NCBI GenBank assembly: GCA_031292515.1
Contig: JARLGZ010000275.1
Location: 1 to 64,000 of the forward strand
DNA: 64,000 nt
DNA from: Puia sp.
Lineage (GTDB): Bacteria; Bacteroidota; Bacteroidia; Chitinophagales; Chitinophagaceae
Direction: 5' to 3'
How positions within the stretch are numbered: position 1 is the first letter of the stretch; each line of letters starts with the position of its first letter. This document shows positions 1 to 64,000 of the stretch, one piece after another. A program made the position numbers and the translations under genes. Under the pieces are notes generated by a model that saw only the letters and a program-made list of their open reading frames with translations, was not told where the DNA came from and did no database searches.

Positions 1-133
1 AGTGAGTAGTGAGTAGTGAGTAGTGAGTAGTGAGTAGTGAGTAGTGAGTAGTGAGTAGTGAGTAGTGAGTAGTGAGTAGTGAGTAGTGAGTAGTGAGTAG
101 TGAGTAGTGAGTAGTGAGTAGTGAGTAGTGAGT
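1..133. repeat. Perfect AGTGAGT heptamer tandem array
   Basis: Nineteen uninterrupted copies of the 7-base unit AGTGAGT run from the first base of the window to base 133, so the array probably continues upstream. It ends 32 bases before the moaD start. Because the unit is not a multiple of three, the + strand reads TAG or TGA in all three frames, while the complement ACTCACT has no stop in any frame. Decayed relatives follow stop codons near 7108 and 12736, and one lies in antisense inside gcvP near 57200. It is probably a slippage-grown array attached to the stop codon of the gene upstream of the window. Confidence 0.97.
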
Positions 134-165
134 GAATTTGTCAATTAGTAAAGGTAAGAAAGAAT

Positions 166-399
166 ATGAAAGTGCAGGTTTTTGCGATGCTGAAAGATCA
201 TTTCGACAAGGAGTTTGAAGTGAGTGGCGGCGTGTCTGATCTGGAAGCATTGCGATCGAGACTACGTGATATGAATCCCGCCTCTTCGGCGTTATTGGAC
301 AGTTGCAGGTTTGCCGTGAATGATGAATTTATTGACAACGATTTTAAATTGCAGGAAAATGACATCGTCATCATCCTTCCCCCCAGCAGCGGCGGATAA
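166..399 (+). CDS. moaD: Molybdopterin synthase sulfur-carrier subunit MoaD
   Basis: This 77-residue ubiquitin-fold protein carries sulfur as a C-terminal thiocarboxylate and donates it to precursor Z inside molybdopterin synthase, in the cytoplasm. The sequence ends in the family's Gly-Gly tail (residues 76-77) after ILPPSSGG, and the length is normal for MoaD. The ATG follows a weakly purine-rich leader (GGTAAGAAAGAAT). The end of the gene overlaps the start of moaE by 41 bases, which suggests coupled production of the two subunits. It is the first complete gene of a molybdenum-cofactor operon whose earlier genes lie off the left edge. Confidence 0.93.
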   Translation: MKVQVFAMLKDHFDKEFEVSGGVSDLEALRSRLRDMNPASSALLDSCRFAVNDEFIDNDFKLQENDIVIILPPSSGG

Positions 400-898
400 C
401 AGCGCTTATATTTCCGCCGAACCGCTGGACATTGTCGCCCTGCTGGCCGGCGCCCATCATCCGGGCGCGGGGGCGCTCGTCCTCTTCAGCGGGGAAGTGC
501 GCGTCAACAGCCTCGGAAAAGAAGTAGACTTCCTGGAATATGAAGCCTACATCCCCCTGGCCTCGAAGATGATCCGGCAGGTACTCGAAGAGGCCAGGAG
601 CCGGTGGATGCTGCAGGCGGCTATCGCGCAGCACCGGGTGGGCAGGCTATCGATCGGGGAGAGCGCCGTAGTTGTGATCACGGCGGCCGCTCATCGGGGT
701 GAAGCCTACTCCGCCAACCGCTTTATCATCGATAAGATCAAACACGAGGTCCCCATCTGGAAATGTGAATATTTCGCAGACGGGACAAAAGTTTGGGGCG
801 GGAATTGCAACTGTCACGCCATCACCGGTGATCCGAAGAAACATATTTATGAGAGCCTTTCTCCTGGAATTCGGCAAATAGAACCCTTGCGGCCATGA
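359..898 (+). CDS. moaE: Molybdopterin synthase catalytic subunit MoaE
   Basis: MoaE is the catalytic large subunit of molybdopterin synthase, a heterotetramer with MoaD that inserts the dithiolene sulfurs of molybdopterin. The family signature is clear: IGE near residue 100, AHRGEAY near 111-117, then KHEVPIWKCE. The two lysines expected at the active site are K128 and K135, seven residues apart as in Escherichia coli MoaE (K119 and K126). I chose the ATG at 359 because AGGAAA sits just upstream. An in-frame ATG at 320 would lengthen the overlap with moaD without adding any family sequence. The predicted length is 179 residues, slightly long because of an N-terminal tail. It overlaps mobA by 4 bases (ATGA). 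Confidence 0.95.
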   Translation: MTSSSSFPPAAADNSAYISAEPLDIVALLAGAHHPGAGALVLFSGEVRVNSLGKEVDFLEYEAYIPLASKMIRQVLEEARSRWMLQAAIAQHRVGRLSIGESAVVVITAAAHRGEAYSANRFIIDKIKHEVPIWKCEYFADGTKVWGGNCNCHAITGDPKKHIYESLSPGIRQIEPLRP

Positions 899-1554
899 TG
901 CAGAGCCTATGTGGCGTCGTCTTGTGCGGCGGTGAAAGCCGGCGAATGGGGCGCGACAAAGGGTCCTTGCAGATCGGGCAAACCGTCTGGGCCCTGCATA
1001 TGACCGGGAAACTGGATTTCCTGCAGATCCCCGTATTTTACTCCGTAAACGAACGGCAGCTCGCAGCCTATTCGAGTTTCATACCGCCGGATAGACTGAT
1101 TGTGGATACAGAGAGCGTCAGGGGCCCCTTGAAGGGTTTATTAAGCGCTCATCGGGCGTTGCCCGGGTTGGACCTGTTGCTGCTGGCCTGCGATATGCTT
1201 GACCTGGACCGGCAGACACTCGAAAGACTGGTGAATGCCTATAACGGCGATGCATCCCGTGTCGGCAATCATCACGAAGCAGGATACCGGGGAGGCCGCG
1301 AGTTTGATTTTTTTGTATTCCAGGATGGACAGCGGGCGCAGCCTTTGTGCGGGATCTATACATCCCAGGGACTAACGCAGATCAGCGACTCGCCTGGAGA
1401 GCAGGCAAAAGGAGACGGAAAAGAACCAACGAACGCCGCCGGGCCCGGCGGCCCCGATTATAGCCTTCAGTCCATTTTGAAAAGAGGCAGGACGCAGCTG
1501 CTGGAAATGACCGGCGCGGCCGCCTTTAGAAATTATAATTCTCCCGAACAGTAA
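895..1554 (+). CDS. mobA: Molybdenum cofactor guanylyltransferase MobA
   Basis: MobA transfers GMP from GTP to molybdopterin to make the guanine dinucleotide form of the cofactor. The nucleotide-binding start LCGGESRRMGRDK (residues 10-22) matches the GTP-binding loop of the family, LLLACDM is the metal-binding strand, and QPLCGIY is the later conserved segment. It is third in the operon and its ATG overlaps the moaE stop; the adjacent ATG at 898 is an equally possible start. After QPLCGIY there is a Gly/Pro/Lys-rich low-complexity stretch of about 25 residues that is not typical of the family and looks like a loop insertion. An NTP-transferase with another cofactor substrate is possible, but the context favours MobA. 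Confidence 0.9.
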   Translation: MMQSLCGVVLCGGESRRMGRDKGSLQIGQTVWALHMTGKLDFLQIPVFYSVNERQLAAYSSFIPPDRLIVDTESVRGPLKGLLSAHRALPGLDLLLLACDMLDLDRQTLERLVNAYNGDASRVGNHHEAGYRGGREFDFFVFQDGQRAQPLCGIYTSQGLTQISDSPGEQAKGDGKEPTNAAGPGGPDYSLQSILKRGRTQLLEMTGAAAFRNYNSPEQ

Positions 1555-1590
1555 GGCATCGAAGCATTCATGCAATCCTTATCCTGACGC

Positions 1591-4332
1591 CTATAAAAGA
1601 CTGGTGAGCAATTCCTTTGTCTCGCCATTCACATGCACCCTTATCTTCCGGGGCGCCGGAGAGCTGACCCGGTAGGTCGTTACCTTTCCATTATTCCATT
1701 CCATATCGACTGAGAGATTTCCCTCGGCCCGTATACCCGTAATCTTTCCTTCGGGCCAGTCCGCCGGCAGAGCAGGTAAGAGGAACAGGTGGTCTTCGTA
1801 AGATTGCAGGAGCATTTCCGTGAGCAGACCGGGAATTGCCAGCGAGGCGTCGATCTGCCAGACGGGCGTCCAGGAGCCTTCGGGAGTGGAAAAGTAGTAG
1901 ACATCCGGCTGCTCCTTTAGGCTGCCGGTAAAGGCTGCCGGGGTCTGCTGAAAAGTCAGCAGATTCTCAAATCCGGCTTCAGTGACGAGCTGGGTGAAGA
2001 TTTTACCCGCCCTTTCCGCTTCCTGCAGCCGGATCCAGCAAGCCATTCTGAGGGCCAGCGACCAGTTGGCGGCGGTGAAAATATCCTTATGTGGAAGATT
2101 TTTATAATTTCTGTCTTCTCCCCGCAGCTCCAATGCCTTTTTTGCGGCTGCCACCCATTCGGCGTTGACCGGTTTAACAGGGCCGGTCATGTTTGCAAAC
2201 GGGGATATCTGTTGTGCCGGCCATACCGCATAGAGGTGTGCAATATGCCGGTGGTTGCACCCGGGTGTATCGATGTCTTCCTCCCATTCCTGCAACTGAC
2301 CATAACGGCCGATTTTGAAAGGCATCAGCCTCCCGTGTGCCACCTTCAACTGATCAGAAAACGCCTGATCCGTCTTCAGGAGGGCGGCGGCCTCGATCGT
2401 GTGGTCGAACAGTTCGCGTATCATTTCTATGTCCTGGAAATTGCCCGGGATGTTGATTACATCGGCGCCATAGGAACTTCCGGAGGCAATCAACTTCCCG
2501 TCGCTGAGAAAGGCTCCATGTTCGGCCGAGCCACTGGGACCGGAGATCAGCCATCCCTTGTATTCGACCAGGTTCCTCAACCAGAAAGCCGAGGCTTCTT
2601 TTAATACCGGATAGCCTGTACGTTCCAGGTAGACATGGTCCCGGGAATAGGCAAACTTCTTCCAGATGAAATGGCAATGCCATGCAGCTCCCGCCGGATA
2701 CATGCCCCATTCGGCACCGAAACCCGGCGCGCAATACCCCCATATATTCCCGATCGGATGACTGACCCAGCCTTCCGAACCATAGTATTCCTTTGCGACG
2801 GCCCTCCCGGGGACGACCAGCCCCTTTATCCAATCTATATAAGGATCCATGCATTCCGACAAACCGGTGGAACAGGCTCCGCTGTAATTCAACTGCACGT
2901 TGATGTTTGATTGATAGTTGCCCGACCAGGGCGCCGCCTCCACCATGTTCCAGGCTCCCTGGAGATTGGCGGGCAGGGAACCCGGGCGCGAAGAACTGAT
3001 CAGCAGGTATCGCCCGAGGTTGAAGTACAATACTTTCAGGCCCGGGTCACCTGTTTTCAGTTTTTTGTATCGCTCCCATCTTTCGTTCGTGGGAAGGAGT
3101 TCGCAGGCGGCTGCGGTCCCTTGGGCGGGGGAGGGCTCGCCGGAAGAAGAGGTCTTCGAAAGGTTGCGTGCGGGAAGGGTTAACCGTGTCCTGTCGTACA
3201 AACGGCGGTAATCCGTTACATGCCTGCTTTTTAATATATCGAAAGTCCGGCTTTTCGCCTGATCGATCCATCCCTGGGTCATGGCATCAGGATCGGCCCC
3301 GTTATACAGGGGTGGGACCGGTTTGTATTCGGTGGCCGCTGTCAGCAGGATCGTAACCGGTCCGGCATTGCTGAAAACCAATTCCTCTCCTTGCAAAGAC
3401 ACTTCCCCCTGCGAATACAGCAACTGCATTTTGAGACAATACCTCCGTTTATTTCCATTGATCGTGCCCGATAGCTGAAATACGTTCTTTTCGAAAGCGA
3501 TGGTATGGTCCTTTTGAAAGACTTTCCACTTAAGCCTGAACGAGAGAGAGGCCTGCTTCCCGGATGAGAACCGCATGACAGCCACTTTATCGGGATACGA
3601 GCAGAAGTATTCGCGCAGGTACCGGACGCCACCGGCTTCGTATTGTACCCGGGCAATCGACTCCGAAAGATCCAATGATCGCATATAGTTCCTGTAGTCC
3701 GGAGCCGCCGGATCGCCTGCGATCTCTTTGCCGTTCGGGGTATCTTTATAGTCCGGGGTGTCCTTGTTGTTTGCGGCGCCATGATCGAAGAGAACGGATA
3801 GCCTTCCAAATGCGGAGAAGTGGCCATATCCGGCTTCTTCGCCCCAAAAATGTTCTTCTACCAGTTTATCTGCTTGTTTCAGGTTTTCTACCTGATCACT
3901 CAGGATCAGCTTCCGGATCTCCGGGAGATATTCCCTGCCGCCCTTCTTTATTCCGTAGAAATAATCCTTTTTTTCTCCGGGACCACCTGTCCACAGGGAT
4001 TTCTCGGTGATGCTGAAAACTTCCTCTACAACGCCTCCGAGAAAAGATAAACCCAGGTATCCGTTACCGATATGCATCGCCTGGCTGTTCCAATATTGTC
4101 CGGGGCGGGCGAAAAATAGCCTCTCGTCCGGATGGGGCGGGATGAGGGGGGATGCGCTGTCCGGGGACGATCCTTTTTCGACAGGAGACCCGATGGCGGG
4201 AGACGATCGTTCTGCGGTCGTAGATCTGTCAGGAGCGGATTTTCTGAAGGGCGATTTTTTCCCGGTCTTGATAAAGGAACGGGGGGATAGTATTCCGAGA
4301 GCAATAGACCTGATGATATTCCGTCTGTGCAT
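1591..4332 (-). CDS. GH95-family alpha-L-fucosidase
   Basis: This 913-residue protein belongs to glycoside hydrolase family 95, which contains inverting alpha-L-fucosidases and some alpha-L-galactosidases acting on terminal sugars of host or plant glycans. Family features seen: IGNGYLGLSFLGG after an N-terminal extension, then GSLPANLQGAW, SNINVQLNY with the Asn-x-Asn pair used to activate the catalytic water, GPSGSAEHG carrying the candidate acid Glu, NHRHIAHLYAVWP, and QIDASLAIPG. The first 70 residues hold a short hydrophobic start and a Ser/Pro/Lys-rich stretch, so it is probably exported, but the signal peptide is atypical. A second low-complexity insert contains two KDTP copies near residue 185. 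It is monocistronic and converges on mobA. Confidence 0.9.
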   Translation of the reverse strand: MHRRNIIRSIALGILSPRSFIKTGKKSPFRKSAPDRSTTAERSSPAIGSPVEKGSSPDSASPLIPPHPDERLFFARPGQYWNSQAMHIGNGYLGLSFLGGVVEEVFSITEKSLWTGGPGEKKDYFYGIKKGGREYLPEIRKLILSDQVENLKQADKLVEEHFWGEEAGYGHFSAFGRLSVLFDHGAANNKDTPDYKDTPNGKEIAGDPAAPDYRNYMRSLDLSESIARVQYEAGGVRYLREYFCSYPDKVAVMRFSSGKQASLSFRLKWKVFQKDHTIAFEKNVFQLSGTINGNKRRYCLKMQLLYSQGEVSLQGEELVFSNAGPVTILLTAATEYKPVPPLYNGADPDAMTQGWIDQAKSRTFDILKSRHVTDYRRLYDRTRLTLPARNLSKTSSSGEPSPAQGTAAACELLPTNERWERYKKLKTGDPGLKVLYFNLGRYLLISSSRPGSLPANLQGAWNMVEAAPWSGNYQSNINVQLNYSGACSTGLSECMDPYIDWIKGLVVPGRAVAKEYYGSEGWVSHPIGNIWGYCAPGFGAEWGMYPAGAAWHCHFIWKKFAYSRDHVYLERTGYPVLKEASAFWLRNLVEYKGWLISGPSGSAEHGAFLSDGKLIASGSSYGADVINIPGNFQDIEMIRELFDHTIEAAALLKTDQAFSDQLKVAHGRLMPFKIGRYGQLQEWEEDIDTPGCNHRHIAHLYAVWPAQQISPFANMTGPVKPVNAEWVAAAKKALELRGEDRNYKNLPHKDIFTAANWSLALRMACWIRLQEAERAGKIFTQLVTEAGFENLLTFQQTPAAFTGSLKEQPDVYYFSTPEGSWTPVWQIDASLAIPGLLTEMLLQSYEDHLFLLPALPADWPEGKITGIRAEGNLSVDMEWNNGKVTTYRVSSPAPRKIRVHVNGETKELLTSLL

Positions 4333-4394
4333 GAGTAGCTGCTTATTCCCTAAAAATAAGGAGAAAGATCGGGCAGGGAGCCGCCCGGAAAATA

Positions 4395-4424
4395 AAAATG
4401 TCCCGCCGGAGAGCGGGACATTTT
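4395..4424 (-). terminator. Rho-independent terminator of icd
   Basis: A near-perfect hairpin has arms AAAATGTCCCGC and GCGGGACATTTT around a six-base loop. On the minus strand it is followed by a T-rich run, and it lies about 60 bases beyond the icd stop codon. It also separates icd from the GH95 gene that starts at 4332. Confidence 0.9.
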
Positions 4425-4486
4425 ATGATTGAATGATAAGTTGAGTGTCCGGGCGCCGGATCCTGGCAGATCATCCCCCGACGCCT

Positions 4487-5719
4487 TTAGGCGAGCTTTT
4501 TCTTCAGATTCGCGTCGATCGCATCCAGGAATTCTTCGGTGTACAGGTAGTGTTTACCATGCTCGACCTTGTTGCCATGGATACAGACGGCCAGGTCTTT
4601 CGTCATCGATCCGCTTTCCACGGTCTCGATGCAGACGGCTTCCAATGCATTGGCAAAATCGATCAGCGGCTGGTTGCCATCTAACTTACCCCTGAATGCC
4701 AGACCGCGTGTCCACGCGAAGATGCTGGCGATGGGATTGGTGGAAGTAGGTTTGCCGGCCTGGTGGTCCCGGTAGTGACGGGTCACCGTGCCATGGGCTG
4801 CTTCTGCTTCCATGATCTGGCCATCGGGCGTGATCAGTACCGAGGTCATCAGCCCGAGGGAGCCGAAGCCCTGTGCGACTGTATCGCTTTGTACGTCTCC
4901 ATCGTAGTTCTTGCAGGCCCAGACGAAATTGCCATTCCATTTCAACGCGCTGGCGACCATGTCATCGATCAGGCGGTGCTCATAGACGATGCCGGCTTCC
5001 TGAAAGGCTTGCCTGAATTCTTTTTGATAGATATCTTCAAAAATGTCTTTGAAGCGGCCATCGTATTTCTTCAGGATTGTATTTTTTGTCGACAGGTACA
5101 AAGGCCACTTTTTGCTCAGCGCCATATTGAAACAGCTCCGGGCGAAACCGGTAATCGACTCGTCGGTGTTGTACATGGTCAAGGCGACGCCATCGCCCTT
5201 GAAATTATATACCTCGAAAGTCTGTGCCGGGCCGCCATCTTCCGGTGTAAAGGTCATCGTCAGCTTACCTTTGCCCTTAATCACCGTATCTGTCGCACGA
5301 TACTGATCGCCGAAGGCATGACGGCCGATGATGATGGGAGCAGTCCAGTTGGTTACCAGGCGGGGAACGTTCTGCATCACGATGGGTTCACGGAAAACAG
5401 TGCCGTCCAGGATATTCCGTATTGTGCCGTTGGGGCTCTTCCACATTTGCTTCAACTTGAACTCTTTTACACGCGCTTCATCGGGGGTGATAGTCGCGCA
5501 TTTTATGCCCACTCCGTATTTTTTTATAGCATTGGCAGCGTCGATGGTCACCTGGTCATTTGTCTCGTCCCGGTATTCTATGCCGAGGTCGAAATATTTG
5601 ATGTCTATGTCCATGTAGGGAAGGATCAGTTTGTCCTTGATGAATTTCCAGATGATCCGGGTCATTTCATCGCCATCCAGTTCTACTACGGGATTTGCAA
5701 CTTTGATTTTCTTTGCCAT
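4487..5719 (-). CDS. icd: NADP-dependent isocitrate dehydrogenase
   Basis: This is the TCA-cycle enzyme converting isocitrate to 2-oxoglutarate with NADPH formation. It is the eukaryote-like homodimeric class, about 410 residues, with [13 protein letters not shown] at the N-terminus, [20 protein letters not shown] for substrate binding, the central IDDMVA segment, and [16 protein letters not shown] for NADP and substrate. The start at 5719 (MAKKIKV) is set by AAGGAG six bases upstream, one of the few strong ribosome-binding sites in the window; an in-frame start at 5743 would add only eight residues. It is a single gene with its own terminator. The upstream region is shared with a divergent Crp-type regulator. 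Confidence 0.97.
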
Positions 5720-5784
5720 AATACTCCTTAATTTTAAATTCAAAAGTGAGCAAACCTACAAGAATTGATCGAATTTAACAAAGC

Positions 5785-5812
5785 GGGGCCGATCGGCCCC
5801 AAATTTTTTTTT
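5785..5812. promoter_or_regulatory. GC-rich palindrome plus T-run in the icd/crp divergent region
   Basis: A perfect 16-base palindrome, GGGGCCGATCGGCCCC (5785-5800), is followed by AAA and then nine T residues on the + strand. It has the form of an intrinsic terminator, yet it lies between two divergently transcribed genes where no + strand gene ends. It could stop upstream + strand transcription, be an operator, or be a leader hairpin if the crp transcript starts further upstream than expected. Confidence 0.6.
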
Positions 5813-5839
5813 GTTTACCCTTTTATCTTGTTTACTTTG
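5811..5839 (+). promoter_or_regulatory. Candidate Bacteroidota promoter for the first Crp-type gene
   Basis: TTG (5811-5813), 18 bases, then TTACTTTG (5832-5839) resembles the Bacteroidota -33/-7 consensus TTG and TAnnTTTG with one mismatch. It lies about 25 bases before the start of the first regulator gene. The call rests on motif and position only. Confidence 0.35.
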
Positions 5840-5865
5840 TATCAAACTATTACAATCCTGTGCCG

Positions 5866-6456
5866 ATGTTAGATGCATTGAGACAATCCCTGTCCAGGTA
5901 TGTAGCATTTACCAATGAAGAGTTTGCTCCCTTGGCCCAGATGCTCCAGGTACGTAATTTTGATAAACAGGTCCAATTGGTTAAAGTCGGCGATACCGAT
6001 CATATCATCAATTTTATCATAAAAGGGCTTGCCAGGAAGTATTTTTACCGGGGTAAGGACGAGGTGATCACCCAGATCGCCGTGGAAAACGACTTTATAA
6101 CGTCTTCCGTCTCCTTTCTGTCGGGCAGGCCATCGGCTTATTATATCGAGACCATCGAGCCCTGTACGTTTCTATCCCTCACCCACGCCAATATGGAAAA
6201 GTTGTACAGGAACAACCAAAAGTTCGAGCGGCTGGGAAGGCTGATGATCACCCATTTCTTTTTGCAGCAGCAGCTCTGGGATCTTGATTATATCCGCTTC
6301 GGCACCCGCGAGCGGTTTATTCGTTTCACGCAGAATAACCCCGGTCTTTTGCAACGGGTACCACAGAAATACATTGCCTCTTACCTGAATATGAAGCCCG
6401 AAACCTTTAGTCGTTTCAAACATTTGCTGGCGAAAAATAGTCTGTCGGTCGGCTGA
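5866..6456 (+). CDS. Crp/Fnr-family transcriptional regulator (first of a tandem pair)
   Basis: The protein has about 196 residues. An N-terminal cyclic-nucleotide-binding-type beta-roll (to about residue 115) is followed by a helical connector and a short C-terminal helix-turn-helix, PQKYIASYLNMKPETFSRFK. This architecture is common in Bacteroidota regulators, which often have lost cAMP contacts, so the ligand is unknown. I see no Cys cluster for an Fnr-type iron-sulfur centre. The ATG at 5866 or the GTG at 5860 may start it. It is followed 42 bases later by a paralogue on the same strand, and it diverges from icd. The targets are unknown. Confidence 0.88.
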   Translation: MLDALRQSLSRYVAFTNEEFAPLAQMLQVRNFDKQVQLVKVGDTDHIINFIIKGLARKYFYRGKDEVITQIAVENDFITSSVSFLSGRPSAYYIETIEPCTFLSLTHANMEKLYRNNQKFERLGRLMITHFFLQQQLWDLDYIRFGTRERFIRFTQNNPGLLQRVPQKYIASYLNMKPETFSRFKHLLAKNSLSVG

Positions 6457-6498
6457 ATCCGTCAAAATGGTAACTGTAAAATTTCTTAGAACTGATCT

Positions 6499-7110
6499 AT
6501 GCGAGGTAAAAAAAGATCACCGTATAAACTGGCTTTGGATGACCTGTACGTACGTCTTTGCGGTTTCGTTCATCTGACAAAAACGGAATTTGGGCAGTTG
6601 CTGCGATACATGGAGATACGGGAGTTTGACAAAAAGGTCCGGGTACTGGAGCGTGGTGAAACGGAGAAACACATTAATCTCGTGGCGGCTGGGCTGGTAC
6701 GCAAATACCTGGAAGTCAGAAAGCAGGAAATCATCTTTCAACTGGCCGAGGAAGGACACCCCATTTACTCGGAGATTTCCTTTCATTCCCGTACTCCTTC
6801 CGAACTTACCATCGAGACAATTGAGCCTACTACATTGATATCCATAAGTTATGACAGTCTGGAAGAAGTTTTCATGAAATTTCCAAAAGCCGAAAGATTG
6901 GGAAGACTGCTGGTGTCTGATCTCTTTGTGAGGAAGGATATGAACTATTTTAACCAACTGGAAAAGACGACCCGGCAGCGATTTCTGGAATATGTGCGGT
7001 CACACCCGCAACTCCTGCAGCGGGTGCCGCAAAAATATATAGCATCTTATCTGAATATAAAGCCAGAGACATTCAGCCGGCTGAAACACCTGTTGAAAGG
7101 GAAGAAATAG
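6499..7110 (+). CDS. Crp/Fnr-family transcriptional regulator (second of a tandem pair)
   Basis: This 203-residue paralogue of the preceding gene shares REFDKKV, SxxTIETIEP and an almost identical C-terminal recognition region, RVPQKYIASYLNIKPETFSR. The near identity of the DNA-binding helices suggests the two proteins recognise the same or overlapping sites, while the divergent beta-roll suggests different input signals. It has a charged N-terminal extension (MRGKKRSPYK). It is probably cotranscribed with its partner. Its stop codon opens a decayed AGTGAGT-type repeat. Confidence 0.88.
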   Translation: MRGKKRSPYKLALDDLYVRLCGFVHLTKTEFGQLLRYMEIREFDKKVRVLERGETEKHINLVAAGLVRKYLEVRKQEIIFQLAEEGHPIYSEISFHSRTPSELTIETIEPTTLISISYDSLEEVFMKFPKAERLGRLLVSDLFVRKDMNYFNQLEKTTRQRFLEYVRSHPQLLQRVPQKYIASYLNIKPETFSRLKHLLKGKK

Positions 7111-7150
7111 TCAGTAAATGAGTAGTTAGTAAGTGAGTAGTCAGTAGTCT
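7108..7150. repeat. Decayed AGTGAGT-type repeat after the second Crp gene
   Basis: Starting with the TAG stop of the second Crp-type gene there are about six degenerate copies of the heptamer (TAGTCAGTAAATGAGTAG and similar). The run fills most of the space to the convergent transporter gene. Stops occur in several frames, as in the perfect array at 1-133. Confidence 0.8.
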
Positions 7151-7160
7151 CTACCGACTA

Positions 7161-9041
7161 TCAAACGTTCACCACCAGCACAGGGATTTTCAGTTGATGC
7201 CGGACGGTATCGACGGTTTCTCCATAGATGAAATCTTTAAACCCGCTGTGTCCGTGGGCGCCAATCACCAGCATATCCGCTCCCTGTTCTTTCACGATAC
7301 GGGCGATCTCTTTACTCCGATGCCGATAGCCCAGGAAAGTCTCGCTTTCGATACTCTTTTCCTGCAGATAGATCTTGTACAGCTCCAGTCTTTCCTGGTC
7401 ATTGCGCGTTTCATAATCATCGCTTTCTTTCCCGAGCATCCGTGCGCTGGCACTCTCTACCACGTGGATAAGCAGGTAACGACTGTCTTTCCCTCCCTGC
7501 CCCAGTGCATAAGCCAGCAGTTTTCCGTCCGAAGAGCTAAAGTCCAGGGCGATGGCAATGCGGCTATAGACGGGGACAGGCAGATCCGCCAACCCCTCCG
7601 CCGGTTTGTGAACCTCGATAGAGGCGCGTCGCGCCCTCCTGCCGATCCATGGATGAAGCGTAATATAGCATAGCAGCAGGCAAGCCATCGCCGCAAAGAT
7701 GATCAGGGCGCCTTTCCAGGCTATATGGCCGGGACCGGCAAAAAAGCCGGATGCCCCTTCCACCACCAGTTTTACATTCAGGTATACCAGAACGATGGCA
7801 ACGGCCCAGGACAGGAACTTTATAAAGGCGCTGATGGAAAAGTCCCCCATTGCCTTTTTGTCACTTACGAAATGAATCAGCGGGATAATGGCGAAACCCA
7901 ATTGAACACTTAATATCACCTGGCTGAATACCAGCAGGTTATCTACTTTATCTTCCCCGAAAAGCAGGATTACGATCAAGGCGGGAATGATGGCAAGCAG
8001 ACGGGTAAGCAGCCTTCGCAGCCAGGGGTTGATCCGCAGCTGCAGATATCCTTCCATAACGATCTGGCCGGCAATCGTTCCGGTGATCGTCGAGCTCTGT
8101 CCGGCAGCTATCAGTGCGATGGCGAATAATTTTGGAGCCAGCGTGTTACCGAGCAGGGGCGACAGCAATTCATGGGCCTCTTTAATAGAGGCGATCTGGG
8201 TTCTTCCCGTTTTGTAAAAGACAGTCGCCGCCAGCACGAGGATCGCAACATTTACAAAAAAAGCCAGGTTTAGTGCGATGGTACTATCTAAAAAATTCAA
8301 TTTCAATGCTCTACGTGTATTTTCGGCCCCCGTGCCGATCTTCCTGGTCTGTACGAGGGCCGAATGCAGATAGAGATTGTGCGGCATTACCGTCGCTCCG
8401 ATGATCCCGATGGCGATGTACAAGGCCTCCCGGCCGGGCAAGGTGGGAATCAGCCCCGTGGCAACTTCCCGCAGATTGGGCCTGGCCATCAGGATCTCTG
8501 TCAGGAAGGAGAGGCCTACAACGGCTATCAACCCGATGATAAAGGCCTCCATCCTGCGCATCCCCAGTTTTTGCAGGAATAGCAACAGGAACGTGTCCAG
8601 GACGGTGATCGAGACACCATAGACCAGGGGCAGGCCGGTCAGCAGCTGGATGCCGATCGCCATGCCCAATACCTCGGCCAGGTCGCAGGCGGCAATCGCG
8701 ATCTCCGCCAGTATGTAAAGGGGGATATTGATATAAAAAGGATATGCCTCGCGGTTGGCCTGGGCGAGGTCCCTCCCCCTTACGATACCCAGACGGGCTG
8801 ACAGATTCTGCAGAAGAATGGCCATCCCGTTACTCATCAGCAAAACCCAGATCAGGCTGTAACCGAACTGGCTTCCACCGGCCAGGTCAGTCGCCCAGTT
8901 GCCAGGGTCCATATAACCCACGCTTACCAGGTAAGCGGGCCCGAAGAAAGCGAATAACTGCTTCCACCGAGGGCCTTTGACCCGGGTCTCCACGCTTCCG
9001 TATACTTCGCTGAGGGAAATATGTCGTTTTAATTTTTCCAT
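7161..9041 (-). CDS. mntH: Nramp/MntH manganese-iron transporter fused to a UspA domain
   Basis: Residues 1 to about 470 form a proton-coupled Nramp divalent-metal importer with about 11 membrane segments. MDPGNWATDL in TM1 and MPHNLYLHS in TM6 carry the metal-binding Asp, Asn and Met. From about residue 489 to the end (626) there is a universal-stress-protein domain with the ATP-loop motif GAHGHSGFKDFIYGET. It fits G-x2-G-x9-G, but the expected Ser/Thr after the last Gly is Glu here, so nucleotide binding is uncertain. The Usp part should be cytosolic and may gate or sense transport. It lies downstream of the MntR-type repressor on the same strand, 135 bases apart, so manganese or iron repression is likely. 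Confidence 0.93.
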   Translation of the reverse strand: MEKLKRHISLSEVYGSVETRVKGPRWKQLFAFFGPAYLVSVGYMDPGNWATDLAGGSQFGYSLIWVLLMSNGMAILLQNLSARLGIVRGRDLAQANREAYPFYINIPLYILAEIAIAACDLAEVLGMAIGIQLLTGLPLVYGVSITVLDTFLLLFLQKLGMRRMEAFIIGLIAVVGLSFLTEILMARPNLREVATGLIPTLPGREALYIAIGIIGATVMPHNLYLHSALVQTRKIGTGAENTRRALKLNFLDSTIALNLAFFVNVAILVLAATVFYKTGRTQIASIKEAHELLSPLLGNTLAPKLFAIALIAAGQSSTITGTIAGQIVMEGYLQLRINPWLRRLLTRLLAIIPALIVILLFGEDKVDNLLVFSQVILSVQLGFAIIPLIHFVSDKKAMGDFSISAFIKFLSWAVAIVLVYLNVKLVVEGASGFFAGPGHIAWKGALIIFAAMACLLLCYITLHPWIGRRARRASIEVHKPAEGLADLPVPVYSRIAIALDFSSSDGKLLAYALGQGGKDSRYLLIHVVESASARMLGKESDDYETRNDQERLELYKIYLQEKSIESETFLGYRHRSKEIARIVKEQGADMLVIGAHGHSGFKDFIYGETVDTVRHQLKIPVLVVNV

Positions 9042-9176
9042 CGGTTTTCATTTATCTGTGCTTCTGTACTGGTTCCGTCGGTCCTATAGGGGATCACTTT
9101 GTCTGTGTTTGTCTTTGATCGGTTTCCATCCGTGATCGGTCTGATTTATGGCCGGTTTCAGTCTGTGGTCGCTTTA

Positions 9177-9839
9177 TCACTCCTCATCTTTGACAAGGAC
9201 ATTTTTTGCGACCAGGGAGCTGATCGTCACAGGAGGGTAGTTGCGGATTTTTATTTCCAGGGAATTGTCGAAAGGGAATTTCCTTCTAACCTCCAGCTTT
9301 GTGCCCAGACCGATCTTTTTATGTTGCAGCAATTCCAGCATTTCCGTCGTTTGCCGGCTGATCCCCGAGACCTCGGCGACTTTGTTGAGCGGCAATTGTG
9401 CCAGGCTGAGCTGTCTGGGGCTGGTGAATCTTCCCTGGCTGTCCGGGATGGGATCCCCGTGAGGATCCGTTTCCGGGAAACCCAGAAATGCATCCAGCCG
9501 CTCCACCAGCTTTTTGCTGCTGATATGTTCGAGCTCCTCTGCCATCTCATGTACTTCATCCCATCCGAATTGTAATTTTTTCACCAGGAAGTATTCCCAG
9601 AGACGATGTTTGCGGATGATCTGGAGGGCTACTTTCTTGCCTTCGTTATTCAACCGGAAACCTTTGTATCGCTCATACAGTAACAGCTTCTGCTCTTTTA
9701 ATTTTTTTAGCATGTCCGTTACGGAAGCAGGCCTGGTTTGCAACGCTTCCGCAAGCGCATTCGTGGTCACGACGCCCTGCTCGCTCTGCAGGTGGAATAT
9801 GGCCTTCAGGTGATCTTCTTTGCTGGCTGAATATTTCAT
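9177..9839 (-). CDS. mntR: DtxR/MntR-family metal-dependent repressor
   Basis: This 220-residue regulator has an N-terminal winged helix (residues 1-65; TTNALAEALQTRPASVTDML is the DNA-binding part), a metal-binding dimerisation domain with RKHRLWEYFLV and DEVHEMAEELEHISS (Glu/His ligands), and a C-terminal FeoA/SH3-like domain from about residue 150. With Mn or Fe bound it should repress the adjacent Nramp transporter. Overlapping palindromes lie 23 to 53 bases upstream of its ATG, consistent with autoregulation. MntR versus iron-specific DtxR/IdeR cannot be settled from sequence; the Nramp partner favours manganese. Confidence 0.92.
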   Translation of the reverse strand: MKYSASKEDHLKAIFHLQSEQGVVTTNALAEALQTRPASVTDMLKKLKEQKLLLYERYKGFRLNNEGKKVALQIIRKHRLWEYFLVKKLQFGWDEVHEMAEELEHISSKKLVERLDAFLGFPETDPHGDPIPDSQGRFTSPRQLSLAQLPLNKVAEVSGISRQTTEMLELLQHKKIGLGTKLEVRRKFPFDNSLEIKIRNYPPVTISSLVAKNVLVKDEE

Positions 9840-9861
9840 AAGCGATCTATTATTGAAATAC

Positions 9862-9892
9862 GTCTAAATTTAATTTTAGACAAATCTAAAAT
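9862..9892. promoter_or_regulatory. Overlapping palindromic operators upstream of mntR
   Basis: Two interlocked inverted repeats are seen: GTCTAAA-6-TTTAGAC at 9862-9881 and ATTTTAGA-4-TCTAAAAT at 9873-9892. Both arms resemble the TTTAGxC half-sites of DtxR/MntR-type operators. They lie directly upstream of the repressor gene and about 115 bases before the divergent lipoprotein gene, so metal control of one or both is likely. Confidence 0.7.
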
Positions 9893-10005
9893 TTAAAATT
9901 GACAAATGAAAGGGTCAATATTTCCGGGAATTGTCGCGAATGTTTACTTTTAGCCCTCTAAATGAGGCGACACGAGGATGAATCGCCGAATTTAATACCC
10001 ATTGT

Positions 10006-10977
10006 ATGAATAAATACCTGTTGTTGGTCGTTTTGTCAGGGTTGTTGTTTTCCTGTAAGGGCAAGAGACCGTCTCTTGCGGACAGCAATAGCAAAGTCGA
10101 TACCCGGGATTTTATCGAATTCTTCCAGCCGGTCAAATTGCCTTATACGATTGCGGACACCCTGTTGGCGCATAAAGACAAGGATTCGTCGGTGATCAGC
10201 TATAAGATCTGCACGCAATTCGTCCCCGATACCGTCTTTACAAAATTTTTCGGCAAGACGGCTGCCCCGAAAATAACGGCCTGGGGGAAAGTGAGCGTTC
10301 CAAAAAACGAAACTTACCTGTTTCTGAAAGCCTCTTCGGCAGGGAAAAAGATCTTGTTTCTGGCCTGCTTCGACAAAAACGAAAAATTCTCCGCCGCAAA
10401 GCCCTTGCTGATTTCGGATACCGATCCGCTCACCAGCGATTTCGCGGTTATGGATACAAAATACACGATCTCCATCACCCATCAGCGCAAGTCTCCCGAC
10501 GGGCAGCTCTTCTATAAAAAAGACGCCTTCGTCTACAACGATGAGGGATTGTTCACATTGATCCTGACGGAATCCAACCAGGGAAGCCCTGAGGGTGTTT
10601 CGATCATCAATCCCATCGATACCCTCGGTCACAAGCATAAGTTCACGGGAGACTATTCACAGGACAAACGAAATTTTATTGCCGTGCGGGATGGCAAGGA
10701 CCCGTCCAGGATCGTATTTTTTGTGCATTTCGAGAAAGACGACGGGCAATGCAAGGGGGAGTTAAAAGGAGTGGCGAAGTTCGTTACGGCGAATATGGCA
10801 AGGTACAACGGCAACTACGGGGATCCCTGTGTTATCGAGTTCACGTTTGGCCCTGCCGGTGTCTCCATGAAGGAGCAGGAAGGCTGCGGAAACCACCGGG
10901 ATATTAAGTGTTTTTTTGAAGGTTATTTCGAGAAACGTAAGGAATCGAAGCCCAAACCGGCGAAAAAAAGCAAGTGA
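10006..10977 (+). CDS. Lipoprotein of unknown function
   Basis: This 323-residue protein has a lipoprotein signal, MNKYLLLVVLSGLLFSC, with the modified Cys at residue 17, followed by KGKRP. The rest is beta-rich without a domain I recognise. It carries scattered cysteines (for example in DGQCKG, DPCVIEF, EGCGNH and KCFFEG) and ends in a Lys-rich tail (KPKPAKKSK). The gene is divergent from mntR and shares an intergenic region containing the metal-repressor palindromes, so it might be metal-regulated. No function is assigned. Confidence 0.8.
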   Translation: MNKYLLLVVLSGLLFSCKGKRPSLADSNSKVDTRDFIEFFQPVKLPYTIADTLLAHKDKDSSVISYKICTQFVPDTVFTKFFGKTAAPKITAWGKVSVPKNETYLFLKASSAGKKILFLACFDKNEKFSAAKPLLISDTDPLTSDFAVMDTKYTISITHQRKSPDGQLFYKKDAFVYNDEGLFTLILTESNQGSPEGVSIINPIDTLGHKHKFTGDYSQDKRNFIAVRDGKDPSRIVFFVHFEKDDGQCKGELKGVAKFVTANMARYNGNYGDPCVIEFTFGPAGVSMKEQEGCGNHRDIKCFFEGYFEKRKESKPKPAKKSK

Positions 10978-11024
10978 AGCTACCCGGAAATTTTCCGCCA
11001 CCCGCGGCGGCCGGACAATTCATA

Positions 11025-11065
11025 AACGGATTATCCGTTATAGGGCTTAAGTTTTAAACGGATAA
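11025..11065. promoter_or_regulatory. AACGGAT inverted repeat upstream of the glucan phosphorylase-like gene
   Basis: AACGGAT-T-ATCCGTT is a perfect inverted repeat at 11025-11039. A third direct half-site AACGGATAA follows at 11057-11065, ending 17 bases before the ATG. The spacing and symmetry suggest a dimeric regulator site overlapping the promoter or leader. The regulator is unknown. Confidence 0.5.
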
Positions 11066-11082
11066 AATAATCAGGATTTGCT

Positions 11083-12738
11083 ATGAGTTTTAGAAATTTT
11101 AGTGTCCCGTATACGGTGGATGAAAGGTATTCGAAGAAAGTGGCTTATTTTTCCATGGAGTTTGCCGTGCATCAGCCGTTGAAAATTTACAGCGGCGGCC
11201 TGGGTTTCCTGGCAGGTTCGCATCTGCGCAGCGCCTATGAATTGCGTCAGAATATGATCAATATCGGTATTTTATGGAAATACGGGTACTATGACCAGGC
11301 CCGCAACCAGGACCAGACCCTGCAGGTGACCTGGATGGAAAAACAATACAGTTTCCTGGAAGACACCGGTATCAAATTCCAGGTCAATATCCATGAACAC
11401 CCGGTATGGGTCAAGGCCTGGTATCTCAATCCGGAGACCTTTAAAAGCGCGCCCTTATTCTTACTGAGCACCGACCTGCCGGAGAATGACTATGTCTCGC
11501 AGACGATCACCCATCGCCTGTATGATGCAAACGTCGCCACCAAGGTAGCCCAGTTCATCCTGCTGGGTGTTGGCGGTGCAAAACTGGTCGACGAACTGGG
11601 ATTCAATCCCGATCGGTATCATTTGAACGAAGCACATGCAATCAGCGCCGCATTCTATCTCTATCAGAAGTACGATAAAAATATTGAAGAAGTACGGAAA
11701 AAGCTCGTGTTTACTACCCATACGCCCGAAGAGGCGGGTAACGAAAAACACGATATCTATCTATGCCATAAGATGAGCTATTTCTGCGGTCTGTCCGTGG
11801 AAGAGACCAGGAAGCTCACCGGCCTGGAAGACGATGCCTTTAATCATTCGCTGGTGGCATTACGCTTTGCCCACCTCGCAAATGCCGTTTCGCAGCTTCA
11901 CGGGCAGGTCTCCAGGGTCATGTGGAGCAAGTACAGCAATATCTGTCCGATCATCTCGATCACCAATGCTCAAAACTGGCGCTACTGGGCAGACAAGGAG
12001 TTATACCGGAAAATGGAAGCGGGGGATGATTACTGGTGGGACGACCGTAAAAGATACATGAAGAAGAGGGCTTTTGAGATCGTCGCCGATCAGACCGGAA
12101 AGGTATTTGACCCCAATGTCTTCACCATCGTCTGGGCCCGGCGTTTTGCCGGATATAAAAGGGCGGAGCTCATCACCCGCGATATCGAACGTTTTAACAA
12201 ACTGACCAGCGATACGAGATATCCCGTTCAGATCATCTGGGCCGGGAAACCCTATCCCATGGATTACCCCGCGATCAATGAGTTCAACCATCTGGTGCAC
12301 CTGAGCAAGGGGTATAAGAACGTAGCGGTCGTGGTAGGCTATGAACTGGCTTTGTCGAAGCGCCTTAAACAAGCGGCCGATTGCTGGCTGAATAACCCGC
12401 GCGTCCCCCGGGAAGCGTCCGGCACAAGCGGTATGACGGCCGCGATGAACGGCGCCGTGAATTTCTCAACCGATGACGGATGGATCCCCGAGTTTATCAA
12501 TCATGGCAATAACGGTTTCGTGGTGCCTAAGGCCGATTACCTGAATATGCACGTAGAGCAGCAGGACCAGTATGATCTCGATATGATCTACGACATCCTC
12601 CTGAAACAGATATTGCCGCTATATTACGACAATCATGATACCTGGCGCCAGATCGCCAAGAATGGCATGCGTGACGTACGGTATCAGTTCGACGCCGGCC
12701 GCATGGCCCATGAGTATTATGAGCAGCTGTATAAATAG
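11083..12738 (+). CDS. glgP: Short GT35-type alpha-glucan phosphorylase-like protein lacking the PLP lysine
   Basis: This 551-residue protein matches the short bacterial alpha-glucan phosphorylase group, enzymes that release glucose-1-phosphate from glycogen or maltodextrin. Seen are YFSMEFAVH, YSGGLGFLAGSH, HLNEAHA, ARRFAGYKRAELI and the cofactor-loop equivalent EASGTSGMTAAMNG. In PLP-dependent phosphorylases the residue after GM or NM is the Lys that binds pyridoxal phosphate; here codon 452 is ACG (Thr). The rest of the loop is intact and the reading frame is undamaged. Either this branch works without PLP, is a non-phosphorolytic glycosyltransferase, or is inactive. It is a single gene with inverted repeats in its leader. 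Confidence 0.85.
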   Translation: MSFRNFSVPYTVDERYSKKVAYFSMEFAVHQPLKIYSGGLGFLAGSHLRSAYELRQNMINIGILWKYGYYDQARNQDQTLQVTWMEKQYSFLEDTGIKFQVNIHEHPVWVKAWYLNPETFKSAPLFLLSTDLPENDYVSQTITHRLYDANVATKVAQFILLGVGGAKLVDELGFNPDRYHLNEAHAISAAFYLYQKYDKNIEEVRKKLVFTTHTPEEAGNEKHDIYLCHKMSYFCGLSVEETRKLTGLEDDAFNHSLVALRFAHLANAVSQLHGQVSRVMWSKYSNICPIISITNAQNWRYWADKELYRKMEAGDDYWWDDRKRYMKKRAFEIVADQTGKVFDPNVFTIVWARRFAGYKRAELITRDIERFNKLTSDTRYPVQIIWAGKPYPMDYPAINEFNHLVHLSKGYKNVAVVVGYELALSKRLKQAADCWLNNPRVPREASGTSGMTAAMNGAVNFSTDDGWIPEFINHGNNGFVVPKADYLNMHVEQQDQYDLDMIYDILLKQILPLYYDNHDTWRQIAKNGMRDVRYQFDAGRMAHEYYEQLYK

Positions 12739-12849
12739 TGAGTAGTGAGTAATCAGTAGTGAGTGGTAAGTAGTGGGGTGTGAGTAGTCAGTAGTGAGTA
12801 GTAAATCGTAGTAAATAGTGTGTAATGAGTAGTGAGCGGAGAGTGATGA
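12736..12849. repeat. Decayed AGTGAGT-type array after the phosphorylase-like gene
   Basis: The array begins with the TAG stop of the preceding gene (TAGTGAGTAGTGAGTAATC) and runs about 110 bases with many point changes and small indels (GTAAATCG, AGTGTGTAATG). It is the same family as the perfect array at 1-133 and has TAG or TGA in every + strand frame. Confidence 0.88.
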
Positions 12850-12911
12850 GTGCTACGGCCATGCTTTTTTAATTGATCTTAAAGTTCCAATGCTTCCAAC
12901 CGACCCCTGAT

Positions 12912-12950
12912 AAGAGGGTGTTTCAAAACCTGAGACACCCTCTTTTCTTT
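12912..12950 (+). terminator. Rho-independent terminator
   Basis: A hairpin with arms AAGAGGGTGTTTC and GAGACACCCTCTT (one wobble pair) is followed by TTTCTTTT. It lies beyond the degenerate repeat and probably ends the phosphorylase-like transcript. Confidence 0.85.
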
Positions 12951-13082
12951 TCGCCTGCTTTCAGCAGGTTGCGCTTGCCGTCCTCCCTTGTTCCATCCGT
13001 TTGCAAAATAAACCCAAGCCCTTTATGTAATCTTCGGGTTCCCGGCATCTGCCTGCATATTACTTCACACAAATCAAGTTTT

Positions 13083-14969
13083 ATGAAGACATTTTCAGCG
13101 CAGGTTATGGGGGTAGTGCTGGCATTACTCACGGCGTTTACGACAGATAACTTTGCAGGCATTCCCGGCAGGCCGGGCGAGGACGGAAATTTCATACCGT
13201 CGAAGTTGAAATCCGCCACCGTCTACCGCAGCGGTGCGGAGTTGGTGCATACGGCAAAGGCTTTCCTCAGACAGGGCAACAACGACCTGGTGATCGAAGA
13301 CATCAGCAACACCCTCGAAGTGAACAGTATCCGGATCGGCTCTACCAGTACCGTCACGATCCTGTCGGTGGAGTTCACGAAGGAGTTTTTGAAGCCGGAA
13401 ATCCCTTCCCCCCTTATTAAAAAGCTACAGGATTCGGTCGAAAAAATAGAGCGGGAGCTGGAGAATCTGAGTGTGCTTATGAAATCGGACAATGATCTGC
13501 TCGATCTGCTGGTCTCCAACAAAAAGATAGGGGGAGAACAAAATGGGTTGAGCGTGGCCGAGCTCTCGAAGATGATGGATTATTACAAACAGAAATCGCT
13601 GGAGTTACGGGAAGATCTGAGTACCGGCAAGGAGCGGGAGGACCGGCTCAATAAGACCCTGGAAAGACTGGATGCCCAGATCGTCGAAGAAGACAAGAAG
13701 AACGGCAAGACCTCCGGTCGGATCCTCCTGCAGCTGATGAGCCCCCTGGCCGGAGAAGTGGAATTCACGATCTCCTATCTGACATCCGCAGCTTATTGGA
13801 ACCCCTCTTATGATTTACGCGTGGACAATATCGCCGAGCCGATGAAACTGGTTTATAAGGCCGCCCTTGTCCAAACTTCCGGGATCGACTGGAAACAGGT
13901 CCGGCTGACCCTGTCTGCTTCTGTCCCCAGCCAGGGCGGCAATGCGCCGGTCCTGAAGACCTGGCTGCTTCATTATGTTGACCCGGTAGCGCTGCTGGAT
14001 GAGAATTTAAAATCAAATAGCGCTGCCTATCTGCAAGGCCGGCTTGCCGGAGTGTCTGTGAAGAGGAGCTACAATGAAAAACAACTCGATGAAGTGGTAG
14101 TGAGCGCATTGGGTACTACCAGAATGAGGGGCGCCGCTTCGATCAATGAAGAACCAGTGGAAAAAAGTCCGCTATATTTTGTAAATGGCCAGGAGATGAG
14201 CCAGGAAGATTTTGAAAAGATCAACACCCACGCCATTGAAAAAATAGAAACCTTAAAAAGTACCCAGGCTACCTCGCTCTATGGCTCCAGGGCTTCGGGC
14301 GGTGCGGTCGTGGTGACGTTGAAAGGAGACCTGGGGGATTATGTATCGGTCAATGACAATGTCATGAATGTCTCCTTCGACATCGATGTCCCTTATGATG
14401 TGCCCACCAACGGCAAGGAACAGCGTGTGGTCCTGAAGGAATATTCCGTCCCGGTGTCTTACAAATATTATTCGGTACCCCGTCTCGATAAAGATGCTTA
14501 CCTGCTGGGTGGTGTGCAGGACTGGGCAAAGCTGAACCTATTGCCCGGAGATGCCAATATCATATTCGAAGGGACCTATATCGGTCACTCTTCTATTGAC
14601 CCCAATTCTACGCAGGACACGCTGAACCTGACACTGGGCAGGGACAGGCGGGTCGTTGTCAAACGCGAAAAAGTGGTCGACTACAGCAGCGTGAAATTTC
14701 TCGGCGGCAACAAAAAACAGATTTTCACTTATGAGATCACGGTGAAGAACAACAAGAAAGAGGCCATACAGATGATTTTGAAGGATCAGCATCCGATCAG
14801 CTCGAACAAGGATATAGAAGAAGAACTGTTGGAAAGCAGCGGGGCAGAGGTGAACGATGATACGGGTATCCTTACCTGGAAAGTGAGTCTCGCCCCCGGG
14901 GAAAGCAAAAAATATAAGATGAGCTACAGCATAAAATATCCCAAAGACAAGACGGTGAATACAAATTAA
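13083..14969 (+). CDS. MuiA-family (DUF4140/DUF4139) exported protein with a TonB-plug-like insert
   Basis: The predicted protein has 628 residues and a signal peptide (MKTFSAQVMGVVLALLTAF). The start at 13083 is chosen because upstream in-frame sequence overlaps the terminator and lacks a signal. Domains in order: DUF4140-like N-terminus (about 35-140), coiled coil (about 110-210), and a DUF4139 beta-rich domain (from about 220) ending in LTWKVSLAPGESKKYKMSY. Residues about 304-416 interrupt DUF4139 with a segment resembling the plug of SusC-type receptors: EVVVSALGTTR, LYFVNGQEM, and IEKIETLKS followed by SLYGSRASGGAVVVT. No receptor barrel follows. The role of MuiA-type proteins is poorly known; periplasmic or outer-membrane placement is likely. 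Confidence 0.85.
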   Translation: MKTFSAQVMGVVLALLTAFTTDNFAGIPGRPGEDGNFIPSKLKSATVYRSGAELVHTAKAFLRQGNNDLVIEDISNTLEVNSIRIGSTSTVTILSVEFTKEFLKPEIPSPLIKKLQDSVEKIERELENLSVLMKSDNDLLDLLVSNKKIGGEQNGLSVAELSKMMDYYKQKSLELREDLSTGKEREDRLNKTLERLDAQIVEEDKKNGKTSGRILLQLMSPLAGEVEFTISYLTSAAYWNPSYDLRVDNIAEPMKLVYKAALVQTSGIDWKQVRLTLSASVPSQGGNAPVLKTWLLHYVDPVALLDENLKSNSAAYLQGRLAGVSVKRSYNEKQLDEVVVSALGTTRMRGAASINEEPVEKSPLYFVNGQEMSQEDFEKINTHAIEKIETLKSTQATSLYGSRASGGAVVVTLKGDLGDYVSVNDNVMNVSFDIDVPYDVPTNGKEQRVVLKEYSVPVSYKYYSVPRLDKDAYLLGGVQDWAKLNLLPGDANIIFEGTYIGHSSIDPNSTQDTLNLTLGRDRRVVVKREKVVDYSSVKFLGGNKKQIFTYEITVKNNKKEAIQMILKDQHPISSNKDIEEELLESSGAEVNDDTGILTWKVSLAPGESKKYKMSYSIKYPKDKTVNTN

Positions 14970-15002
14970 GTGTTATGAGGGTATGAAAAGCCTGAAAGAA
15001 TG

Positions 15003-15055
15003 GATTGCCGGTTCTGCCTGGGTGACGGCTCGGGGACCGGCAATCTTTTGTCTCT
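15003..15055 (+). terminator. Rho-independent terminator of the MuiA-family gene
   Basis: Arms GATTGCCGGT (15003-15012) and ACCGGCAATC (15036-15045) are followed by TTTTGTCTCTTT, 34 bases after the stop codon. Confidence 0.88.
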
Positions 15056-15477
15056 TTGGTTTTAAGTTTGTTTATTGATTTTCAGTATGTTATGTATTTT
15101 TATCTCTTGCCGGGCCGACCACGGCTACCGCTATTCAGGTCCTGGGACCCATATACCCGTTAGTTTACCGCTCATCCGATTTCCTTTGCGGCGATGCCTG
15201 CAACACACAAACTTTGTCCTCTCAAACATTCCTTTATGGAGCCCCAGTCAGGAGCCAGTCAGTCAGGACAGCGAGTATTCCTCCGCTCGATTTTCAATTC
15301 TTCCACGCCGGGAAAAGGGCAATAAACCCCTCGTCATTTTATTTCTTTCAAAGGACCCATGATAACGCCGGGTAGCCGGCGGTGCAGTGATCGCGCGGTG
15401 TCCTGTGCGTTGCACGACGCCCTGTCATGACTATGAATGAAAAAAACTTCTTTTATCAACCTAAAACCTATCATTAA
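15056..15477. other. Intergenic region without a convincing gene
   Basis: About 420 bases lie between the terminator and the SPFH gene. A 95-codon frame at 15075-15362 has no recognisable protein, ribosome-binding site or plausible composition. A small CAGTCAGG-type repeat is visible around 15245-15275. The promoter of the SPFH gene should be in the last 100 bases, but I cannot fix it. Confidence 0.5.
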
Positions 15478-17406
15478 ATGGAAACTTCAATGCTGATCAA
15501 ATGGGGATTGATCGTTGGTATCCCCCTTTTGTGCCTCGTGTTTTACAGGCTTATTTTGCGGGCCTTCTTCGGGGTGGTCATCGTCCCCGAAGACAGGATC
15601 GGCCTCGTCACAAAGAAATATGTGCTCATGGGTAACCAGGAGTTACCGGAAGGCCGTATCCTGGCAACGGAAGGCGAAGCGGGTTTTCAGGCGCAGACCC
15701 TCGCTCCCGGTGTCTACTTCGGGAAATGGGCCTGGCAGTATGATATCAGTTTCCAACCCTTCACCGTCATCCCGACCGGGAAGATCGGTTTGGTGTTGGC
15801 CAGGGACGGGGCCGAGTTGGAGACCGGCCTGATACTTGGCCGTAAGGTGCCTTGCGATTCGTTCCAGGATGCATCGGCCTTCCTGAAAAATGGAGGCCGC
15901 AAGGGGCGTCAGACCGCCATTATCACGCCCGGCTCCTATCGCATCAACACCTTTCTGTTTGAGGTGGAGGTGACGGATATGACCACCATACCCGACAATG
16001 CGGTGGGTATCGTGACGACCCAGGAAGGCAAGCCTCTGGAGGAAGGACAAATTGCGGGCGGAATCATCGCGGGGCATAACAAATTCCAGGACACCGACGT
16101 GTTCATGAGCAACGGGGGATTCAAAGGTCTGCAGGAGCAGGTGATCCTGGCCGGTACCTATTTCCTGAACCCCTGGTTTGCCAAAGTGGAAATGGTGAAG
16201 ATGACCGAGATACCCATCGGACATGTCGGGGTGGTCATCTCGTATGTGGGCAAAGACGGGGTAGACCTGAGCGGCGTGGAGTTCAAACACGGTAATATCG
16301 TAGCCAGGGGCTCGAAAGGCGTATGGGCGGAACCGCTCGGGCCCGGGAAATACCCGATCAACCCCTATATCATGAAGGTGGAGCTGGTGCCTACGACAAA
16401 CCTGGTGTTGAACTGGGCTACTGCCCGGACAGAGGCGCACCAGCTGGACAAGAACCTCTCTACCATCACCGTACGCAGCAAGGACGGATTCCCGTTCAAC
16501 CTGGACGTCTCCCAGATCATCCATATCCCTACGACCGAGGCGCCGAAAGTGATCGGCCGTTTTGGGAACATGACCAACCTCGTAAGCCAGGTGCTGGAGC
16601 CCACGATCGGCAACTATTTTCGCAATTCGGCGCAGGACAGCGATGTCATCGCCTTCCTGGGCGCCCGTAAAGAGAGACAGGAGTCTGCCCGGGAACATAT
16701 CGGGAAAGTCCTGGAACAGTACAATGTATTTGGCGTCGATACGCTGATCGGCGATATCGTGCCGCCGGAAAGTCTGATGAAGACCCTGACGGACCGTAAA
16801 ATTGCAGAAGAACAGAAAGTCACCTACGAAACCCAGATGAAGGCACAGGAGACCAGGCAGAGCCTGGAAAAGGAAACGGCCATCGCAGAAATACAAAAGG
16901 AGATCGTCAAGGCGGACCAGGGCGTTCAGATCGCCGAGCGTATTGCCGATGCCTCCGTGAAAAAAGCTACCGGTGATGCGAACAGCGTTCGTCTGCAGGC
17001 TAATGCAGAAGCTGACCGGTTGAAATCGCTCGCGAGTGGTGAGGCGGAAAAAACCAGGCTGCTGGCGAAGGCGGAAGCCGAAAAGATCGAATGGCTGGCA
17101 AAGGCTGAGTCGGAGAAGATCTCCCTGACCGGTAACGCGGAAGCCGAAAAGATCCTGGCCATCGGTAAGTCTTCCGCAGAATCCTATAAGCTGGCTGTCG
17201 AGGCCATGGGCGGTGACAACTTCACCCAGTTAAAAGTGATGGAGGCCATCGGTTCTCAACATATCAAGATCATGCCCGATATCCTGATCGGCGGAGAAGC
17301 CGGTAACGCGAATGGCTCTATCAGTGGTCTGCTGGGGTTGCAACTGCTTGAACAGGTCCGGCGCAGAACGGAAAGCGATGATCTTTCCAAGGGAGCGGAG
17401 AGTTAG
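15478..17406 (+). CDS. SPFH/flotillin-like membrane protein with four N-terminal repeats
   Basis: This 642-residue protein has one N-terminal membrane segment (about 7-30), then four tandem copies of a 65-75 residue beta module beginning near residues 35, 98, 169 and 243 (pattern IPxGxIGLV, then FQDxxxFLxNGG, then PGxYxIN), a Band-7/SPFH core (about 310-430), and an Ala/Glu-rich coiled coil (about 430-580) with repeated KAEAEKI. SPFH proteins oligomerise at membranes and organise lipid domains or proteases. The repeated front is unusual compared with simple flotillins. It appears monocistronic and ends with a terminator. Confidence 0.9.
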   Translation: METSMLIKWGLIVGIPLLCLVFYRLILRAFFGVVIVPEDRIGLVTKKYVLMGNQELPEGRILATEGEAGFQAQTLAPGVYFGKWAWQYDISFQPFTVIPTGKIGLVLARDGAELETGLILGRKVPCDSFQDASAFLKNGGRKGRQTAIITPGSYRINTFLFEVEVTDMTTIPDNAVGIVTTQEGKPLEEGQIAGGIIAGHNKFQDTDVFMSNGGFKGLQEQVILAGTYFLNPWFAKVEMVKMTEIPIGHVGVVISYVGKDGVDLSGVEFKHGNIVARGSKGVWAEPLGPGKYPINPYIMKVELVPTTNLVLNWATARTEAHQLDKNLSTITVRSKDGFPFNLDVSQIIHIPTTEAPKVIGRFGNMTNLVSQVLEPTIGNYFRNSAQDSDVIAFLGARKERQESAREHIGKVLEQYNVFGVDTLIGDIVPPESLMKTLTDRKIAEEQKVTYETQMKAQETRQSLEKETAIAEIQKEIVKADQGVQIAERIADASVKKATGDANSVRLQANAEADRLKSLASGEAEKTRLLAKAEAEKIEWLAKAESEKISLTGNAEAEKILAIGKSSAESYKLAVEAMGGDNFTQLKVMEAIGSQHIKIMPDILIGGEAGNANGSISGLLGLQLLEQVRRRTESDDLSKGAES

Positions 17407-17423
17407 CCTGAGCTCCAAAAATT

Positions 17424-17453
17424 AAATAAGAGCAACAGAAATAAGAGCAACAG
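17424..17453. repeat. 15-base tandem duplication after the SPFH gene
   Basis: AAATAAGAGCAACAG occurs twice head to tail, 18 bases beyond the SPFH stop codon. It fits the window-wide habit of short duplications just after genes. Confidence 0.9.
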
Positions 17454-17469
17454 GCTGTCAAAAGAAAAA

Positions 17470-17516
17470 GAGGCTGTCCGATGCGCCGCGCGGCGAAGGG
17501 ACGGCCTCCCTTTTTT
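17470..17516 (+). terminator. Rho-independent terminator of the SPFH gene
   Basis: The arms GAGGCTGTCC and GGGACGGCCTC pair with G-T wobbles around a GC-rich loop, followed by CCTTTTTT. Confidence 0.8.
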
Positions 17517-17566
17517 ATACAAAATTTTTATACAAAAAAGACCGGGTTACCCAAAGGCCACTGCGG

Positions 17567-18022
17567 TTATTGAAGGAACTTCTTCTGAATAAGCTGTATC
17601 GCTTCTGTCTCATCTTTGACACAGATCTCGCAGGGGGGCGTGGAAGTGTCGGCGGGATTGGAGGAAGCGCCGGGCTCTTCGCGTTCCCAGGTAAAGTGTC
17701 TAAGGTATTTTCCTGACTTGTCCGTTACTTTCAACTTGTAGCCTTCGGGAATGACATAGAGCAGGGGTTTGCCGGGCACCTGTATTTTAAAAGCATGCTG
17801 CCCGGACAGCGTATCGGCGCCAAGATACTTTGCGAGTACATCTTTGGAATCCTTGCCGTAGCTGTATTGGATATAAGCTCTTTTGCCGTCTTTGGTCCAG
17901 AAGGAGAAATTCTCATAACCGGGCGTATTGACTTTTCCTGAAGAATAACTGACTACGGTAACTTCCTGGAAGGAAAAATGGAGAGATCCTAATAACAGGA
18001 TAAGGATGGATTTGATCATCAT
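17567..18022 (-). CDS. Small exported protein of unknown function
   Basis: This 151-residue protein has a short N-terminal hydrophobic signal (MMIKSILILLLGSLHF) without a lipobox. The mature part is polar and rich in Lys, Tyr and Ser, with two cysteines close together near the end (PPCEICVKDE). I recognise no family. It converges with the SPFH gene. An inverted repeat GTTTCC-6-GGAAAC lies at 18041-18058, just upstream of its start. Confidence 0.72.
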   Translation of the reverse strand: MMIKSILILLLGSLHFSFQEVTVVSYSSGKVNTPGYENFSFWTKDGKRAYIQYSYGKDSKDVLAKYLGADTLSGQHAFKIQVPGKPLLYVIPEGYKLKVTDKSGKYLRHFTWEREEPGASSNPADTSTPPCEICVKDETEAIQLIQKKFLQ

Positions 18023-18179
18023 TCCCGAATTTAATAATTTGTTTCCGTATTTGGAAACAGGGGCTCAAACAACCCACCTATCTTTGTTTTGCTTAAAGTA
18101 TGAATACAGACTTATAGCGCATAAAGCCCAGCCGACAACAGGTGTGTAAACGCCTGTTGCCGCCTGGCACAATGACTCG

Positions 18180-18893
18180 TTATTTCTCGATGGCCAGCAG
18201 TTCGACATCGAAAATCAGGGTCGAACCGGGTGCGATGAGTGGGCCGGCTTGTTGGTCGCCATACGCCAGGTTTGAGGGGATAAAGAGCTTCCATTTGCTG
18301 CCGACAGACATCAGCTGCAATGCTTCCGTCCAGCCGGGGATCACACCATTTACCGTCAGTTCGATCGGTTCACCCCTGTCCACGGAGCTGTCGAAGACCC
18401 TGCCATCGATGAGGGTACCATGATAATGACATTTTATCTTGTCGGTCAGCCCGGGTTTGGGACCATCCCCGTCTTTGATCACCAGGTATTGCAGTCCGCT
18501 GGGCAGCGTGACTACTCCGGGTTTGTTTTTATTGTTAGCCAGAAATGCTTCGCCCGCTTTTTTGGCGACGGAAGCCTGCGCCGCTTTCGTTTTCTGGATA
18601 TAACCGGAAATACATGCATTCGCCTGCTCATCGGTAAGCAGGGGCTTATTCTTTCTGGTAATATCGTTGATGGCCTTTGTGACCAGCGCGGAATTGATAT
18701 TCGTAATATTTTGCTGCTTATAGAAATTAGCGACGCTCAACCCGATCGCATAGCTCAGAGAGTCTGTCGTTGTCTTGAGGCTTACGGCCGGTACGGGCTT
18801 CTTTGCGGTAGCGGTATTTTTCACCTGTGCCGTGGCAAACAGGCATGCGGGTGCAACCAGGAAGGATACAAGGACTTTTTTTGGCACGTTCAT
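18180..18893 (-). CDS. FKBP-type peptidyl-prolyl isomerase, Mip/FkpA-like
   Basis: This 237-residue exported protein has a signal peptide to about residue 22, a helical dimerisation domain (about 35-120; SLSYAIGLSVANFYKQQ and the following helices), and a C-terminal FKBP domain (about 130-235). FKBP landmarks are KCHYHGTLIDGRVFDSS, VNGVIPGWTEALQLM and GSTLIFDVELL. It should catalyse proline isomerisation or act as a chaperone for proteins crossing the periplasm. It is divergent from the DUF4197 gene. Confidence 0.93.
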   Translation of the reverse strand: MNVPKKVLVSFLVAPACLFATAQVKNTATAKKPVPAVSLKTTTDSLSYAIGLSVANFYKQQNITNINSALVTKAINDITRKNKPLLTDEQANACISGYIQKTKAAQASVAKKAGEAFLANNKNKPGVVTLPSGLQYLVIKDGDGPKPGLTDKIKCHYHGTLIDGRVFDSSVDRGEPIELTVNGVIPGWTEALQLMSVGSKWKLFIPSNLAYGDQQAGPLIAPGSTLIFDVELLAIEK

Positions 18894-19032
18894 ATTTTAT
18901 TTCGTTTTAATGTTTTTGCCGACACGGGTTTTTAAAGATTGCGAAAATAGTACAAATAGTGTAGGAGTTTACCATTGATTTATCGGATTTTGGCCTTATT
19001 TTTAGCCCGATTTTAAATCTAAAATATCCGAT

Positions 19033-19731
19033 ATGAAATGTATGCTTCTCGTCCGGACCGTTAAAAAAGGCGCTTCCGCCATCCTCCTGTCTGTCTTTTC
19101 CATGACCCTGGCCCATGCCCAAAGCCTGGGTTCGGGTGACATTGTTGCCGGTTTGAAACAGGCGTTGTCCCAGGGTGTCCAGAAAAGCACCTCCAAGTTG
19201 TCTGCTGCAGATGGTTTCTTCAAAGATGCCGCCGTCAAAATATTATTTCCTCCTGAAGCCCAGAAAGTCGAAAAGACCTTGCGTAGCGCGGGATTTGGAA
19301 AGCAATGCGACGAGACCATATTGCAGATCAATCGTGCCGCCGAAGATGCTTCTAAATCAGCCGCCGCAATCTTTATGACGGCCATCACAAATATGTCCGT
19401 ACAGGATGGGGTCGGTATCCTCAAAGGGCCAGACACCGCGGCTACCGCCTATCTCCGGAAGGCGACGGTGGCACAACTGACGGCTGCTTTCCTGCCAATC
19501 ATCCAGAACTCGCTTCAGAAGACCGGGGCCACTTCATCCTGGAAAAGCGTTTTTGACACCTACAACAAGGTGCCTTTTACAAAAAAGGTGAATTCAGACT
19601 TGCCAGCCTATGCAACTGCCAAGGCACTTGACGGGATCTTCTACTATGTAGCCCAGGAAGAACAGGCAATCCGGAAAAATCCTGCCGCACAGGCATCTGA
19701 CCTGCTGAAAAAAGTGTTCGGAGGACTGTAG
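19033..19731 (+). CDS. DUF4197-family exported protein
   Basis: This 232-residue protein has a signal peptide (cleavage likely after LAHAQ, about residue 30). The body matches DUF4197: IVAGLKQALSQGV, an amphipathic helical region, AFLPIIQNSL and DLPAYATAKALDGIFYYVA. The family is widespread in Bacteroidota and Proteobacteria and has no established function. The length is normal. It is followed after 89 bases by an MFS gene on the same strand. Confidence 0.88.
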   Translation: MKCMLLVRTVKKGASAILLSVFSMTLAHAQSLGSGDIVAGLKQALSQGVQKSTSKLSAADGFFKDAAVKILFPPEAQKVEKTLRSAGFGKQCDETILQINRAAEDASKSAAAIFMTAITNMSVQDGVGILKGPDTAATAYLRKATVAQLTAAFLPIIQNSLQKTGATSSWKSVFDTYNKVPFTKKVNSDLPAYATAKALDGIFYYVAQEEQAIRKNPAAQASDLLKKVFGGL

Positions 19732-19820
19732 GAGAGGGGACTGCAGGAGGTCGCAGGCTTGTCAAACAGTCCGCAAATGGCTTGTACATAGCAGGTGTAT
19801 AATTTCTACATTTGCAGCGG

Positions 19821-21062
19821 ATGAGTAGTCTTTCCCCAAAAATGCTCTCGCGAACGGTTGCCTTATACCGGAATGCCTATACGGGCCTGTCCCGGTCTAC
19901 CTGGCTTTTGTCGGTGGTGATGCTGGTAAACCGCAGCGGTACGATGGTCATTCCTTTTCTGACGATCTACCTTACACGCCCCGCTATGGGTTATACGATC
20001 GGACAGGCGGGTCTGGTCATGGGGATATTCGGTTTTGGCGCCGTATGCGGAGGCTTTCTGGGAGGACGTCTTACCGATCGGTGGGGTTTTCACAAATTGC
20101 AACTGGCGGCTTTGTGCGGCGGGGGCATTCTTTTTATCGTCCTCGGCCAGATGAAGAGTTATCCGCTTATCTGCGGGACCACGTTCCTGTTAAGCCTTGT
20201 AAACGAGTCTTTCAGACCTGCCAACTCTACCGCGATCGCACACTATAGCAAAGAGGAGAACCGGACACGGTCCTATTCTCTCAACCGGCTGGCCATCAAC
20301 CTGGGCTGGGCCACCGGCGCTTCGTTGGGAGGGATACTGGCTTCTATCGACTATCACCTGCTTTTTTGGGTGGACGGCCTGACCAATATCCTCGCAGCCT
20401 TATTGCTCCGCATTTTTTTGGCGTCGGATCCGGATCAACACGGCGATGTCGGCAAAGACCGCTCCGGTGATCAGGGCGAGAGCTTCTCTTCGCTTTCGCC
20501 TTATCGTGATGGGAAATACCTGGAGTTTATCGTGTGTACGATCTTATTCGCGCTTTGTTTTTTCCAGCTATTCACGATCTTGCCGCTGTATTACAAAAAA
20601 CGGCTGGGTATCGAGGAATACTGGATCGGTCTGTTGATGGGGATGAACGGGGTACTCATAGCTTTGTTTGAAATGGTCCTGGTCTTTTCACTGGAAGGAA
20701 GAAGGGCAAACCTGTTTTATATCTGTATCGGCGTCGTGCTGGTTGGCGGCTCTTTCCTGTTTTTAAATATCCTTCCTTCTTCGGTCGCCCTGGCCGTCTT
20801 TTGTATGTTGCTGGTGACGATCGGTGAAATAATGGCTATGCCATTCATGAATTCATTCTGGATATCGAGGACGGTGGCCGCCAACCGCGGACAATACGCG
20901 GGTCTGTATACCATCGCCTGGTCGGTCGCACAGGTGCTGGGACCCACGATAGGAGCGCAGATAGCGGGGCAATGGGGTTTCCGCGCTCTATGGTGGACGC
21001 TCGGCGGCGTCTGTTTGTTTGCGGCAGCCGGGTTTCATTGGTTAAAGCGAAGGCCCGGGTAG
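19821..21062 (+). CDS. MFS transporter (DHA1-like)
   Basis: The predicted protein has 413 residues and about 12 membrane segments. The motif-A loop GGRLTDRWG between TM2 and TM3 marks the major facilitator superfamily, and the layout resembles proton-driven drug or metabolite exporters. The ATG at 19821 is preferred over an upstream in-frame TTG at 19812. The central loop (SDPDQHGDVGKDRSGDQGE) is a Gly/Asp-rich low-complexity stretch. The substrate cannot be predicted. Degenerate CGGATGAA repeats follow its stop codon. Confidence 0.88.
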   Translation: MSSLSPKMLSRTVALYRNAYTGLSRSTWLLSVVMLVNRSGTMVIPFLTIYLTRPAMGYTIGQAGLVMGIFGFGAVCGGFLGGRLTDRWGFHKLQLAALCGGGILFIVLGQMKSYPLICGTTFLLSLVNESFRPANSTAIAHYSKEENRTRSYSLNRLAINLGWATGASLGGILASIDYHLLFWVDGLTNILAALLLRIFLASDPDQHGDVGKDRSGDQGESFSSLSPYRDGKYLEFIVCTILFALCFFQLFTILPLYYKKRLGIEEYWIGLLMGMNGVLIALFEMVLVFSLEGRRANLFYICIGVVLVGGSFLFLNILPSSVALAVFCMLLVTIGEIMAMPFMNSFWISRTVAANRGQYAGLYTIAWSVAQVLGPTIGAQIAGQWGFRALWWTLGGVCLFAAAGFHWLKRRPG

Positions 21063-21172
21063 GGATGCGGATGAAGAACCCGGATGAAAGACGGCTCCGG
21101 ATAGAAAAATGCCGAAAAGATTCCGGACGAATCGGGATGAACGCGGACGAATCGGGATGAAAAAGAGAAGAA
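21063..21172. repeat. Degenerate CGGATGAA repeats after the MFS gene
   Basis: After the TAG stop there are several copies of CGGATGAA-like words, and two close copies of CGGACGAATCGGGATGAA near the end. This is another example of repetitive DNA placed directly after a gene. It fills the space before rlmK. Confidence 0.75.
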
Positions 21173-21193
21173 TCTAAGCACAAAAAATCAAGC

Positions 21194-22153
21194 ATGGCGG
21201 ATGATAAAATAGAGATGTTCAGTAACCGGTTAACGAAAGTATTCCGGCATATCAGCAAACAGGCCAGGCGGCAGGCTGTGAGCTGTTACCGGGTCTATGA
21301 TCACGACCTGCCCGAGTTCCCTTTCTGTATCGAAATCTATGGGGACCGCATCTACCTGGCGGAATACAAGCGCAGACACGGGATGGATGACGAAGCCCAT
21401 GAGGCCTGGCTTGACGAGTGCCTGCCCGTGATCAGTCGCATCCTGCAGATTCCGGAGGACAGGATCTACCTGCGCCAGCGCCAGCGAAAGGCGGGCAGAC
21501 ACGGTCAATATGAGAAACTTGCCAGCGAGCAGGAGTTCTTTATCGTGGAAGAGGGGGGATTAAAGTTCAAGGTCAACCTGATCGATTATCTGGATACAGG
21601 TCTCTTCCTGGACCACCGTATTACCCGGGGGATGGTGAGAGAGGAAGCCCGGGATAAGCAGGTGCTGAACCTCTTTTGTTATACCGGGTCGTTCTCCGTT
21701 TATGCAGCCGCTGGGGGCGCTGCCGGCGTGACTTCGGTCGATTTGTCGAAAACCTACCTGGCCTGGGCGGAAGAGAATTGGTCATTGAACAGACCGGCAG
21801 AGGGTGGGACTGCTGACGGGAATAGTATATTCGTTCACGCGGACGTCAAGCAATACCTGGAAGAGCTGCCGCCCGATTTCTTTGACCTGGTGATCATGGA
21901 CCCCCCGACGTTCAGCAACAGCAAACGGATGAAGGACTTCCTGGATATTCAGCGGGACCACGCCGAATTGCTCAACCAGACCCTGCGGGCGATGAAACCC
22001 GGAGGCATACTCTATTTCAGCACAAACTTCAGAAAATTCCAGCTGGAGGCCGAAAAGATCGGGGCTTCGTCCATCAAAGACATTACAAAGACCACGACTC
22101 CCTTCGATTTCGAGGGTAAGCTCTATCGCTGGTGCTACCGGCTTATAAAATGA
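21194..22153 (+). CDS. rlmK: RlmK-type 23S rRNA methyltransferase
   Basis: This 319-residue SAM-dependent methyltransferase matches the C-terminal (RlmK) half of gamma-proteobacterial RlmKL, which makes m7G2069 in 23S rRNA. Seen are NRLTKVFRHISKQARRQ at the start, an EEGGLKFKVNL strand region of the RlmI-like central domain, the SAM loop LNLFCYTGSFSVYAA, and the catalytic DPPTFSNSKRM. Here it is a stand-alone gene without the THUMP/RlmL half. The function is inferred from family resemblance. Confidence 0.88.
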   Translation: MADDKIEMFSNRLTKVFRHISKQARRQAVSCYRVYDHDLPEFPFCIEIYGDRIYLAEYKRRHGMDDEAHEAWLDECLPVISRILQIPEDRIYLRQRQRKAGRHGQYEKLASEQEFFIVEEGGLKFKVNLIDYLDTGLFLDHRITRGMVREEARDKQVLNLFCYTGSFSVYAAAGGAAGVTSVDLSKTYLAWAEENWSLNRPAEGGTADGNSIFVHADVKQYLEELPPDFFDLVIMDPPTFSNSKRMKDFLDIQRDHAELLNQTLRAMKPGGILYFSTNFRKFQLEAEKIGASSIKDITKTTTPFDFEGKLYRWCYRLIK

Positions 22154-22167
22154 TTCAAATGATTGGG

Positions 22168-22584
22168 TTATTTGCCTGCGCCAGGCTCTCCCCGGTGATA
22201 GTGGCCGGCGGCAATCAGCAGGGGTATAAAAAGGATCAATCCGGTTGCCATGAAGCCGGCCAGGTAGATGGCAGAAGGGAAATAGTGCCAGCATCCCGCG
22301 CCGAAAGCCGACAGGACACCGGAGACGAACAGGGCCTGCCACCAGGCGCCTGCCGCCGATCTCTTCAGCCCCCGGCTCAGGAACAGGATCCAGGAGCCCG
22401 CCAGGAACAGGGCGAGGCCGGAAAAGATCCAGCTGATCGTGATCATCGTCGCGGCGTCCTTTGTGATATCACCGACGCGGATAGCCGCCAGGACTTCGTT
22501 AAGACCCAGGACGCTGTGAAGGACGGCGAAAAAGATCAGCGCGATCCCGGAGAACAGCGAACAGCGGAAGACCAGGCTGCTCAT
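22168..22584 (-). CDS. Small four-helix membrane protein
   Basis: This 138-residue protein has four predicted membrane helices (about 7-27, 45-67, 80-98 and 105-125) and a short polar tail. No motif is recognised. Its start overlaps the end of the M28 peptidase gene by 4 bases (ATGA), so the two are translationally coupled and it is the last gene of an ABC-F, peptidase, membrane-protein operon. It converges with rlmK. Confidence 0.78.
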   Translation of the reverse strand: MSSLVFRCSLFSGIALIFFAVLHSVLGLNEVLAAIRVGDITKDAATMITISWIFSGLALFLAGSWILFLSRGLKRSAAGAWWQALFVSGVLSAFGAGCWHYFPSAIYLAGFMATGLILFIPLLIAAGHYHRGEPGAGK

Positions 22585-24086
22585 AACTTTCTATCCCTTT
22601 TTAGCATTTCATCCCGGTTGGCCATTTCCCAGGCCGTATAAAATATCAACCGGTCTCTTTTCGCCAGCAGGTCGTAGTTGATCTTGTCGGGCGTATCCGT
22701 CGGCTTATGATAGTCATGGTGGATGCCGTCGAAATAGAAGATGATGGGAACGCCTTTGCGGGCGAAGTTGTAATGGTCGCTGCGGTAATAGATCCTTTCG
22801 GGATCTTTGGGGTCGTTGAACTTGTAATCCAGTTCCAGTTTTGTATATTTTTTATTCTGCTCCACGCTGATCGGGTGCAGATCGGAGCTCAGTTTGTCAT
22901 CCCCTACGATATAGACATAGTTGGCTGAGTCCCCATGTTTACGGTTCGGGTCTATCCGGCCGACCATGTCTATATTCAGGTCCACCGTCGTTTTGGCCAG
23001 ATCGAATACGGGATGATCGGAATAGTATTCGGATCCCCAAAGGCCTTTTTCTTCGCCTGAATTGGCCAGGAACAGGATGCTTCTCCGCGGACCGCTGCCC
23101 GCCGCCTTGGCCTTTGCAAAAGCAGTCGCCAGTTCCAGGACGCTCACCGTACCGGACCCATCGTCGTCTGCTCCGTAATAGATGACCGAATCCCGCTTTC
23201 CGAGATGATCATAGTGTGCGGAGATGACGACCAGCTGATCCTTCAGGTCCGAGCCTTCAAGAAAGCCCAGCACATCACTGCTATGCAGTTGCAGGGTGAT
23301 CTTTTCATACCGGATCATGATATCGGCCTTATAAGGCGCCGGGTTGGCCGCTCCGTCTTTTGTGGCTTTATCGAAGTCTTCGCCCAGGATTGCCCCTGCG
23401 ACCCGGTCAGAAATATAAAATGTGTTGGGGAAGATCCTGTTCTTAAAGCCATTCAGATACATATTTCCTTTCGGGCCGTAGTTCTTGCGGGGGAAACCGC
23501 TCTGTATCACCATCAGGGCGATAGCGCCGTTCTTCTGGGCCGCTTCCTGTTTGCCAAAGGGGCTGAAATGGGCTGGTGCGCCGCCCTGGGGACGGCTGGG
23601 GTCCGCGGGCTCGCCATTCAGGATTAAAACGATCTTTCCTTTTACATCGAGCCCCTTGTAATCGTCCCGGGTCGAATCGCTGATACCATAGCCTGCAAAG
23701 ACGATCTCGCCGCCGAAAAGCGTGGCGCTGTAATTGTATCCGGGGTTTGCGACAAAGTCTTCGGATGGCCGAAACGACTGGCCGTTTATGGTCAGCGCCA
23801 TTTCTCCCGTGGAATCCTGGAACACCGGGAAGAACAGTTGGTAGCTGTCTTTATTGCCGGGCAGTAATCCCAGGGACCTGAAATGGTTCTCGATATAGGC
23901 GGCCGCCTTACGCTGGCCTTCGGTAGCCGTTTCCCTGCCTTCGAAATCCTTACTGGCGACCGTATACAGATGTTTTTTGAGGTCCTCCTCCGTGATGCCG
24001 GCTGCAAACGGCTTCGGGTCTGCGATTTTTTGAGCGCCGGCAAGACTGGTGGCGAACAGGCTTAGTAGTAAGAATATCTTTCTCAT
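22581..24086 (-). CDS. M28-family zinc aminopeptidase, exported
   Basis: This 501-residue protein has a signal peptide (MRKIFLLLSLFATSLAGAQ) and the M28 fold. The zinc ligands appear in order: His in SAHYDHLG, bridging Asp in GADDDGSG, catalytic and ligand Glu in NSGEEKGL, Asp in NIDMVG and His in HHDYHKPTD. A PA-type insert occupies about residues 110-245. It should trim peptides from their N-terminus in the periplasm or outside the cell. It is preceded by an ABC-F gene 12 bases away and overlaps the following small membrane-protein gene. Confidence 0.94.
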   Translation of the reverse strand: MRKIFLLLSLFATSLAGAQKIADPKPFAAGITEEDLKKHLYTVASKDFEGRETATEGQRKAAAYIENHFRSLGLLPGNKDSYQLFFPVFQDSTGEMALTINGQSFRPSEDFVANPGYNYSATLFGGEIVFAGYGISDSTRDDYKGLDVKGKIVLILNGEPADPSRPQGGAPAHFSPFGKQEAAQKNGAIALMVIQSGFPRKNYGPKGNMYLNGFKNRIFPNTFYISDRVAGAILGEDFDKATKDGAANPAPYKADIMIRYEKITLQLHSSDVLGFLEGSDLKDQLVVISAHYDHLGKRDSVIYYGADDDGSGTVSVLELATAFAKAKAAGSGPRRSILFLANSGEEKGLWGSEYYSDHPVFDLAKTTVDLNIDMVGRIDPNRKHGDSANYVYIVGDDKLSSDLHPISVEQNKKYTKLELDYKFNDPKDPERIYYRSDHYNFARKGVPIIFYFDGIHHDYHKPTDTPDKINYDLLAKRDRLIFYTAWEMANRDEMLKRDRKL

Positions 24087-24098
24087 TCTCCAATATAG

Positions 24099-26021
24099 TT
24101 AAAAATTCTGCTCGCTCAGTTCCAGCCACCGAAGCTCTTTTTCATCCAATAGCCGGGTTAGTTCACCGGTCCGGATCGCCAGCTTTTGCAATTCATCGAA
24201 GGGGGTGTTGCCACTATTCAATTTCTCTTCGACCGATTTCTTCTCCTGTTCCAACTGGCTGATCTCCTGCTGCAATTGTTCGAATTCCCGCTTCTCCTTG
24301 TAAGACCATTTCTTTTTTTCGCTGACAGGGACCGGAGAGGGGGATTGCGGTTGTTGGACAGGGCTATCTGTGGACTTGTCCGCCCCCGCCTTCGACTCTT
24401 TCACCTCATAATTTTCGGCGCCCGGTTGGCCCTGCTTTTGCCATTCACGGAATTGAGAATAGTTGCCCGGGAAATCCCTGATCAGGCCGTCTCCTTCCAA
24501 CACCAGCAAATGATCCACCAGGCGGTCCATGAAATAACGGTCATGGGAGACGATCAGCAAACAGCCCTGGTAGTCGCTCAGGAAGTTCTCCAATACCCCC
24601 AGGGTTGGAAGGTCCAGGTCGTTTGTCGGTTCATCGAGAATGAGGAAATTGGGGTTCCGGAACAGGATCGACAGGAGATGCAGCCTCCGTTTTTCGCCGC
24701 CGCTGAGTTTCGATATATAAGTGTATTGGTGTTCCGGGGGGAAGAGGAACAGGCTCAGGAACTGGGAGGCGCTCAGGGAGCCTCCGGCGGCCAGGGGAAA
24801 GTGTTCGGCAATATTCTTCACATATTCGATGACCCGCATATCTTCCTTGACGACGAGGCCGGTCTGCGAATAATTGCCAAATACAACTGTCTCGCCGATA
24901 TTGACTTTGCCGCTGTCAGGCAGTTCGATCCCTTGTAGAATATTGTTGAATGTAGACTTGCCTACCCCGTTCTTGCCGACGATACCAACCCTTTCTCCTT
25001 TTTTAAAAGTATAGTCAAATCCTTTCAGGATCACTTTTTCACCATAGCTCTTGTAGACCTTTTTCAACTCCGCGATCTTACCTCCCAGCCGGGTCATCTT
25101 GACCTGTAGCTCTACCTGCTGATCCTCTATTTTTTGTTTGGCTCTGGCTTCTACCGTATAGAAATTGTCCTGTCTGCTCTTGCTTTTCGTAGTCCTCGCC
25201 TTGGGTTGTTTTCGCATCCACTCCAGTTCCTTGCGATATGTGTTCCGGGCTTTGTCGATGCTGGCGACCTCATTTTCTATACGGGCCGCCTTTTTCTCAA
25301 GGAAATTCTCGTAATCCCCCTTGTATACGAAGAGACTGCTGCCATCCAGTTCCCAGATCTCTTCGGATACGGAATCCAGGAAATAGCGATCATGGGTGAC
25401 AAGCAGCAGGGTAACCTTCTCCTGGTTCAGGTAATGTTCCAGCCATTCGACCATCTCCACATCCAGGTGGTTGGTGGGCTCATCCATGATGAGCAGGACA
25501 TGTTTATGTTCAAAGCCGATATCGATCAGCGTCTTGGCGAGCGCCACTCTTTTGCGTTGGCCCCCCGACAAAGTGCCGGCTGTCTGGTGCAGGTGGTGGA
25601 TATTGAGCTTGCCCAATATCTGCTTTACCTTCGTGTCGAAATCCCATGCGCTGAGCTCGTCCAGTTTTACGATGGCATCCGTCAGTTTATCGATATCGCC
25701 GTCTTCGCTGGCTGTTTCATAGTCCCTGATGGCGTTGATGACGGGATGGTTGTGGTGGAATATATTGTCCAGGATAGATTTGTCTTCCAGGAAGACGGGT
25801 TCCTGTTCGAAAAGGGCCACGGTCACGTCTTTATGGATCCAGACGGTGCCGCTTTCGGGGGTCTCCTTTCCTGCCAATATTTTCAGGAGGGTAGACTTGC
25901 CGCTGCCATTCCTGGCAACGAGGGCGATTTTGTCGCCTTCTTCAATGTGGAACGAGATATTCTGGAACAAGGGCTTGACCCCATAGGATTTACCCAATCC
26001 TTCTACCGAGACATAATGCAT
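24099..26021 (-). CDS. ABC-F family ATPase (Uup/EttA-like)
   Basis: The predicted protein has 640 residues and two ABC ATPase domains with no membrane segments. Walker A motifs are ARNGSGKST and GKNGVGKST, signatures LSGGQRKR and LSGGEKRR, and Walker B segments LLIMDEPTNHLD and LILDEPTNDLD. An inter-domain linker and a C-terminal coiled coil (about 560-640) follow the Uup plan. A Ser/Pro/Gln-rich stretch separates the second ATPase from the coiled coil. ABC-F proteins act on ribosomes during translation. The start at 26021 (MHYVSVEG) matches family starts; an in-frame ATG nine codons upstream seems too early. Confidence 0.93.
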   Translation of the reverse strand: MHYVSVEGLGKSYGVKPLFQNISFHIEEGDKIALVARNGSGKSTLLKILAGKETPESGTVWIHKDVTVALFEQEPVFLEDKSILDNIFHHNHPVINAIRDYETASEDGDIDKLTDAIVKLDELSAWDFDTKVKQILGKLNIHHLHQTAGTLSGGQRKRVALAKTLIDIGFEHKHVLLIMDEPTNHLDVEMVEWLEHYLNQEKVTLLLVTHDRYFLDSVSEEIWELDGSSLFVYKGDYENFLEKKAARIENEVASIDKARNTYRKELEWMRKQPKARTTKSKSRQDNFYTVEARAKQKIEDQQVELQVKMTRLGGKIAELKKVYKSYGEKVILKGFDYTFKKGERVGIVGKNGVGKSTFNNILQGIELPDSGKVNIGETVVFGNYSQTGLVVKEDMRVIEYVKNIAEHFPLAAGGSLSASQFLSLFLFPPEHQYTYISKLSGGEKRRLHLLSILFRNPNFLILDEPTNDLDLPTLGVLENFLSDYQGCLLIVSHDRYFMDRLVDHLLVLEGDGLIRDFPGNYSQFREWQKQGQPGAENYEVKESKAGADKSTDSPVQQPQSPSPVPVSEKKKWSYKEKREFEQLQQEISQLEQEKKSVEEKLNSGNTPFDELQKLAIRTGELTRLLDEKELRWLELSEQNF

Positions 26022-26053
26022 TCCGCAAAGATAAGCTATCGGCCCCAAAGAAA

Positions 26054-26109
26054 AGCTGCAGACCGGTCACAGGCAGGGAAGAAACCCCCGGAAACCGATG
26101 TCTGCAGCT
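26054..26109 (-). terminator. Hairpin terminator after the YceI gene
   Basis: Perfect arms AGCTGCAGAC and GTCTGCAGCT enclose about 36 bases with extra inner pairing (CGGT with ACCG). On the minus strand it is followed by TTTTCTTT. It lies between the YceI stop and the ABC-F start. Confidence 0.65.
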
Positions 26110-26171
26110 ATATAATAATAACCAATATAATAATAGAAATCTTCAATAGAAATCTTCGGGGATCGCTATCG
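26110..26171. repeat. Short duplications after the YceI stop codon
   Basis: Read on the minus strand just after the TAG stop: ATAGCG twice, then GAAGATTTCTATT twice, then TTATTATAT-like words. It is of the same kind as the tail duplications after other genes in this window. Confidence 0.75.
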
Positions 26172-26705
26172 CTATGCCTGCTTGATGAACTCAAGCTCGG
26201 CGTGCAACTTTACATCGTCGCCAACAACCAATCCGCCCGCTTCCGTAACGGCATGCCAGGTCAGGCCAAACTCCTTGCGGTTGATCTTGCCTTCCACGGT
26301 AAGACCGGCACGGGTGTGGCCCCAGGGGTCTTTCGTGATGCCCCCGAATTCGACGTCGAATTTCACGGGTTTTGTGATATCGCGGATGGTGAGGTCACCA
26401 TATACTTTGTATTCATCGGAACCTTCCTTCTCATATTTGGTAGCCGTAAATTTGATCTGGGGATATTTTGCAGAATCAAAGAAGTCGGCGGATTGCAGGT
26501 GACCGTCGCGCTGTTCATTGCCCGTTGTGATCGAAGCAACTTCGGCAGTCAGTGTGACTTTTGCCGTGGTGAAATCCTCGTCTTCGGTTTCGACGGCGGC
26601 GTCGAATTTTGTGATTTTCCCTGAGACATTGGAGATCATCAGGTGTTTCACCTTAAACTGCAGTTCCGCGTGAGTGGGGTCCAGTGACCATTTAACTTTT
26701 GCCAT
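26172..26705 (-). CDS. YceI-family protein
   Basis: This 177-residue protein has the YceI lipocalin-like beta-barrel, which binds isoprenoid or other amphipathic ligands in characterised members. Seen are WSLDPTHAELQFKVKHLMIS at the start and the downstream pattern FDSAKYPQIKFTAT, VYGDLTIRDITKPV and FGLTWHAV. There is no signal peptide, so this copy is probably cytoplasmic, unlike many YceI proteins. It is monocistronic. Confidence 0.93.
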   Translation of the reverse strand: MAKVKWSLDPTHAELQFKVKHLMISNVSGKITKFDAAVETEDEDFTTAKVTLTAEVASITTGNEQRDGHLQSADFFDSAKYPQIKFTATKYEKEGSDEYKVYGDLTIRDITKPVKFDVEFGGITKDPWGHTRAGLTVEGKINRKEFGLTWHAVTEAGGLVVGDDVKLHAELEFIKQA

Positions 26706-26897
26706 ATCCGTTAATTTTAATGTTTAAACAATGAAATTAAGCAATTTTTCGGTTCTTCCAAAATTAGGTCAAAAACTCCACAGCCGGTTAACGGATCGTT
26801 ACCGGTAGCTTACCATTGGCTGCAAATAGCATGCCTTCATCGTGCGGAATAGCGATTCGGGTCACTCGTCACCCGTCAAGGGCGGGACCGGTTGCGG
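26706..26897. other. Intergenic region between YceI and the sigma factor
   Basis: It contains the YceI promoter region (T-rich near the start codon) and a GC-rich stretch containing GTCACTCGTCACCCGTC repeats near 26860-26880 beyond the sigma-factor stop. No gene or clear hairpin terminator was seen. Confidence 0.4.
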
Positions 26898-27395
26898 TCA
26901 GCGGGTGATCTGCCCCTGCAGGGATTTACGGGCGAGATGGATGCGGCTTTTGATCGTGCCGAGCGCAATATCCAGCATATCCGCGATCTCCTGGTATTTG
27001 TACCCCTCGGAATAAAGACAAAAGGGGATCTTGAAGATATCGGGCAACGAGTGTACAGCCGTAAGAATCTCCTTGGAGACGAGGCTGCCTTCCGCCGGGT
27101 TAAACGTGGAGGCTTCGCTGTGATCGGAGAGAAAACCCGGCAATCCGTTGTGAAAGATCTTCTTTTCCCGGTTCTTCCGCCGGTAGCTGTTGATAAAAGT
27201 GTTGCGCATGATGGTGTAAAGCCAGGCCCTGATATTGGTGCCGTCGTTATACTTTTCCCGGTTCCTGAGCGCGCGGTAGAGCGTCTCGTGGACGAGGTCA
27301 TTGGCTTCCTGTCCGTCGTGGGTGAAACTGATCGCGTAAGGCTTAAGACCTTCCGTGTGGTTGATTAAGAGTTGGTTGAATTCTATGGTCGACAT
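26898..27395 (-). CDS. ECF-type RNA polymerase sigma factor
   Basis: This 165-residue sigma-70 factor has only regions 2 and 4. Region 2 is about residues 10-75 (DLVHETLYRALRNREKYN, then NIRAWLYTIMRNTFINSYRR) and region 4 about 110-160 (LPDIFKIPFCLYSEGYKYQEIAD, then GTIKSRIHLARKSL). No anti-sigma gene is adjacent. It sits 17 bases downstream of a miniature nitroreductase-like gene on the same strand, so control by that protein or coexpression with it is possible. Confidence 0.94.
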   Translation of the reverse strand: MSTIEFNQLLINHTEGLKPYAISFTHDGQEANDLVHETLYRALRNREKYNDGTNIRAWLYTIMRNTFINSYRRKNREKKIFHNGLPGFLSDHSEASTFNPAEGSLVSKEILTAVHSLPDIFKIPFCLYSEGYKYQEIADMLDIALGTIKSRIHLARKSLQGQITR

Positions 27396-27412
27396 CTCAT
27401 TTTTTTTTAAAA

Positions 27413-27835
27413 TTAATTCAGAGATAATAAGGCGATGCTGTGAAGGCCCTGTTCGGACAAACCGAGCAAGCTGTCCACCTTCGCGGAATCGAAATCTTCG
27501 ATCCCGGTACTGTCTATGCCCGCAAGGGCGGCGGTCACCATGGCGGTACCCACTGCCGTCAAAGCCGTACTTGCTCCTTCATCCATGTCCTCGAACGCGG
27601 CGAAAACCAGCAATTGGGCGGATCTTGCGACTTCGCTTTGGCCCGCTACCGATTTCTTTAATTCCATCAACCGGGAACCGTCATCCACCAGCATTACTTT
27701 GAAAGACGGAAGCCGGCCGGCTTCCGCCGATAACCCGATCGCATCGAGGATGGTCCCTATTTTTTTCCGGTCTACGGCGGCATGGTTGCGGGTCTTAGCG
27801 GAAGGAAACCATTTGTAGGTCCTGAGAAGATTCAT
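27413..27835 (-). CDS. Miniature nitroreductase-like protein
   Basis: This 140-residue protein reads like a nitroreductase with its middle removed. The front resembles the flavin-site region (SFKVMLVDDGSRLMELKKS, then GQSEVARSAQLLVFAAF) and the tail resembles the end of the fold (AALAGIDSTGIEDFDSAKVD, then LGLSEQGLHSIALLSLN). Complete relatives are near 200 residues, as in the nitroreductase at 50893. The N-terminal FMN-contacting Arg cluster is replaced by a sequence without it (KWFPSAKTRNH). The frame is intact, so it is probably a real, possibly non-enzymatic protein. It directly precedes the sigma-factor gene. Confidence 0.7.
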   Translation of the reverse strand: MNLLRTYKWFPSAKTRNHAAVDRKKIGTILDAIGLSAEAGRLPSFKVMLVDDGSRLMELKKSVAGQSEVARSAQLLVFAAFEDMDEGASTALTAVGTAMVTAALAGIDSTGIEDFDSAKVDSLLGLSEQGLHSIALLSLN

Positions 27836-27936
27836 GTTTGTCTGTTTTCACTCGTTCTAAAAAAGGGTAAAAGCCGTCCCGGTCATGCCGGGATCAGCTT
27901 CTGCCTCGTTCTGCCTGTCAGTGCTTTCAACACCGG

Positions 27937-28509
27937 TTACAGACCAAAAGAATAGGCCACCCGAAGACCCAGGAAATTATAACTGTCGCCACCGTCATAG
28001 AAGGCGGAATTGCCTTCAAAACGGAAACCCAGGTCGAGATAATTCTTGGGGGCGAGTTTCAGCAGGTAACCGACCTGCGGTGCATACGCGAAAGCCGCGG
28101 ATTTATTCGCGTCGAGTTCCGACTTGTTCGCCAGGAAGGTTACACCGGCTTGCCCCTGCACATAGAAATTCCCGGCTACGAAATACTTAAGGCCCGCTTT
28201 CACCGGAATCAGCCGGATGTCATTGGCCGCCAGATCCGTTTTGCCGCTCTTGGCAAAGAAATTGTCATAGCCGGCATTCACGGTCACGAAAAGGTTTTTT
28301 ACCACGGGGAAATCCGCCTGAACCGATCCGCCGATACTCCAGTCATAAGCGTTTGAAAAGTTACCCAGGGGAAGACCCGCGTCGGGTCCCACGCTTAAGC
28401 GGATTTCCTGCTTACCGCCGGACTGCGGAGCCGTACTTTGTGCATTGAGCGTTAAAGAATAACCTGCCAGGAGGGTCGCCATCATTCCGATCTTTAGTAC
28501 TGTTTTCAT
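27937..28509 (-). CDS. Outer-membrane beta-barrel protein
   Basis: This 190-residue protein has a signal peptide (to about residue 24, LTLNAQ) followed by alternating beta-strands typical of the small eight-stranded outer-membrane barrel families. It ends in AYSFGL, with an aromatic residue close to the C-terminus. Strands such as FFVTVNAGYDNFF-like segments and VQGQAGVTFLANKS are visible. The role is unknown. It is separated by 101 bases from the nitroreductase-like gene downstream. Confidence 0.83.
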   Translation of the reverse strand: MKTVLKIGMMATLLAGYSLTLNAQSTAPQSGGKQEIRLSVGPDAGLPLGNFSNAYDWSIGGSVQADFPVVKNLFVTVNAGYDNFFAKSGKTDLAANDIRLIPVKAGLKYFVAGNFYVQGQAGVTFLANKSELDANKSAAFAYAPQVGYLLKLAPKNYLDLGFRFEGNSAFYDGGDSYNFLGLRVAYSFGL

Positions 28510-28751
28510 TTCTGTCGATTTAAATTTTGATTATTGTTTCTTTATTCTTGACGTCACAAAGTTGGCGCTGTTTCGGTTTACGGACGGTATATATTACGGA
28601 CATCGGATGGCATTTTTCGGACATTCCTCTTCCTGTGTGTCGCCATTGTTTAAATTCGGTTATACATGATAGATAGTACTCGTTTTCAAGCGGTATCATT
28701 CGGTCGCGGGGCGGCAGGAGCCGGTTCGTTACCCGGTTGGCACGATCGCTC

Positions 28752-29399
28752 TCAGTTGACGATAAAGGGAACGACGGCGTTCCTGTATCGGGGCTGCCGG
28801 ACCTGCTCCCTGAGGTGTTTAAAGGTTTCGAACGGGCCCTTCACCGAAAAAGTATTGATGAGCCAGGCAGGCAAAGCTCCTCCGGGATCCAGCTTCAACT
28901 GGTATGCGATCCTGATCTGCGTTTTATCCATACGGGTCACGACCCAGGTTTCGTCGGACATCGGTACCCTTACGGTGTTTGGTTTGGGAGGTACAAGACC
29001 CGTGACGGTCCTTATATTTATTTTCATGGTTTTGCCGACCGGCTCCTGCGTAATGACGAGGTGCAGCGTCAGGTCCCGGTTATCGGCAGGCCAGGGCGAT
29101 TCGATCTCCGAATAGAAATAGAGCTCGGAGGGGCTGACCTGTTTTATAACATAGGAAGTCCTGGTGTTAAAAGACCAATCTTTATAGTCCCCGATATCGA
29201 GGATGACGGCGGCGAGATCGGAAAGACTGGCTTTTAAATCCATTTCGACTTTCAGTTCCTTGAACTTCGATTGTTCATCGCCCCGGTTATAAACTTTAAT
29301 ACTGTCCTTGTCTTTTTTCAAGGTCCATGTGTTTTGCGACGTGCCGGTGAGCCGGACCAGGAAAAAGGCCAGCAGAAAAGACATATATCTTGTAAGCAT
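28752..29399 (-). CDS. Exported START-domain lipid-binding protein
   Basis: This 215-residue protein has a signal peptide (MLTRYMSFLLAFFLVRLTGTS) and a START/SRPBCC helix-grip domain: LKKDKDSIKVYNR, YKDWSFNTRTSYVIKQ, the YFYSEIESPWPADNRDL strand typical of START proteins, and a long C-terminal helix INTFSVKGPFETFKHLREQV. START domains carry lipids or hydrophobic molecules. The gene lies 13 bases downstream of an AraC regulator on the same strand and probably shares its transcript. Confidence 0.87.
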   Translation of the reverse strand: MLTRYMSFLLAFFLVRLTGTSQNTWTLKKDKDSIKVYNRGDEQSKFKELKVEMDLKASLSDLAAVILDIGDYKDWSFNTRTSYVIKQVSPSELYFYSEIESPWPADNRDLTLHLVITQEPVGKTMKINIRTVTGLVPPKPNTVRVPMSDETWVVTRMDKTQIRIAYQLKLDPGGALPAWLINTFSVKGPFETFKHLREQVRQPRYRNAVVPFIVN

Positions 29400-29412
29400 G
29401 CGAGGCCGTTTA

Positions 29413-30354
29413 TTAGTTATAGAGCTGTAACAAGGGTAGCTCCCTGACGGGCAGATTCCCCGTTAAGGGATTGTCCGCTATTATCGGATGGTGCTTACCG
29501 GACATGAACATGCGGTACTGTTGCGGGGTTTGCTTGCTTATGCGTCTGTAAAATTTTATAAAATAGGATGGCTCTCCGAACCCCAGTTCGTAGCTGATCT
29601 CCTTAACGGAACGGTTGGTATAATGAAGGAGGCGGCTGGCTTCGAGGTGTATGCGTGTTTCCAGTATCCGGGCTGCCGTTTGTCCCGTTATCTCCTTGCA
29701 GATCCGGTTGAGTTGCTTGGAACTGATATGGATCTTCGCCGCATAGGTCTCGATGTCCCTGGTATCCCTGAAATCCCTGTTGATCAGTTCTATGAATTCG
29801 TCATAGCGGGCGTCATGGTGTTTCAGCAGGGTAGTGGAAGCCTTAGAGAGTTTTTTGAATTCCGACAAAAGAATAGTCAGGTAGGAGTTGACGACGGGTG
29901 CGGAGTCGGGTGACAGGTGCTCCAATTCCGTTTGCAGGAAATAGAAAAGCCGGTCCAACTTATGCGTATTCTCTGCCGGTATCCGGAGGCTTCCGATATT
30001 TCGCAATTCAAAAAGGAGGTCCGACAGGTTGCTGCCGCTCTCCTGGAGATAGTGTCCGTTTATAGACAGGCGCCATCCTTCAAGAGAAGTCTCGGAAAGT
30101 GTATCGAGCGCATAAACCGTATGCGGCTGGAGGACAAACAGCCTGTTCGATTCGACACGGTGGTCTGCAAAATCGATGGTCATCAGACCTTTGCCCCTGA
30201 TGAACCAGGTGAAAACGAAGAATTCGTTTTGCTGGGCGGGAAGGGCCAGGTGTTCGGGAGACTCCGAAAGGAAATGCATGATCTCAACCGGGTTGGCTCC
30301 TTGCGCATGAGCAGGGCATTGCGCGGGATCCGATTTAGCAATTGGTAGGTGCAT
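29413..30354 (-). CDS. AraC-family transcriptional regulator
   Basis: This 313-residue regulator has an N-terminal cupin-type sensing domain (about 30-150; FFVFTWFIRGKGLMTIDF) and a C-terminal double helix-turn-helix (about 200-300; HISSKQLNRICKEITGQTA and KEISYELGFGEPSYFIKFYR). It is upstream of the START-protein gene and may control it. A near-perfect palindrome at 30478-30501 lies in its promoter region and shares its core with a palindrome in front of the neighbouring marR-type gene. Confidence 0.93.
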   Translation of the reverse strand: MHLPIAKSDPAQCPAHAQGANPVEIMHFLSESPEHLALPAQQNEFFVFTWFIRGKGLMTIDFADHRVESNRLFVLQPHTVYALDTLSETSLEGWRLSINGHYLQESGSNLSDLLFELRNIGSLRIPAENTHKLDRLFYFLQTELEHLSPDSAPVVNSYLTILLSEFKKLSKASTTLLKHHDARYDEFIELINRDFRDTRDIETYAAKIHISSKQLNRICKEITGQTAARILETRIHLEASRLLHYTNRSVKEISYELGFGEPSYFIKFYRRISKQTPQQYRMFMSGKHHPIIADNPLTGNLPVRELPLLQLYN

Positions 30355-30477
30355 GGTTGCTTTTTTGTTTGTTAGGAATGGGTTATAACCAGCGTATCAC
30401 GGCAATCATCCCAGGCAATCGTTATCCGGTTTTATAAGGTGTATAGACTATTGAATTCAGGACAATTATATTCAGCA

Positions 30478-30501
30478 CAATTATTGTCTATACAATAATT
30501 G
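30478..30501. promoter_or_regulatory. Palindrome upstream of the AraC/START operon
   Basis: Ten-base arms CAATTATTGT and ACAATAATTG flank CTAT. The core TTGTCTATACAA (30484-30495) differs by one base from TTGTATATACAA in front of the MarR-type gene. It is a candidate MarR operator controlling the AraC gene. Confidence 0.6.
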
Positions 30502-30513
30502 GGGTAAAAAAAA

Positions 30514-30966
30514 TTACTTTCTCATCTTATCCAGCAGTTCGGCGAGCTGAAGATATTCCTGGTCTGTCAGTTTCGCCTCATGTTCACAATGGTACTCGTT
30601 TAATTTTTCTCCGATCTTCTCGAGGAGCCTGATTCCCTTCTCGGTCAGGGATACTTCCACCCGCCGGCGATTTTCCTCATCGATCTCCCGTTTGACAAGC
30701 CCCTTCAGCCTGAGCTTTTCCACCAGTCGGGTGGCATTGCTCATTTTGTGCATCATTTTCTCCTGAATGGTGCACAGGTTGCAGGCGCGTTCTGCCTGGG
30801 CCTTTAATATATGCAGCACGTTTACCTGCTGCTCCGAGAGACCAAACTCCTTCAACTGCTCATTGAGCCTGTCGCTCAACCAGTAACCCGTGTATAAAAC
30901 GCTGATGATCGCCTGTTTGTAAGGCAACAGAGCATATTCGGCCGTATTCGATTTATCGGGGTTCAT
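30514..30966 (-). CDS. MarR-family transcriptional regulator
   Basis: This 150-residue winged-helix protein has the MarR layout: an N-terminal dimerisation helix, LSEQQVNVLHILKAQ, the recognition helix region NATRLVEKLRLKGLVKREIDEENRR with the wing Arg and Asp residues, and a C-terminal helix LTDQEYLQLAELLDKMRK. Two cysteines near residue 63 (ACNLC) are unusual and could be redox-active. A perfect palindrome lies just upstream of its start codon, consistent with self-repression. Confidence 0.93.
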   Translation of the reverse strand: MNPDKSNTAEYALLPYKQAIISVLYTGYWLSDRLNEQLKEFGLSEQQVNVLHILKAQAERACNLCTIQEKMMHKMSNATRLVEKLRLKGLVKREIDEENRRRVEVSLTEKGIRLLEKIGEKLNEYHCEHEAKLTDQEYLQLAELLDKMRK

Positions 30967-30978
30967 ATAGCTGTATTA

Positions 30979-30997
30979 ACAACTGTTGTATATACAA
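30979..30997. promoter_or_regulatory. Palindromic operator upstream of marR
   Basis: ACAAC-T-GTTGT (30979-30989) and the 12-base perfect palindrome TTGTATATACAA (30986-30997) overlap 13 to 31 bases before the MarR-type start codon. This is the expected position of an autoregulatory site. Confidence 0.6.
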
Positions 30998-31109
30998 ATG
31001 TACGATCTTTTTTGATATCCGTCTTTTTTTTTCCGGATTATATTATCCGGGATGTCTTTGTCTGGCCCGGTCTGTTTACCGAAACAGACCAGGCCAGGCG
31101 GTATGCCGG

Positions 31110-31925
31110 TCAAATATCCCCATCGCTGATCCTGTACATTTTCTTCATGCCGTCTCCCATCACACCAATTGCTTTTTTACGGGAAAAGAGATGTTGCATC
31201 AGGAAAGACACCCATTTATTTGCCTTTCCGCTGACAAAAGAAGGAGTAGCGCCTATTTTTTGCAGACATTCTTCTACTACCTGTTCAGGACGCTGGGGTT
31301 TCGGTTCGAACGGGCTGGCCTTTCCTGGCCGCGTATTTATATAATTGGGCGTTTCCGTAGCCCCGGCGCAGCAGGCGATCACATCGACGCCTTTGGGTTT
31401 CCACTCATACCACAGTCCTTCCGCGAGCACCCGGTTAAAGGCCTTTGTAGCCGCGTAGGTTGAAAGGTAGCCCGAGCCCTGAAAGCCGGCGATGGAACTC
31501 ATGATCACGATCCCGCCTCTTCTTCGTTCGACCATTTTGCCGCCGAAATGATGCAATAGGGTCAGCGGGGTCACCATGTTTACCGCCGCGATAGCAGCGT
31601 ATCTGAATGGGTCGGTCGCCAGGTAGGGACCGATATAAGAAAGTGCTGCGTTATAGACGAGGAAATCGATCGGGGTATCGCCGGTCGCTTCTATCACCTG
31701 CCGGGTCGCATCCGCTCCCGCCAGATCACAGACGATGGGTTTGACTTTTACGTCGAACTGTACAGCGATCTGCCGGGCCGTCTCTTCCAGCAATTCCTTA
31801 CGACGTGCGATGAGCACCAGGTCCAGCCCGCGTGCCGCCAGGGCCCGTGCATAAGCCGCACCCATTCCCTCCGAGGCGCCGGCAACCAAAGCGGTACGGC
31901 CATATTTCATTGCAAAGTTTTTCAT
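31110..31925 (-). CDS. Short-chain dehydrogenase/reductase (SDR)
   Basis: The predicted protein has about 271 residues and a classical SDR Rossmann fold: the cofactor loop VAGASEGMGAAYARALAARG near the N-terminus, the NAALS strand end (NAG equivalent), the catalytic Ser in MSSIAGFQG and YAATK with the catalytic Tyr and Lys. A C-terminal tail rich in basic residues (FSRKKAIGVMGDGMKKMY) may touch a membrane. The start at 31925 (MKNFAMKYG) is preferred over an in-frame ATG at 31961. It follows an EXPERA-domain membrane protein on the same strand with 44 bases between, so a shared lipid or sterol-like substrate is possible. Confidence 0.9.
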   Translation of the reverse strand: MKNFAMKYGRTALVAGASEGMGAAYARALAARGLDLVLIARRKELLEETARQIAVQFDVKVKPIVCDLAGADATRQVIEATGDTPIDFLVYNAALSYIGPYLATDPFRYAAIAAVNMVTPLTLLHHFGGKMVERRRGGIVIMSSIAGFQGSGYLSTYAATKAFNRVLAEGLWYEWKPKGVDVIACCAGATETPNYINTRPGKASPFEPKPQRPEQVVEECLQKIGATPSFVSGKANKWVSFLMQHLFSRKKAIGVMGDGMKKMYRISDGDI

Positions 31926-31969
31926 ATGTAATGAAAGTGTTTCTGCATCAAAAAAAAACACTCCGAATG

Positions 31970-32521
31970 TTATCTGACAGTCTGGCTTTCATCGGGTTGG
32001 TGAACGTCCTTCGAGGGACAGGAAAATGGATAGACGGAGCGCCACATCCGGTACAGAACCCCGACCGGGAAAATCACCCAGGCCGCATTTGACAGGAATA
32101 CGCGCGCCAGTTGCGGGGATGCGTGCTCGCCACAGACTTCTTCAAACAGGATAATCGAAACATTGGTAAGCATGACGGAGGCCCAGACAATGCTGGCGAA
32201 GCGGATCCAGTTCCTGCCTTTGGCATAGGCATAAATGGCGAAAATATAAAAGGGCCCGAAAAAGAGCGCGTCAATCCAGATCGTTGCGCGCCACCAGGCC
32301 GGCCTGGCTATCAGGACAGGATCGAAACGATGGCCATACCAATGAACCAGGTCTACCATCTTCGCCGGCGGCCAGACAGGGTATTGGAAATGCGCGGCGT
32401 CGGGGATGACCAGCTGTTCCAGGTCGACTATATAGGTGATGAAAAAAAGGTTGACACAAAAAAATAGGATCAGGGCGATATCTACCGGGCGTTTCGATAA
32501 CGGCAAAGGCGAAGGCTGCAT
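31970..32521 (-). CDS. EXPERA (emopamil-binding protein-like) membrane protein
   Basis: This 183-residue protein with four membrane helices resembles the EXPERA group (EBP sterol isomerase, TMEM97, TM6SF2). Evidence: RPVDIALILFFCVNLFFITY as helix 1, a conserved-looking WPPAKMVDLVHWYG loop, ARPAWWRATIWIDALFFGPFY as helix 2, and FEEVCGEH after helix 3, where Glu residues are typical of the family. The eukaryotic relatives bind or isomerise sterols; bacterial ones are not characterised as far as I know. It probably forms an operon with the downstream SDR. Confidence 0.72.
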   Translation of the reverse strand: MQPSPLPLSKRPVDIALILFFCVNLFFITYIVDLEQLVIPDAAHFQYPVWPPAKMVDLVHWYGHRFDPVLIARPAWWRATIWIDALFFGPFYIFAIYAYAKGRNWIRFASIVWASVMLTNVSIILFEEVCGEHASPQLARVFLSNAAWVIFPVGVLYRMWRSVYPFSCPSKDVHQPDESQTVR

Positions 32522-32564
32522 AAGCTGATTTTGAAAAATGTCCGGTGAAGATAGGGTTGAAGGG

Positions 32565-33347
32565 CTACAGGATGGTCAGGTTTTTGGATTTATAAGCCTG
32601 CAGCTCGTTGCTGTCCGGGGGCAGTTCCGTGATCAGGTAGTCGACTTCGTCGATATCTGCTATTTTGATTTGCATGACGGAATTCAGCTTTTCAGAGATC
32701 GAGAGGATGGCTACTTTCTCCGCTGCTTTTATCATGGCCTTTTTTACCTGGATGGTCTCCCAATCCGAATCGGTCAATCCGTTGCTGTAGTCGATGGCAT
32801 TCGTTCCGAGTATGCAGAGATCCGACTTGATATTAGCAAGATATTCGAAGACTTCGCCACTTACCGTCATCTGGCTGTAAGCAGAGACCTGGCCGCCGAT
32901 CATAATGGTTTTGATCATGGGTTTATCCAGCAATTCTACTGCGGTAAGTACATTGACCGTTATGAAGGTGGCCCTGAGCGTGTTGGGGATCTTTTTGATA
33001 AACTCGCGCACGGTCGTGCCTCCGCCGATCAGAACGACAATATCGTCTTTCAGCAGATTCAGGGTCTTTTCCGCAATGACGAGTTTATTGGTCTGTGCGT
33101 AGGTTTCCGACTCGTGACCGTAGTGGTAGGCGGCGGACATGACCCCTCCCTTTATCCGTATCACCTGACCGTCTTCCGCCAGTTCATTCACATCCCGGCG
33201 GATCGTGTCCTCGGAAACGTCTATGAGGTTTACCAGGTCATTGAACATCAACCGCGTATGGATGTTTACCTGCTTAATGATCAGGTTTTTGCGTTCCCTT
33301 TTCGGTAAAGCTATCGCCATGGGGCTATTTGTTTTATTTGTTGTCAT
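32565..33347 (-). CDS. DeoR/GlpR-family sugar-responsive repressor
   Basis: The predicted protein has about 260 residues. The N-terminal DeoR helix-turn-helix (LVNLIDVSEDTIRRDVNELA) is followed by the DeoR C-terminal sensor with GGGTTVREF and LGTNAIDYSNGLTD. These proteins bind phosphorylated sugars. The start at 33347 is uncertain; an ATG at 33320 (MAIALPKRE) is equally reasonable. It is divergent from the SusC gene across about 390 bases with TGCAAA-type inverted repeats, which makes it the likely regulator of the locus that follows. Confidence 0.9.
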   Translation of the reverse strand: MTTNKTNSPMAIALPKRERKNLIIKQVNIHTRLMFNDLVNLIDVSEDTIRRDVNELAEDGQVIRIKGGVMSAAYHYGHESETYAQTNKLVIAEKTLNLLKDDIVVLIGGGTTVREFIKKIPNTLRATFITVNVLTAVELLDKPMIKTIMIGGQVSAYSQMTVSGEVFEYLANIKSDLCILGTNAIDYSNGLTDSDWETIQVKKAMIKAAEKVAILSISEKLNSVMQIKIADIDEVDYLITELPPDSNELQAYKSKNLTIL

Positions 33348-33524
33348 TCGTAAGCAATCCTGGTTAATAACCTCGTGTATTCGATCGGTAAAGCAGGAGG
33401 GAGCACAATATTGCGGAAAAGGTTGCAAATCTCAAAGCCCTGCAAATTACAATACCGAAACTTAATGAATTGTTATGGATGACATAAAAAGCGATTAAAA
33501 TGCGACCTGAACATATTCATTTTT

Positions 33525-33539
33525 TTGCATATTTTGCAA
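33525..33539. promoter_or_regulatory. TTGCA/TGCAA inverted repeat in the deoR-susC region
   Basis: TTGCA-TATTT-TGCAA forms a 15-base inverted repeat between the divergent DeoR-type and SusC genes. It has the same half-site as the second repeat 87 bases away. Confidence 0.55.
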
Positions 33540-33625
33540 TATTAAGTCTTTAATTCGCAGAATAGTGGAAAAAATAATCATATTTAGCAAGATTGTGCCG
33601 CAAAAACTAAGTGATTTCTTGTATA

Positions 33626-33640
33626 TGCAAAATATTTGCA
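33626..33640. promoter_or_regulatory. TGCAAA/TTTGCA inverted repeat upstream of susC
   Basis: TGCAAA-ATA-TTTGCA is a perfect 15-base inverted repeat about 100 bases before the SusC start, and another TTTGCA half-site follows at about 33648. Together with the repeat at 33525 it is a candidate operator pair for the DeoR-type regulator. Confidence 0.6.
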
Positions 33641-33740
33641 GTTATTATTTGCATTTTTGATTTTTAATTATACATTCGAAGCAGATTTTGCAACAAGGGG
33701 ACAACCAAGGACTATTCTACACTCACTAAAGCAAACTGCA

Positions 33741-36700
33741 ATGAAAAAAACCAAACTCACTGCGATGGGCAGCCTCCTGGCATGCTTCCTATTCGCTTTT
33801 TCCTTCGGCCAGGCTCAATCCACACAAATTAAAGGGTCCGTCAAAGGGCCCGATGGTGCTCCACTGGTCGGCGCGACCGTCGCACTGGCATCCAGCAAAA
33901 GCATCGCAACCGTAACGGGCGCTTCCGGTAATTTCACCTTGAATATCCCGGCGGGAAAGGCGCAGGGAACCATAAAACTCTCGATCAGCTCGATCGGTTT
34001 CCAGACAAAAGAAATCGTCCTTGAAAACGGTCAGTCAGAATTGGTCGTCCTGCTCGAAAGCAGCCATGCCGTCCTGAACGAAGTAGTGGTCACTGCCCTC
34101 GGCATCAACCGCCAGAAAAGATCTATTGCCTACTCAGTCACGGAAGTAAAGGGCGAAGAATTCACCACCGCCAGAGAGAATAACGTGGCCAATGCCCTGA
34201 CCGGTAAGGTCGCTGGTGTAAACGCCGCAGGTCTTTCCACAGGCCCGGGTGGTTCCAGCCGTGTCACCATCCGCGGAAACGGGTCCCTGAACGGAGACAA
34301 CCAGCCTTTGTATGTCGTCAACGGTATGCCGATCGACAATTCCGTGCCGGGTGGAGCTCCCACCGTCGACGGTAGTACTACTAATGTGGATCGCGGAGAT
34401 GGAATCGCCGGCATAAACCCGGACGATATCGAGACCATCAGCGTATTGAAGGGAGGCACGGCCGCCGCTCTTTACGGATCCCGCGCCAGTAACGGGGTCA
34501 TCCTGATCACCACCAAAAAAGGACGTGCGCAAAAAGGCATAGGGGTAGACTACAGTTCCACCGCTACCATCGAAAACCCAGCTGTTATTCCTCAGTTTCA
34601 GTTCGAATATGGCCAGGGCAATGCCGTGATCCCTACCGATCTGGCCGATGCGCAAGCCACCGGAAGAAGATCCTGGGGTGCAAAAATCGACGGCTCCACG
34701 GACTACGTGGCCGTAGACGGCAAGACCCATCCTTATACCGCCAAGAAAAGGAACGTACAGAACTTTTATCAGACAGGCTCCACCTTTACCAATACATTGG
34801 CCATGGCGGGGGGCAACCAGGATGTCCAATATCGTTTTTCTGCCGCCGATCTCAACAGCCAGGGGATCCTTCCCAAAACCACCTATGAACGTAAGACATT
34901 CAATGTCTCCCTGAATGCGAAGCTGAATGACCAGCTCTCTTTTGACGCCGTGGCCCAGTACAACCTGGAAGTCGGTCATGACCGCACCGGTGCGGGGGAT
35001 GCATTGGGCAATCCCAACTGGACTCCGCTGCTGATCGCCAATACGGCAGATGTCCGTTGGCTGAAACCCGGCTATGACGCGAACGGTAATGAAGTTGTAT
35101 GGAATGATGCCTCCATCGCTTCAAACGGGTATTTCGTGATCAACAAGTTCCAGGAGAACGATACCAAGAACCGCTTTATCGGGCAGGGATCCATCACGTA
35201 TAAATTATTAAGCAACCTGATTTTCAAGGGGACGGTCAGCCGGGATTTCTACAGCTACGACTATTACAATATCCTGCCGACCGGAACGCTCTATACGCCG
35301 CTTGGTCAGTACCAGGGCATCAAGAGTGATGTCTCCGAAACAAACAGTCTCGTCACGGGCACATACACCACCCCGCTGACAAAGGACATCGGGTTCTCCC
35401 TGCTGGGTGGTTTCAACAGCCGGAAAAACTCAGCGCGTGAGGTCGACTTCAACGGCTCTCAGTTCATCATCCCCTATTTTTATACGTTCGCCAATCTTGC
35501 TCAGCAATCGACCGCATTGAGCGATCCGCATATCGTCACCAACTCTATATTCGGTTCTGCCGACTTTGACTACAAGAAATTGCTCTTCATCACCGTTACC
35601 GGCAGAGAAGATTGGTTCTCCACGCTGAATCCACAGAACGATCATATCTTCTATCCCAGTGTCGGCGGTAGCTTTATCCTGTCGGATGCGGTCAAATTGC
35701 CTTCGTTCTTCAATTTTGCCAAATTGAGGAGCTCCTGGGCCCAGGTCGGTGGCGGAGCGCCCGACCCCTATGCCGTCAATCTGTCCTACAGCAACGTTGC
35801 GAGTGCGGGTCAACCTTTGCTGAATGTGTCCAGTAACAATATCGCCAATCCCAACCTGAAGCCGTATACGTCCACTACTTTTGAAGCGGGCTTCGAAACG
35901 CAGATGCTGGGCAACCGTCTGGGTCTGGACTTTACCTATTACAAACGCAAGACCCGGAATGACATCGTTAACACTTCGATTTCCGAAACCTCGGGTTATA
36001 ACAGCGTCATCCTCAACGTCGGTGAATTACAGAATCAGGGCGTGGAAATACTGGTGACGGGAAAACTGATCCGGAAGAAAAACTTCGGATGGAATGTGAG
36101 CTACAATGTCGCGTATAACGACAACAAGGTGATCCAACTGGCTTCCGGCCTGGACAATATCCAGATCGCTTCCACGGTCAACGGATACGCCACCCTGAAC
36201 CATATCGTCGGCCGGCCCTTCGGCACCATCATGGGTACGAGTATGCAAACCGACGCGAAGGGAAACATCGTATTCGATGCCGCCGCGGGAACTCCTGTCG
36301 TATCATCCCCCCATATATTGGGTAACAGCGTTGCTCCGACCACCATGGGTCTCACCAACGAGTTCCATTACAAGAATTTTTCGTTCAGCTTCCTGCTCGA
36401 CGGCAAATTCGGCAATAAGATCTTCTCCGTCTTTGAAGTATATGCCACCCGTATGGGCAAGCTGACCTCTACCTTGCCCGGCAGGGAAAATGGTTTAGTG
36501 GTGAAGGGAGTAGACCAGTCGGGCAACCCTTATTCCAACACGATTTCGGTGGGCAACCTTGCTGCATGGTATAATAATATCAAGAGTTATTCCGACCATT
36601 TTATCCATGATGGAAGCTTTGTAAAATTACGCCAGACCATATTGACGTATAATATCCCGGTGTCCGGAATCAAGAAAGTGAAACTCCAGGGGCTCAGTCT

Positions 36701-36854
36701 GTCTTTTGTCGCGCGTAACCTGCTGACCCTGTATAAGGAAACAAAAAATTTCGATCCCGAACAGAGCTTCACCAACAGTAACGGACAGGGATTCGAATCC
36801 ATCGGATTGCCGCGTACCCGGTCATTGGGCTTAAACCTGGCTGTTAAATTCTAA
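33741..36854 (+). CDS. SusC/RagA-type TonB-linked outer-membrane transporter
   Basis: The predicted protein has 1037 residues: signal peptide (MKKTKLTAMGSLLACFLFAF), a CarboxypepD-regulatory-like domain (about 30-115; IKGSVKGPDGAPLVGATV), the TonB-dependent plug (about 120-240; EVVVTALGINRQ, PLYVVNGMPIDN, IETISVLKGGTAAALYGSRA) and a 22-stranded barrel ending in LGLNLAVKF with the C-terminal Phe. With SusD it imports oligomers through the outer membrane. It is followed by SusD after 63 bases. The substrate is probably amino-sugar or glycopeptide-like, judging by the GH20 gene downstream. Confidence 0.97.
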   Translation: MKKTKLTAMGSLLACFLFAFSFGQAQSTQIKGSVKGPDGAPLVGATVALASSKSIATVTGASGNFTLNIPAGKAQGTIKLSISSIGFQTKEIVLENGQSELVVLLESSHAVLNEVVVTALGINRQKRSIAYSVTEVKGEEFTTARENNVANALTGKVAGVNAAGLSTGPGGSSRVTIRGNGSLNGDNQPLYVVNGMPIDNSVPGGAPTVDGSTTNVDRGDGIAGINPDDIETISVLKGGTAAALYGSRASNGVILITTKKGRAQKGIGVDYSSTATIENPAVIPQFQFEYGQGNAVIPTDLADAQATGRRSWGAKIDGSTDYVAVDGKTHPYTAKKRNVQNFYQTGSTFTNTLAMAGGNQDVQYRFSAADLNSQGILPKTTYERKTFNVSLNAKLNDQLSFDAVAQYNLEVGHDRTGAGDALGNPNWTPLLIANTADVRWLKPGYDANGNEVVWNDASIASNGYFVINKFQENDTKNRFIGQGSITYKLLSNLIFKGTVSRDFYSYDYYNILPTGTLYTPLGQYQGIKSDVSETNSLVTGTYTTPLTKDIGFSLLGGFNSRKNSAREVDFNGSQFIIPYFYTFANLAQQSTALSDPHIVTNSIFGSADFDYKKLLFITVTGREDWFSTLNPQNDHIFYPSVGGSFILSDAVKLPSFFNFAKLRSSWAQVGGGAPDPYAVNLSYSNVASAGQPLLNVSSNNIANPNLKPYTSTTFEAGFETQMLGNRLGLDFTYYKRKTRNDIVNTSISETSGYNSVILNVGELQNQGVEILVTGKLIRKKNFGWNVSYNVAYNDNKVIQLASGLDNIQIASTVNGYATLNHIVGRPFGTIMGTSMQTDAKGNIVFDAAAGTPVVSSPHILGNSVAPTTMGLTNEFHYKNFSFSFLLDGKFGNKIFSVFEVYATRMGKLTSTLPGRENGLVVKGVDQSGNPYSNTISVGNLAAWYNNIKSYSDHFIHDGSFVKLRQTILTYNIPVSGIKKVKLQGLSLSFVARNLLTLYKETKNFDPEQSFTNSNGQGFESIGLPRTRSLGLNLAVKF

Positions 36855-36917
36855 AGTTGTTTATAAGGCTGTATGTGCCCTTCGCAAGGTCATTTGTGAA
36901 CAAAAAAAAAGACGAAT

Positions 36918-38465
36918 ATGAATCTTACAAGAAATTATATAAAAAATTACAGGGACTGCCTGCTTGTATTGCTGGGCGCCTTTGCTCTCCAATCCTGCGA
37001 TAAGAAGTTCGCGCAGATCAATACAAACCCGGATGCCACGTCTACGGTCGTGCCCTCCTATGTATTCACCAAGGCCGAATATGACGGGGTCAGCAATATG
37101 CTGGACCTGTTGATTGGCACCATGCAATACACGACCAGCTATAACGATGTGGCGGGTTTTGGCTCTAAGTATTCTCCGGGCCAGTCGACACAAACTTTTG
37201 GAGCTTTTGACGGCGCCTATACCAACTGGGTCAACGAGCTTGAAATCGTTATGAAGGCTTTGCAGGGAGATGCCACCCAGTCCAATCTCCTGCTGGAAGC
37301 GAAGATCTGGCGGGTCTACTGTTTCAGCCGTCTCACCGATTTGTATGGCGATATTCCTTATTCCCAGGCGGCAAAAGGATACGATGCTACGATCTTCAAA
37401 CCGGCATATGACGCTCAGAAAGACATTTATGCGGACATGCTGTCGCAACTGGATTCCTGTGCACAGGCCCTGGATGCTACCAAAGCTACTTTTGGAGCTG
37501 CCGATCTGATCTATGGAGGCAACACCGACCAGTGGAAGAAATTCGCCTACTCCCTGATGTTGCGGCAGGGGATGCGCATGACCAAGGTGGATCCCACTTC
37601 CGCCCAGACCTGGGTCACCAAGGCGATAGCCGGCGGAGTCATCCTGCAGGATGCGGATATTGCAGCCATGAGCTATGTCGGCTCCGGTCAGGATATCAAT
37701 AAGAATCCGCTCGCCAACGATCTCTGGACAAATGACTATATCGCACAGGATGGTTTCACAAATACAGAAGGCGGCAAGTACCAGGACGTATGGATCAATT
37801 ATCTGAAGGCGAACAACGATCCCCGCCTGCCCGTGATCTCGATCGTATACAATAATGGCGTGGCGGATACCAGCGTCGCCCTCCAGGTTGGAATGGGTGC
37901 CGACTACCCCAACGCAAAACCACCGCTTTTTGGAACTTATTCCGAGCCAAACCCGAAAACGGTACTGCTCCTGAACTCTCCCAGGCTTCTTTATACGGCA
38001 GCTGAATCCTACTACCTGCTGACAGAAGCAGCTTTGAGAGGTTGGTATCCTGCCGGAGACCCTGCCATGCTTTTCCAAAACGGGATCCAGGCTGCCATGC
38101 GTCAATGGGCGCTGATTGCTCCCGTCGATGGCGTCATACCACCTGCGCGGATCGCTGCTTATGTGGCAAACAATCCTTTAAATACGGCCGGCTCTTTTGA
38201 CGACCAGATGAACCAGATCTATACTGAATTCTGGGCCAGTGTCTTCCCGGATGCGCAGGAAGCTTTTGCCAATTACCGCAGGACGGGTTATCCGGCCCTG
38301 GTACCTAATAACTATCCGCTCAATGTCACCGGTGGGCAGATATTCAGAAGGATGTTATATCCGCAGTCGGAGCAGACGCTGAATGCGGAATCTTATGCGG
38401 CGGCGATCGCCCGGCAGGGCCCCGATGCACTGCTGACGCATATCTGGTGGGATGTAGCGCAATAG
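36918..38465 (+). CDS. SusD/RagB-family nutrient-binding lipoprotein
   Basis: This 515-residue surface lipoprotein has a signal ending LQSCDKK with the lipid-modified Cys at about residue 27. The early segment FAQINTNPDATS and the helical TPR-like scaffold match the SusD-like group associated with N-acetyl sugars and glycans. It caps the SusC barrel and binds substrate. SusC and SusD genes of this kind are normally cotranscribed. A 240-base gap separates it from the GH20 gene. Confidence 0.94.
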   Translation: MNLTRNYIKNYRDCLLVLLGAFALQSCDKKFAQINTNPDATSTVVPSYVFTKAEYDGVSNMLDLLIGTMQYTTSYNDVAGFGSKYSPGQSTQTFGAFDGAYTNWVNELEIVMKALQGDATQSNLLLEAKIWRVYCFSRLTDLYGDIPYSQAAKGYDATIFKPAYDAQKDIYADMLSQLDSCAQALDATKATFGAADLIYGGNTDQWKKFAYSLMLRQGMRMTKVDPTSAQTWVTKAIAGGVILQDADIAAMSYVGSGQDINKNPLANDLWTNDYIAQDGFTNTEGGKYQDVWINYLKANNDPRLPVISIVYNNGVADTSVALQVGMGADYPNAKPPLFGTYSEPNPKTVLLLNSPRLLYTAAESYYLLTEAALRGWYPAGDPAMLFQNGIQAAMRQWALIAPVDGVIPPARIAAYVANNPLNTAGSFDDQMNQIYTEFWASVFPDAQEAFANYRRTGYPALVPNNYPLNVTGGQIFRRMLYPQSEQTLNAESYAAAIARQGPDALLTHIWWDVAQ

Positions 38466-38704
38466 CAGGGTGGTTAAGGCGCTGGTTTTATATCCGGCTG
38501 TTTTGTCTTATAACAGTAAAGAGCGTTTATTATAAGCTGTGTTTTGGTTACAAAAAAGGGGGCAATTCTTTGCCCTCTTTTCCCATCTTAGAAGGGCTAA
38601 TGAATGCGATGACCGGTTAGGCAGGCTGATTATTTATAATGAGCCGATCAACTGCCTGCCACGACGATTAATCACTAAGACGATCATACAAAGACGATCA
38701 ACAG
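38466..38704. repeat. Gap between SusD and GH20 with GACGAT repeats
   Basis: Most of the gap shows no gene. From about 38660 to the GH20 start there are four spaced copies of GACGATTAA or GACGATCA, and the fourth runs into the first codons of the GH20 gene, making its exact start less certain. Confidence 0.65.
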
Positions 38705-41146
38705 ATGATTCAGACGATTAACAGACCCCGTCAACGGGCCTTGCCAATAGGCGGATGGTTCCTGCTCTTGCTCAGCGGACTGAGCTGTACCGCGCAGCAG
38801 GATCTCTCCGCGGTGATCCCCCGGCCTGTCAGCTATCAAAGCCGCGGGGGGAGTTTTCTGATGGATAAGACCACCCGCATCCTCACCTCCGCGGACAAGA
38901 ATGACAGCCATTTGCGGTTCCTCGCGGGCACACTCCGGGAATTGACGGGGCTCCCCCTTCCGATTGTGGATGAGCCGCGTACGGGGAGTCCGCAACAAAC
39001 CGCGACGGGGACCCTGCAATTCGATATCGACACGGCCGGAGGATTGGGACCGGAGGGGTATCGGCTGGTGGTCGATCCGGCACATATCCTTATCACCGGA
39101 CAGGATGAAGCGGGCATCTTTTATGGGTTGCAAACGCTGGTACAGCTCATGACTAACCCGTTAAAGGCCACACACTCGTTGCAAACGACCCGCTCTTCTG
39201 CTCATCCTTTACAAACAGCCCCTCCTGTCCGGGCGGTATACCGGATAGGAGCGTGCGCCGTTACCGACTATCCGCGTTTTCACTACCGGGGGATGCACCT
39301 CGACGTAAGCCGTCATTTGTTCCCGGTGCCCGTTATCGAAAAATGGATCGATGCACTGGCTTCCTTCAAGATCAATACTTTTCACTGGCATTTGACCGAT
39401 GACCAGGGCTGGCGGATTGAAATAAAGAGATATCCGCGCCTGCAGTCTATATCGGCCTGGCGCGACGAAACGCTGATCGGTCACAAAAAGGAGCTGCCTC
39501 ATCGCTTTGATGGCAAGAAATACGGGGGCTACTACACGCAGGAAGAAGTCCGGGAAATCGTAGGTTTTGCCGCGTCAAGACATATTACGGTGATCCCCGA
39601 AATCGAGATGCCGGGTCATGCCCAGGCAGTCCTGGCCGCTTATCCCGATCTGGGATGCACAGGTGGACCGTATAAGACGGCCACTTATTGGGGAGTGTTC
39701 GATGACGTCTTCTGCGCCGGGAATGATAGTGTGTTTGCCTTTCTGGAGAATGTACTTGACGAAGTAATCGGCTTATTTCCTTCCGCGTATCTCCATATAG
39801 GCGGCGACGAATGTCCGAAGACCCGATGGCATGTTTGTCCCAAATGTCAACGGAGAATGAAGGAACTGGGGCTGCCCGATGAGCATGCCCTGCAAAGTTA
39901 CTTTATACAGCGGATCGGGAAATATGTCAACGGAAAAGGCCGTTCGATCATCGGCTGGGATGAAATTCTGGAAGGAGGTCTCACCCCCGGGGCGACCGTG
40001 ATGAGCTGGCAGGGCGAGGAGGGCGGGTTGGCCGCCGCCCGGCAAAAGCATACGGCCATTATGTCGACCGAGAGCAACCTCTATTTCGATTACTACCAGT
40101 CGTTGTATCCCGAAGAGCCTTTGGCAGCCGGCGGCTATACTCCTTTGCAGAAAGTATATGGCTATGAGCCGCTGGCAGGCGTAAAAGATCCGGATATCCT
40201 GCAAATCCTGCAATATGTCACCGGCGTGCAAGGGCAGCTTTGGACGGAATATCTGGCAACACCCGAACAGGCGGAATATATGCTGTTCCCGAGGGCCGCG
40301 GCGATGGCAGAAGTGGGGTGGAGGCAGGCATCGGATCCCGCGTTGTCGCTGACGGCCGGTTCCCATGGATACCGTCTTGATTATGCCGATTTCCTTAGAC
40401 GGTTCCGGCTTCGGAAGGGCCTGTTGAAAAGACACGGAATCCATTTCGCCGACAATTTTGATGAGATTGTATTCACCAGCGAAGCTTCTCCCGGACGGAC
40501 AAGTGTCGTCCTGTCCAGTTCGCTGCCGGGAGCAGAGATTCGTTATACGACCGGTGGCCGCGAGCCGGGACCGAAGGATGCGGCCTATACGGTGCCGCTG
40601 GTCTTAAAAAAGAGCGTCGTGCTCCGCGCACGCGTCTATTACAACGGGAGACCGTATGGAAGGATATTCCACAAGGAATTTCATCTGCATAAGGCGATAG
40701 GGGCTTTGGTGACCATCGCCCATCCTCCCATGCCCCGGTTCAATCCCGGTCCTTCCGTACTTGTCAACGGCCTGGCAGGCAGCAGCCGCTACAATGACGG
40801 GCAGTGGCTTGGGTTTAGCGGAACCGATGCGGAGATCGTCGTCGACCTGGGAAAAGTGCAGGTTGTCCGGTCCGTAGGCACGGAGGTGCTGAATTATCAT
40901 TGGCAGCGGATGTGGGCCCCTGTATCCCTGGAGTTTTCGGTTTCGACGGATGGCAAAGAATACAGGGAGGTTTACCGACAAACAGAGTTCCCCGTCAACG
41001 GTATCAATCCCATCAGGTGCCTTTTCCCGGAAAGCAACGCCAGATATGTGAAAGTGAGGGCCGTGAACAAGGGGATCATACCGGCTGGCGAATATGGGGC
41101 AGGAGGGAAGGCTTCTCTGCTGCTGGACGAAATCATCGTAGAATAA
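38705..41146 (+). CDS. GH20 beta-N-acetylhexosaminidase with C-terminal carbohydrate-binding regions
   Basis: This 813-residue exported enzyme removes terminal beta-linked GlcNAc or GalNAc by substrate-assisted catalysis. Domains: N-terminal signal (GWFLLLLSGLSC, possibly a lipoprotein), GH20b domain (about 35-195), GH20 barrel (about 200-560) with RGMHLDVSRHLFP, FHWHLTDDQGWRIEI and the catalytic Asp-Glu pair D368-E369 in HIGGDECPKTRW, a chitobiase-type C-terminal domain (about 590-660; IRYTTGGREPGP), and an F5/8 type C-like module (about 680-810). A Ser/Thr/His-rich insert lies near residue 160. It is part of the SusC/SusD locus. Confidence 0.95.
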   Translation: MIQTINRPRQRALPIGGWFLLLLSGLSCTAQQDLSAVIPRPVSYQSRGGSFLMDKTTRILTSADKNDSHLRFLAGTLRELTGLPLPIVDEPRTGSPQQTATGTLQFDIDTAGGLGPEGYRLVVDPAHILITGQDEAGIFYGLQTLVQLMTNPLKATHSLQTTRSSAHPLQTAPPVRAVYRIGACAVTDYPRFHYRGMHLDVSRHLFPVPVIEKWIDALASFKINTFHWHLTDDQGWRIEIKRYPRLQSISAWRDETLIGHKKELPHRFDGKKYGGYYTQEEVREIVGFAASRHITVIPEIEMPGHAQAVLAAYPDLGCTGGPYKTATYWGVFDDVFCAGNDSVFAFLENVLDEVIGLFPSAYLHIGGDECPKTRWHVCPKCQRRMKELGLPDEHALQSYFIQRIGKYVNGKGRSIIGWDEILEGGLTPGATVMSWQGEEGGLAAARQKHTAIMSTESNLYFDYYQSLYPEEPLAAGGYTPLQKVYGYEPLAGVKDPDILQILQYVTGVQGQLWTEYLATPEQAEYMLFPRAAAMAEVGWRQASDPALSLTAGSHGYRLDYADFLRRFRLRKGLLKRHGIHFADNFDEIVFTSEASPGRTSVVLSSSLPGAEIRYTTGGREPGPKDAAYTVPLVLKKSVVLRARVYYNGRPYGRIFHKEFHLHKAIGALVTIAHPPMPRFNPGPSVLVNGLAGSSRYNDGQWLGFSGTDAEIVVDLGKVQVVRSVGTEVLNYHWQRMWAPVSLEFSVSTDGKEYREVYRQTEFPVNGINPIRCLFPESNARYVKVRAVNKGIIPAGEYGAGGKASLLLDEIIVE

Positions 41147-41220
41147 GTGAGATTCATAGAATGAGAGAAATCGTCGTAGAATAAGAGAGATTAACTCGTC
41201 GTAGAATAATAGAGATTAAC
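41129..41220. repeat. Three-fold duplication of the GH20 gene tail
   Basis: The last codons and stop of the GH20 gene (ATCATCGTAGAATAA) recur as TCGTCGTAGAATAA within 41167-41195 and again as CGTCGTAGAATAA within 41197-41220, each followed by GAGATT. The copies lie between the stop codon and the GntP gene and add extra stop codons. Confidence 0.9.
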
Positions 41221-41283
41221 GCAGAAAAAATAGAAAAAAGCAGAAAACCCCCGGAATAAAAAAACTACCGAAAGAATTGAAGA

Positions 41284-42651
41284 ATGGCTCTACCGACTGT
41301 GTTATTGTGCATCGTTCTGCTCATCCTCCTGATTTCATGGTGCAGGCTCAATGCTTTCCTTGCTTTTCTGCTCGTGTCGATCCTGGCGGGTATCCTGTTG
41401 GGAATCCCTTTGAATAAGGTAGTAGCTTCCGTTGAGCACGGCATGGGCGATACCCTGGGTTCCCTCACCATCATTATCGCGCTGGGTGCGATGTTGGGGA
41501 AGTTGGTAGCCTCCAGCGGAGCCGCCCGGACGATCGCAACCAGCCTCATGGATCTTTTCGGGATGAAATATATCCAGTGGGCGCTTGTGGCAACGGGTTT
41601 TATCATTGGAATCCCCTTATTCTACAGCGTCGGATTCGTGCTGATGATTCCGCTGATCTTTTCTGTAGTATATCAGTATAAGCTGCCTGCTGTATATATC
41701 GGGCTTCCTATGCTGGCTGCGCTATCCGTTACCCACGGATTCCTGCCTCCTCATCCTTCTCCCACAGCGCTCGTGGTGCAATTCAAGGCCAATATGGGTT
41801 TTACGCTGCTGTATGGGTTGGCGGTCGCTGTACCTGCCATCATTGTCGCGGGGCCGTTGTTTTCGATGACGTTGAAAAAAATCCCTTCCATTCCTTCAGT
41901 GCTTTTCGGAGAGAATGATCCGGAAGGAGCGGCCGGTATAGCCTCCGGCAACACCGTCTCCGGCGATATCAGATCCCCCGGGGGTCTTCCCGGGCGTTTC
42001 AATAGTTTTGGCAGTTCCCTGCTTCCTGTTTTTATGCTGGTGATAACCGGAGCAGCACAATACTTTTGCTCAGGCCACCATCCGTTGTTGCAGTCCCTTG
42101 CGGGATTTGCGGGGGACCCGGCAATCGTCATGCTGGTATCCCTGCTGGTTGCCGCATATAGTCTGGGTATCTCGATGGGCAAATCCGTGAGCCAGGTAAT
42201 GGGCATCTATGCGGAGGCGATAAAGGACATTGCCATGGTGCTGCTCATCATAGCAGGCGCGGGAGCATTGAAACAGGTACTCTCTGACAGCGGGGTCAGC
42301 GTGGTGATAGCATCCAAATTGCAGTCATTGAAGATGCCTCCGCTGATCCTGGGCTGGCTGATTGCGTCGATCCTCCGGCTTTGTGTCGGATCCGCGACGG
42401 TTGCGGGTCTTACGGCGGCGGGTATCGTGTTGCCGTTGATGAATGTTTCGCACGTGAACCCCAACCTGATGGTTCTTGCGATCGGCGCCGGGAGCCTGAT
42501 GTTCTCCCATGTCAACGATGCGGGATTCTGGATGTTCAAAGAGTATTTCAACCTGACCATAAAAGACACCTTCAAATCCTGGTCGGTGATGGAGACGCTT
42601 GTCGGCCTGGTAGGTCTGATGGGTGTTTTGTTGCTGAATAGGCTGGTTTAA
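41284..42651 (+). CDS. GntP-family gluconate/organic-acid permease
   Basis: This 455-residue membrane protein with about 12-14 helices belongs to the GntP family of proton-coupled importers of gluconate, 2-keto acids or D-serine. Seen are the N-terminal LLCIVLLILLISWCRLNAF, SLTIIIALGAMLGKLV, IGIPLFYSVGFVLMIPLIF, THGFLPPHPSPTA and a C-terminal SATVAGLTAAGIVLP segment. The central loop (NDPEGAAGIASGNTVSGD) is longer than usual and low in complexity. Placed after GH20, it should import a small acid or amino-sugar acid released from the glycan. Confidence 0.93.
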   Translation: MALPTVLLCIVLLILLISWCRLNAFLAFLLVSILAGILLGIPLNKVVASVEHGMGDTLGSLTIIIALGAMLGKLVASSGAARTIATSLMDLFGMKYIQWALVATGFIIGIPLFYSVGFVLMIPLIFSVVYQYKLPAVYIGLPMLAALSVTHGFLPPHPSPTALVVQFKANMGFTLLYGLAVAVPAIIVAGPLFSMTLKKIPSIPSVLFGENDPEGAAGIASGNTVSGDIRSPGGLPGRFNSFGSSLLPVFMLVITGAAQYFCSGHHPLLQSLAGFAGDPAIVMLVSLLVAAYSLGISMGKSVSQVMGIYAEAIKDIAMVLLIIAGAGALKQVLSDSGVSVVIASKLQSLKMPPLILGWLIASILRLCVGSATVAGLTAAGIVLPLMNVSHVNPNLMVLAIGAGSLMFSHVNDAGFWMFKEYFNLTIKDTFKSWSVMETLVGLVGLMGVLLLNRLV

Positions 42652-42683
42652 AATATCTTTATTATAATTCTTAATAGTAGTAT

Positions 42684-43154
42684 ATGAGTCACAAAAATGC
42701 TGAAGAGCAGTTCATGAGTTTGGGGTTAAAGCTACCCCCCCCGCCGTCCCCGAAAGGAGTATACAAACCGTGTCTGGTGGATGGGAAATATCTTTACCTG
42801 TCGGGACACGGGCCGGTAAAAGACGATCAGAGCCTGATCGTCGGCCGGATCGGGAAGGAGTTGGATATCGAAGAAGGCAAGCTGGCTGCAAGACAGGTCG
42901 CTTTGACCATGCTGGCCACGATCAGGGAACATATAGGCAGCCTGAACAAGGTTCGCCGCGTGATAAAAGTATTGGGGATGGTGAATTGCACGCCGGATTT
43001 TGAGCGTCACCCTTATGTCATCAATGGCTGCAGCGAGTTGTTCGCCGCAGTATGGGGCGAAGAGAACGGGATCGGCGTCCGCAGTGCCGTCGGCTTTGGA
43101 TCCCTTCCGGACAATATTCCTGTGGAAATTGAAGCTATCTTTGAACTACTATAA
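42684..43154 (+). CDS. RidA (YjgF/UK114)-family protein
   Basis: This 156-residue trimer-forming protein of the RidA superfamily hydrolyses reactive enamine or imine intermediates left by PLP enzymes. Seen are LYLSGHGP, the central VALTMLATIREHIGSL and the C-terminal RSAVGFGSLPDNIPVEIEA segment carrying the conserved Arg. It belongs to the longer, variant subgroup. It is 32 bases after GntP and 10 before the kinase, so it is cotranscribed. Its presence suggests an amino-acid or amino-sugar ammonia-lyase step in the pathway, although no PLP enzyme is encoded here. Confidence 0.92.
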   Translation: MSHKNAEEQFMSLGLKLPPPPSPKGVYKPCLVDGKYLYLSGHGPVKDDQSLIVGRIGKELDIEEGKLAARQVALTMLATIREHIGSLNKVRRVIKVLGMVNCTPDFERHPYVINGCSELFAAVWGEENGIGVRSAVGFGSLPDNIPVEIEAIFELL

Positions 43155-43164
43155 AACCAACCTC

Positions 43165-44199
43165 ATGGCAACCTATAACCGTGAACCGGTGCGCCTGGCA
43201 GCATTCGGGGAGTTTTTGCTCCGGCTGCACTGCAGTGATAATAAACGTATTCTTCAGGCCGGGGCCTACGACGCGTATTTTGCCGGTGCGGAGGCGAATG
43301 TCTGCGTATTGCTGGCCCGGCTGGGGATTCCTGCCAGTTACATCACCCGCGCGCCCGAGAATGATATTACCCTGGCGGGGATCGGCCAGTTGAGGAGCCA
43401 CGGGGTCATGACGGATCATATTCTTTTCGGGGGCGATAAGCTGGGGATCTATTTTACCGAACCCGGCAATGTGATCCGTCCCACACGGGTGATCTATGAC
43501 AGGACAGGGTCTTCTTATGCCTACCTTCAGCGCGGCATGGTCGATTGGGCAGACGCATTGTCCGGCGCCACCTATTTCCATTGGTCCGGTGTAGCCGCGG
43601 CCGTGTCGCAGGGAGCGGCGGACGCCTGTGCGGAAGCACTTGAAGTGGCTCGTGCAGGCGACATGATCATTTCATCCGATTTTAACTACAGGACTACTCT
43701 CTGGAAATATGGGAGGCATCCACGGGAGATCATGCCCGAACTATTACAGCATAGCCAGGTGGCGGTGGCCGATCTGGATTCGGCGGGTGTATATTTCGGC
43801 ATTGAAACGGATCCTCACGGTTCTGTCGAAGAACGCTTCCGGGAATGCAGCAGCGCTCTCCGTGAAAAACTGCCCAATCTGCAGGTGCTTGCGATGAGTT
43901 TTCGGAAGAGCGAGGCGGGTAGATCCGTCTATTCAGGAGCGTTGCTTTACAAAGGCGAGTGTTATTTTTCCGCGGGGTACGAGTTGACTTTCGTTGCCGA
44001 TCAGATCGGGGCGGGAGATGCTTTTACGGGCGGGCTATTGTACGGGCTGATGAATGGCTATGAGCCCGGCAGCATCATCGATTTTGCCACCGCCTGCGGT
44101 GCCTTGAAACAGAGCATCCCCGGCGACTGGGCGCTCCTGAATAAGGCCGAGATAGAACTGTTCGTCCGTAGCGGCGGATCCGGCAGGATTATCAGATAA
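43165..44199 (+). CDS. PfkB-family sugar kinase (2-keto-3-deoxygluconate kinase-like)
   Basis: The predicted protein has 344 residues with the ribokinase fold. Near the C-terminus VADQIGAGDAFTGGLLYGLM holds the anion-hole and catalytic Asp motif. The N-terminal FGEFLLRLHC, GAYDAYFAGAEANVCVLLARLG and SSDFNYR segments are typical of 2-dehydro-3-deoxygluconokinases. The ATG at 43165 is chosen; a longer in-frame start would overlap ridA. Phosphorylation of a keto-sugar acid fits the GntP importer. Exact substrate unknown; fructokinase-like activity is an alternative. Confidence 0.9.
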   Translation: MATYNREPVRLAAFGEFLLRLHCSDNKRILQAGAYDAYFAGAEANVCVLLARLGIPASYITRAPENDITLAGIGQLRSHGVMTDHILFGGDKLGIYFTEPGNVIRPTRVIYDRTGSSYAYLQRGMVDWADALSGATYFHWSGVAAAVSQGAADACAEALEVARAGDMIISSDFNYRTTLWKYGRHPREIMPELLQHSQVAVADLDSAGVYFGIETDPHGSVEERFRECSSALREKLPNLQVLAMSFRKSEAGRSVYSGALLYKGECYFSAGYELTFVADQIGAGDAFTGGLLYGLMNGYEPGSIIDFATACGALKQSIPGDWALLNKAEIELFVRSGGSGRIIR

Positions 44200-44311
44200 C
44201 CAGGGGGATCCCGGCACGATGAACCTTCGGCGGCCAAAGGGTTCCTGCAAACACGGACTTTTATCGTAAGGCCGGAAACCCTATCATTATATTCAGAAAC
44301 TATAACTCAAT

Positions 44312-45451
44312 ATGTTCACTATAGACGCACATTTGGACCTCAGCATGAATGCGATGGAGTGGAACCGCGATCTGAAACTACCGGTATCGGCTATTCGTCA
44401 GAGAGAAGCGGGTCTGACCGACAAGCCGGATCGTGAAAAGGGGGTGGTCTCGCTGCCCGAATTGAGGAAGGGGGGGATCGGACTGGTGGTCGCCACGCAG
44501 ATTGCCCGGTATGTCGCTCCCGGCAACCCGCTTCCCGGCTGGCATTCACCGCAGCAGGCCTGGGCCCAGACACAGGGGCAGCTTGCCTGGTATAAGACGA
44601 TGGAAGAAGCCGGCGAAATGGTAATGGTCAGGGACACTGCCGCGCTTGAGAAACAAGTAACACTTTGGAAGGGAGAGTTGCAGAAGGATGCCTTGCGTAA
44701 GGACGGGGACCGCGAAAAGGGGAGTGGGGTAGGAGACAAAGGCGACGGCAATGGAGATTCCCGTCCCGTCGGGTATATTTTAAGCCTGGAAGGCGCCGAT
44801 TCGATCGTCACCCTTGACCACCTCGAGAAAGCCCATGCCTATGGGCTGAGGGCGGTAGGACCGGCGCACTATGGGCCGGGCAGGTATGCCAATGGTACAG
44901 ATTCTTCAGGCGCTCTCAATGCTGAGGGCAAAGCGCTGCTGCGAAAAATGGATGAGTTGGGATTAATCCTGGATGCCACGCATCTGTGCGATGATGCTTT
45001 TTGGGACGCGATGAAAATATTCCGGGGCCCCGTATGGGCCAGTCACAACAATTGCCGGGTCCTGGTGGACCATAACAGACAGTTCAGCGATGATATGATA
45101 AAAGTGCTGATCGAAAGAGGAGCCGTGATCGGTGGCGCGCTCGACGCCTGGATGATGGTGCCCGGATGGGTGCGCGGTCAGTCCGAGCCCCGGGCCATGC
45201 AATGCAACCTGGAAAAAGTGATCGATCATTTGGATCATATCTGTCAACTGGCCGGTAATGCGGATCATATCGGGATCGGGACGGACCTGGATGGAGCTTT
45301 CGGTAAGGAGCAGTGCCCCTACGACGTGGAGACGATTGCAGACCTGCAAAAACTGCCGGCCCTGTTCGGCAAACGAGGCTATTCGCCCGAAGACATCGAA
45401 AAAGTCATGCATGGCAACTGGCTGACTTTCCTGCGGAAAGCCTGGAAATAA
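44312..45451 (+). CDS. M19-family membrane dipeptidase-like protein
   Basis: This 379-residue metallopeptidase of the renal-dipeptidase family has zinc-ligand motifs in the expected order: IDAHLDL (His7, Asp9), ILSLEGAD (Glu), LDATHLCDDAFW (His) and WASHNNCRVL (His), then GIGTDLDG with the late Asp. Members cleave dipeptides, including those with a D-residue. There is no signal peptide, so it is likely cytoplasmic. A hydrophilic insert of about 25 residues (KDGDREKGSGVGDKGDGN) precedes ILSLEG. As the last + strand gene of the locus it suggests that a peptide or amino-acid moiety is part of the substrate. Confidence 0.93.
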   Translation: MFTIDAHLDLSMNAMEWNRDLKLPVSAIRQREAGLTDKPDREKGVVSLPELRKGGIGLVVATQIARYVAPGNPLPGWHSPQQAWAQTQGQLAWYKTMEEAGEMVMVRDTAALEKQVTLWKGELQKDALRKDGDREKGSGVGDKGDGNGDSRPVGYILSLEGADSIVTLDHLEKAHAYGLRAVGPAHYGPGRYANGTDSSGALNAEGKALLRKMDELGLILDATHLCDDAFWDAMKIFRGPVWASHNNCRVLVDHNRQFSDDMIKVLIERGAVIGGALDAWMMVPGWVRGQSEPRAMQCNLEKVIDHLDHICQLAGNADHIGIGTDLDGAFGKEQCPYDVETIADLQKLPALFGKRGYSPEDIEKVMHGNWLTFLRKAWK

Positions 45452-45528
45452 TCTTCAGGCCCGGCACGATCGGCGAGTCTGAACATTATCCCGCCTCCCG
45501 CCCGCAACCGCGGCAGACATGCGAAGAG

Positions 45529-46209
45529 CTAATTCTGCCGGTCCACGATCGGCAGTAATTCGAGCAGATTATGCAGGATATGATCCGGATGAGCAGACAG
45601 AAGCTGCGCTTCGGTGTGCGCTCCGGTCGTGATGCCGATGCTAAGCCCGCAACCCGCATTTTCTCCTTCTTCGATATCGATCATCGAGTCGCCGACTTTT
45701 ACGACTTCCCCGGCATCCGTCACATTAAAGCGCTTCATGGCAAGCAATATCATATCAGGCCGCGGACGGTTCTGCGCCACATCCGATGCCGTGACCAGTC
45801 CGTCGATTTCCTCCCCTTCCCGCCAACCCAGTTTTTTGATCAGGGACCGCGCCGTCTCTTCGTTGTAACCTGTATTCAGGACGACGAGGATCTTTCTCTC
45901 CCTCAGGGCCCTGAATAATTCTTCAGCGCCTTCCACGGGGGTGATGTCCAGTTCCTTGTAGGCCTTTTCAAGGGAGACGAGGAACCGTTCGAAGATGCTT
46001 TTGGCCAAAGCCTCGTCCTTGTTACCCCCGTATACTTTCAGGATGTCCCGGATGGCCTGGAATTTCTCCTTGCCCGCGCCTTCTGCCAGCACCTGATCGA
46101 GCGTAAAGTCAAATCCTGCTTCATTGATAGATTTGCGTAACGTCTTGTATACGACGTTGTCTTCATTTACGGTAGTGCCTGCCATGTCGAAAACGACCAT
46201 CTTTATCAT
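45529..46209 (-). CDS. Phosphonatase-like HAD hydrolase
   Basis: This 226-residue HAD-superfamily enzyme has motif I FDMAGTTVNE (nucleophile Asp), a helical cap with EGAGKEKFQAIRDIL, motif II LNTGYNEET, motif III RPRPDMI and motif IV VKVGDSMIDIEEGENAG. The Ala after the nucleophile and the overall layout place it near phosphonatase (PhnX-like) proteins common in Bacteroidota, but phosphonoacetaldehyde need not be its substrate. It converges with the dipeptidase gene and may dephosphorylate a product of the kinase pathway. Confidence 0.9.
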   Translation of the reverse strand: MIKMVVFDMAGTTVNEDNVVYKTLRKSINEAGFDFTLDQVLAEGAGKEKFQAIRDILKVYGGNKDEALAKSIFERFLVSLEKAYKELDITPVEGAEELFRALRERKILVVLNTGYNEETARSLIKKLGWREGEEIDGLVTASDVAQNRPRPDMILLAMKRFNVTDAGEVVKVGDSMIDIEEGENAGCGLSIGITTGAHTEAQLLSAHPDHILHNLLELLPIVDRQN

Positions 46210-46315
46210 CGTGCTGATTTTTGCGGCAAGATAGGCCGCAATTCGATTTTTATCCGTTATTTTTTTGTTTCGGGGACCCGGCGGTTATAAACGGGGACCG
46301 GCGACCATAAAAAAA

Positions 46316-46340
46316 GCCGTCTCAAAGGAATTGAGACGGC
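46316..46340 (-). terminator. Rho-independent terminator of the lipoprotein gene
   Basis: Perfect ten-base arms GCCGTCTCAA and TTGAGACGGC around a five-base loop are followed on the minus strand by a T-run (46308-46315 on the + strand is A-rich). It lies about 70 bases beyond the stop at 46412. Confidence 0.92.
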
Positions 46341-46411
46341 CGTCCTGACAAAACGCCGGGTAGGTACTTATCTAAACTAACCGGAGTATGGGTCCGGAAT
46401 GAGGAGTTTCA

Positions 46412-47398
46412 TTAATAAGGCCCTATGTAGGTATAGGTTTTTCCGCCAATGGTCCAGGCGGCCTTGTAGTAATAATTCCCTTCTCCCGGACAACCGGTCG
46501 AGTCCCCATTGGCGTCGAGGCCATACGTAATATCGGTGGTCACCGCGGGTCTGATGGTCTCGGTCTGGCCGCTTGTCAGCCTGAGATTACAGGACTGCTG
46601 GATCACCATCGGCTCTAGGATGAGCCTTTCAAAACTGTTTCCATAGCGATTCGTACCCCACTCGGAGATGTCCTTATTGGTTCCATCCGAATAGGTTCCC
46701 GTAGTCGTGATGACCAGGCCGTTATTGTATGTGAATGCTCTTTGCTTGGCTATATTCCAGGTGCGGGTAGCGCTGTCCCCGAAATTGATAGAGAGATTGC
46801 TGGCAGCGATCGAATGGGTAATAGTTCCCAATGTTTCAAGATCCTTCAGGCTGCCTCCGCTGACATTGGTGTAGGTATATGTCCCGTTCAGCGTAATCGT
46901 CTTGTTGTCAGCGACACGGGTGATCTTCAGGTTTTGAACGCTGACGGTCGCTATGGCGCCGGTATCGCGCCAGTGCACTCCTTCGGGAATCGAGATGACC
47001 ACGGTCCCGGTCCGCGTACGATTGCCCCAGCAATTGGTCCCGTTGTAAGTGATGGTCACCGTCTTGGCTCCCGCCGCTGTATCCAGTACGACGGTGGCAT
47101 CGCAGATCAGGCTGGTAGAGGTTACCGATCCGCTGCCTTCGCTGTACGGGGAAATTCCATGGGTAGTCCCCGACACGGCGTCTCCATTGATACTGGACTG
47201 GCTGGTAAGAGAGGTTGTGACATCATTGGTGCTCGCGTCTACTTCGTTGGAGACCTGGGTCTCATCACTGGATTGGGTCTGAACCTGGGTGGTACTGGTT
47301 CCTCCGGATCCTGACGAACTGCTGCTCTTGCTGCAGGCGACCATCAGACCCCCGAAAATAAGAATGGCTGTCAAAGGAAAAATAACCTGTTTTTTCAT
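46412..47398 (-). CDS. Lipoprotein of unknown function with a Ser-rich linker
   Basis: This 328-residue protein has a lipoprotein signal ending LMVACSKS (Cys at residue 22) followed by a Ser/Gly/Thr-rich linker (about 23-90) and a beta-rich, Thr/Asn-rich globular region with three or four cysteines (LICDATV, GTNCWGN, QQSCNLR, STGCPGE). No family is recognised. It is probably an outer-membrane or surface lipoprotein. It has its own terminator. Confidence 0.8.
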   Translation of the reverse strand: MKKQVIFPLTAILIFGGLMVACSKSSSSSGSGGTSTTQVQTQSSDETQVSNEVDASTNDVTTSLTSQSSINGDAVSGTTHGISPYSEGSGSVTSTSLICDATVVLDTAAGAKTVTITYNGTNCWGNRTRTGTVVISIPEGVHWRDTGAIATVSVQNLKITRVADNKTITLNGTYTYTNVSGGSLKDLETLGTITHSIAASNLSINFGDSATRTWNIAKQRAFTYNNGLVITTTGTYSDGTNKDISEWGTNRYGNSFERLILEPMVIQQSCNLRLTSGQTETIRPAVTTDITYGLDANGDSTGCPGEGNYYYKAAWTIGGKTYTYIGPY

Positions 47399-47513
47399 AA
47401 TGCTTGGATTTGTAAGTGGTTGATTTCGCGGGTGAATGCAATACCCGCCAGTTTGCAGCCTAAAACGGCCGGGTGAACTTCTTATTTCCCTGTTATCTTA
47501 TGAAAACCAATCA

Positions 47514-47527
47514 TTAACATTTGTTAA
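47514..47527. promoter_or_regulatory. TTAACA/TGTTAA inverted repeat
   Basis: TTAACA-TT-TGTTAA lies in the intergenic region between the minus-strand lipoprotein gene (starts 47398) and the possible + strand small gene at 47573. It is a candidate operator or promoter element of unknown owner. Confidence 0.35.
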
Positions 47528-47572
47528 GAATGATTCAATTGATAACCAGGGAGATGGAAGCCCCTGAGAATA

Positions 47573-47788
47573 ATGGCTGTCAGCTACTGGGCAGAAATAA
47601 GTCCGTATTTGCTAAATTTATGGTTTACAGGCAGAATTGGCCAAGTGTTACCCAGCAAAATATTCCCCGTAATATTATGCCGCGATAGTCCCTTGCTGAA
47701 TGATCTGCTTTTTACACCTGAGGAGTTCCGGCTCTATAGCATTCCATTCCCCGATAGCCTGGACTGGATAAGGCCTTATATCAAATAA
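47573..47788 (+). CDS. Possible small protein of 71 residues
   Basis: An ATG-started frame of 71 codons ends only two bases before a strong + strand terminator, an arrangement expected of a real gene or of the 3' end of a decayed one. The sequence is neither membrane-spanning nor low-complexity and ends LYSIPFPDSLDWIRPYIK. I recognise no family. No strong ribosome-binding site is seen, and in-frame stops lie upstream, so if it is a remnant the front has been lost. Confidence 0.4.
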   Translation: MAVSYWAEISPYLLNLWFTGRIGQVLPSKIFPVILCRDSPLLNDLLFTPEEFRLYSIPFPDSLDWIRPYIK

Positions 47789-47790
47789 GG

Positions 47791-47816
47791 CCGCCCCCGG
47801 TATAGGGGGCGGTTTT
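47791..47816 (+). terminator. Rho-independent terminator after the small frame
   Basis: Arms CCGCCCCC and GGGGGCGG around GGTATA are followed by TTTTATC. No other + strand gene ends nearby, so it supports transcription through 47573-47788. Confidence 0.88.
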
Positions 47817-47878
47817 ATCTATTTTATCTTTTATCTATTTTACCGTTTAGCCGGCTTTGACTGCCTGATCGGCATTGA

Positions 47879-48784
47879 CTATTTCGCCTGCGAATCCGGT
47901 GTTGACTCCAATAGCTTGTACAATTCATCGAGTTTCGGGGACAGGATGATCTCCGTTCTCCGGTTCAGTGCCCTTCCTGCGGGTGTGCTATTGGATTGAA
48001 CGGGATCGTACTGGCTATGACCGGACGCGATCACCCGCAACGGATCCACTTTATAATCGATGGTCAGGATGCGGACGATGGCAGCCGACCGCGCAAGGCT
48101 CAGGTCCCAGTTGTCCTGGTATTTTCCGCGGATGGGGATGGAATCGGTATGTCCTTCGATATCGACAGTAATATCAGGATTGATGTTGAGGACTTCAGCC
48201 AGTTTGCCGAGGGCTTCTTTTCCCTTTGTATTCACTACCGCGCTGCCGGAAGGGAAGAGGAGATTCTCTTGCAGGCTTACATAGACCTTTCCGTTTTTGA
48301 TGGCCACGGTCAGTTCATTCGAGTTGAAGCCGACCAGGGCATCACTCATCTTCCTGCGGATCTCCAGGATGGCCTTCTTCTGCTGGTCCATCAGGGCCTG
48401 CAGTTGTTCGAGCCTTTTTTGCTGGTTGGCGAGTTCCTGCTGGCTCTTGCTTAGCTGTGATTGTTTGTTGGCGGCATCCTTGGAGAGTTGCCCGGCCTTG
48501 TTGTCCAGTTCGCTGATTTCCTTGTGCAGGGCATCGATCTGTCCGTTTAAATCGGCGATATTCCCTTGCAGCCCGCTGATTTTATTGGCCATGACGGCGC
48601 TGTCTGCCCGCACCGATTTCAGGCTGGCATCGAGGTATCTTACCCTGGCATCCAGCAGGGCGCTATCATTTCTGGCGGAGGCAAGCGCCGCCTGGGACTC
48701 CTTAAATTTTTTGGTGGGTACGCAACTGGTAAAAAACAATACGCTGAGGGCTGTCAGCATCGAGGCATAGATCTTCTTTGTCAT
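47879..48784 (-). CDS. OmpA-family lipoprotein with a coiled-coil stalk
   Basis: The predicted protein has 301 residues. A lipoprotein signal (LFFTSCVPTKKF) is followed by a long coiled coil (about 25-145, with QLSKSQQELANQQKRLEQL) and a C-terminal OmpA peptidoglycan-binding domain (about 170-285; IEGHTDSIPIRGK, then NWDLSLARSAAIVRIL and RALNRRTEIIL). It should tether the outer membrane to peptidoglycan. The start at 48784 (MTKKIYASM) gives a proper signal; an in-frame ATG at 48817 adds a polar extension. Short TTTTATCTA repeats follow its stop codon. Confidence 0.93.
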   Translation of the reverse strand: MTKKIYASMLTALSVLFFTSCVPTKKFKESQAALASARNDSALLDARVRYLDASLKSVRADSAVMANKISGLQGNIADLNGQIDALHKEISELDNKAGQLSKDAANKQSQLSKSQQELANQQKRLEQLQALMDQQKKAILEIRRKMSDALVGFNSNELTVAIKNGKVYVSLQENLLFPSGSAVVNTKGKEALGKLAEVLNINPDITVDIEGHTDSIPIRGKYQDNWDLSLARSAAIVRILTIDYKVDPLRVIASGHSQYDPVQSNSTPAGRALNRRTEIILSPKLDELYKLLESTPDSQAK

Positions 48785-48864
48785 ATCCGGGTCTTTAATT
48801 AAAAAATAGGGGTTCAAGGGCCTCCAACAACACAGGGCCCGTCATAGTCATTTGTAATTTACAA

Positions 48865-49980
48865 TCAAGGCATGATCTTCAAACAGACAGGGCTGGGGAT
48901 CTGAAGCTCTTTGCCGGTAGGCGTCAGCAAGCCTGTCGTTTGATCGATCTTGAAGATGACGACATTGTCGCTGTTTTGATTGGCCGCCAGCAGGAAGTGA
49001 CTCGTCGGATCGATCACGAAATTACGCGGAGTCTTGCCCAGTACCGAGTCGATTCCCTGCAATTTCAGCAGGCCGTCTGCCTGGTTGATGGTGTAAACGG
49101 CGATGCTGTTGGCATCACCGCGGTTGGAAGCGTATAGGAATTTCCCGTCGGGAGAAACATGGATATCCGCGCTTCCGATCACGCCGCTATATCCCTGCGG
49201 ATGAGAGCTAATGCGTTGGATCGGCGTCAGCTGGCTTTTTTTGTAACGATAAGCGTCTACAAAGCCCCCTTTTTCCTCGATCAGGTATACAAAGGGCCTG
49301 GTCGGGTGAAAGCTCATATGCCTCGGGCCATTGCCCGGCTGGAGTTTGGAGGAGGAATCCGGTGAAGCGGGAGAGAGGGGTTGGGGGAGGGATCCGTTAA
49401 AATCATAGATCGATATCTTATCCAGACCCAGATCGGCAACATAAACATATTTGTTGTCAGGGGAAAAAGTCGCCGAGTGCACATGCGGTTTCTCGGGCTT
49501 ATCGGCCGTTCCACCCTGACCGGTATGCTGGATGAACTGGGAGAGGGGGCCTACGCTCCCGTCTTCATGGAGAGGAAGGACAGAAAGACTGCCACCGCCA
49601 TAGTTGGCCAACAGCACATATTTCATGTGGGCATCCACCGAAACGTAACAAGGGCCGTTGCCACCACCCGGCTGTTTGTTCAGGAATTGCAGTTGTCCCG
49701 TGGCCTTGTCAAAAGAGAAGGCGCTCACACCTCCATTCGAGCCCCCGGCTTCATTGGCGGCATACAGGAGACGGCCTCCGGGAGCTATTGCCAGGTAGGA
49801 GGGGTTGTCCGACATGATCGTGCTGACGGGCTCGGCGTTGCCGGTGCTCGTATTGAAGCGGTAGACATAGATGCCCTTGCTGTCTCCTTTGTTGGTATAA
49901 GTACCTATGAACAAATAATGATTTTGAGCGTAGCCGCAAACAGATGCAAAAAAGGCTGAAATCAGAATCAGGAAGCGCAT
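48865..49980 (-). CDS. Lactonase-family beta-propeller protein, exported
   Basis: The predicted protein has 371 residues and a signal peptide (MRFLILISAFFASVCGYAQ); this start is preferred over an upstream in-frame ATG at 50079. It has the seven-bladed propeller of the 6-phosphogluconolactonase (YbhE/Pgl-like) family, with HYLFIGTYTNKGDSKGIYVY in the first blade, FSPDNKYVYVADLG, GNGPRHMSFHPTRPFVY and VSPDGKFLYASNRG. The exported location argues against a role in the cytoplasmic pentose pathway, so the substrate is unknown. Confidence 0.9.
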   Translation of the reverse strand: MRFLILISAFFASVCGYAQNHYLFIGTYTNKGDSKGIYVYRFNTSTGNAEPVSTIMSDNPSYLAIAPGGRLLYAANEAGGSNGGVSAFSFDKATGQLQFLNKQPGGGNGPCYVSVDAHMKYVLLANYGGGSLSVLPLHEDGSVGPLSQFIQHTGQGGTADKPEKPHVHSATFSPDNKYVYVADLGLDKISIYDFNGSLPQPLSPASPDSSSKLQPGNGPRHMSFHPTRPFVYLIEEKGGFVDAYRYKKSQLTPIQRISSHPQGYSGVIGSADIHVSPDGKFLYASNRGDANSIAVYTINQADGLLKLQGIDSVLGKTPRNFVIDPTSHFLLAANQNSDNVVIFKIDQTTGLLTPTGKELQIPSPVCLKIMP

Positions 49981-50109
49981 ATGAATATGAATTATAGAGT
50001 TTCTGCAATGTAAGACAAAATGGCGGACCGTAGCGCCGAAAAAAGTCCGGAGGCCCCCTCGTACAATGGAAGGCCGCAACCGGGGACGGAAGGAAGGGGT
50101 ATAAAAAAA

Positions 50110-50131
50110 TTAAGGGCCATAGGGCCCTTAA
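50110..50131 (-). terminator. Rho-independent terminator of the cold-shock gene
   Basis: Nine-base perfect arms TTAAGGGCC and GGCCCTTAA around ATAG are followed on the minus strand by a T-run (A-run at 50103-50109). It lies 23 bases beyond the cold-shock stop codon. Confidence 0.92.
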
Positions 50132-50153
50132 TAACTGTGCAAAAAGATCAGAT

Positions 50154-50360
50154 TTATCGGATCAATTTTACGTTTACCGCGTTCAGGCCCTTTTTTCCGT
50201 TTTGCAGATCAAACTCCACCCTGTCGTTTTCTTTGATCTGATCGATGAGTCCGCTTGCATGGACAAAGGTTTCTTTGCTGGAGTCATCATGTTTGATAAA
50301 TCCAAACCCTTTGTCGGCATTGAAGAACTTTACGGTGCCTGTTGTTTTAGTGTCCATCAT
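50154..50360 (-). CDS. csp: Cold-shock-domain RNA chaperone
   Basis: The protein of about 68 residues has the cold-shock OB fold: GTVKFFNADKGFGFI (RNP1 KGFGFI), ETFVHASGL (RNP2) and the C-terminal VEFDLQNGKKGLNAVNV. It binds single-stranded RNA or DNA. The start at 50360 (MMDTKTTG) is chosen; a longer in-frame start adds a hydrophobic leader not seen in the family. The roughly 100 bases upstream, with no gene, may hold a regulatory leader. Confidence 0.95.
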   Translation of the reverse strand: MMDTKTTGTVKFFNADKGFGFIKHDDSSKETFVHASGLIDQIKENDRVEFDLQNGKKGLNAVNVKLIR

Positions 50361-50411
50361 TAAATTGTATTGGTAATAAAATAGGCGTGCAAGGTAAGCA
50401 TTTTTTAGCAC

Positions 50412-50776
50412 TCGGGGGGAATTACTATTTCGGATAGTTGTGGCAGCGCCGGAACAATTACCTGTACCGGGCTTTGGGGGAATCTTACGAAGCGGGATCG
50501 TAGTCTTACGAAGTCGTTCTGCAGTAAATACTTTCCAATAAGAGTTTGTCCGTATCGCGGGATAAGTTAACTACAAACCGGGGTCAATTTCGGATCCTGA
50601 AACTTTGAATCCTTTTGTGATTGACTGAAATTTGCTCTCGTGAATGAATGAAATCCATACTCCTTTGAACAAACCGCTGCCTTGAAATCCGAGCCTCTGA
50701 AAACCGAAAAAAAGTCCAATACCCTACCTGCCAAAAAACCGCTGTAAGCACCGTCCGTTTTACAGAAATCGTTAAA
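50412..50776. other. Intergenic region with possible + strand transcript
   Basis: About 365 bases have no convincing long gene. They contain two TCTTACGAAG words (50482 and 50503) and a Lys/Pro-rich frame of about 20-28 codons ending TAA near 50745. A strong + strand terminator follows at 50777, implying that something is transcribed here: a small RNA, a leader peptide or a decayed gene. Confidence 0.4.
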
Positions 50777-50809
50777 CCCGTGCCGGCTATGTCCGGCATG
50801 GGCTTTTTA
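50777..50809 (+). terminator. Orphan rho-independent terminator
   Basis: Arms CCCGTGCCGG and CCGGCATGGG (one wobble) around CTATGT are followed by CTTTTTAT. No annotated + strand gene lies upstream within 2 kb. Confidence 0.88.
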
Positions 50810-50892
50810 TTCAGGACCTCAGTTTGGGATCTCACATTCTTTTAGAATCTTTCGAATCCTCGCCGCCTTCTTACCTTTGTGCAAAAAAGGAA

Positions 50893-51498
50893 ATGGAAGC
50901 AGCTATCGGGACAAGTTATGATACCGCTCAGATCAATCGATTAATAAGGACCCGGAGAAGTGTGTTTGTCAGCCAGTTCCGGAGGGGAGGCGTCATTCCC
51001 GACGAGATCATCGGTGAGCTTTTGGAAAATGCGAATTGGGCTCCGACCCACAAATTGACGGAGCCCTGGCGATTTACTGTCTTTTCTGGCGCGGGTCTGA
51101 AGAAACTGGGCGAATTCCAGGCGGGGCTGTATAGGCAGAATGCCGGGGCGCGTTTCAAACAGGAAAAATACGATAAACTGCTAAATACTCCGTCTGCCTG
51201 TTCACACATCATCGCCATCGGGATGAGACGCAGCGTCTCCGTATCCATCCCCGAAATGGAAGAAATTGCCGCCGTGGCCTGCGCCGTTCAGAATTTATAT
51301 TTATCCGCCACTGCCTATGGATTGGGTGGCTACTGGAGCACCGGCGGGATAACCTTCGAGCCGGGCGCCGCTTCTTTTTTCGGACTGGAAGGAGATGACA
51401 AACTGCTGGGATTCTTCTATCTGGGCGTGATAGAGACCCCATCGGGCGCCGGGTCGCGCGGACCCGTGATGGAAAAGACCGTTTGGATAAGAGGATAG
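50893..51498 (+). CDS. Nitroreductase-family flavoprotein
   Basis: The predicted protein has 201 residues: a full nitroreductase with the FMN-binding LIRTRRSVFVSQF near the N-terminus, LENANWAPTHKLTEPWRF, the central VACAVQNLYLSATAYGLGGYWS and LLGFFYLGVIETP. It reduces nitro compounds or quinones with NAD(P)H. The ATG at 50893 follows AAAAAGGAA; a longer in-frame start overlaps the terminator. The last codons and stop are duplicated downstream. Confidence 0.92.
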   Translation: MEAAIGTSYDTAQINRLIRTRRSVFVSQFRRGGVIPDEIIGELLENANWAPTHKLTEPWRFTVFSGAGLKKLGEFQAGLYRQNAGARFKQEKYDKLLNTPSACSHIIAIGMRRSVSVSIPEMEEIAAVACAVQNLYLSATAYGLGGYWSTGGITFEPGAASFFGLEGDDKLLGFFYLGVIETPSGAGSRGPVMEKTVWIRG

Positions 51499-51533
51499 CC
51501 GGATAAGAGAATAGCCGGATGAGAGAATAATAG
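51485..51533. repeat. Tail duplication of the nitroreductase gene
   Basis: GGATAAGAGGATAGCC (51485-51500, containing the gene's TAG stop) is followed directly by GGATAAGAGAATAGCC and then by GGATGAGAGAATAATAG. The units cover the last residues of the protein plus the stop codon. Confidence 0.93.
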
Positions 51534-51586
51534 TAACTTAGGGTCCCTTTTCATTTCGAAGAATAAATAACAAAAAACAATATAAC

Positions 51587-52117
51587 ATGCGTAAGACCCA
51601 ATTGATTCCCGCAATGCTTTTATTAGGATTAGCTGCTTGTAACAATGCCGGCGACAAGGCTGCGGCAGGCTCCGATACGGCGCAGGTGGCAAGCCACGAC
51701 ACTGCAGCCATGGGGCATGACAGTATGAGCCATATGGTGGACTCTTCCAAACTCGTGACACCGTTGCCCGCCGTTCCGGCCGGGGCGAAAGTCTTTTTTA
51801 AGAACCTGAAGGATGGAGCCACCGTTAAATCCCCTGTAAAGATCGAAATGGGCATCGAAGGCCTGAAACTGGACACCGCCGGTGCTATTGTTGCCGGATC
51901 GGGCCATCATCACCTGCTGGTAGATGCGGGCGACTCTATTCCCGCAGGACAAATCGTGCCGAAGGACGAACATCATCTCCATTTCGGCAAAGCGCAGAGC
52001 TCGACGGACCTCGTCCTGACGCCCGGTAAACATGTGCTGACGCTGCAGTTTGCCGATGGCATCCATCGTTCCTATGGGGCGGCGCTGGCAAAGACCATTA
52101 CCGTCGAGGTAAAATAA
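51587..52117 (+). CDS. DUF4399-family lipoprotein
   Basis: This 176-residue lipoprotein (signal LLLGLAACNNAG, Cys at residue 18) has a His/Met/Asp-rich linker (HDTAAMGHDSMSHMVD) and a DUF4399 domain (about 62-176) with VFFKNLKDGATVKSPVKIEM, GSGHHHLLVDAGD and PGKHVLTLQFADGIHRSYG. The family is small and uncharacterised. The His-rich motifs suggest metal or copper handling, but that is speculation. Its final codons plus stop recur twice downstream. Confidence 0.9.
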   Translation: MRKTQLIPAMLLLGLAACNNAGDKAAAGSDTAQVASHDTAAMGHDSMSHMVDSSKLVTPLPAVPAGAKVFFKNLKDGATVKSPVKIEMGIEGLKLDTAGAIVAGSGHHHLLVDAGDSIPAGQIVPKDEHHLHFGKAQSSTDLVLTPGKHVLTLQFADGIHRSYGAALAKTITVEVK

Positions 52118-52173
52118 GGTCGAGGTAAAATAATGCCGGGGTGTAAGAAAACATAGCAGTCGAGGTAAAATAG
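52103..52173. repeat. Three copies of the DUF4399 gene tail
   Basis: GTCGAGGTAAAATAA (Val-Glu-Val-Lys-stop, 52103-52117) is repeated exactly at 52119-52133 and as GTCGAGGTAAAATAG at 52159-52173. The repeated unit is the translated C-terminus plus stop codon. Confidence 0.96.
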
Positions 52174-52393
52174 AATAGGATACAGCGGTTCCCGGTGCGC
52201 GGAATCCGGATCCGGACGGCAGGTGCAGAGGTGAAAGATCTATTGTCTTCCGCTAGCAGCTGCCGTCTTTTTAATGGGGGGATCCCGGACAGGAAAAATA
52301 TTACCGGAGACCCAACCAAAGCAACGAAACCAGCGTAGTGGTTGTCAGGCAGATGTCAATAATATTTGGCCAAACAGACAAAAGATAACTTAA

Positions 52394-53113
52394 GTGATGA
52401 AAAAAAAGAATAGTTCTCTTCTCCCGGGGTTAGCGGTACTTGCATTCATATCGTTCAGTTTCAGCTCCTGCCTCAAAAGCAGCACTTCCGGCTCCGTTAG
52501 CACCTCGACCCCGATGACTTATATTTCCATATTGAACCTTGCGCCGTATGCCCCCGCCGTGGATGTTATTTTCAATGGTACCACCGCTACCCAAAATCTC
52601 AACCCGGATACCTATTTCTCCAGCTATTCCCAGGTCAACCCCGGCGCTTATGACATAAAATTCGTTAAAGATGGTTCGGATAGCCTTGTATCAGAAATAC
52701 CGACCTCTCAATATGACTCTCTGAATTTTTATACGTTGGTGCTCTATAACACCAGCCATAATTCGACCCAGGCGATCGCCATTCATGACAATTTCAGTAA
52801 TGTGACGAACAGCTATTCGTATTATCGTTTTTTTAATATGAATCCGGATCTGGGGGGAGTGGATCTTTATCTTTCGAACGCCTTGGTTCAAAGCAACCGG
52901 AAGCCGGCTGATAATGCAAACGCCGGCTCCACCTATAACTATTTTCAAGGCATTCAGCCAGGCTATTATACGGTAATCCTGAAAGCCACCGGAACCGATT
53001 CGCTGATCGCCAGTGCCACCAGCATAGATATCTCAGCCGGAAATGTATATACTTTCATGCTTGCCGGAAAAGGAGCCAACAGTACGTTCAACGTATTGCC
53101 GGGGACTTACTAG
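52394..53113 (+). CDS. DUF4397-family lipoprotein
   Basis: This 239-residue lipoprotein (signal ending SFSSCLKSS) has the DUF4397 repeat-type beta fold: YISILNLAPYAPAVDVIFN, the central YRFFNMNPDLGGVDLYLSN and a closing AGNVYTFMLAGKG. Such proteins are common surface lipoproteins of Bacteroidota with no defined role. It converges on the desaturase gene, and the two stop codons overlap within CTAG. Confidence 0.88.
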   Translation: MMKKKNSSLLPGLAVLAFISFSFSSCLKSSTSGSVSTSTPMTYISILNLAPYAPAVDVIFNGTTATQNLNPDTYFSSYSQVNPGAYDIKFVKDGSDSLVSEIPTSQYDSLNFYTLVLYNTSHNSTQAIAIHDNFSNVTNSYSYYRFFNMNPDLGGVDLYLSNALVQSNRKPADNANAGSTYNYFQGIQPGYYTVILKATGTDSLIASATSIDISAGNVYTFMLAGKGANSTFNVLPGTY

Positions 53114-53889
53114 AATTCGGTAACGACCCGCTTCGAGGAATTGGGATTGACCTTGACGATACGTAGCCAGCTAAAGACGCGGATAATGGGATAGACCGGG
53201 TCTATTTCGTACCATTTGACCCCAAAGTTTATACTGGAAGGGTATTTGTGATGATTGTTATGGAAGTTTTCTCCCATCATCACCAGCCCCAACGGAGACA
53301 TATTCCGGGAGGTATTGCTCATTTGGTAATTGACGGATCCGTATTTGTGGGCGTACCAGTTGATGATCACCCCGTGAAGAGGGCCCATCACGATCTGGAA
53401 GGGGAGCAGGATATACAGCCAGGGACTGGTTGCAAACAGGATATAAAAAACCAGGTAGAAGGCCACCCAGGCGATCCTGACAATCCAGGCATCTCCGATA
53501 CGGTCTACCAGTCGCCAATCGGGTACATTCTTAAGAAACCGGCTTTCCACATCCATTCTCTCCTGATAAATATCCGAATAAACCTTGCGGGTCTTCCACA
53601 TCAGCAAAAAGGCATTTGACGCCTGTTTTGGAGAGTGGGGATCCTGATCGGTATCGGTAAAAGCGTGATGCATCCTGTGCATGATGGCATATGCGCGTGG
53701 GCTAAGGTAAGAAGAGCCCTGTGCAAAAAATGAAAACAAGTAGAAAAATCGTTCCCAGGGTTTGCTCATCGTAAAAGCCCGGTGGGAAGCGTATCTATGT
53801 AAAAAAAACGTCTGTGCGAACAGTGACAAAAACCAATGTGCCACAAAAAATACCAGTATTATCATTAATCTTTTGCTCCTCGGCCGCAA
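53110..53889 (-). CDS. Acyl-CoA/fatty-acid desaturase
   Basis: This membrane di-iron desaturase of about 259 residues has three His boxes: HRYASHR, HRMHHAF and NNHHKYP, in the spacing of delta-9 type acyl desaturases, and hydrophobic hairpins between them. It introduces a double bond into membrane fatty acids. An internal ATG at 53865 is an alternative start. Its stop overlaps that of the convergent DUF4397 gene. Confidence 0.92.
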   Translation of the reverse strand: MRPRSKRLMIILVFFVAHWFLSLFAQTFFLHRYASHRAFTMSKPWERFFYLFSFFAQGSSYLSPRAYAIMHRMHHAFTDTDQDPHSPKQASNAFLLMWKTRKVYSDIYQERMDVESRFLKNVPDWRLVDRIGDAWIVRIAWVAFYLVFYILFATSPWLYILLPFQIVMGPLHGVIINWYAHKYGSVNYQMSNTSRNMSPLGLVMMGENFHNNHHKYPSSINFGVKWYEIDPVYPIIRVFSWLRIVKVNPNSSKRVVTEF

Positions 53890-54042
53890 ATTTAGTGTAT
53901 AATGAGGGCAATTGCTCTATTCAGCGAAGAATAATCTTATCCTTATCGTTAAATCTTCGCAGTTGCTGGATCCTCAGAGCCCCGGGAGCAGGATATGCGT
54001 GGCTTGCATAAAGAGAGATCAAATAAAAGACATCTAATAAAA

Positions 54043-54066
54043 GAGGATGGGCGTCGGCCCATCCTC
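54043..54066 (-). terminator. Rho-independent terminator after the beta-helix operon
   Basis: Perfect arms GAGGATGGGC and GCCCATCCTC with a four-base loop are followed on the minus strand by TTTTATTAG. It ends the transcript of the two genes to its right. Confidence 0.92.
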
Positions 54067-54107
54067 CTGGTATTCCCAATCATTTTTTATCGGCCCTTCC
54101 CAACAGA

Positions 54108-54302
54108 CTATTCGTAGGCAGTCACTGTTTGCGTATACGTGGCATTGCCGCTGCTGTCTTTTACCATCAGCCTGTATTGCACGGGCTGGGTTCCTTTTGC
54201 CGATACATCTTTTTTTGTGTTGCAGGCAGAAAAGAAAAACAGGGATACAAGGGACCCGGCAATCAGCAGGAATCCGGCGGTTTTCATTTTGTGGTTTCTC
54301 AT
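54108..54302 (-). CDS. Small lipoprotein coupled to the beta-helix gene
   Basis: This 64-residue lipoprotein has the signal AGSLVSLFFFSACNTKKD and a polar tail ending VTAYE. The start at 54302 overlaps the stop of the upstream beta-helix gene (ATGA), implying coupled translation. No family is recognised. The mature chain of about 35 residues is too short for an enzyme; it may be an accessory anchor. Confidence 0.75.
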   Translation of the reverse strand: MRNHKMKTAGFLLIAGSLVSLFFFSACNTKKDVSAKGTQPVQYRLMVKDSSGNATYTQTVTAYE

Positions 54303-55840
54303 GGTTTTTTATAATTGTATTTGTATGAATAATGCAGTTGGCTCGAGGATTTTCCGGCAGCAGGAACGCTATCGACGCTTGACCAGTTGCTGCCATCGGT
54401 GCTCCGCTGGATCACGAACTGTTTGGCGGTGGTTTCGGAATCCGTCTGCCATTGTACCGTGGTCGAGCTTACGGAAGGTGTGGCTACCAGGCTGGTGACG
54501 GTGGCCGTCGCCTGCTGTGCCCCTGTGTACTCTCTTGCGCCGATATCGATCACGCCACCCTGGGGCCTGGTAATACCGCCGATGTCCGTGGTAATAAAGG
54601 CTTCTGCATAGCCTGTGTTGATGGCGGGGCTGCCGGTCTTTAAGTAGCAATTCACCTGATCGACCAACACGTTTCCGATCTGGGCGGTCGTGAAATAAAG
54701 GTTATTGCTGGTGTCAGGCAGCGCATCCCCTGCATTCATCTGAATCAGCTTGCTAGCCTGGATCTGGGAAGTGTTGAAAGAGATATTATTCCGGATCTCG
54801 CATTTGTAACCGGTGAAAGGTCCTACGATCACCAGGCATGTTGTATACCCGTCAGTCTCCGTTTTATTGCCTGCGGTGTTGTTCAGGACGTGAATATTGC
54901 CGCCTGTGCAAAACGGAGGGGTTTTGCCGCTCGTAAACCCCGTCGGGTCCACGCGGGTATCAATGGTGCCGTACATGACAGAGTTTAGATCGATGCAGTT
55001 ATACAGGTAGCTATCCGACACGCCATCCAAACCTGTATTAAAGATCCGCATGATATAGCCATATCCCCCGTTCCGGTAGATATTGTGCACCCGGGCGTTT
55101 CCGTAGATCTGAAAGATCCCCACGTCACCCGAGGAATTCGGCACGGGCCCCGTCACGGTCCAGTCATGCGCATCCAGGTGATAGATGGACGCTCCCGCGA
55201 CTTGCTGGCCATTGGAAGTCGTATTGGTAATGATCACATTGAAAATGGCGATCGAATCGATCACGTTTTTAAAATCGGTGGTAGAACCGTAACTGCCTTG
55301 CAGGAACTGGCCCGAGCTCGTGAGACGGATATTGCCGATCGCCGTCTTATAGAGGAGCTTGGTGGAGACATTCCCGTTATAAGTAGCCATTCCATTTTGG
55401 GAGGCGTTGAAAAACTGCCCGACCCCCGTATTATCGAAATTGTAGATTCGCAGACCGGAACATTTGCCCTGGACGACAAAGACGGGAGTTTTGCTGGTTG
55501 CAAAAAAACCGTAGGTCAGCCCCGAAGCCCCGTTACCTGCGATGGTAACATTCGTCAGGTTCGAGATGGAGATGCTCCCGGTAAAGGTCACAAGCGCGCC
55601 ATTGTTGATAATCGACACGCCGCTGAGATTCGAAAAACCGGCGCCTGTATAAGTCCCTGGCTTAATGGCCAGCACATCTCCCGCGGAAAGACCGTTCATG
55701 CTGGTCACCGAGAGATTTCCGCTGCCGCTGCCGATGACAACTGTCTTCGCTGATACCCGCAGTGCGGCGGAGGCCAGGAAAAGTAATAGAAAAGAGGGAA
55801 GTGTTCGGTTTTTCAACCGTTGAAAAAGTCTGGTTTTCAT
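54299..55840 (-). CDS. Secreted parallel beta-helix protein
   Basis: This 513-residue protein has a signal peptide (to about residue 31) and a repetitive Asn/Gly/Ser-rich body of right-handed beta-helix type: GDVLAIKPGTYTGAGFSNLSG followed by repeated short strands such as ISNLTNVTIAGNG. It continues to a segment QGGVIDIGAREYTG that ends many polysaccharide-lyase-like repeat proteins. The last 80 residues look like a fibronectin-type domain (VQWQTDSETTAKQFVIQRSTD). A carbohydrate-binding or lyase role is likely; no catalytic site is identified. Confidence 0.85.
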   Translation of the reverse strand: MKTRLFQRLKNRTLPSFLLLFLASAALRVSAKTVVIGSGSGNLSVTSMNGLSAGDVLAIKPGTYTGAGFSNLSGVSIINNGALVTFTGSISISNLTNVTIAGNGASGLTYGFFATSKTPVFVVQGKCSGLRIYNFDNTGVGQFFNASQNGMATYNGNVSTKLLYKTAIGNIRLTSSGQFLQGSYGSTTDFKNVIDSIAIFNVIITNTTSNGQQVAGASIYHLDAHDWTVTGPVPNSSGDVGIFQIYGNARVHNIYRNGGYGYIMRIFNTGLDGVSDSYLYNCIDLNSVMYGTIDTRVDPTGFTSGKTPPFCTGGNIHVLNNTAGNKTETDGYTTCLVIVGPFTGYKCEIRNNISFNTSQIQASKLIQMNAGDALPDTSNNLYFTTAQIGNVLVDQVNCYLKTGSPAINTGYAEAFITTDIGGITRPQGGVIDIGAREYTGAQQATATVTSLVATPSVSSTTVQWQTDSETTAKQFVIQRSTDGSNWSSVDSVPAAGKSSSQLHYSYKYNYKKP

Positions 55841-56434
55841 TTTTGTGGTGTTTTTTTGGAAATCAGAAAATAAAATTACTGACGGTTTTCGTCATAGTGC
55901 GGCCCGCCCGCCGAATCGATGATCCGGCAAAAAAACATATAGCGCGTGGGCATACCCGTGGCTACGATATGTAATAGCTCGTGAATACTTCAAGATAATA
56001 TGAGGGATTCCGGTACGATCGGAGGCAGGAGCAAATTGATCTTTTGATGATCTTTAAATCGGTTTTAAAAGTTTTTCAATCTTGCTTTAGAATTGGATCA
56101 TGGGACTGATTAAGTAAATGGGAAATTATGGGAATATTTATCCCTGTTTGCAAAATCCCTACCAGGATTTTCCGATGGGCGGGAGTGCGTGCCGGATTTA
56201 AGGGAGGGTGAGAAATCCGGATATGCAAGAGACTGGAACCCAGTCCATGACGGAAAAAGAACGTCTGCCTGTCCAAAAAAATATATCCTATGGCGTTATG
56301 AAAGGAGCTTGCAAGGGTATAAAGATGAGAAAAAGCAGCAGGGGCCGGCGGTAGACTCCGGTAAAACAGCAAGGACCCCGGCGGGCACGGAATATGCCCG
56401 AAGGCGATAAACAAAGCAGCTGGTAAACAAAAAA
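55841..56434. other. Gene-free intergenic region
   Basis: About 590 bases lie between the beta-helix gene start and the gcvP terminator. A 144-codon frame on the minus strand (56076-56510) crosses the terminator and has no coding character. The promoter of the beta-helix gene should lie in the first 150 bases. Nothing else is seen. Confidence 0.55.
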
Positions 56435-56456
56435 GCCACTCCTTTACAGGAGCGGC
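56435..56456 (-). terminator. Rho-independent terminator of gcvP
   Basis: Arms GCCACTCCT and AGGAGCGGC (one mismatch) around TTAC are followed on the minus strand by a T-rich run. It lies about 80 bases beyond the gcvP stop. Confidence 0.82.
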
Positions 56457-56537
56457 CCTCTCTCTATCATTTATAAATATCCTTTTCCTTGCCTGGCCTT
56501 GCCTTTCCAATCCCTCTGTTCGTGTTCCTTTTTCTTC

Positions 56538-59459
56538 CTAATTGGCAATCGCCTCTTCCGCATAGGAAGATACGGGTTCACAGGTGCAGATCAGGTTCCG
56601 GTCCCCATAGGTATTGTTTACCCGGGCAATGCTGGGCCAGAATTTGTTCTCTTTCAAATAGGGCAGGGGAAAGGCCGCCTGCTGACGGGTATAGGCGTGT
56701 TTCCATTCGTCGGCGCAGATTACATGCTGGGTGTGCGGCGCATTCTTAAGAGCATTATCGGTTTTGTCCGCGTTGCCGTCTTCTATGGCCTTTATCTCCT
56801 GGTAGATGCCGATCATGGCGTCACAAAAACGATCCAGTTCTGCTTTGTCCTCGCTTTCGGTGGGCTCGATCATGATCGTGCCGGGAACGGGAAAGCTGAG
56901 CGTGGGCGCGTGGAAGCCGTAGTCCATGAGACGTTTGGCGACGTCCTCCGCTTCGACCCCGGCACGGGTCTTAAAAGGCCGGAGATCCACGATGAATTCG
57001 TGTGCACAGGTGCCGTTGGCCCCGCTGTATAATATCGGGTAATATTTTTCCAACCGGGTTTTCATGTAGTTGGCATTCAGGATCGCATACCTCGTGGCCT
57101 GGGTCAGCCCCTCTCCTCCCAGCATTTTGATATAGGCATAGCTGATGAGCAGTATGCTCGCCGAGCCATAGGGCGCGGAGGAGATGGCGTGAGAAGGGTG
57201 AGACAGTGAGTCGTCGGTAGTGAGTGGTGAGTGGGGGTTACTGACGATATGTCCGGGCAGGAAAGGCTTTAGTTTCTCGTTCACGCAGATCGGGCCCATG
57301 CCCGGGCCACCGCCTCCATGCGGGATGGCGAAGGTTTTGTGGAGGTTCAGGTGACAGACATCCGCACCGATCGCCCCGGGGCTGGTAAACCCTACCTGCG
57401 CATTCATATTGGCCCCATCCATGTATACCAATCCGCCGTTGTCATGAACGGTACGACAGATCTCTTTGATGCTTTCTTCGAATACACCATGCGTGGAAGG
57501 ATAGGTAATCATCAGCCCGGCAAGCCGGTCTTTGTATTGCACTGCCTTGTTTTTAAGGTCCGTCGTGTCTACATGCCCCTCCTCATCACTCTTCACCACC
57601 ACGACCTTCATGCCCGCCATGATGGCGCTGGCGGGATTGGTGCCGTGCGCGGAGATAGGTATCAGCATGACGTCGCGATACCCTTCCTTTCTTGCGGCAT
57701 GGTAGGCGCGTATCGTCAGTAAACCGGCATATTCGCCCTGCGCTCCGCTGTTGGGCTGCAGGGATGTGGCCGCAAAGCCGGTGATCTGGCTAAGCCAGGA
57801 TGCCAGTTCGTTCAGGATCTGCTGGTAGCCTTGCCATTGGTCTGCCGGGGCAAAAGGATGCAAACCGCCGAATTCGGGCCAGCTGACGGGTATCAGTTCC
57901 GTAGCCGCGTTCAGCTTCATTGTACAGGATCCCAGGGAGATCATGGACGTATTCAAGGACAGATCCTTGTTTTCCAGGCTTTTGAGATAACGCATCATTT
58001 GGCTTTCGCTATGATGGGTATTGAATACCGGGTGCTTGAGGAATTCGGCGGTACGCGTGCTGTAGGCAGGGATATTATCCAGGCTGTCTTCCACGTCAAA
58101 GGTGACCGAGACGGTATCCGAACCCGTCATCTCCCCGAAAACGGAAAGGATATTCAGCACATCGTGTTGTGTGGTCGTTTCGTCCAGGGAAATGCTGATG
58201 CCATCGGTACCGTCATAGTAAAAGTTTATACCCCGAGCCTCCGCGACCGCCCGGAGTGCCGTCGGGTTGTCTGGTTTCAACCGTATGGTATCGAAATAAA
58301 ATTCGTTCTCGTTGTTGAATCCCAATGCTTCCAGTTCATAAGACAGCGTCTGGGTGAGCATGCTGACCCTTTTGGCGATATCGGTCAGTCCTTTGGGACC
58401 ATGATAAACGGCGTACATCGCGGCCATATTTGCAAGCAGGGCCTGGGCAGTGCAAATATTGGAGGTGGCTTTTTCCCGCTTGATATGCTGTTCGCGGGTC
58501 TGGAGTGCCATACGAAGGGCCCGGTTGCCTTGCGCATCGATGCTTATGCCGATGATCCTGCCCGGGATGGCCCTCTTGAAATCATCTCTCGCTGCAAAAA
58601 AAGCCGCGTGCGGTCCTCCGAAGCCCATGGGGACCCCAAAACGCTGAGAGGATCCCACGGCCGCGTCGGCACCGAGCTCACCCGGAGGTGTTAGCAAAGT
58701 GAGCGCGAGAAGATCGGTGGCCATGACGACATAACCGCCGTGGTCGTGGACCTGGCCGATGAATTTGCGATAGTCCCTTATGGAGCCATTGCTGTCGGGA
58801 TATTGAACGATCGCCCCGAAATAAGATTCGTCGATGGTGGCCTGGCGATAGTCGCCCGTCACCAACTCGATCCCTACCGGGATCGCCCGTGTCAAAAGGA
58901 TGTCTTTTGTCTGGGGGAAGAGTTTGTCATCGACGAAGAACTTAGGGACGGTGATGTGATCGTGGTCCTTATTCTTCAGGTTAAAGAACATGGTCATCGC
59001 TTCGGCGGCGGCAGTCCCTTCATCGAGGAGGGAGGCATTGGCCAGCGGCAGCGCCGTCAGATCGGACACCATGGTCTGAAAGTTCAGCAGGCTTTCCAAC
59101 CGTCCCTGGGCTATTTCGGCCTGGTAGGGTGTATATTGAGTATACCAGCCGGGGTTTTCAAATACATTCCGGAGGATGACGCTGGGTACAATCGTATTAT
59201 AGTAGCCCTGGCCGATATAGGACTTATATACTTTATTTCTTGCCGCAACCTGCTTTAGGTCGCTAAGATATTGATACTCACTGACCGGCCCGGGGATCGA
59301 CAGCGGTCGGGGATTGCGGATGGAAAGAGGGATGGTCTTGTCGATTAACTCTTCAAAGCTATGCACGCCGATGGTTCTCAGCATCCTCGAAGTTTCCTGC
59401 TCATTGGGTCCTATATGCCTGCCGGCGAATTCATTGGCCTGTTGTTCGAATAGGTTCAT
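56538..59459 (-). CDS. gcvP: Glycine dehydrogenase (decarboxylating), single-chain P-protein
   Basis: GcvP is the PLP enzyme that decarboxylates glycine and hands the aminomethyl group to the lipoyl H-protein in the glycine cleavage system. The 973-residue chain has both halves of P-protein fused: [12 protein letters not shown] at the start, [14 protein letters not shown], then the PLP site [19 protein letters not shown] with the cofactor Lys. An insert of about 8 residues beyond the usual length lies in a loop after LPGHIVS ([17 protein letters not shown]) and is encoded by antisense AGTGAGT-type repeat DNA. No gcvT or gcvH is next to it. Confidence 0.97.
57189..57236. repeat. AGTGAGT-type repeat inside the gcvP coding region
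   Basis: The + strand reads GTGAGAAGGGTGAGACAGTG, then GAGTCGTCGGTAGTGAGTGG and TGAGTGGGGG. These are degenerate heptamers matching the array at 1-133. gcvP is read from the other strand, where the repeat has no stop codons, and yields the His/Ser/Thr/Leu-rich loop. Confidence 0.85.
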
Positions 59460-59620
59460 ACTGTGGGATTAACAGTTAAAAAGATTGGCAAAGTTACGGC
59501 TATGCAGGCAGAAAAAAGCCATTTTGTCCGGGGGGTGGATAAAACCGGATTCCGGTGGATTAAAGTCAGGCGCTTACTGATGAATAGTTACTGAGGAAAA
59601 AGCAGGGACACAGGGGCACA

Positions 59621-59657
59621 AAAAAGCCCTTTCTTTTTTTGTAAGAAAGGGCTTTTT
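59621..59657. terminator. Bidirectional terminator
   Basis: Arms AAAAAGCCCTTTCTT and AAGAAAGGGCTTTTT, with T- or A-runs on both sides, can stop transcription in either direction. It lies after the fatty-acid-hydroxylase gene on the minus strand and before gcvP. Confidence 0.9.
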
Positions 59658-59800
59658 TTTTAAAAACCCCTAAACCTAAAACATTTTGCCCGGTAGCGTA
59701 ACCATAAAACCTACGGTATAAAGATAAAAAACGACGGCGGATCGAAGTCTCATAATTAATTAAAAGAAAATTAAAATCGGGCGGCGGAGCCCACAGGCTG

Positions 59801-60745
59801 CTAGGCGATTTCGGCGGTTCCGCCATCGGGATGGATATGGTGGCCGGCCGGGGAGCAGCCTTCTTCCCATTCACGCAGCTGTTCGCTGGTCAGCCTGCTT
59901 CCGTCATGGCTCCAGCCGGGGAGCCCAAAGATGTATTTCCACCTCTCCTTCCAGCTGATGTCTTTCCGTAAGATATCCTTTCTGATTGCATTCCACTCAT
60001 GGAATACGATATTGAAGGGCGTCTGTTTTTCCAACTGCGTGGTGAGGCCATATCTTTTTGGTTGGTATTCTTCCGTTGTCAGTTCAGGCTGGAAAGTGCC
60101 GAAAAGCTGGTCCCAGATGATCAGGAACATGCCCATATTCTTATCCAGGTATTTCGGATTGGAGGCATGATGCACGCGGTGATGGGAAGGTGTAACGAGT
60201 ATATATTCAAGCCATCCCATTTTGTTGATAAGCTCGGTGTGAACAAAGATCCCCCATATCTGTGTCGCGGAATAGATAAAGACGATGTCCAGGGGTTTGA
60301 ATCCCAGCAGGGCCAGGGGTATGAAATAGACAAAGCGGTAGAGCGGCTGAAAAACGGAAGAGCGGAACCCGACGGTGAAATTCATCTTCTCCGAAGAGTG
60401 GTGCGTCACGTGTATTGCCCAGAAGAAACGGATCTCATGGTCGAACCGGTGCAGCCAATAGTACAGGAAATCCTCGGCCAGCACCAACAGAAACCAATAA
60501 GAGAATACATTGGTGACAGACAGCCGGTGATGCTCGTAGAAGAAATTCAGCACGGCCAGATAGCCCCCCCTGAACAGCAGATCCAGGCCTCCGTTCATGA
60601 GCATCAGGTAGACATTCGTAAACGTGTCTTTCCAGGTAAAGAGTTTCCTGTGCCTGTAGTTGCTCAACAGTATTTCAGTGCCTATGATAATAAAATACAA
60701 AGGCGTACTGATCACGAATAATATTTGCTCTTTTATTGAGTTCAC
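59801..60745 (-). CDS. Fatty-acid hydroxylase/sterol desaturase superfamily protein
   Basis: This 314-residue protein with several membrane helices carries the His-rich di-iron motifs of the superfamily: HRFDHE, HVTHHSSEKMNF and HHRVHHASN. Members hydroxylate or desaturate fatty acids, sterols, carotenoids or alkylglycerols in membranes. The C-terminal half includes ISWKERWKYIFGLPGWSHDG, seen in the bacterial alkylglycerol-monooxygenase-like branch. The product is unknown. It is a single gene with a bidirectional terminator downstream. Confidence 0.92.
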   Translation of the reverse strand: MNSIKEQILFVISTPLYFIIIGTEILLSNYRHRKLFTWKDTFTNVYLMLMNGGLDLLFRGGYLAVLNFFYEHHRLSVTNVFSYWFLLVLAEDFLYYWLHRFDHEIRFFWAIHVTHHSSEKMNFTVGFRSSVFQPLYRFVYFIPLALLGFKPLDIVFIYSATQIWGIFVHTELINKMGWLEYILVTPSHHRVHHASNPKYLDKNMGMFLIIWDQLFGTFQPELTTEEYQPKRYGLTTQLEKQTPFNIVFHEWNAIRKDILRKDISWKERWKYIFGLPGWSHDGSRLTSEQLREWEEGCSPAGHHIHPDGGTAEIA

Positions 60746-60869
60746 AGGCGCAAAAATAACCTATTCCTCAATGTTCTGTATCTTGTGCTTGTTAATCAGC
60801 TATTAATGGGCGTAAAAACCTTGTTTATTGCGGGATTTACTATTCGAAACGCATGATTTGTGATTTGAT

Positions 60870-61355
60870 ATGAGTGATTTATTGCATAACTGGGAGAAGA
60901 AATCCGCCGAACATCAGAAACAGTACCGAAATTATCTGCAGCGCGCCGATAAAAATAAGGTGCTGAAACAGTTGCCGGCTTTGCATGAGGAGGCGTTCGG
61001 TAAAATAGACTGCCTGCAGTGCGCCAATTGCTGCAAAAACTATTCCCCGCGTTTCAAGACGCCTGATATCAAACGCATATCCAGGCACCTGCGGATGAAG
61101 GAAGGCGAGTTCATCGAAGAATACCTGGACCTGGACAAAGAAGGCGACTATGTGGTCAAGGGGACGCCCTGTCCCTTTTTAGGCGCCGGGAATGAATGCA
61201 GCATCTATGAAGAGCGTCCTTCCGATTGCCGGAGGTTTCCCTATACCGATGAAGACGTGCTTATAAAGAGACCCCAACTCACGCAGAAGAACAGTACCTT
61301 CTGCCCGATCGTTTACCATGTGCTGGAGCGGTTGATAGATGCGAATGGCCGCTAA
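60870..61355 (+). CDS. YkgJ-family cysteine-cluster protein
   Basis: This 161-residue protein has the YkgJ/UPF0153-type Cys pattern for a metal or iron-sulfur centre: CLQCANCC near residue 50, then CPFLGAGNECSIYEERPSDC, with CPIV near the end. The family has no firm function in bacteria. It is a single gene converging on the MFS gene, with its own start 124 bases from the hydroxylase gene upstream on the other strand. Confidence 0.92.
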   Translation: MSDLLHNWEKKSAEHQKQYRNYLQRADKNKVLKQLPALHEEAFGKIDCLQCANCCKNYSPRFKTPDIKRISRHLRMKEGEFIEEYLDLDKEGDYVVKGTPCPFLGAGNECSIYEERPSDCRRFPYTDEDVLIKRPQLTQKNSTFCPIVYHVLERLIDANGR

Positions 61356-61385
61356 ACAGAGGAACGCGAAAGAGCGCTTTAAACG

Positions 61386-62627
61386 CTAATACTGCATCTT
61401 TCGGAGACTCGGGGCTTTGAACCAGGTCACGATGACCACCCCGATCGTCATGCAACCGCCGAATACGACGGAGGGAATCACGCCGAGTATCCTGGCCATG
61501 ACTCCGCTCTCGAACTGCCCCAGTTCGTTGCTGGAATTGATAAACATTGAGCTGACGGAGGAAACGCGACCACGCATGATATCCGGCGTCTTCAGCTGGA
61601 GAATGGTACCGCGTATAATGACGCTGATTCCGTCCAGCATACCGCTTCCGAGAAGGGCTATAAAAGAGACAAGATACCAGTGAGAAAGCCCGAATAAAAT
61701 AATGAAGGCTCCGAAGCCGGCCACGGCATATAGCAGGATGAGACCCTGCCTCCGGCGAAGCGGCCATAGGGTCATGGCGAGGATCGTGGAAATGGAGCCC
61801 AGGTCGTCCGCAGCGTTCAGCCAGCCGAAGCCGACCGGGCCCACCTTCAGGATATCGGTGGCATAGACGGGGATCATCGCCACCGCGCCGCCGAAAAGGA
61901 CCGCGAAAAGATCCAGCGCCATCGCCCCCAGGACTTCCCGGGTCCTCACGACGAAGCGCAGCCCGTCTTTGATGCTGTCCCAGGTCTTTTTCTCCGAGCC
62001 GGTCAGCATGATCTGTTTGGGAGATACATGCAGAAAGAAAAAGATGGCGATAAGGACATACAAACTCACGATGCTGAAAGAAAACAGATAAGAGGTATGG
62101 GCGATCAGGAGACCTGCCGTGGCATGCCCGATCACCGAAGCGGAAAGCCATGCGCTTGAGTTGAGGGTTACGGCCCCGGGTAGTTGTTCCCGCGGAACGA
62201 TCTGCGCAACGATCGCATTCAGAGCGGGGCCTGCGAAGGCTCGGATCACCCCGGTGCAGAAAATGATAAAATAGATCAGCCATTGGATATAGCGGCTTCC
62301 CATTGTGTGCAAAACCGGTCCCGTAGAGAGCGTGATCAGACCTGCCACGCAGGCCAGGTAGAGAAAGGTCGTGTTCACCAGGAGTGCCCTTTTATCGCTT
62401 TTGTCGATCACATGGCCGGCATAGAGGGCGAGACAGAAGGCCGGCAGGAACCCAAACAGACCTATGAGGCCGATCGAAAACGCGTTATGGGTCATCTGGT
62501 AGATTCGCCATCCGATGATGGTTGTCACCATACGGAGAGCCATGATATAGAAAAAACGGGCGGATATAAAGAACCTGTATTCCCTGATACGAAGCACATC
62601 CAATGCGCTTCCCTTATCGTTATCCAT
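61386..62627 (-). CDS. MFS transporter, EntS-like
   Basis: This 413-residue membrane protein has about 12 helices and the MFS_3 layout of enterobactin-exporter-like proteins: FLPAFCLALYAGHVIDKSDK (motif A region), ITLSTGPVL, GVIRAFAGPALNAIVAQIVP and MRGRVSSVSSMFINSSNELG. Proton-driven export is likely; the substrate is unknown. It is the last gene of a probable folK, deoxynucleoside kinase, MFS cluster. Confidence 0.9.
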   Translation of the reverse strand: MDNDKGSALDVLRIREYRFFISARFFYIMALRMVTTIIGWRIYQMTHNAFSIGLIGLFGFLPAFCLALYAGHVIDKSDKRALLVNTTFLYLACVAGLITLSTGPVLHTMGSRYIQWLIYFIIFCTGVIRAFAGPALNAIVAQIVPREQLPGAVTLNSSAWLSASVIGHATAGLLIAHTSYLFSFSIVSLYVLIAIFFFLHVSPKQIMLTGSEKKTWDSIKDGLRFVVRTREVLGAMALDLFAVLFGGAVAMIPVYATDILKVGPVGFGWLNAADDLGSISTILAMTLWPLRRRQGLILLYAVAGFGAFIILFGLSHWYLVSFIALLGSGMLDGISVIIRGTILQLKTPDIMRGRVSSVSSMFINSSNELGQFESGVMARILGVIPSVVFGGCMTIGVVIVTWFKAPSLRKMQY

Positions 62628-62668
62628 GAATATTTTTTTTGCCCGTCTTCAGAATCTTCAGCATGTCT

Positions 62669-63310
62669 TCAGCCTTCCGAAGGCAGGGTAAAGTAATGAG
62701 GTCCCTCGCCGATGTCTGTCTCCAACGCGTCCAGTATGACTTTCAGGTGTTGCTGGTTTCCCAGGAAGTCGGCGTTCGAGGCATCGATAAAGAGGGTGCG
62801 GCTTTTGTGCTGCCTGATATAGCCGGTATACGTCTCCTGTATATTCAGCAGGTATTCGTTCGATATGGATTGTTCATAGGGGCGGTTCCTTTTACGGATA
62901 TTCTGCTGCAATTTGCCGATCGGAGCATGCAGGTAGATCAGGACATCGGGCTGTATAAGTTGCTGGTAGATGATATCGAATAACTTCTGGTACAGCCGGA
63001 ATTCGGGGTCCGGCAGGTTCACCTTTGCAAACAGCAGGCATTTTGTAAAAAGATAATCCGATATGGTGAGGCTATGGAAAAGATCGTTCATATGGACCAG
63101 CTCGTTCATCTGTTTGTAACGTTCGGCCATGAAGAACAATTCCAACGGGAAGGCATATTGCCGGGGATTCTCGTAAAAGTTTGCCAGAAACGGATTGTCG
63201 CCAAACTGTTCCAGTATGAGACGCGCGTTGTAATGTTTCGATAGGATGTGGGCGAGGGTTGTCTTGCCGGCCCCTATGTTGCCTTCTATTGCGATAAAAT
63301 GATACTTCAT
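62669..63310 (-). CDS. Deoxynucleoside kinase
   Basis: The predicted protein has 213 residues. Walker A IEGNIGAGKTTLAH, the ERYKQMNELVHMNDL region, the YLHAPIGKLQQNIRKRNRPYE motif (LID, with Arg residues) and a long C-terminal helix match the dCK/dGK deoxynucleoside-kinase family that salvages deoxyadenosine, deoxyguanosine or deoxycytidine. The start at 63310 (MKYHFIAIEG) is preferred over an ATG two codons upstream. It is followed by MFS and preceded by folK on the same strand. Confidence 0.93.
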   Translation of the reverse strand: MKYHFIAIEGNIGAGKTTLAHILSKHYNARLILEQFGDNPFLANFYENPRQYAFPLELFFMAERYKQMNELVHMNDLFHSLTISDYLFTKCLLFAKVNLPDPEFRLYQKLFDIIYQQLIQPDVLIYLHAPIGKLQQNIRKRNRPYEQSISNEYLLNIQETYTGYIRQHKSRTLFIDASNADFLGNQQHLKVILDALETDIGEGPHYFTLPSEG

Positions 63311-63336
63311 GTGCAATGCAAAGAAATGCTAAAGCA

Positions 63337-63831
63337 TCAAATTATAGACGGGATTTTTTTCACATCCAACCGGTCGGTGCATTCCAGAAGCAGTTCAGCG
63401 ATCGTTTTTTGCAGGATGGGATGCACATATGAGGAGGCGATCTCATTCATCGGCTCCAGCACAAAACGCCTGTTCTGCATTTCCGGATGGGGGATGATGA
63501 GCCCCGGCAGCCGGATACTATCGCGATTGAAAAAGATCATGTCTATGTCGATGATCCGGGGGCCATATTTTTCAAGCCTTTTACGGCCCATCATCTCCTC
63601 GATGCCAAGCAGGGTTTCCATAAGCGCGGGGGCCGGGAGAGCGGTTTCCAGCAGCAATGCCTGGTTCAGGAAGGCAGGTTGGTCCGTTTTGCCCCAGGCA
63701 GCCGTCTCGTACAGGGAAGAATGCAGGACCAGGGGCCCGCAGTAGGAGATAATATTCCGGCAAGCCCGGGCCAGTTCGTCCGCCCTTTCGCCCTCGTTGC
63801 CTCCTATCAGTAAATATGCCTTATTCGTCAT
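63337..63831 (-). CDS. folK: 2-amino-4-hydroxy-6-hydroxymethyldihydropteridine pyrophosphokinase
   Basis: FolK transfers pyrophosphate from ATP to the pterin in folate synthesis. The 164-residue sequence has NKAYLLIGGNEGERADELA at the start, SSLYETAAWGKTDQPAFLNQ, IDIDMIFF with the Mg-binding Asp residues and the HPEMQNRRFVLEPMNEIA segment. The length is normal. It is divergent from the gene at the right edge, within 63 bases. Confidence 0.95.
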   Translation of the reverse strand: MTNKAYLLIGGNEGERADELARACRNIISYCGPLVLHSSLYETAAWGKTDQPAFLNQALLLETALPAPALMETLLGIEEMMGRKRLEKYGPRIIDIDMIFFNRDSIRLPGLIIPHPEMQNRRFVLEPMNEIASSYVHPILQKTIAELLLECTDRLDVKKIPSII

Positions 63832-63894
63832 TGATTCCGTACATTCGTGCCCTCAAATATCTTTATTTTTGAACTTTGCATAAAATAACCTTTC

Positions 63895-64000
63895 ATGGGG
63901 GGCTTCTTTAAATCGTTTTTCGCGGCTTTGCTGGCATTGGTTGCATTCACGGTAGTCGTGGTGTTTGTGCTGCTGGGAATAGTGGGAGGCCTCGCTTCAT
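63895..64000 (+). CDS. sppA: Signal peptide peptidase SppA-like, N-terminal fragment
   Basis: Only the first 35 codons are inside the window. They give MGGFFKSFFAALLALVAFTV followed by more hydrophobic residues, a single membrane anchor as in SppA, an inner-membrane Ser/Lys protease that degrades cleaved signal peptides. The call rests on this anchor plus the frequent pairing of sppA with folK in Bacteroidota, so it is provisional. Confidence 0.55.
   Translation, partial: MGGFFKSFFAALLALVAFTVVVVFVLLGIVGGLAS

Follow-up and report, generated by a model that had tools for sequence, protein, structure and literature searches.

Tandem repeats of 7-nucleotide units have been described separately in Xanthomonas, Nostoc and Beggiatoa, and have been explained as quadruplexes, translational regulators or products of rearrangement. 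Rehm et al. (2015) reported GGGAATC and GGGGA(C/T)T heptamers from Xanthomonas and Nostoc (PMC4692102). The Xanthomonas GGGAATC repeats are intergenic, most commonly four units long, and lie 0 to 50 bp downstream of, or overlapping, a stop codon when on the coding strand and close upstream of genes when on the non-coding strand; 70 and 75 convergent pairs were counted in two genomes, with few between divergent genes (PMC4692102). At the G4-capable Xanthomonas repeats, transcripts begin or stop more often (PMC4692102). TAACTGA direct repeats, described by MacGregor (2015) in Beggiatoaceae, lie mostly just upstream of starts and read forward to the downstream gene, with one indirect repeat against 169 sets of direct repeats (PMC4679880). 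The same paper quotes Mrazek's proposal that a length of 7 nt suits polymerase slippage (PMC4679880). The short tandem repeats (STRR) of Nostoc and other cyanobacteria are also 7-bp repeats; they can form hairpins, and one is located near a gene 3' end (PMC2670836).

We analyzed a 64,000-nucleotide stretch of a Puia sp. draft genome (the window), which opens with an array of AGTGAGT units. These repeats resemble GGGAATC in their 7-nt unit, their location on the coding strand at stop codons, their inverted pairs and their four-unit mode, whereas GGGAATC has G runs, forms quadruplexes in vitro and contains no stop, and AGTGAGT has no GG and holds stops (PMC4692102). With TAACTGA they share the heptamer, stops in three forward frames and a scatter over distant phyla, Bacteroidetes among them; some Beggiatoaceae relatives also have contigs ending in the repeats (PMC4679880). 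The placement differs: TAACTGA-type arrays mostly stand forward, right before starts, and those of our genome stand at stop codons (PMC4679880). The cyanobacterial STRRs have another sequence, and the available part of their description gives no stop-codon register (PMC2670836). Having tandem 7-nt units that are mainly intergenic, the AGTGAGT arrays belong among the heptanucleotide simple-sequence repeats (LSSR/STRR); their main unit has no run of G, which places them outside the quadruplex-forming group. Among titles and abstracts listed from the open-access literature, none pointed to a report of AGTGAGT repeats or of word exchange within one genus.

Two kinds of dispersed element are also relevant. 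REP/BIME elements, which are mobilized by RAYT, are dispersed, palindromic and intergenic and lie 3' of genes, features that the heptad elements described below share; the latter differ in having arms of tandem heptads and in that five heptad-bearing drafts have no match to a Y1 transposase. Rickettsia palindromic elements place a repeat in frame inside conserved genes. Heptads also occur in genes, but only as short stretches, and are mainly intergenic.

The array between moaA and moaD

The features of the window considered here are as follows.

1 to 133, plus strand: array of 19 perfect AGTGAGT units that opens the contig, with moaA (contig C198) on its upstream side and moaD on its downstream side
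134 to 162, plus strand: 29 bases that recur, identical, at the end of contig C198 on the 3' side of an array with 9 units
166 to 399, plus strand: moaD (TIGR01682, score below the curated cut-off)
320 to 898, plus strand: moaE-like ORF, called here from a start that lies within moaD; translation probably begins at a more internal site
895 to 1554, plus strand: mobA-like ORF
7108 to 7148, plus strand: degenerate array whose first base is the T of a TAG stop (gene ending at 7110)
11083 to 12738, plus strand: alpha-glucan family phosphorylase (TIGR02094), with a stop position common to 28 of 29 relatives
12736 to 12851, plus strand: degenerate array, starting on the phosphorylase TAG stop
57198 to 57232, plus strand: degenerate array within gcvP (56538 to 59459, minus strand); the array runs antisense to gcvP and is hence stop-free

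The draft genome comprises 7.34 Mb in 285 contigs, and base 1 of the window is the first base of contig C143. The gliding protein GldG encoded in the draft suggests that it belongs to the Bacteroidota. Read directly, positions 1 to 133 bear out the original prediction of 19 perfect units before moaD, and 32 nt separate the array end from the moaD ATG at 166. The upstream side of the locus was found on the minus strand of contig C198, in the order moaA (identified by TIGR02666, somewhat under the cut-off), TAG stop, 7 nt, nine units and 29 bases. Because these 29 bases equal window positions 134 to 162, the order of the locus is moaA-array-moaD-moaE-mobA. The number of units is in conflict between the contigs, being 9 on C198 and at least 19 on C143; "19" is one assembly path, and neither 9 nor 19 can be trusted as a copy number.

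At this locus the array begins 7 nt past the moaA stop and not on the stop codon itself. MoaA usually ends in Gly-Gly, and the protein encoded here does so too; the moaA stop is therefore probably native, with the array placed directly behind it. The degenerate arrays at 7108 and 12736 behave differently and, as was originally proposed, start on TAG stops, their first base being the T of TAG. It also held true that AGTGAGT presents TAG or TGA in all three sense frames and neither in the antisense frames. The fourth copy in the window, inside gcvP at 57198 to 57232, was absent from the original prediction. Altogether, the window has 30 near-matches to the AGTGAGT dimer (18 of them within 1 to 133), against a mean of 0.17 in shuffled sequences.

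A genome-wide family anchored at stop codons

The whole genome contains 89 exact AGTGAGT dimers and no dimer of the reversed unit. We sampled 60 stretches totaling 1.26 Mb, a sixth of the genome (42 selected for an exact dimer, L080 adjacent to such a site, and 17 chosen arbitrarily, without an exact dimer), in which a simple in-house script called 973 genes and a tolerant scan detected 110 arrays. Seventy-four of these start within -18 to +15 nt of a same-strand stop, compared with 3.9 ± 1.9 for random intergenic placement. The arbitrary stretches and the window together cover 404 kb and contain 17 arrays, 14 of which start at a same-strand stop, compared with 0.63 at random; without the window the count is 12 of 13. 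This tabulation of a sampled sixth of the genome, a check that had been proposed for the whole genome, shows that array positions are not random with respect to stop codons. The arbitrary stretches and the window give 42 arrays per Mb, or 38 when the window is left out, a density that omits exact-dimer sites other than those in the window; extrapolation from the sample gives approximately 300 array sites per genome.

Part of this association follows by construction, since any ORF running into an array that contains stops is bound to terminate inside it. Where a gene's stop and an array overlap, the stop is TAG (41) or TGA (16) and never TAA. The 17 arrays that begin on the stop or downstream of it escape this bias, and their stops are TGA (9), TAA (5) and TAG (3). 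Direction is as consistent as position: 95 of 101 arrays in gaps point inward, plus-strand arrays being in the left half of the gap and minus-strand arrays in the right. The commonest size is four units (37/110), and degenerate runs reach 36 units. A long, nearly pure GGTCAGT array (G000:C27:7416-7506) represents another unit variant that expanded separately.

The same layout with other words

Relatives have the same layout built from other words. A congener (G002) has 339 AAGCTNC dimers, and GTTGATG dimers number 134 in G006 and 107 in G020; the reversed patterns were absent from all three genomes. The reversed unit was discarded as a clean control in relatives, TGAGTGA itself being an array word in G006, G015 and G016. 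At gene 3' ends, AAGCTNC arrays of G002 were sense in 12 cases and antisense in 1 (among 24 arrays), and those of the GTTGATG genomes were sense in 24 and antisense in 1 (among 36); the remaining arrays are at 5' ends, within ORFs or at other places in gaps.

AGTGAGT itself is found in many phyla. Of at least 116 stretches located in public sequences, 80 loci with 81 arrays were analyzed with simple gene calling: 35 arrays were sense and 1 antisense at gene 3' ends, 7 were antisense and 1 sense directly upstream of starts, 10 were scored as inside ORFs, and 27 were elsewhere in gaps.

Inverted pairs and a palindromic core

The own-genome sample contains 18 close inverted pairs, whose arms match each other better than shuffled pairs do in all but 24 of 1,000 shuffles. 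An inverted partner (score 12) was detected at 19 of the 74 stop-anchored arrays, with control counts of 2 for the reversed word and 7 for its complement (not independent). Spacers between arms run from -2 to 369 nt and have little common sequence. A fixed core in this genome was rejected, in that only fragments such as GGGATGAAGACGT recur next to arms. This fragment, or a close form of it, follows an AGTGAGT arm in five stretches (L052, L069, L070, L076 and L077) and is possibly half of an old core.

In G006 and G020, 12 of the 24 plus/minus pairs listed share an offset of exactly 44 bases, and the others have offsets of 51 to 151. Ten cores from G006, G008 and G020 measure 29 to 32 nt, eight of them 30 nt, with 27 to 33 nt allowed in extraction; the assignment of L467, L480 and L483 to G008 is based on locus order and a match to L326. 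The eight copies with 30-nt cores were aligned, leaving out the 29- and 32-nt cores, and their consensus is a near-perfect 86-nt palindrome. Terminal inverted repeats, a MITE trait, are thus present in the GTTGATG elements, and the own genome has a partner only at the 19 of 74 arrays given above. Loops between AAGCTNC arms of G002 (L436, L437 and L450) often hold a motif close to GACCTAATAAATCC (by eye).

At the gathering score, an Rfam search of 10 element-holding sources other than the window returned only a tRNA, and a known RNA family was ruled out for these sources. The Y1 transposase (RAYT domain) had no match in the heptad-bearing drafts G006, G008, G016, G018 and G020, which are 74 to 99% complete (G008, 99%). 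One to five Y1 matches, undifferentiated as to subtype, were found in each of G002, G015, G019, G026 and G027, and one was found in the own genome. On the five drafts with no match, RAYT mobilization was rejected for the class as a whole; in the own genome, with its single match, it may still apply. Neither a target-site duplication, nor an empty site with matching flanks, nor a mobilizing enzyme was found in the material sampled.

Arrays at and inside conserved genes

The phosphorylase stop is at the same position in 28 of 29 relatives and in our genome, the remaining relative being longer by two residues (by eye). No AGTGAGT array occurs in the 147 nt 3' of this stop in any of the 29 (by eye); G027 has a different, degenerate heptad run after it (by eye). 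The piperidine-6-carboxylate dehydrogenase gene of our genome extends past the end of 26 of 27 readable relatives by an array-coded Ser-Glu (by eye; 2 of the 29 rows were unreadable), and the array has displaced the stop of a conserved gene. No AGTGAGT array follows the dehydrogenase gene in the relatives examined. Three relatives have GTTGATG heptads 15 to 21 nt past the same stop (by eye), and in two loci (L329 and L321, from G005 and G018) AACGCNN heptads begin exactly at the dehydrogenase TAA stop (by eye). The last residues of coproporphyrinogen oxidase and of GldG are likewise array-coded, but the C termini of these two proteins vary among relatives, some hemF and GldG rows with a wrong or partial ORF having been excluded from the count.

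Six arrays of the own-genome sample lie well inside called genes, among them gcvP and prmC (a looser criterion gives 10 arrays inside an ORF), and all six are antisense and hence stop-free. In G002, both clear cases of an AAGCTNC array inside a gene are sense, which is a stop-free strand for that word; three rows (L479 and L483) were set aside as intergenic hairpins called as spurious ORFs, and L473 was set aside because it abuts Ns. Stops decide which direction survives inside genes and not the direction at gene ends. The gcvP array (57198 to 57232) adds a peptide to a conserved enzyme, prmC (L068, 11656 to 12711) has a longer heptad insert of the same kind, and the in-gene arrays of G002 encode KLQAAS-type peptide repeats (L433, 1488 to 1562; L458, 1501 to 1531).

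What the arrays may be

We postulate, with about even confidence for and against, that the 19-unit array is the overgrown arm of a dispersed intergenic REP/MITE-like inverted-repeat element that grows by slippage. It starts from what is observed: a genome-wide family with stop anchoring, inward direction and a four-unit mode, together with inverted pairs, a conserved core in relatives and arrays inside genes. The basic element would consist of two mirror-image arms of about four heptads, separated by a spacer, and the paired arms could let DNA or RNA form an extended hairpin. The outer end of the element would sit at a boundary between coding and intergenic sequence, most often a stop codon. 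Because the ends of an inverted repeat read alike inwards, sense direction at gene ends would follow whether or not the unit contains stops, and an insertion into a gene would survive only if the inserted arm were stop-free in that frame. Copies may have spread by insertion, with arms growing, shrinking and decaying by slippage to leave one-armed arrays as presumed relics; the 19-unit array is probably such a one-armed copy of a heptad-armed inverted-repeat element.

Several observations count against an inserted element. A recognizable partner stands at about a quarter of the stop-anchored arrays in our genome, half of the G006 and G020 pairs listed have an offset other than 44, and the eight aligned copies have no covariation beyond the family consensus. 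Random insertion followed by selection would not require so sharp a register as the zero offset found at many stops, and part of the stop association follows by construction. The spacers of our genome vary widely and share little sequence, five heptad-bearing drafts have no Y1 match, and the search for a target-site duplication, an empty site or a mobilizing enzyme was negative. In the public set, 37 of 81 arrays lie inside ORFs or elsewhere in gaps.

Within one genus, arrays built from different words agree in anchoring, direction, four-unit size and inverted pairing, and this separates architecture from sequence. Quadruplexes and multi-frame stops thereby drop out as general explanations, and a shared process of origin is indicated. 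A broader and more speculative hypothesis, to which we give rather little weight, is that many phyla share one element class defined by architecture: two inward arms of about four heptads, set base-exact at coding ends, with replacement of the whole word within a genus. Its words would be AGTGAGT, TGAGTGA, GTTGATG, GTGAATG, AAGCTNC and AACGCNN (the last at two loci only). If the hypothesis is true, some activity writes, copies and homogenizes 7-nt words at gene ends.

An alternative hypothesis, which we consider unlikely, is that the arrays are pure functionless microsatellites, one word per species, in which heptads grow by slippage from the stop codon, where a length change of 7 nt first ceases to harm the protein. 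Growth from the stop was also the mechanism originally suggested, and stop anchoring, the perfect units and the conflict between 9 and at least 19 units agree with it, as does the array at 12736, located exactly at a stop position that 28 of 29 relatives share. Period 7 dominates among tandem repeats of period 4 to 12, accounting for 71 of 93 perfect arrays in an array-enriched sample and for 23 of 28 intergenic repeats in our genome and nine relatives (a survey of 40 stretches from 28 relatives and 340 kb of our genome, some chosen for arrays). Mrazek's slippage proposal points the same way (PMC4679880). However, slippage alone does not give one common word at approximately 300 sites per genome, and it leaves unexplained the sense direction of a stop-less word at gene ends, the inverted partners, the repeated 30-nt palindromic core of the relatives and the arrays within gcvP and prmC.

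It is less probable still that the arrays are selected RNA hairpins, in which a 3' stem defines the mRNA end, shields it or serves as a target for RNase III, and the sequence drifts as long as the arms pair. Stems are predicted to be strong in 10 chosen pairs, with folding z scores of -6.7 to -15.6 for five copies from relatives and -4.2 to -7.7 for five pairs from our genome, and a comparison of the elements at the same gene in G006 and G008 shows two arm positions at which both members of the pair differ (by eye). As a sign of compensatory change, the better match of arms in our genome to their true partners (all but 24 of 1,000 shuffles) is weakly positive. Nostoc STRR hairpins near gene ends (PMC2670836) and the more frequent transcript starts and stops in G4-capable Xanthomonas repeats (PMC4692102) are further precedents. 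Against selection on the RNA, the majority of the arrays in our genome have no partner, the eight aligned copies show 79.9% paired positions versus 80.1% in shuffled ones, and the relatives examined have no AGTGAGT array behind either the phosphorylase gene or the dehydrogenase gene. The folding of the five copies from relatives counts for the inverted-repeat element as well.

The function suggested originally, a multi-frame stop selected as a barrier to read-through or for translational coupling, now seems very improbable, and as a general reason for the arrays it fails. AGTGAGT, TGAGTGA, GTGAATG and GTTGATG do have sense stops in all frames, and genes whose stop lies in an array never end in TAA, but this stop usage follows from the array's own letters. 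AAGCTNC (G002), GGTTCAA (once, in G015), GGGAATC and GGGGATT have no sense stops. Since AAGCTNC nonetheless keeps the same 3' placement, stops cannot place arrays in general; the placement of the published GGGAATC is also the same (PMC4692102). Moreover, 19 units, or degenerate runs of up to 36, offer no gain over three.

An assembly artefact at a contig end, to which the array at base 1 of C143 and the difference in copy number between two contigs might point, accounts for the number of units but hardly for the array, given that the AGTGAGT family occurs at dozens of within-contig sites and in other genomes. Elsewhere in the draft, the ends of contigs C207 (start of L068) and C81 (end of L046) overlap by exactly 141 bases, and these two contigs are therefore probably neighbors.
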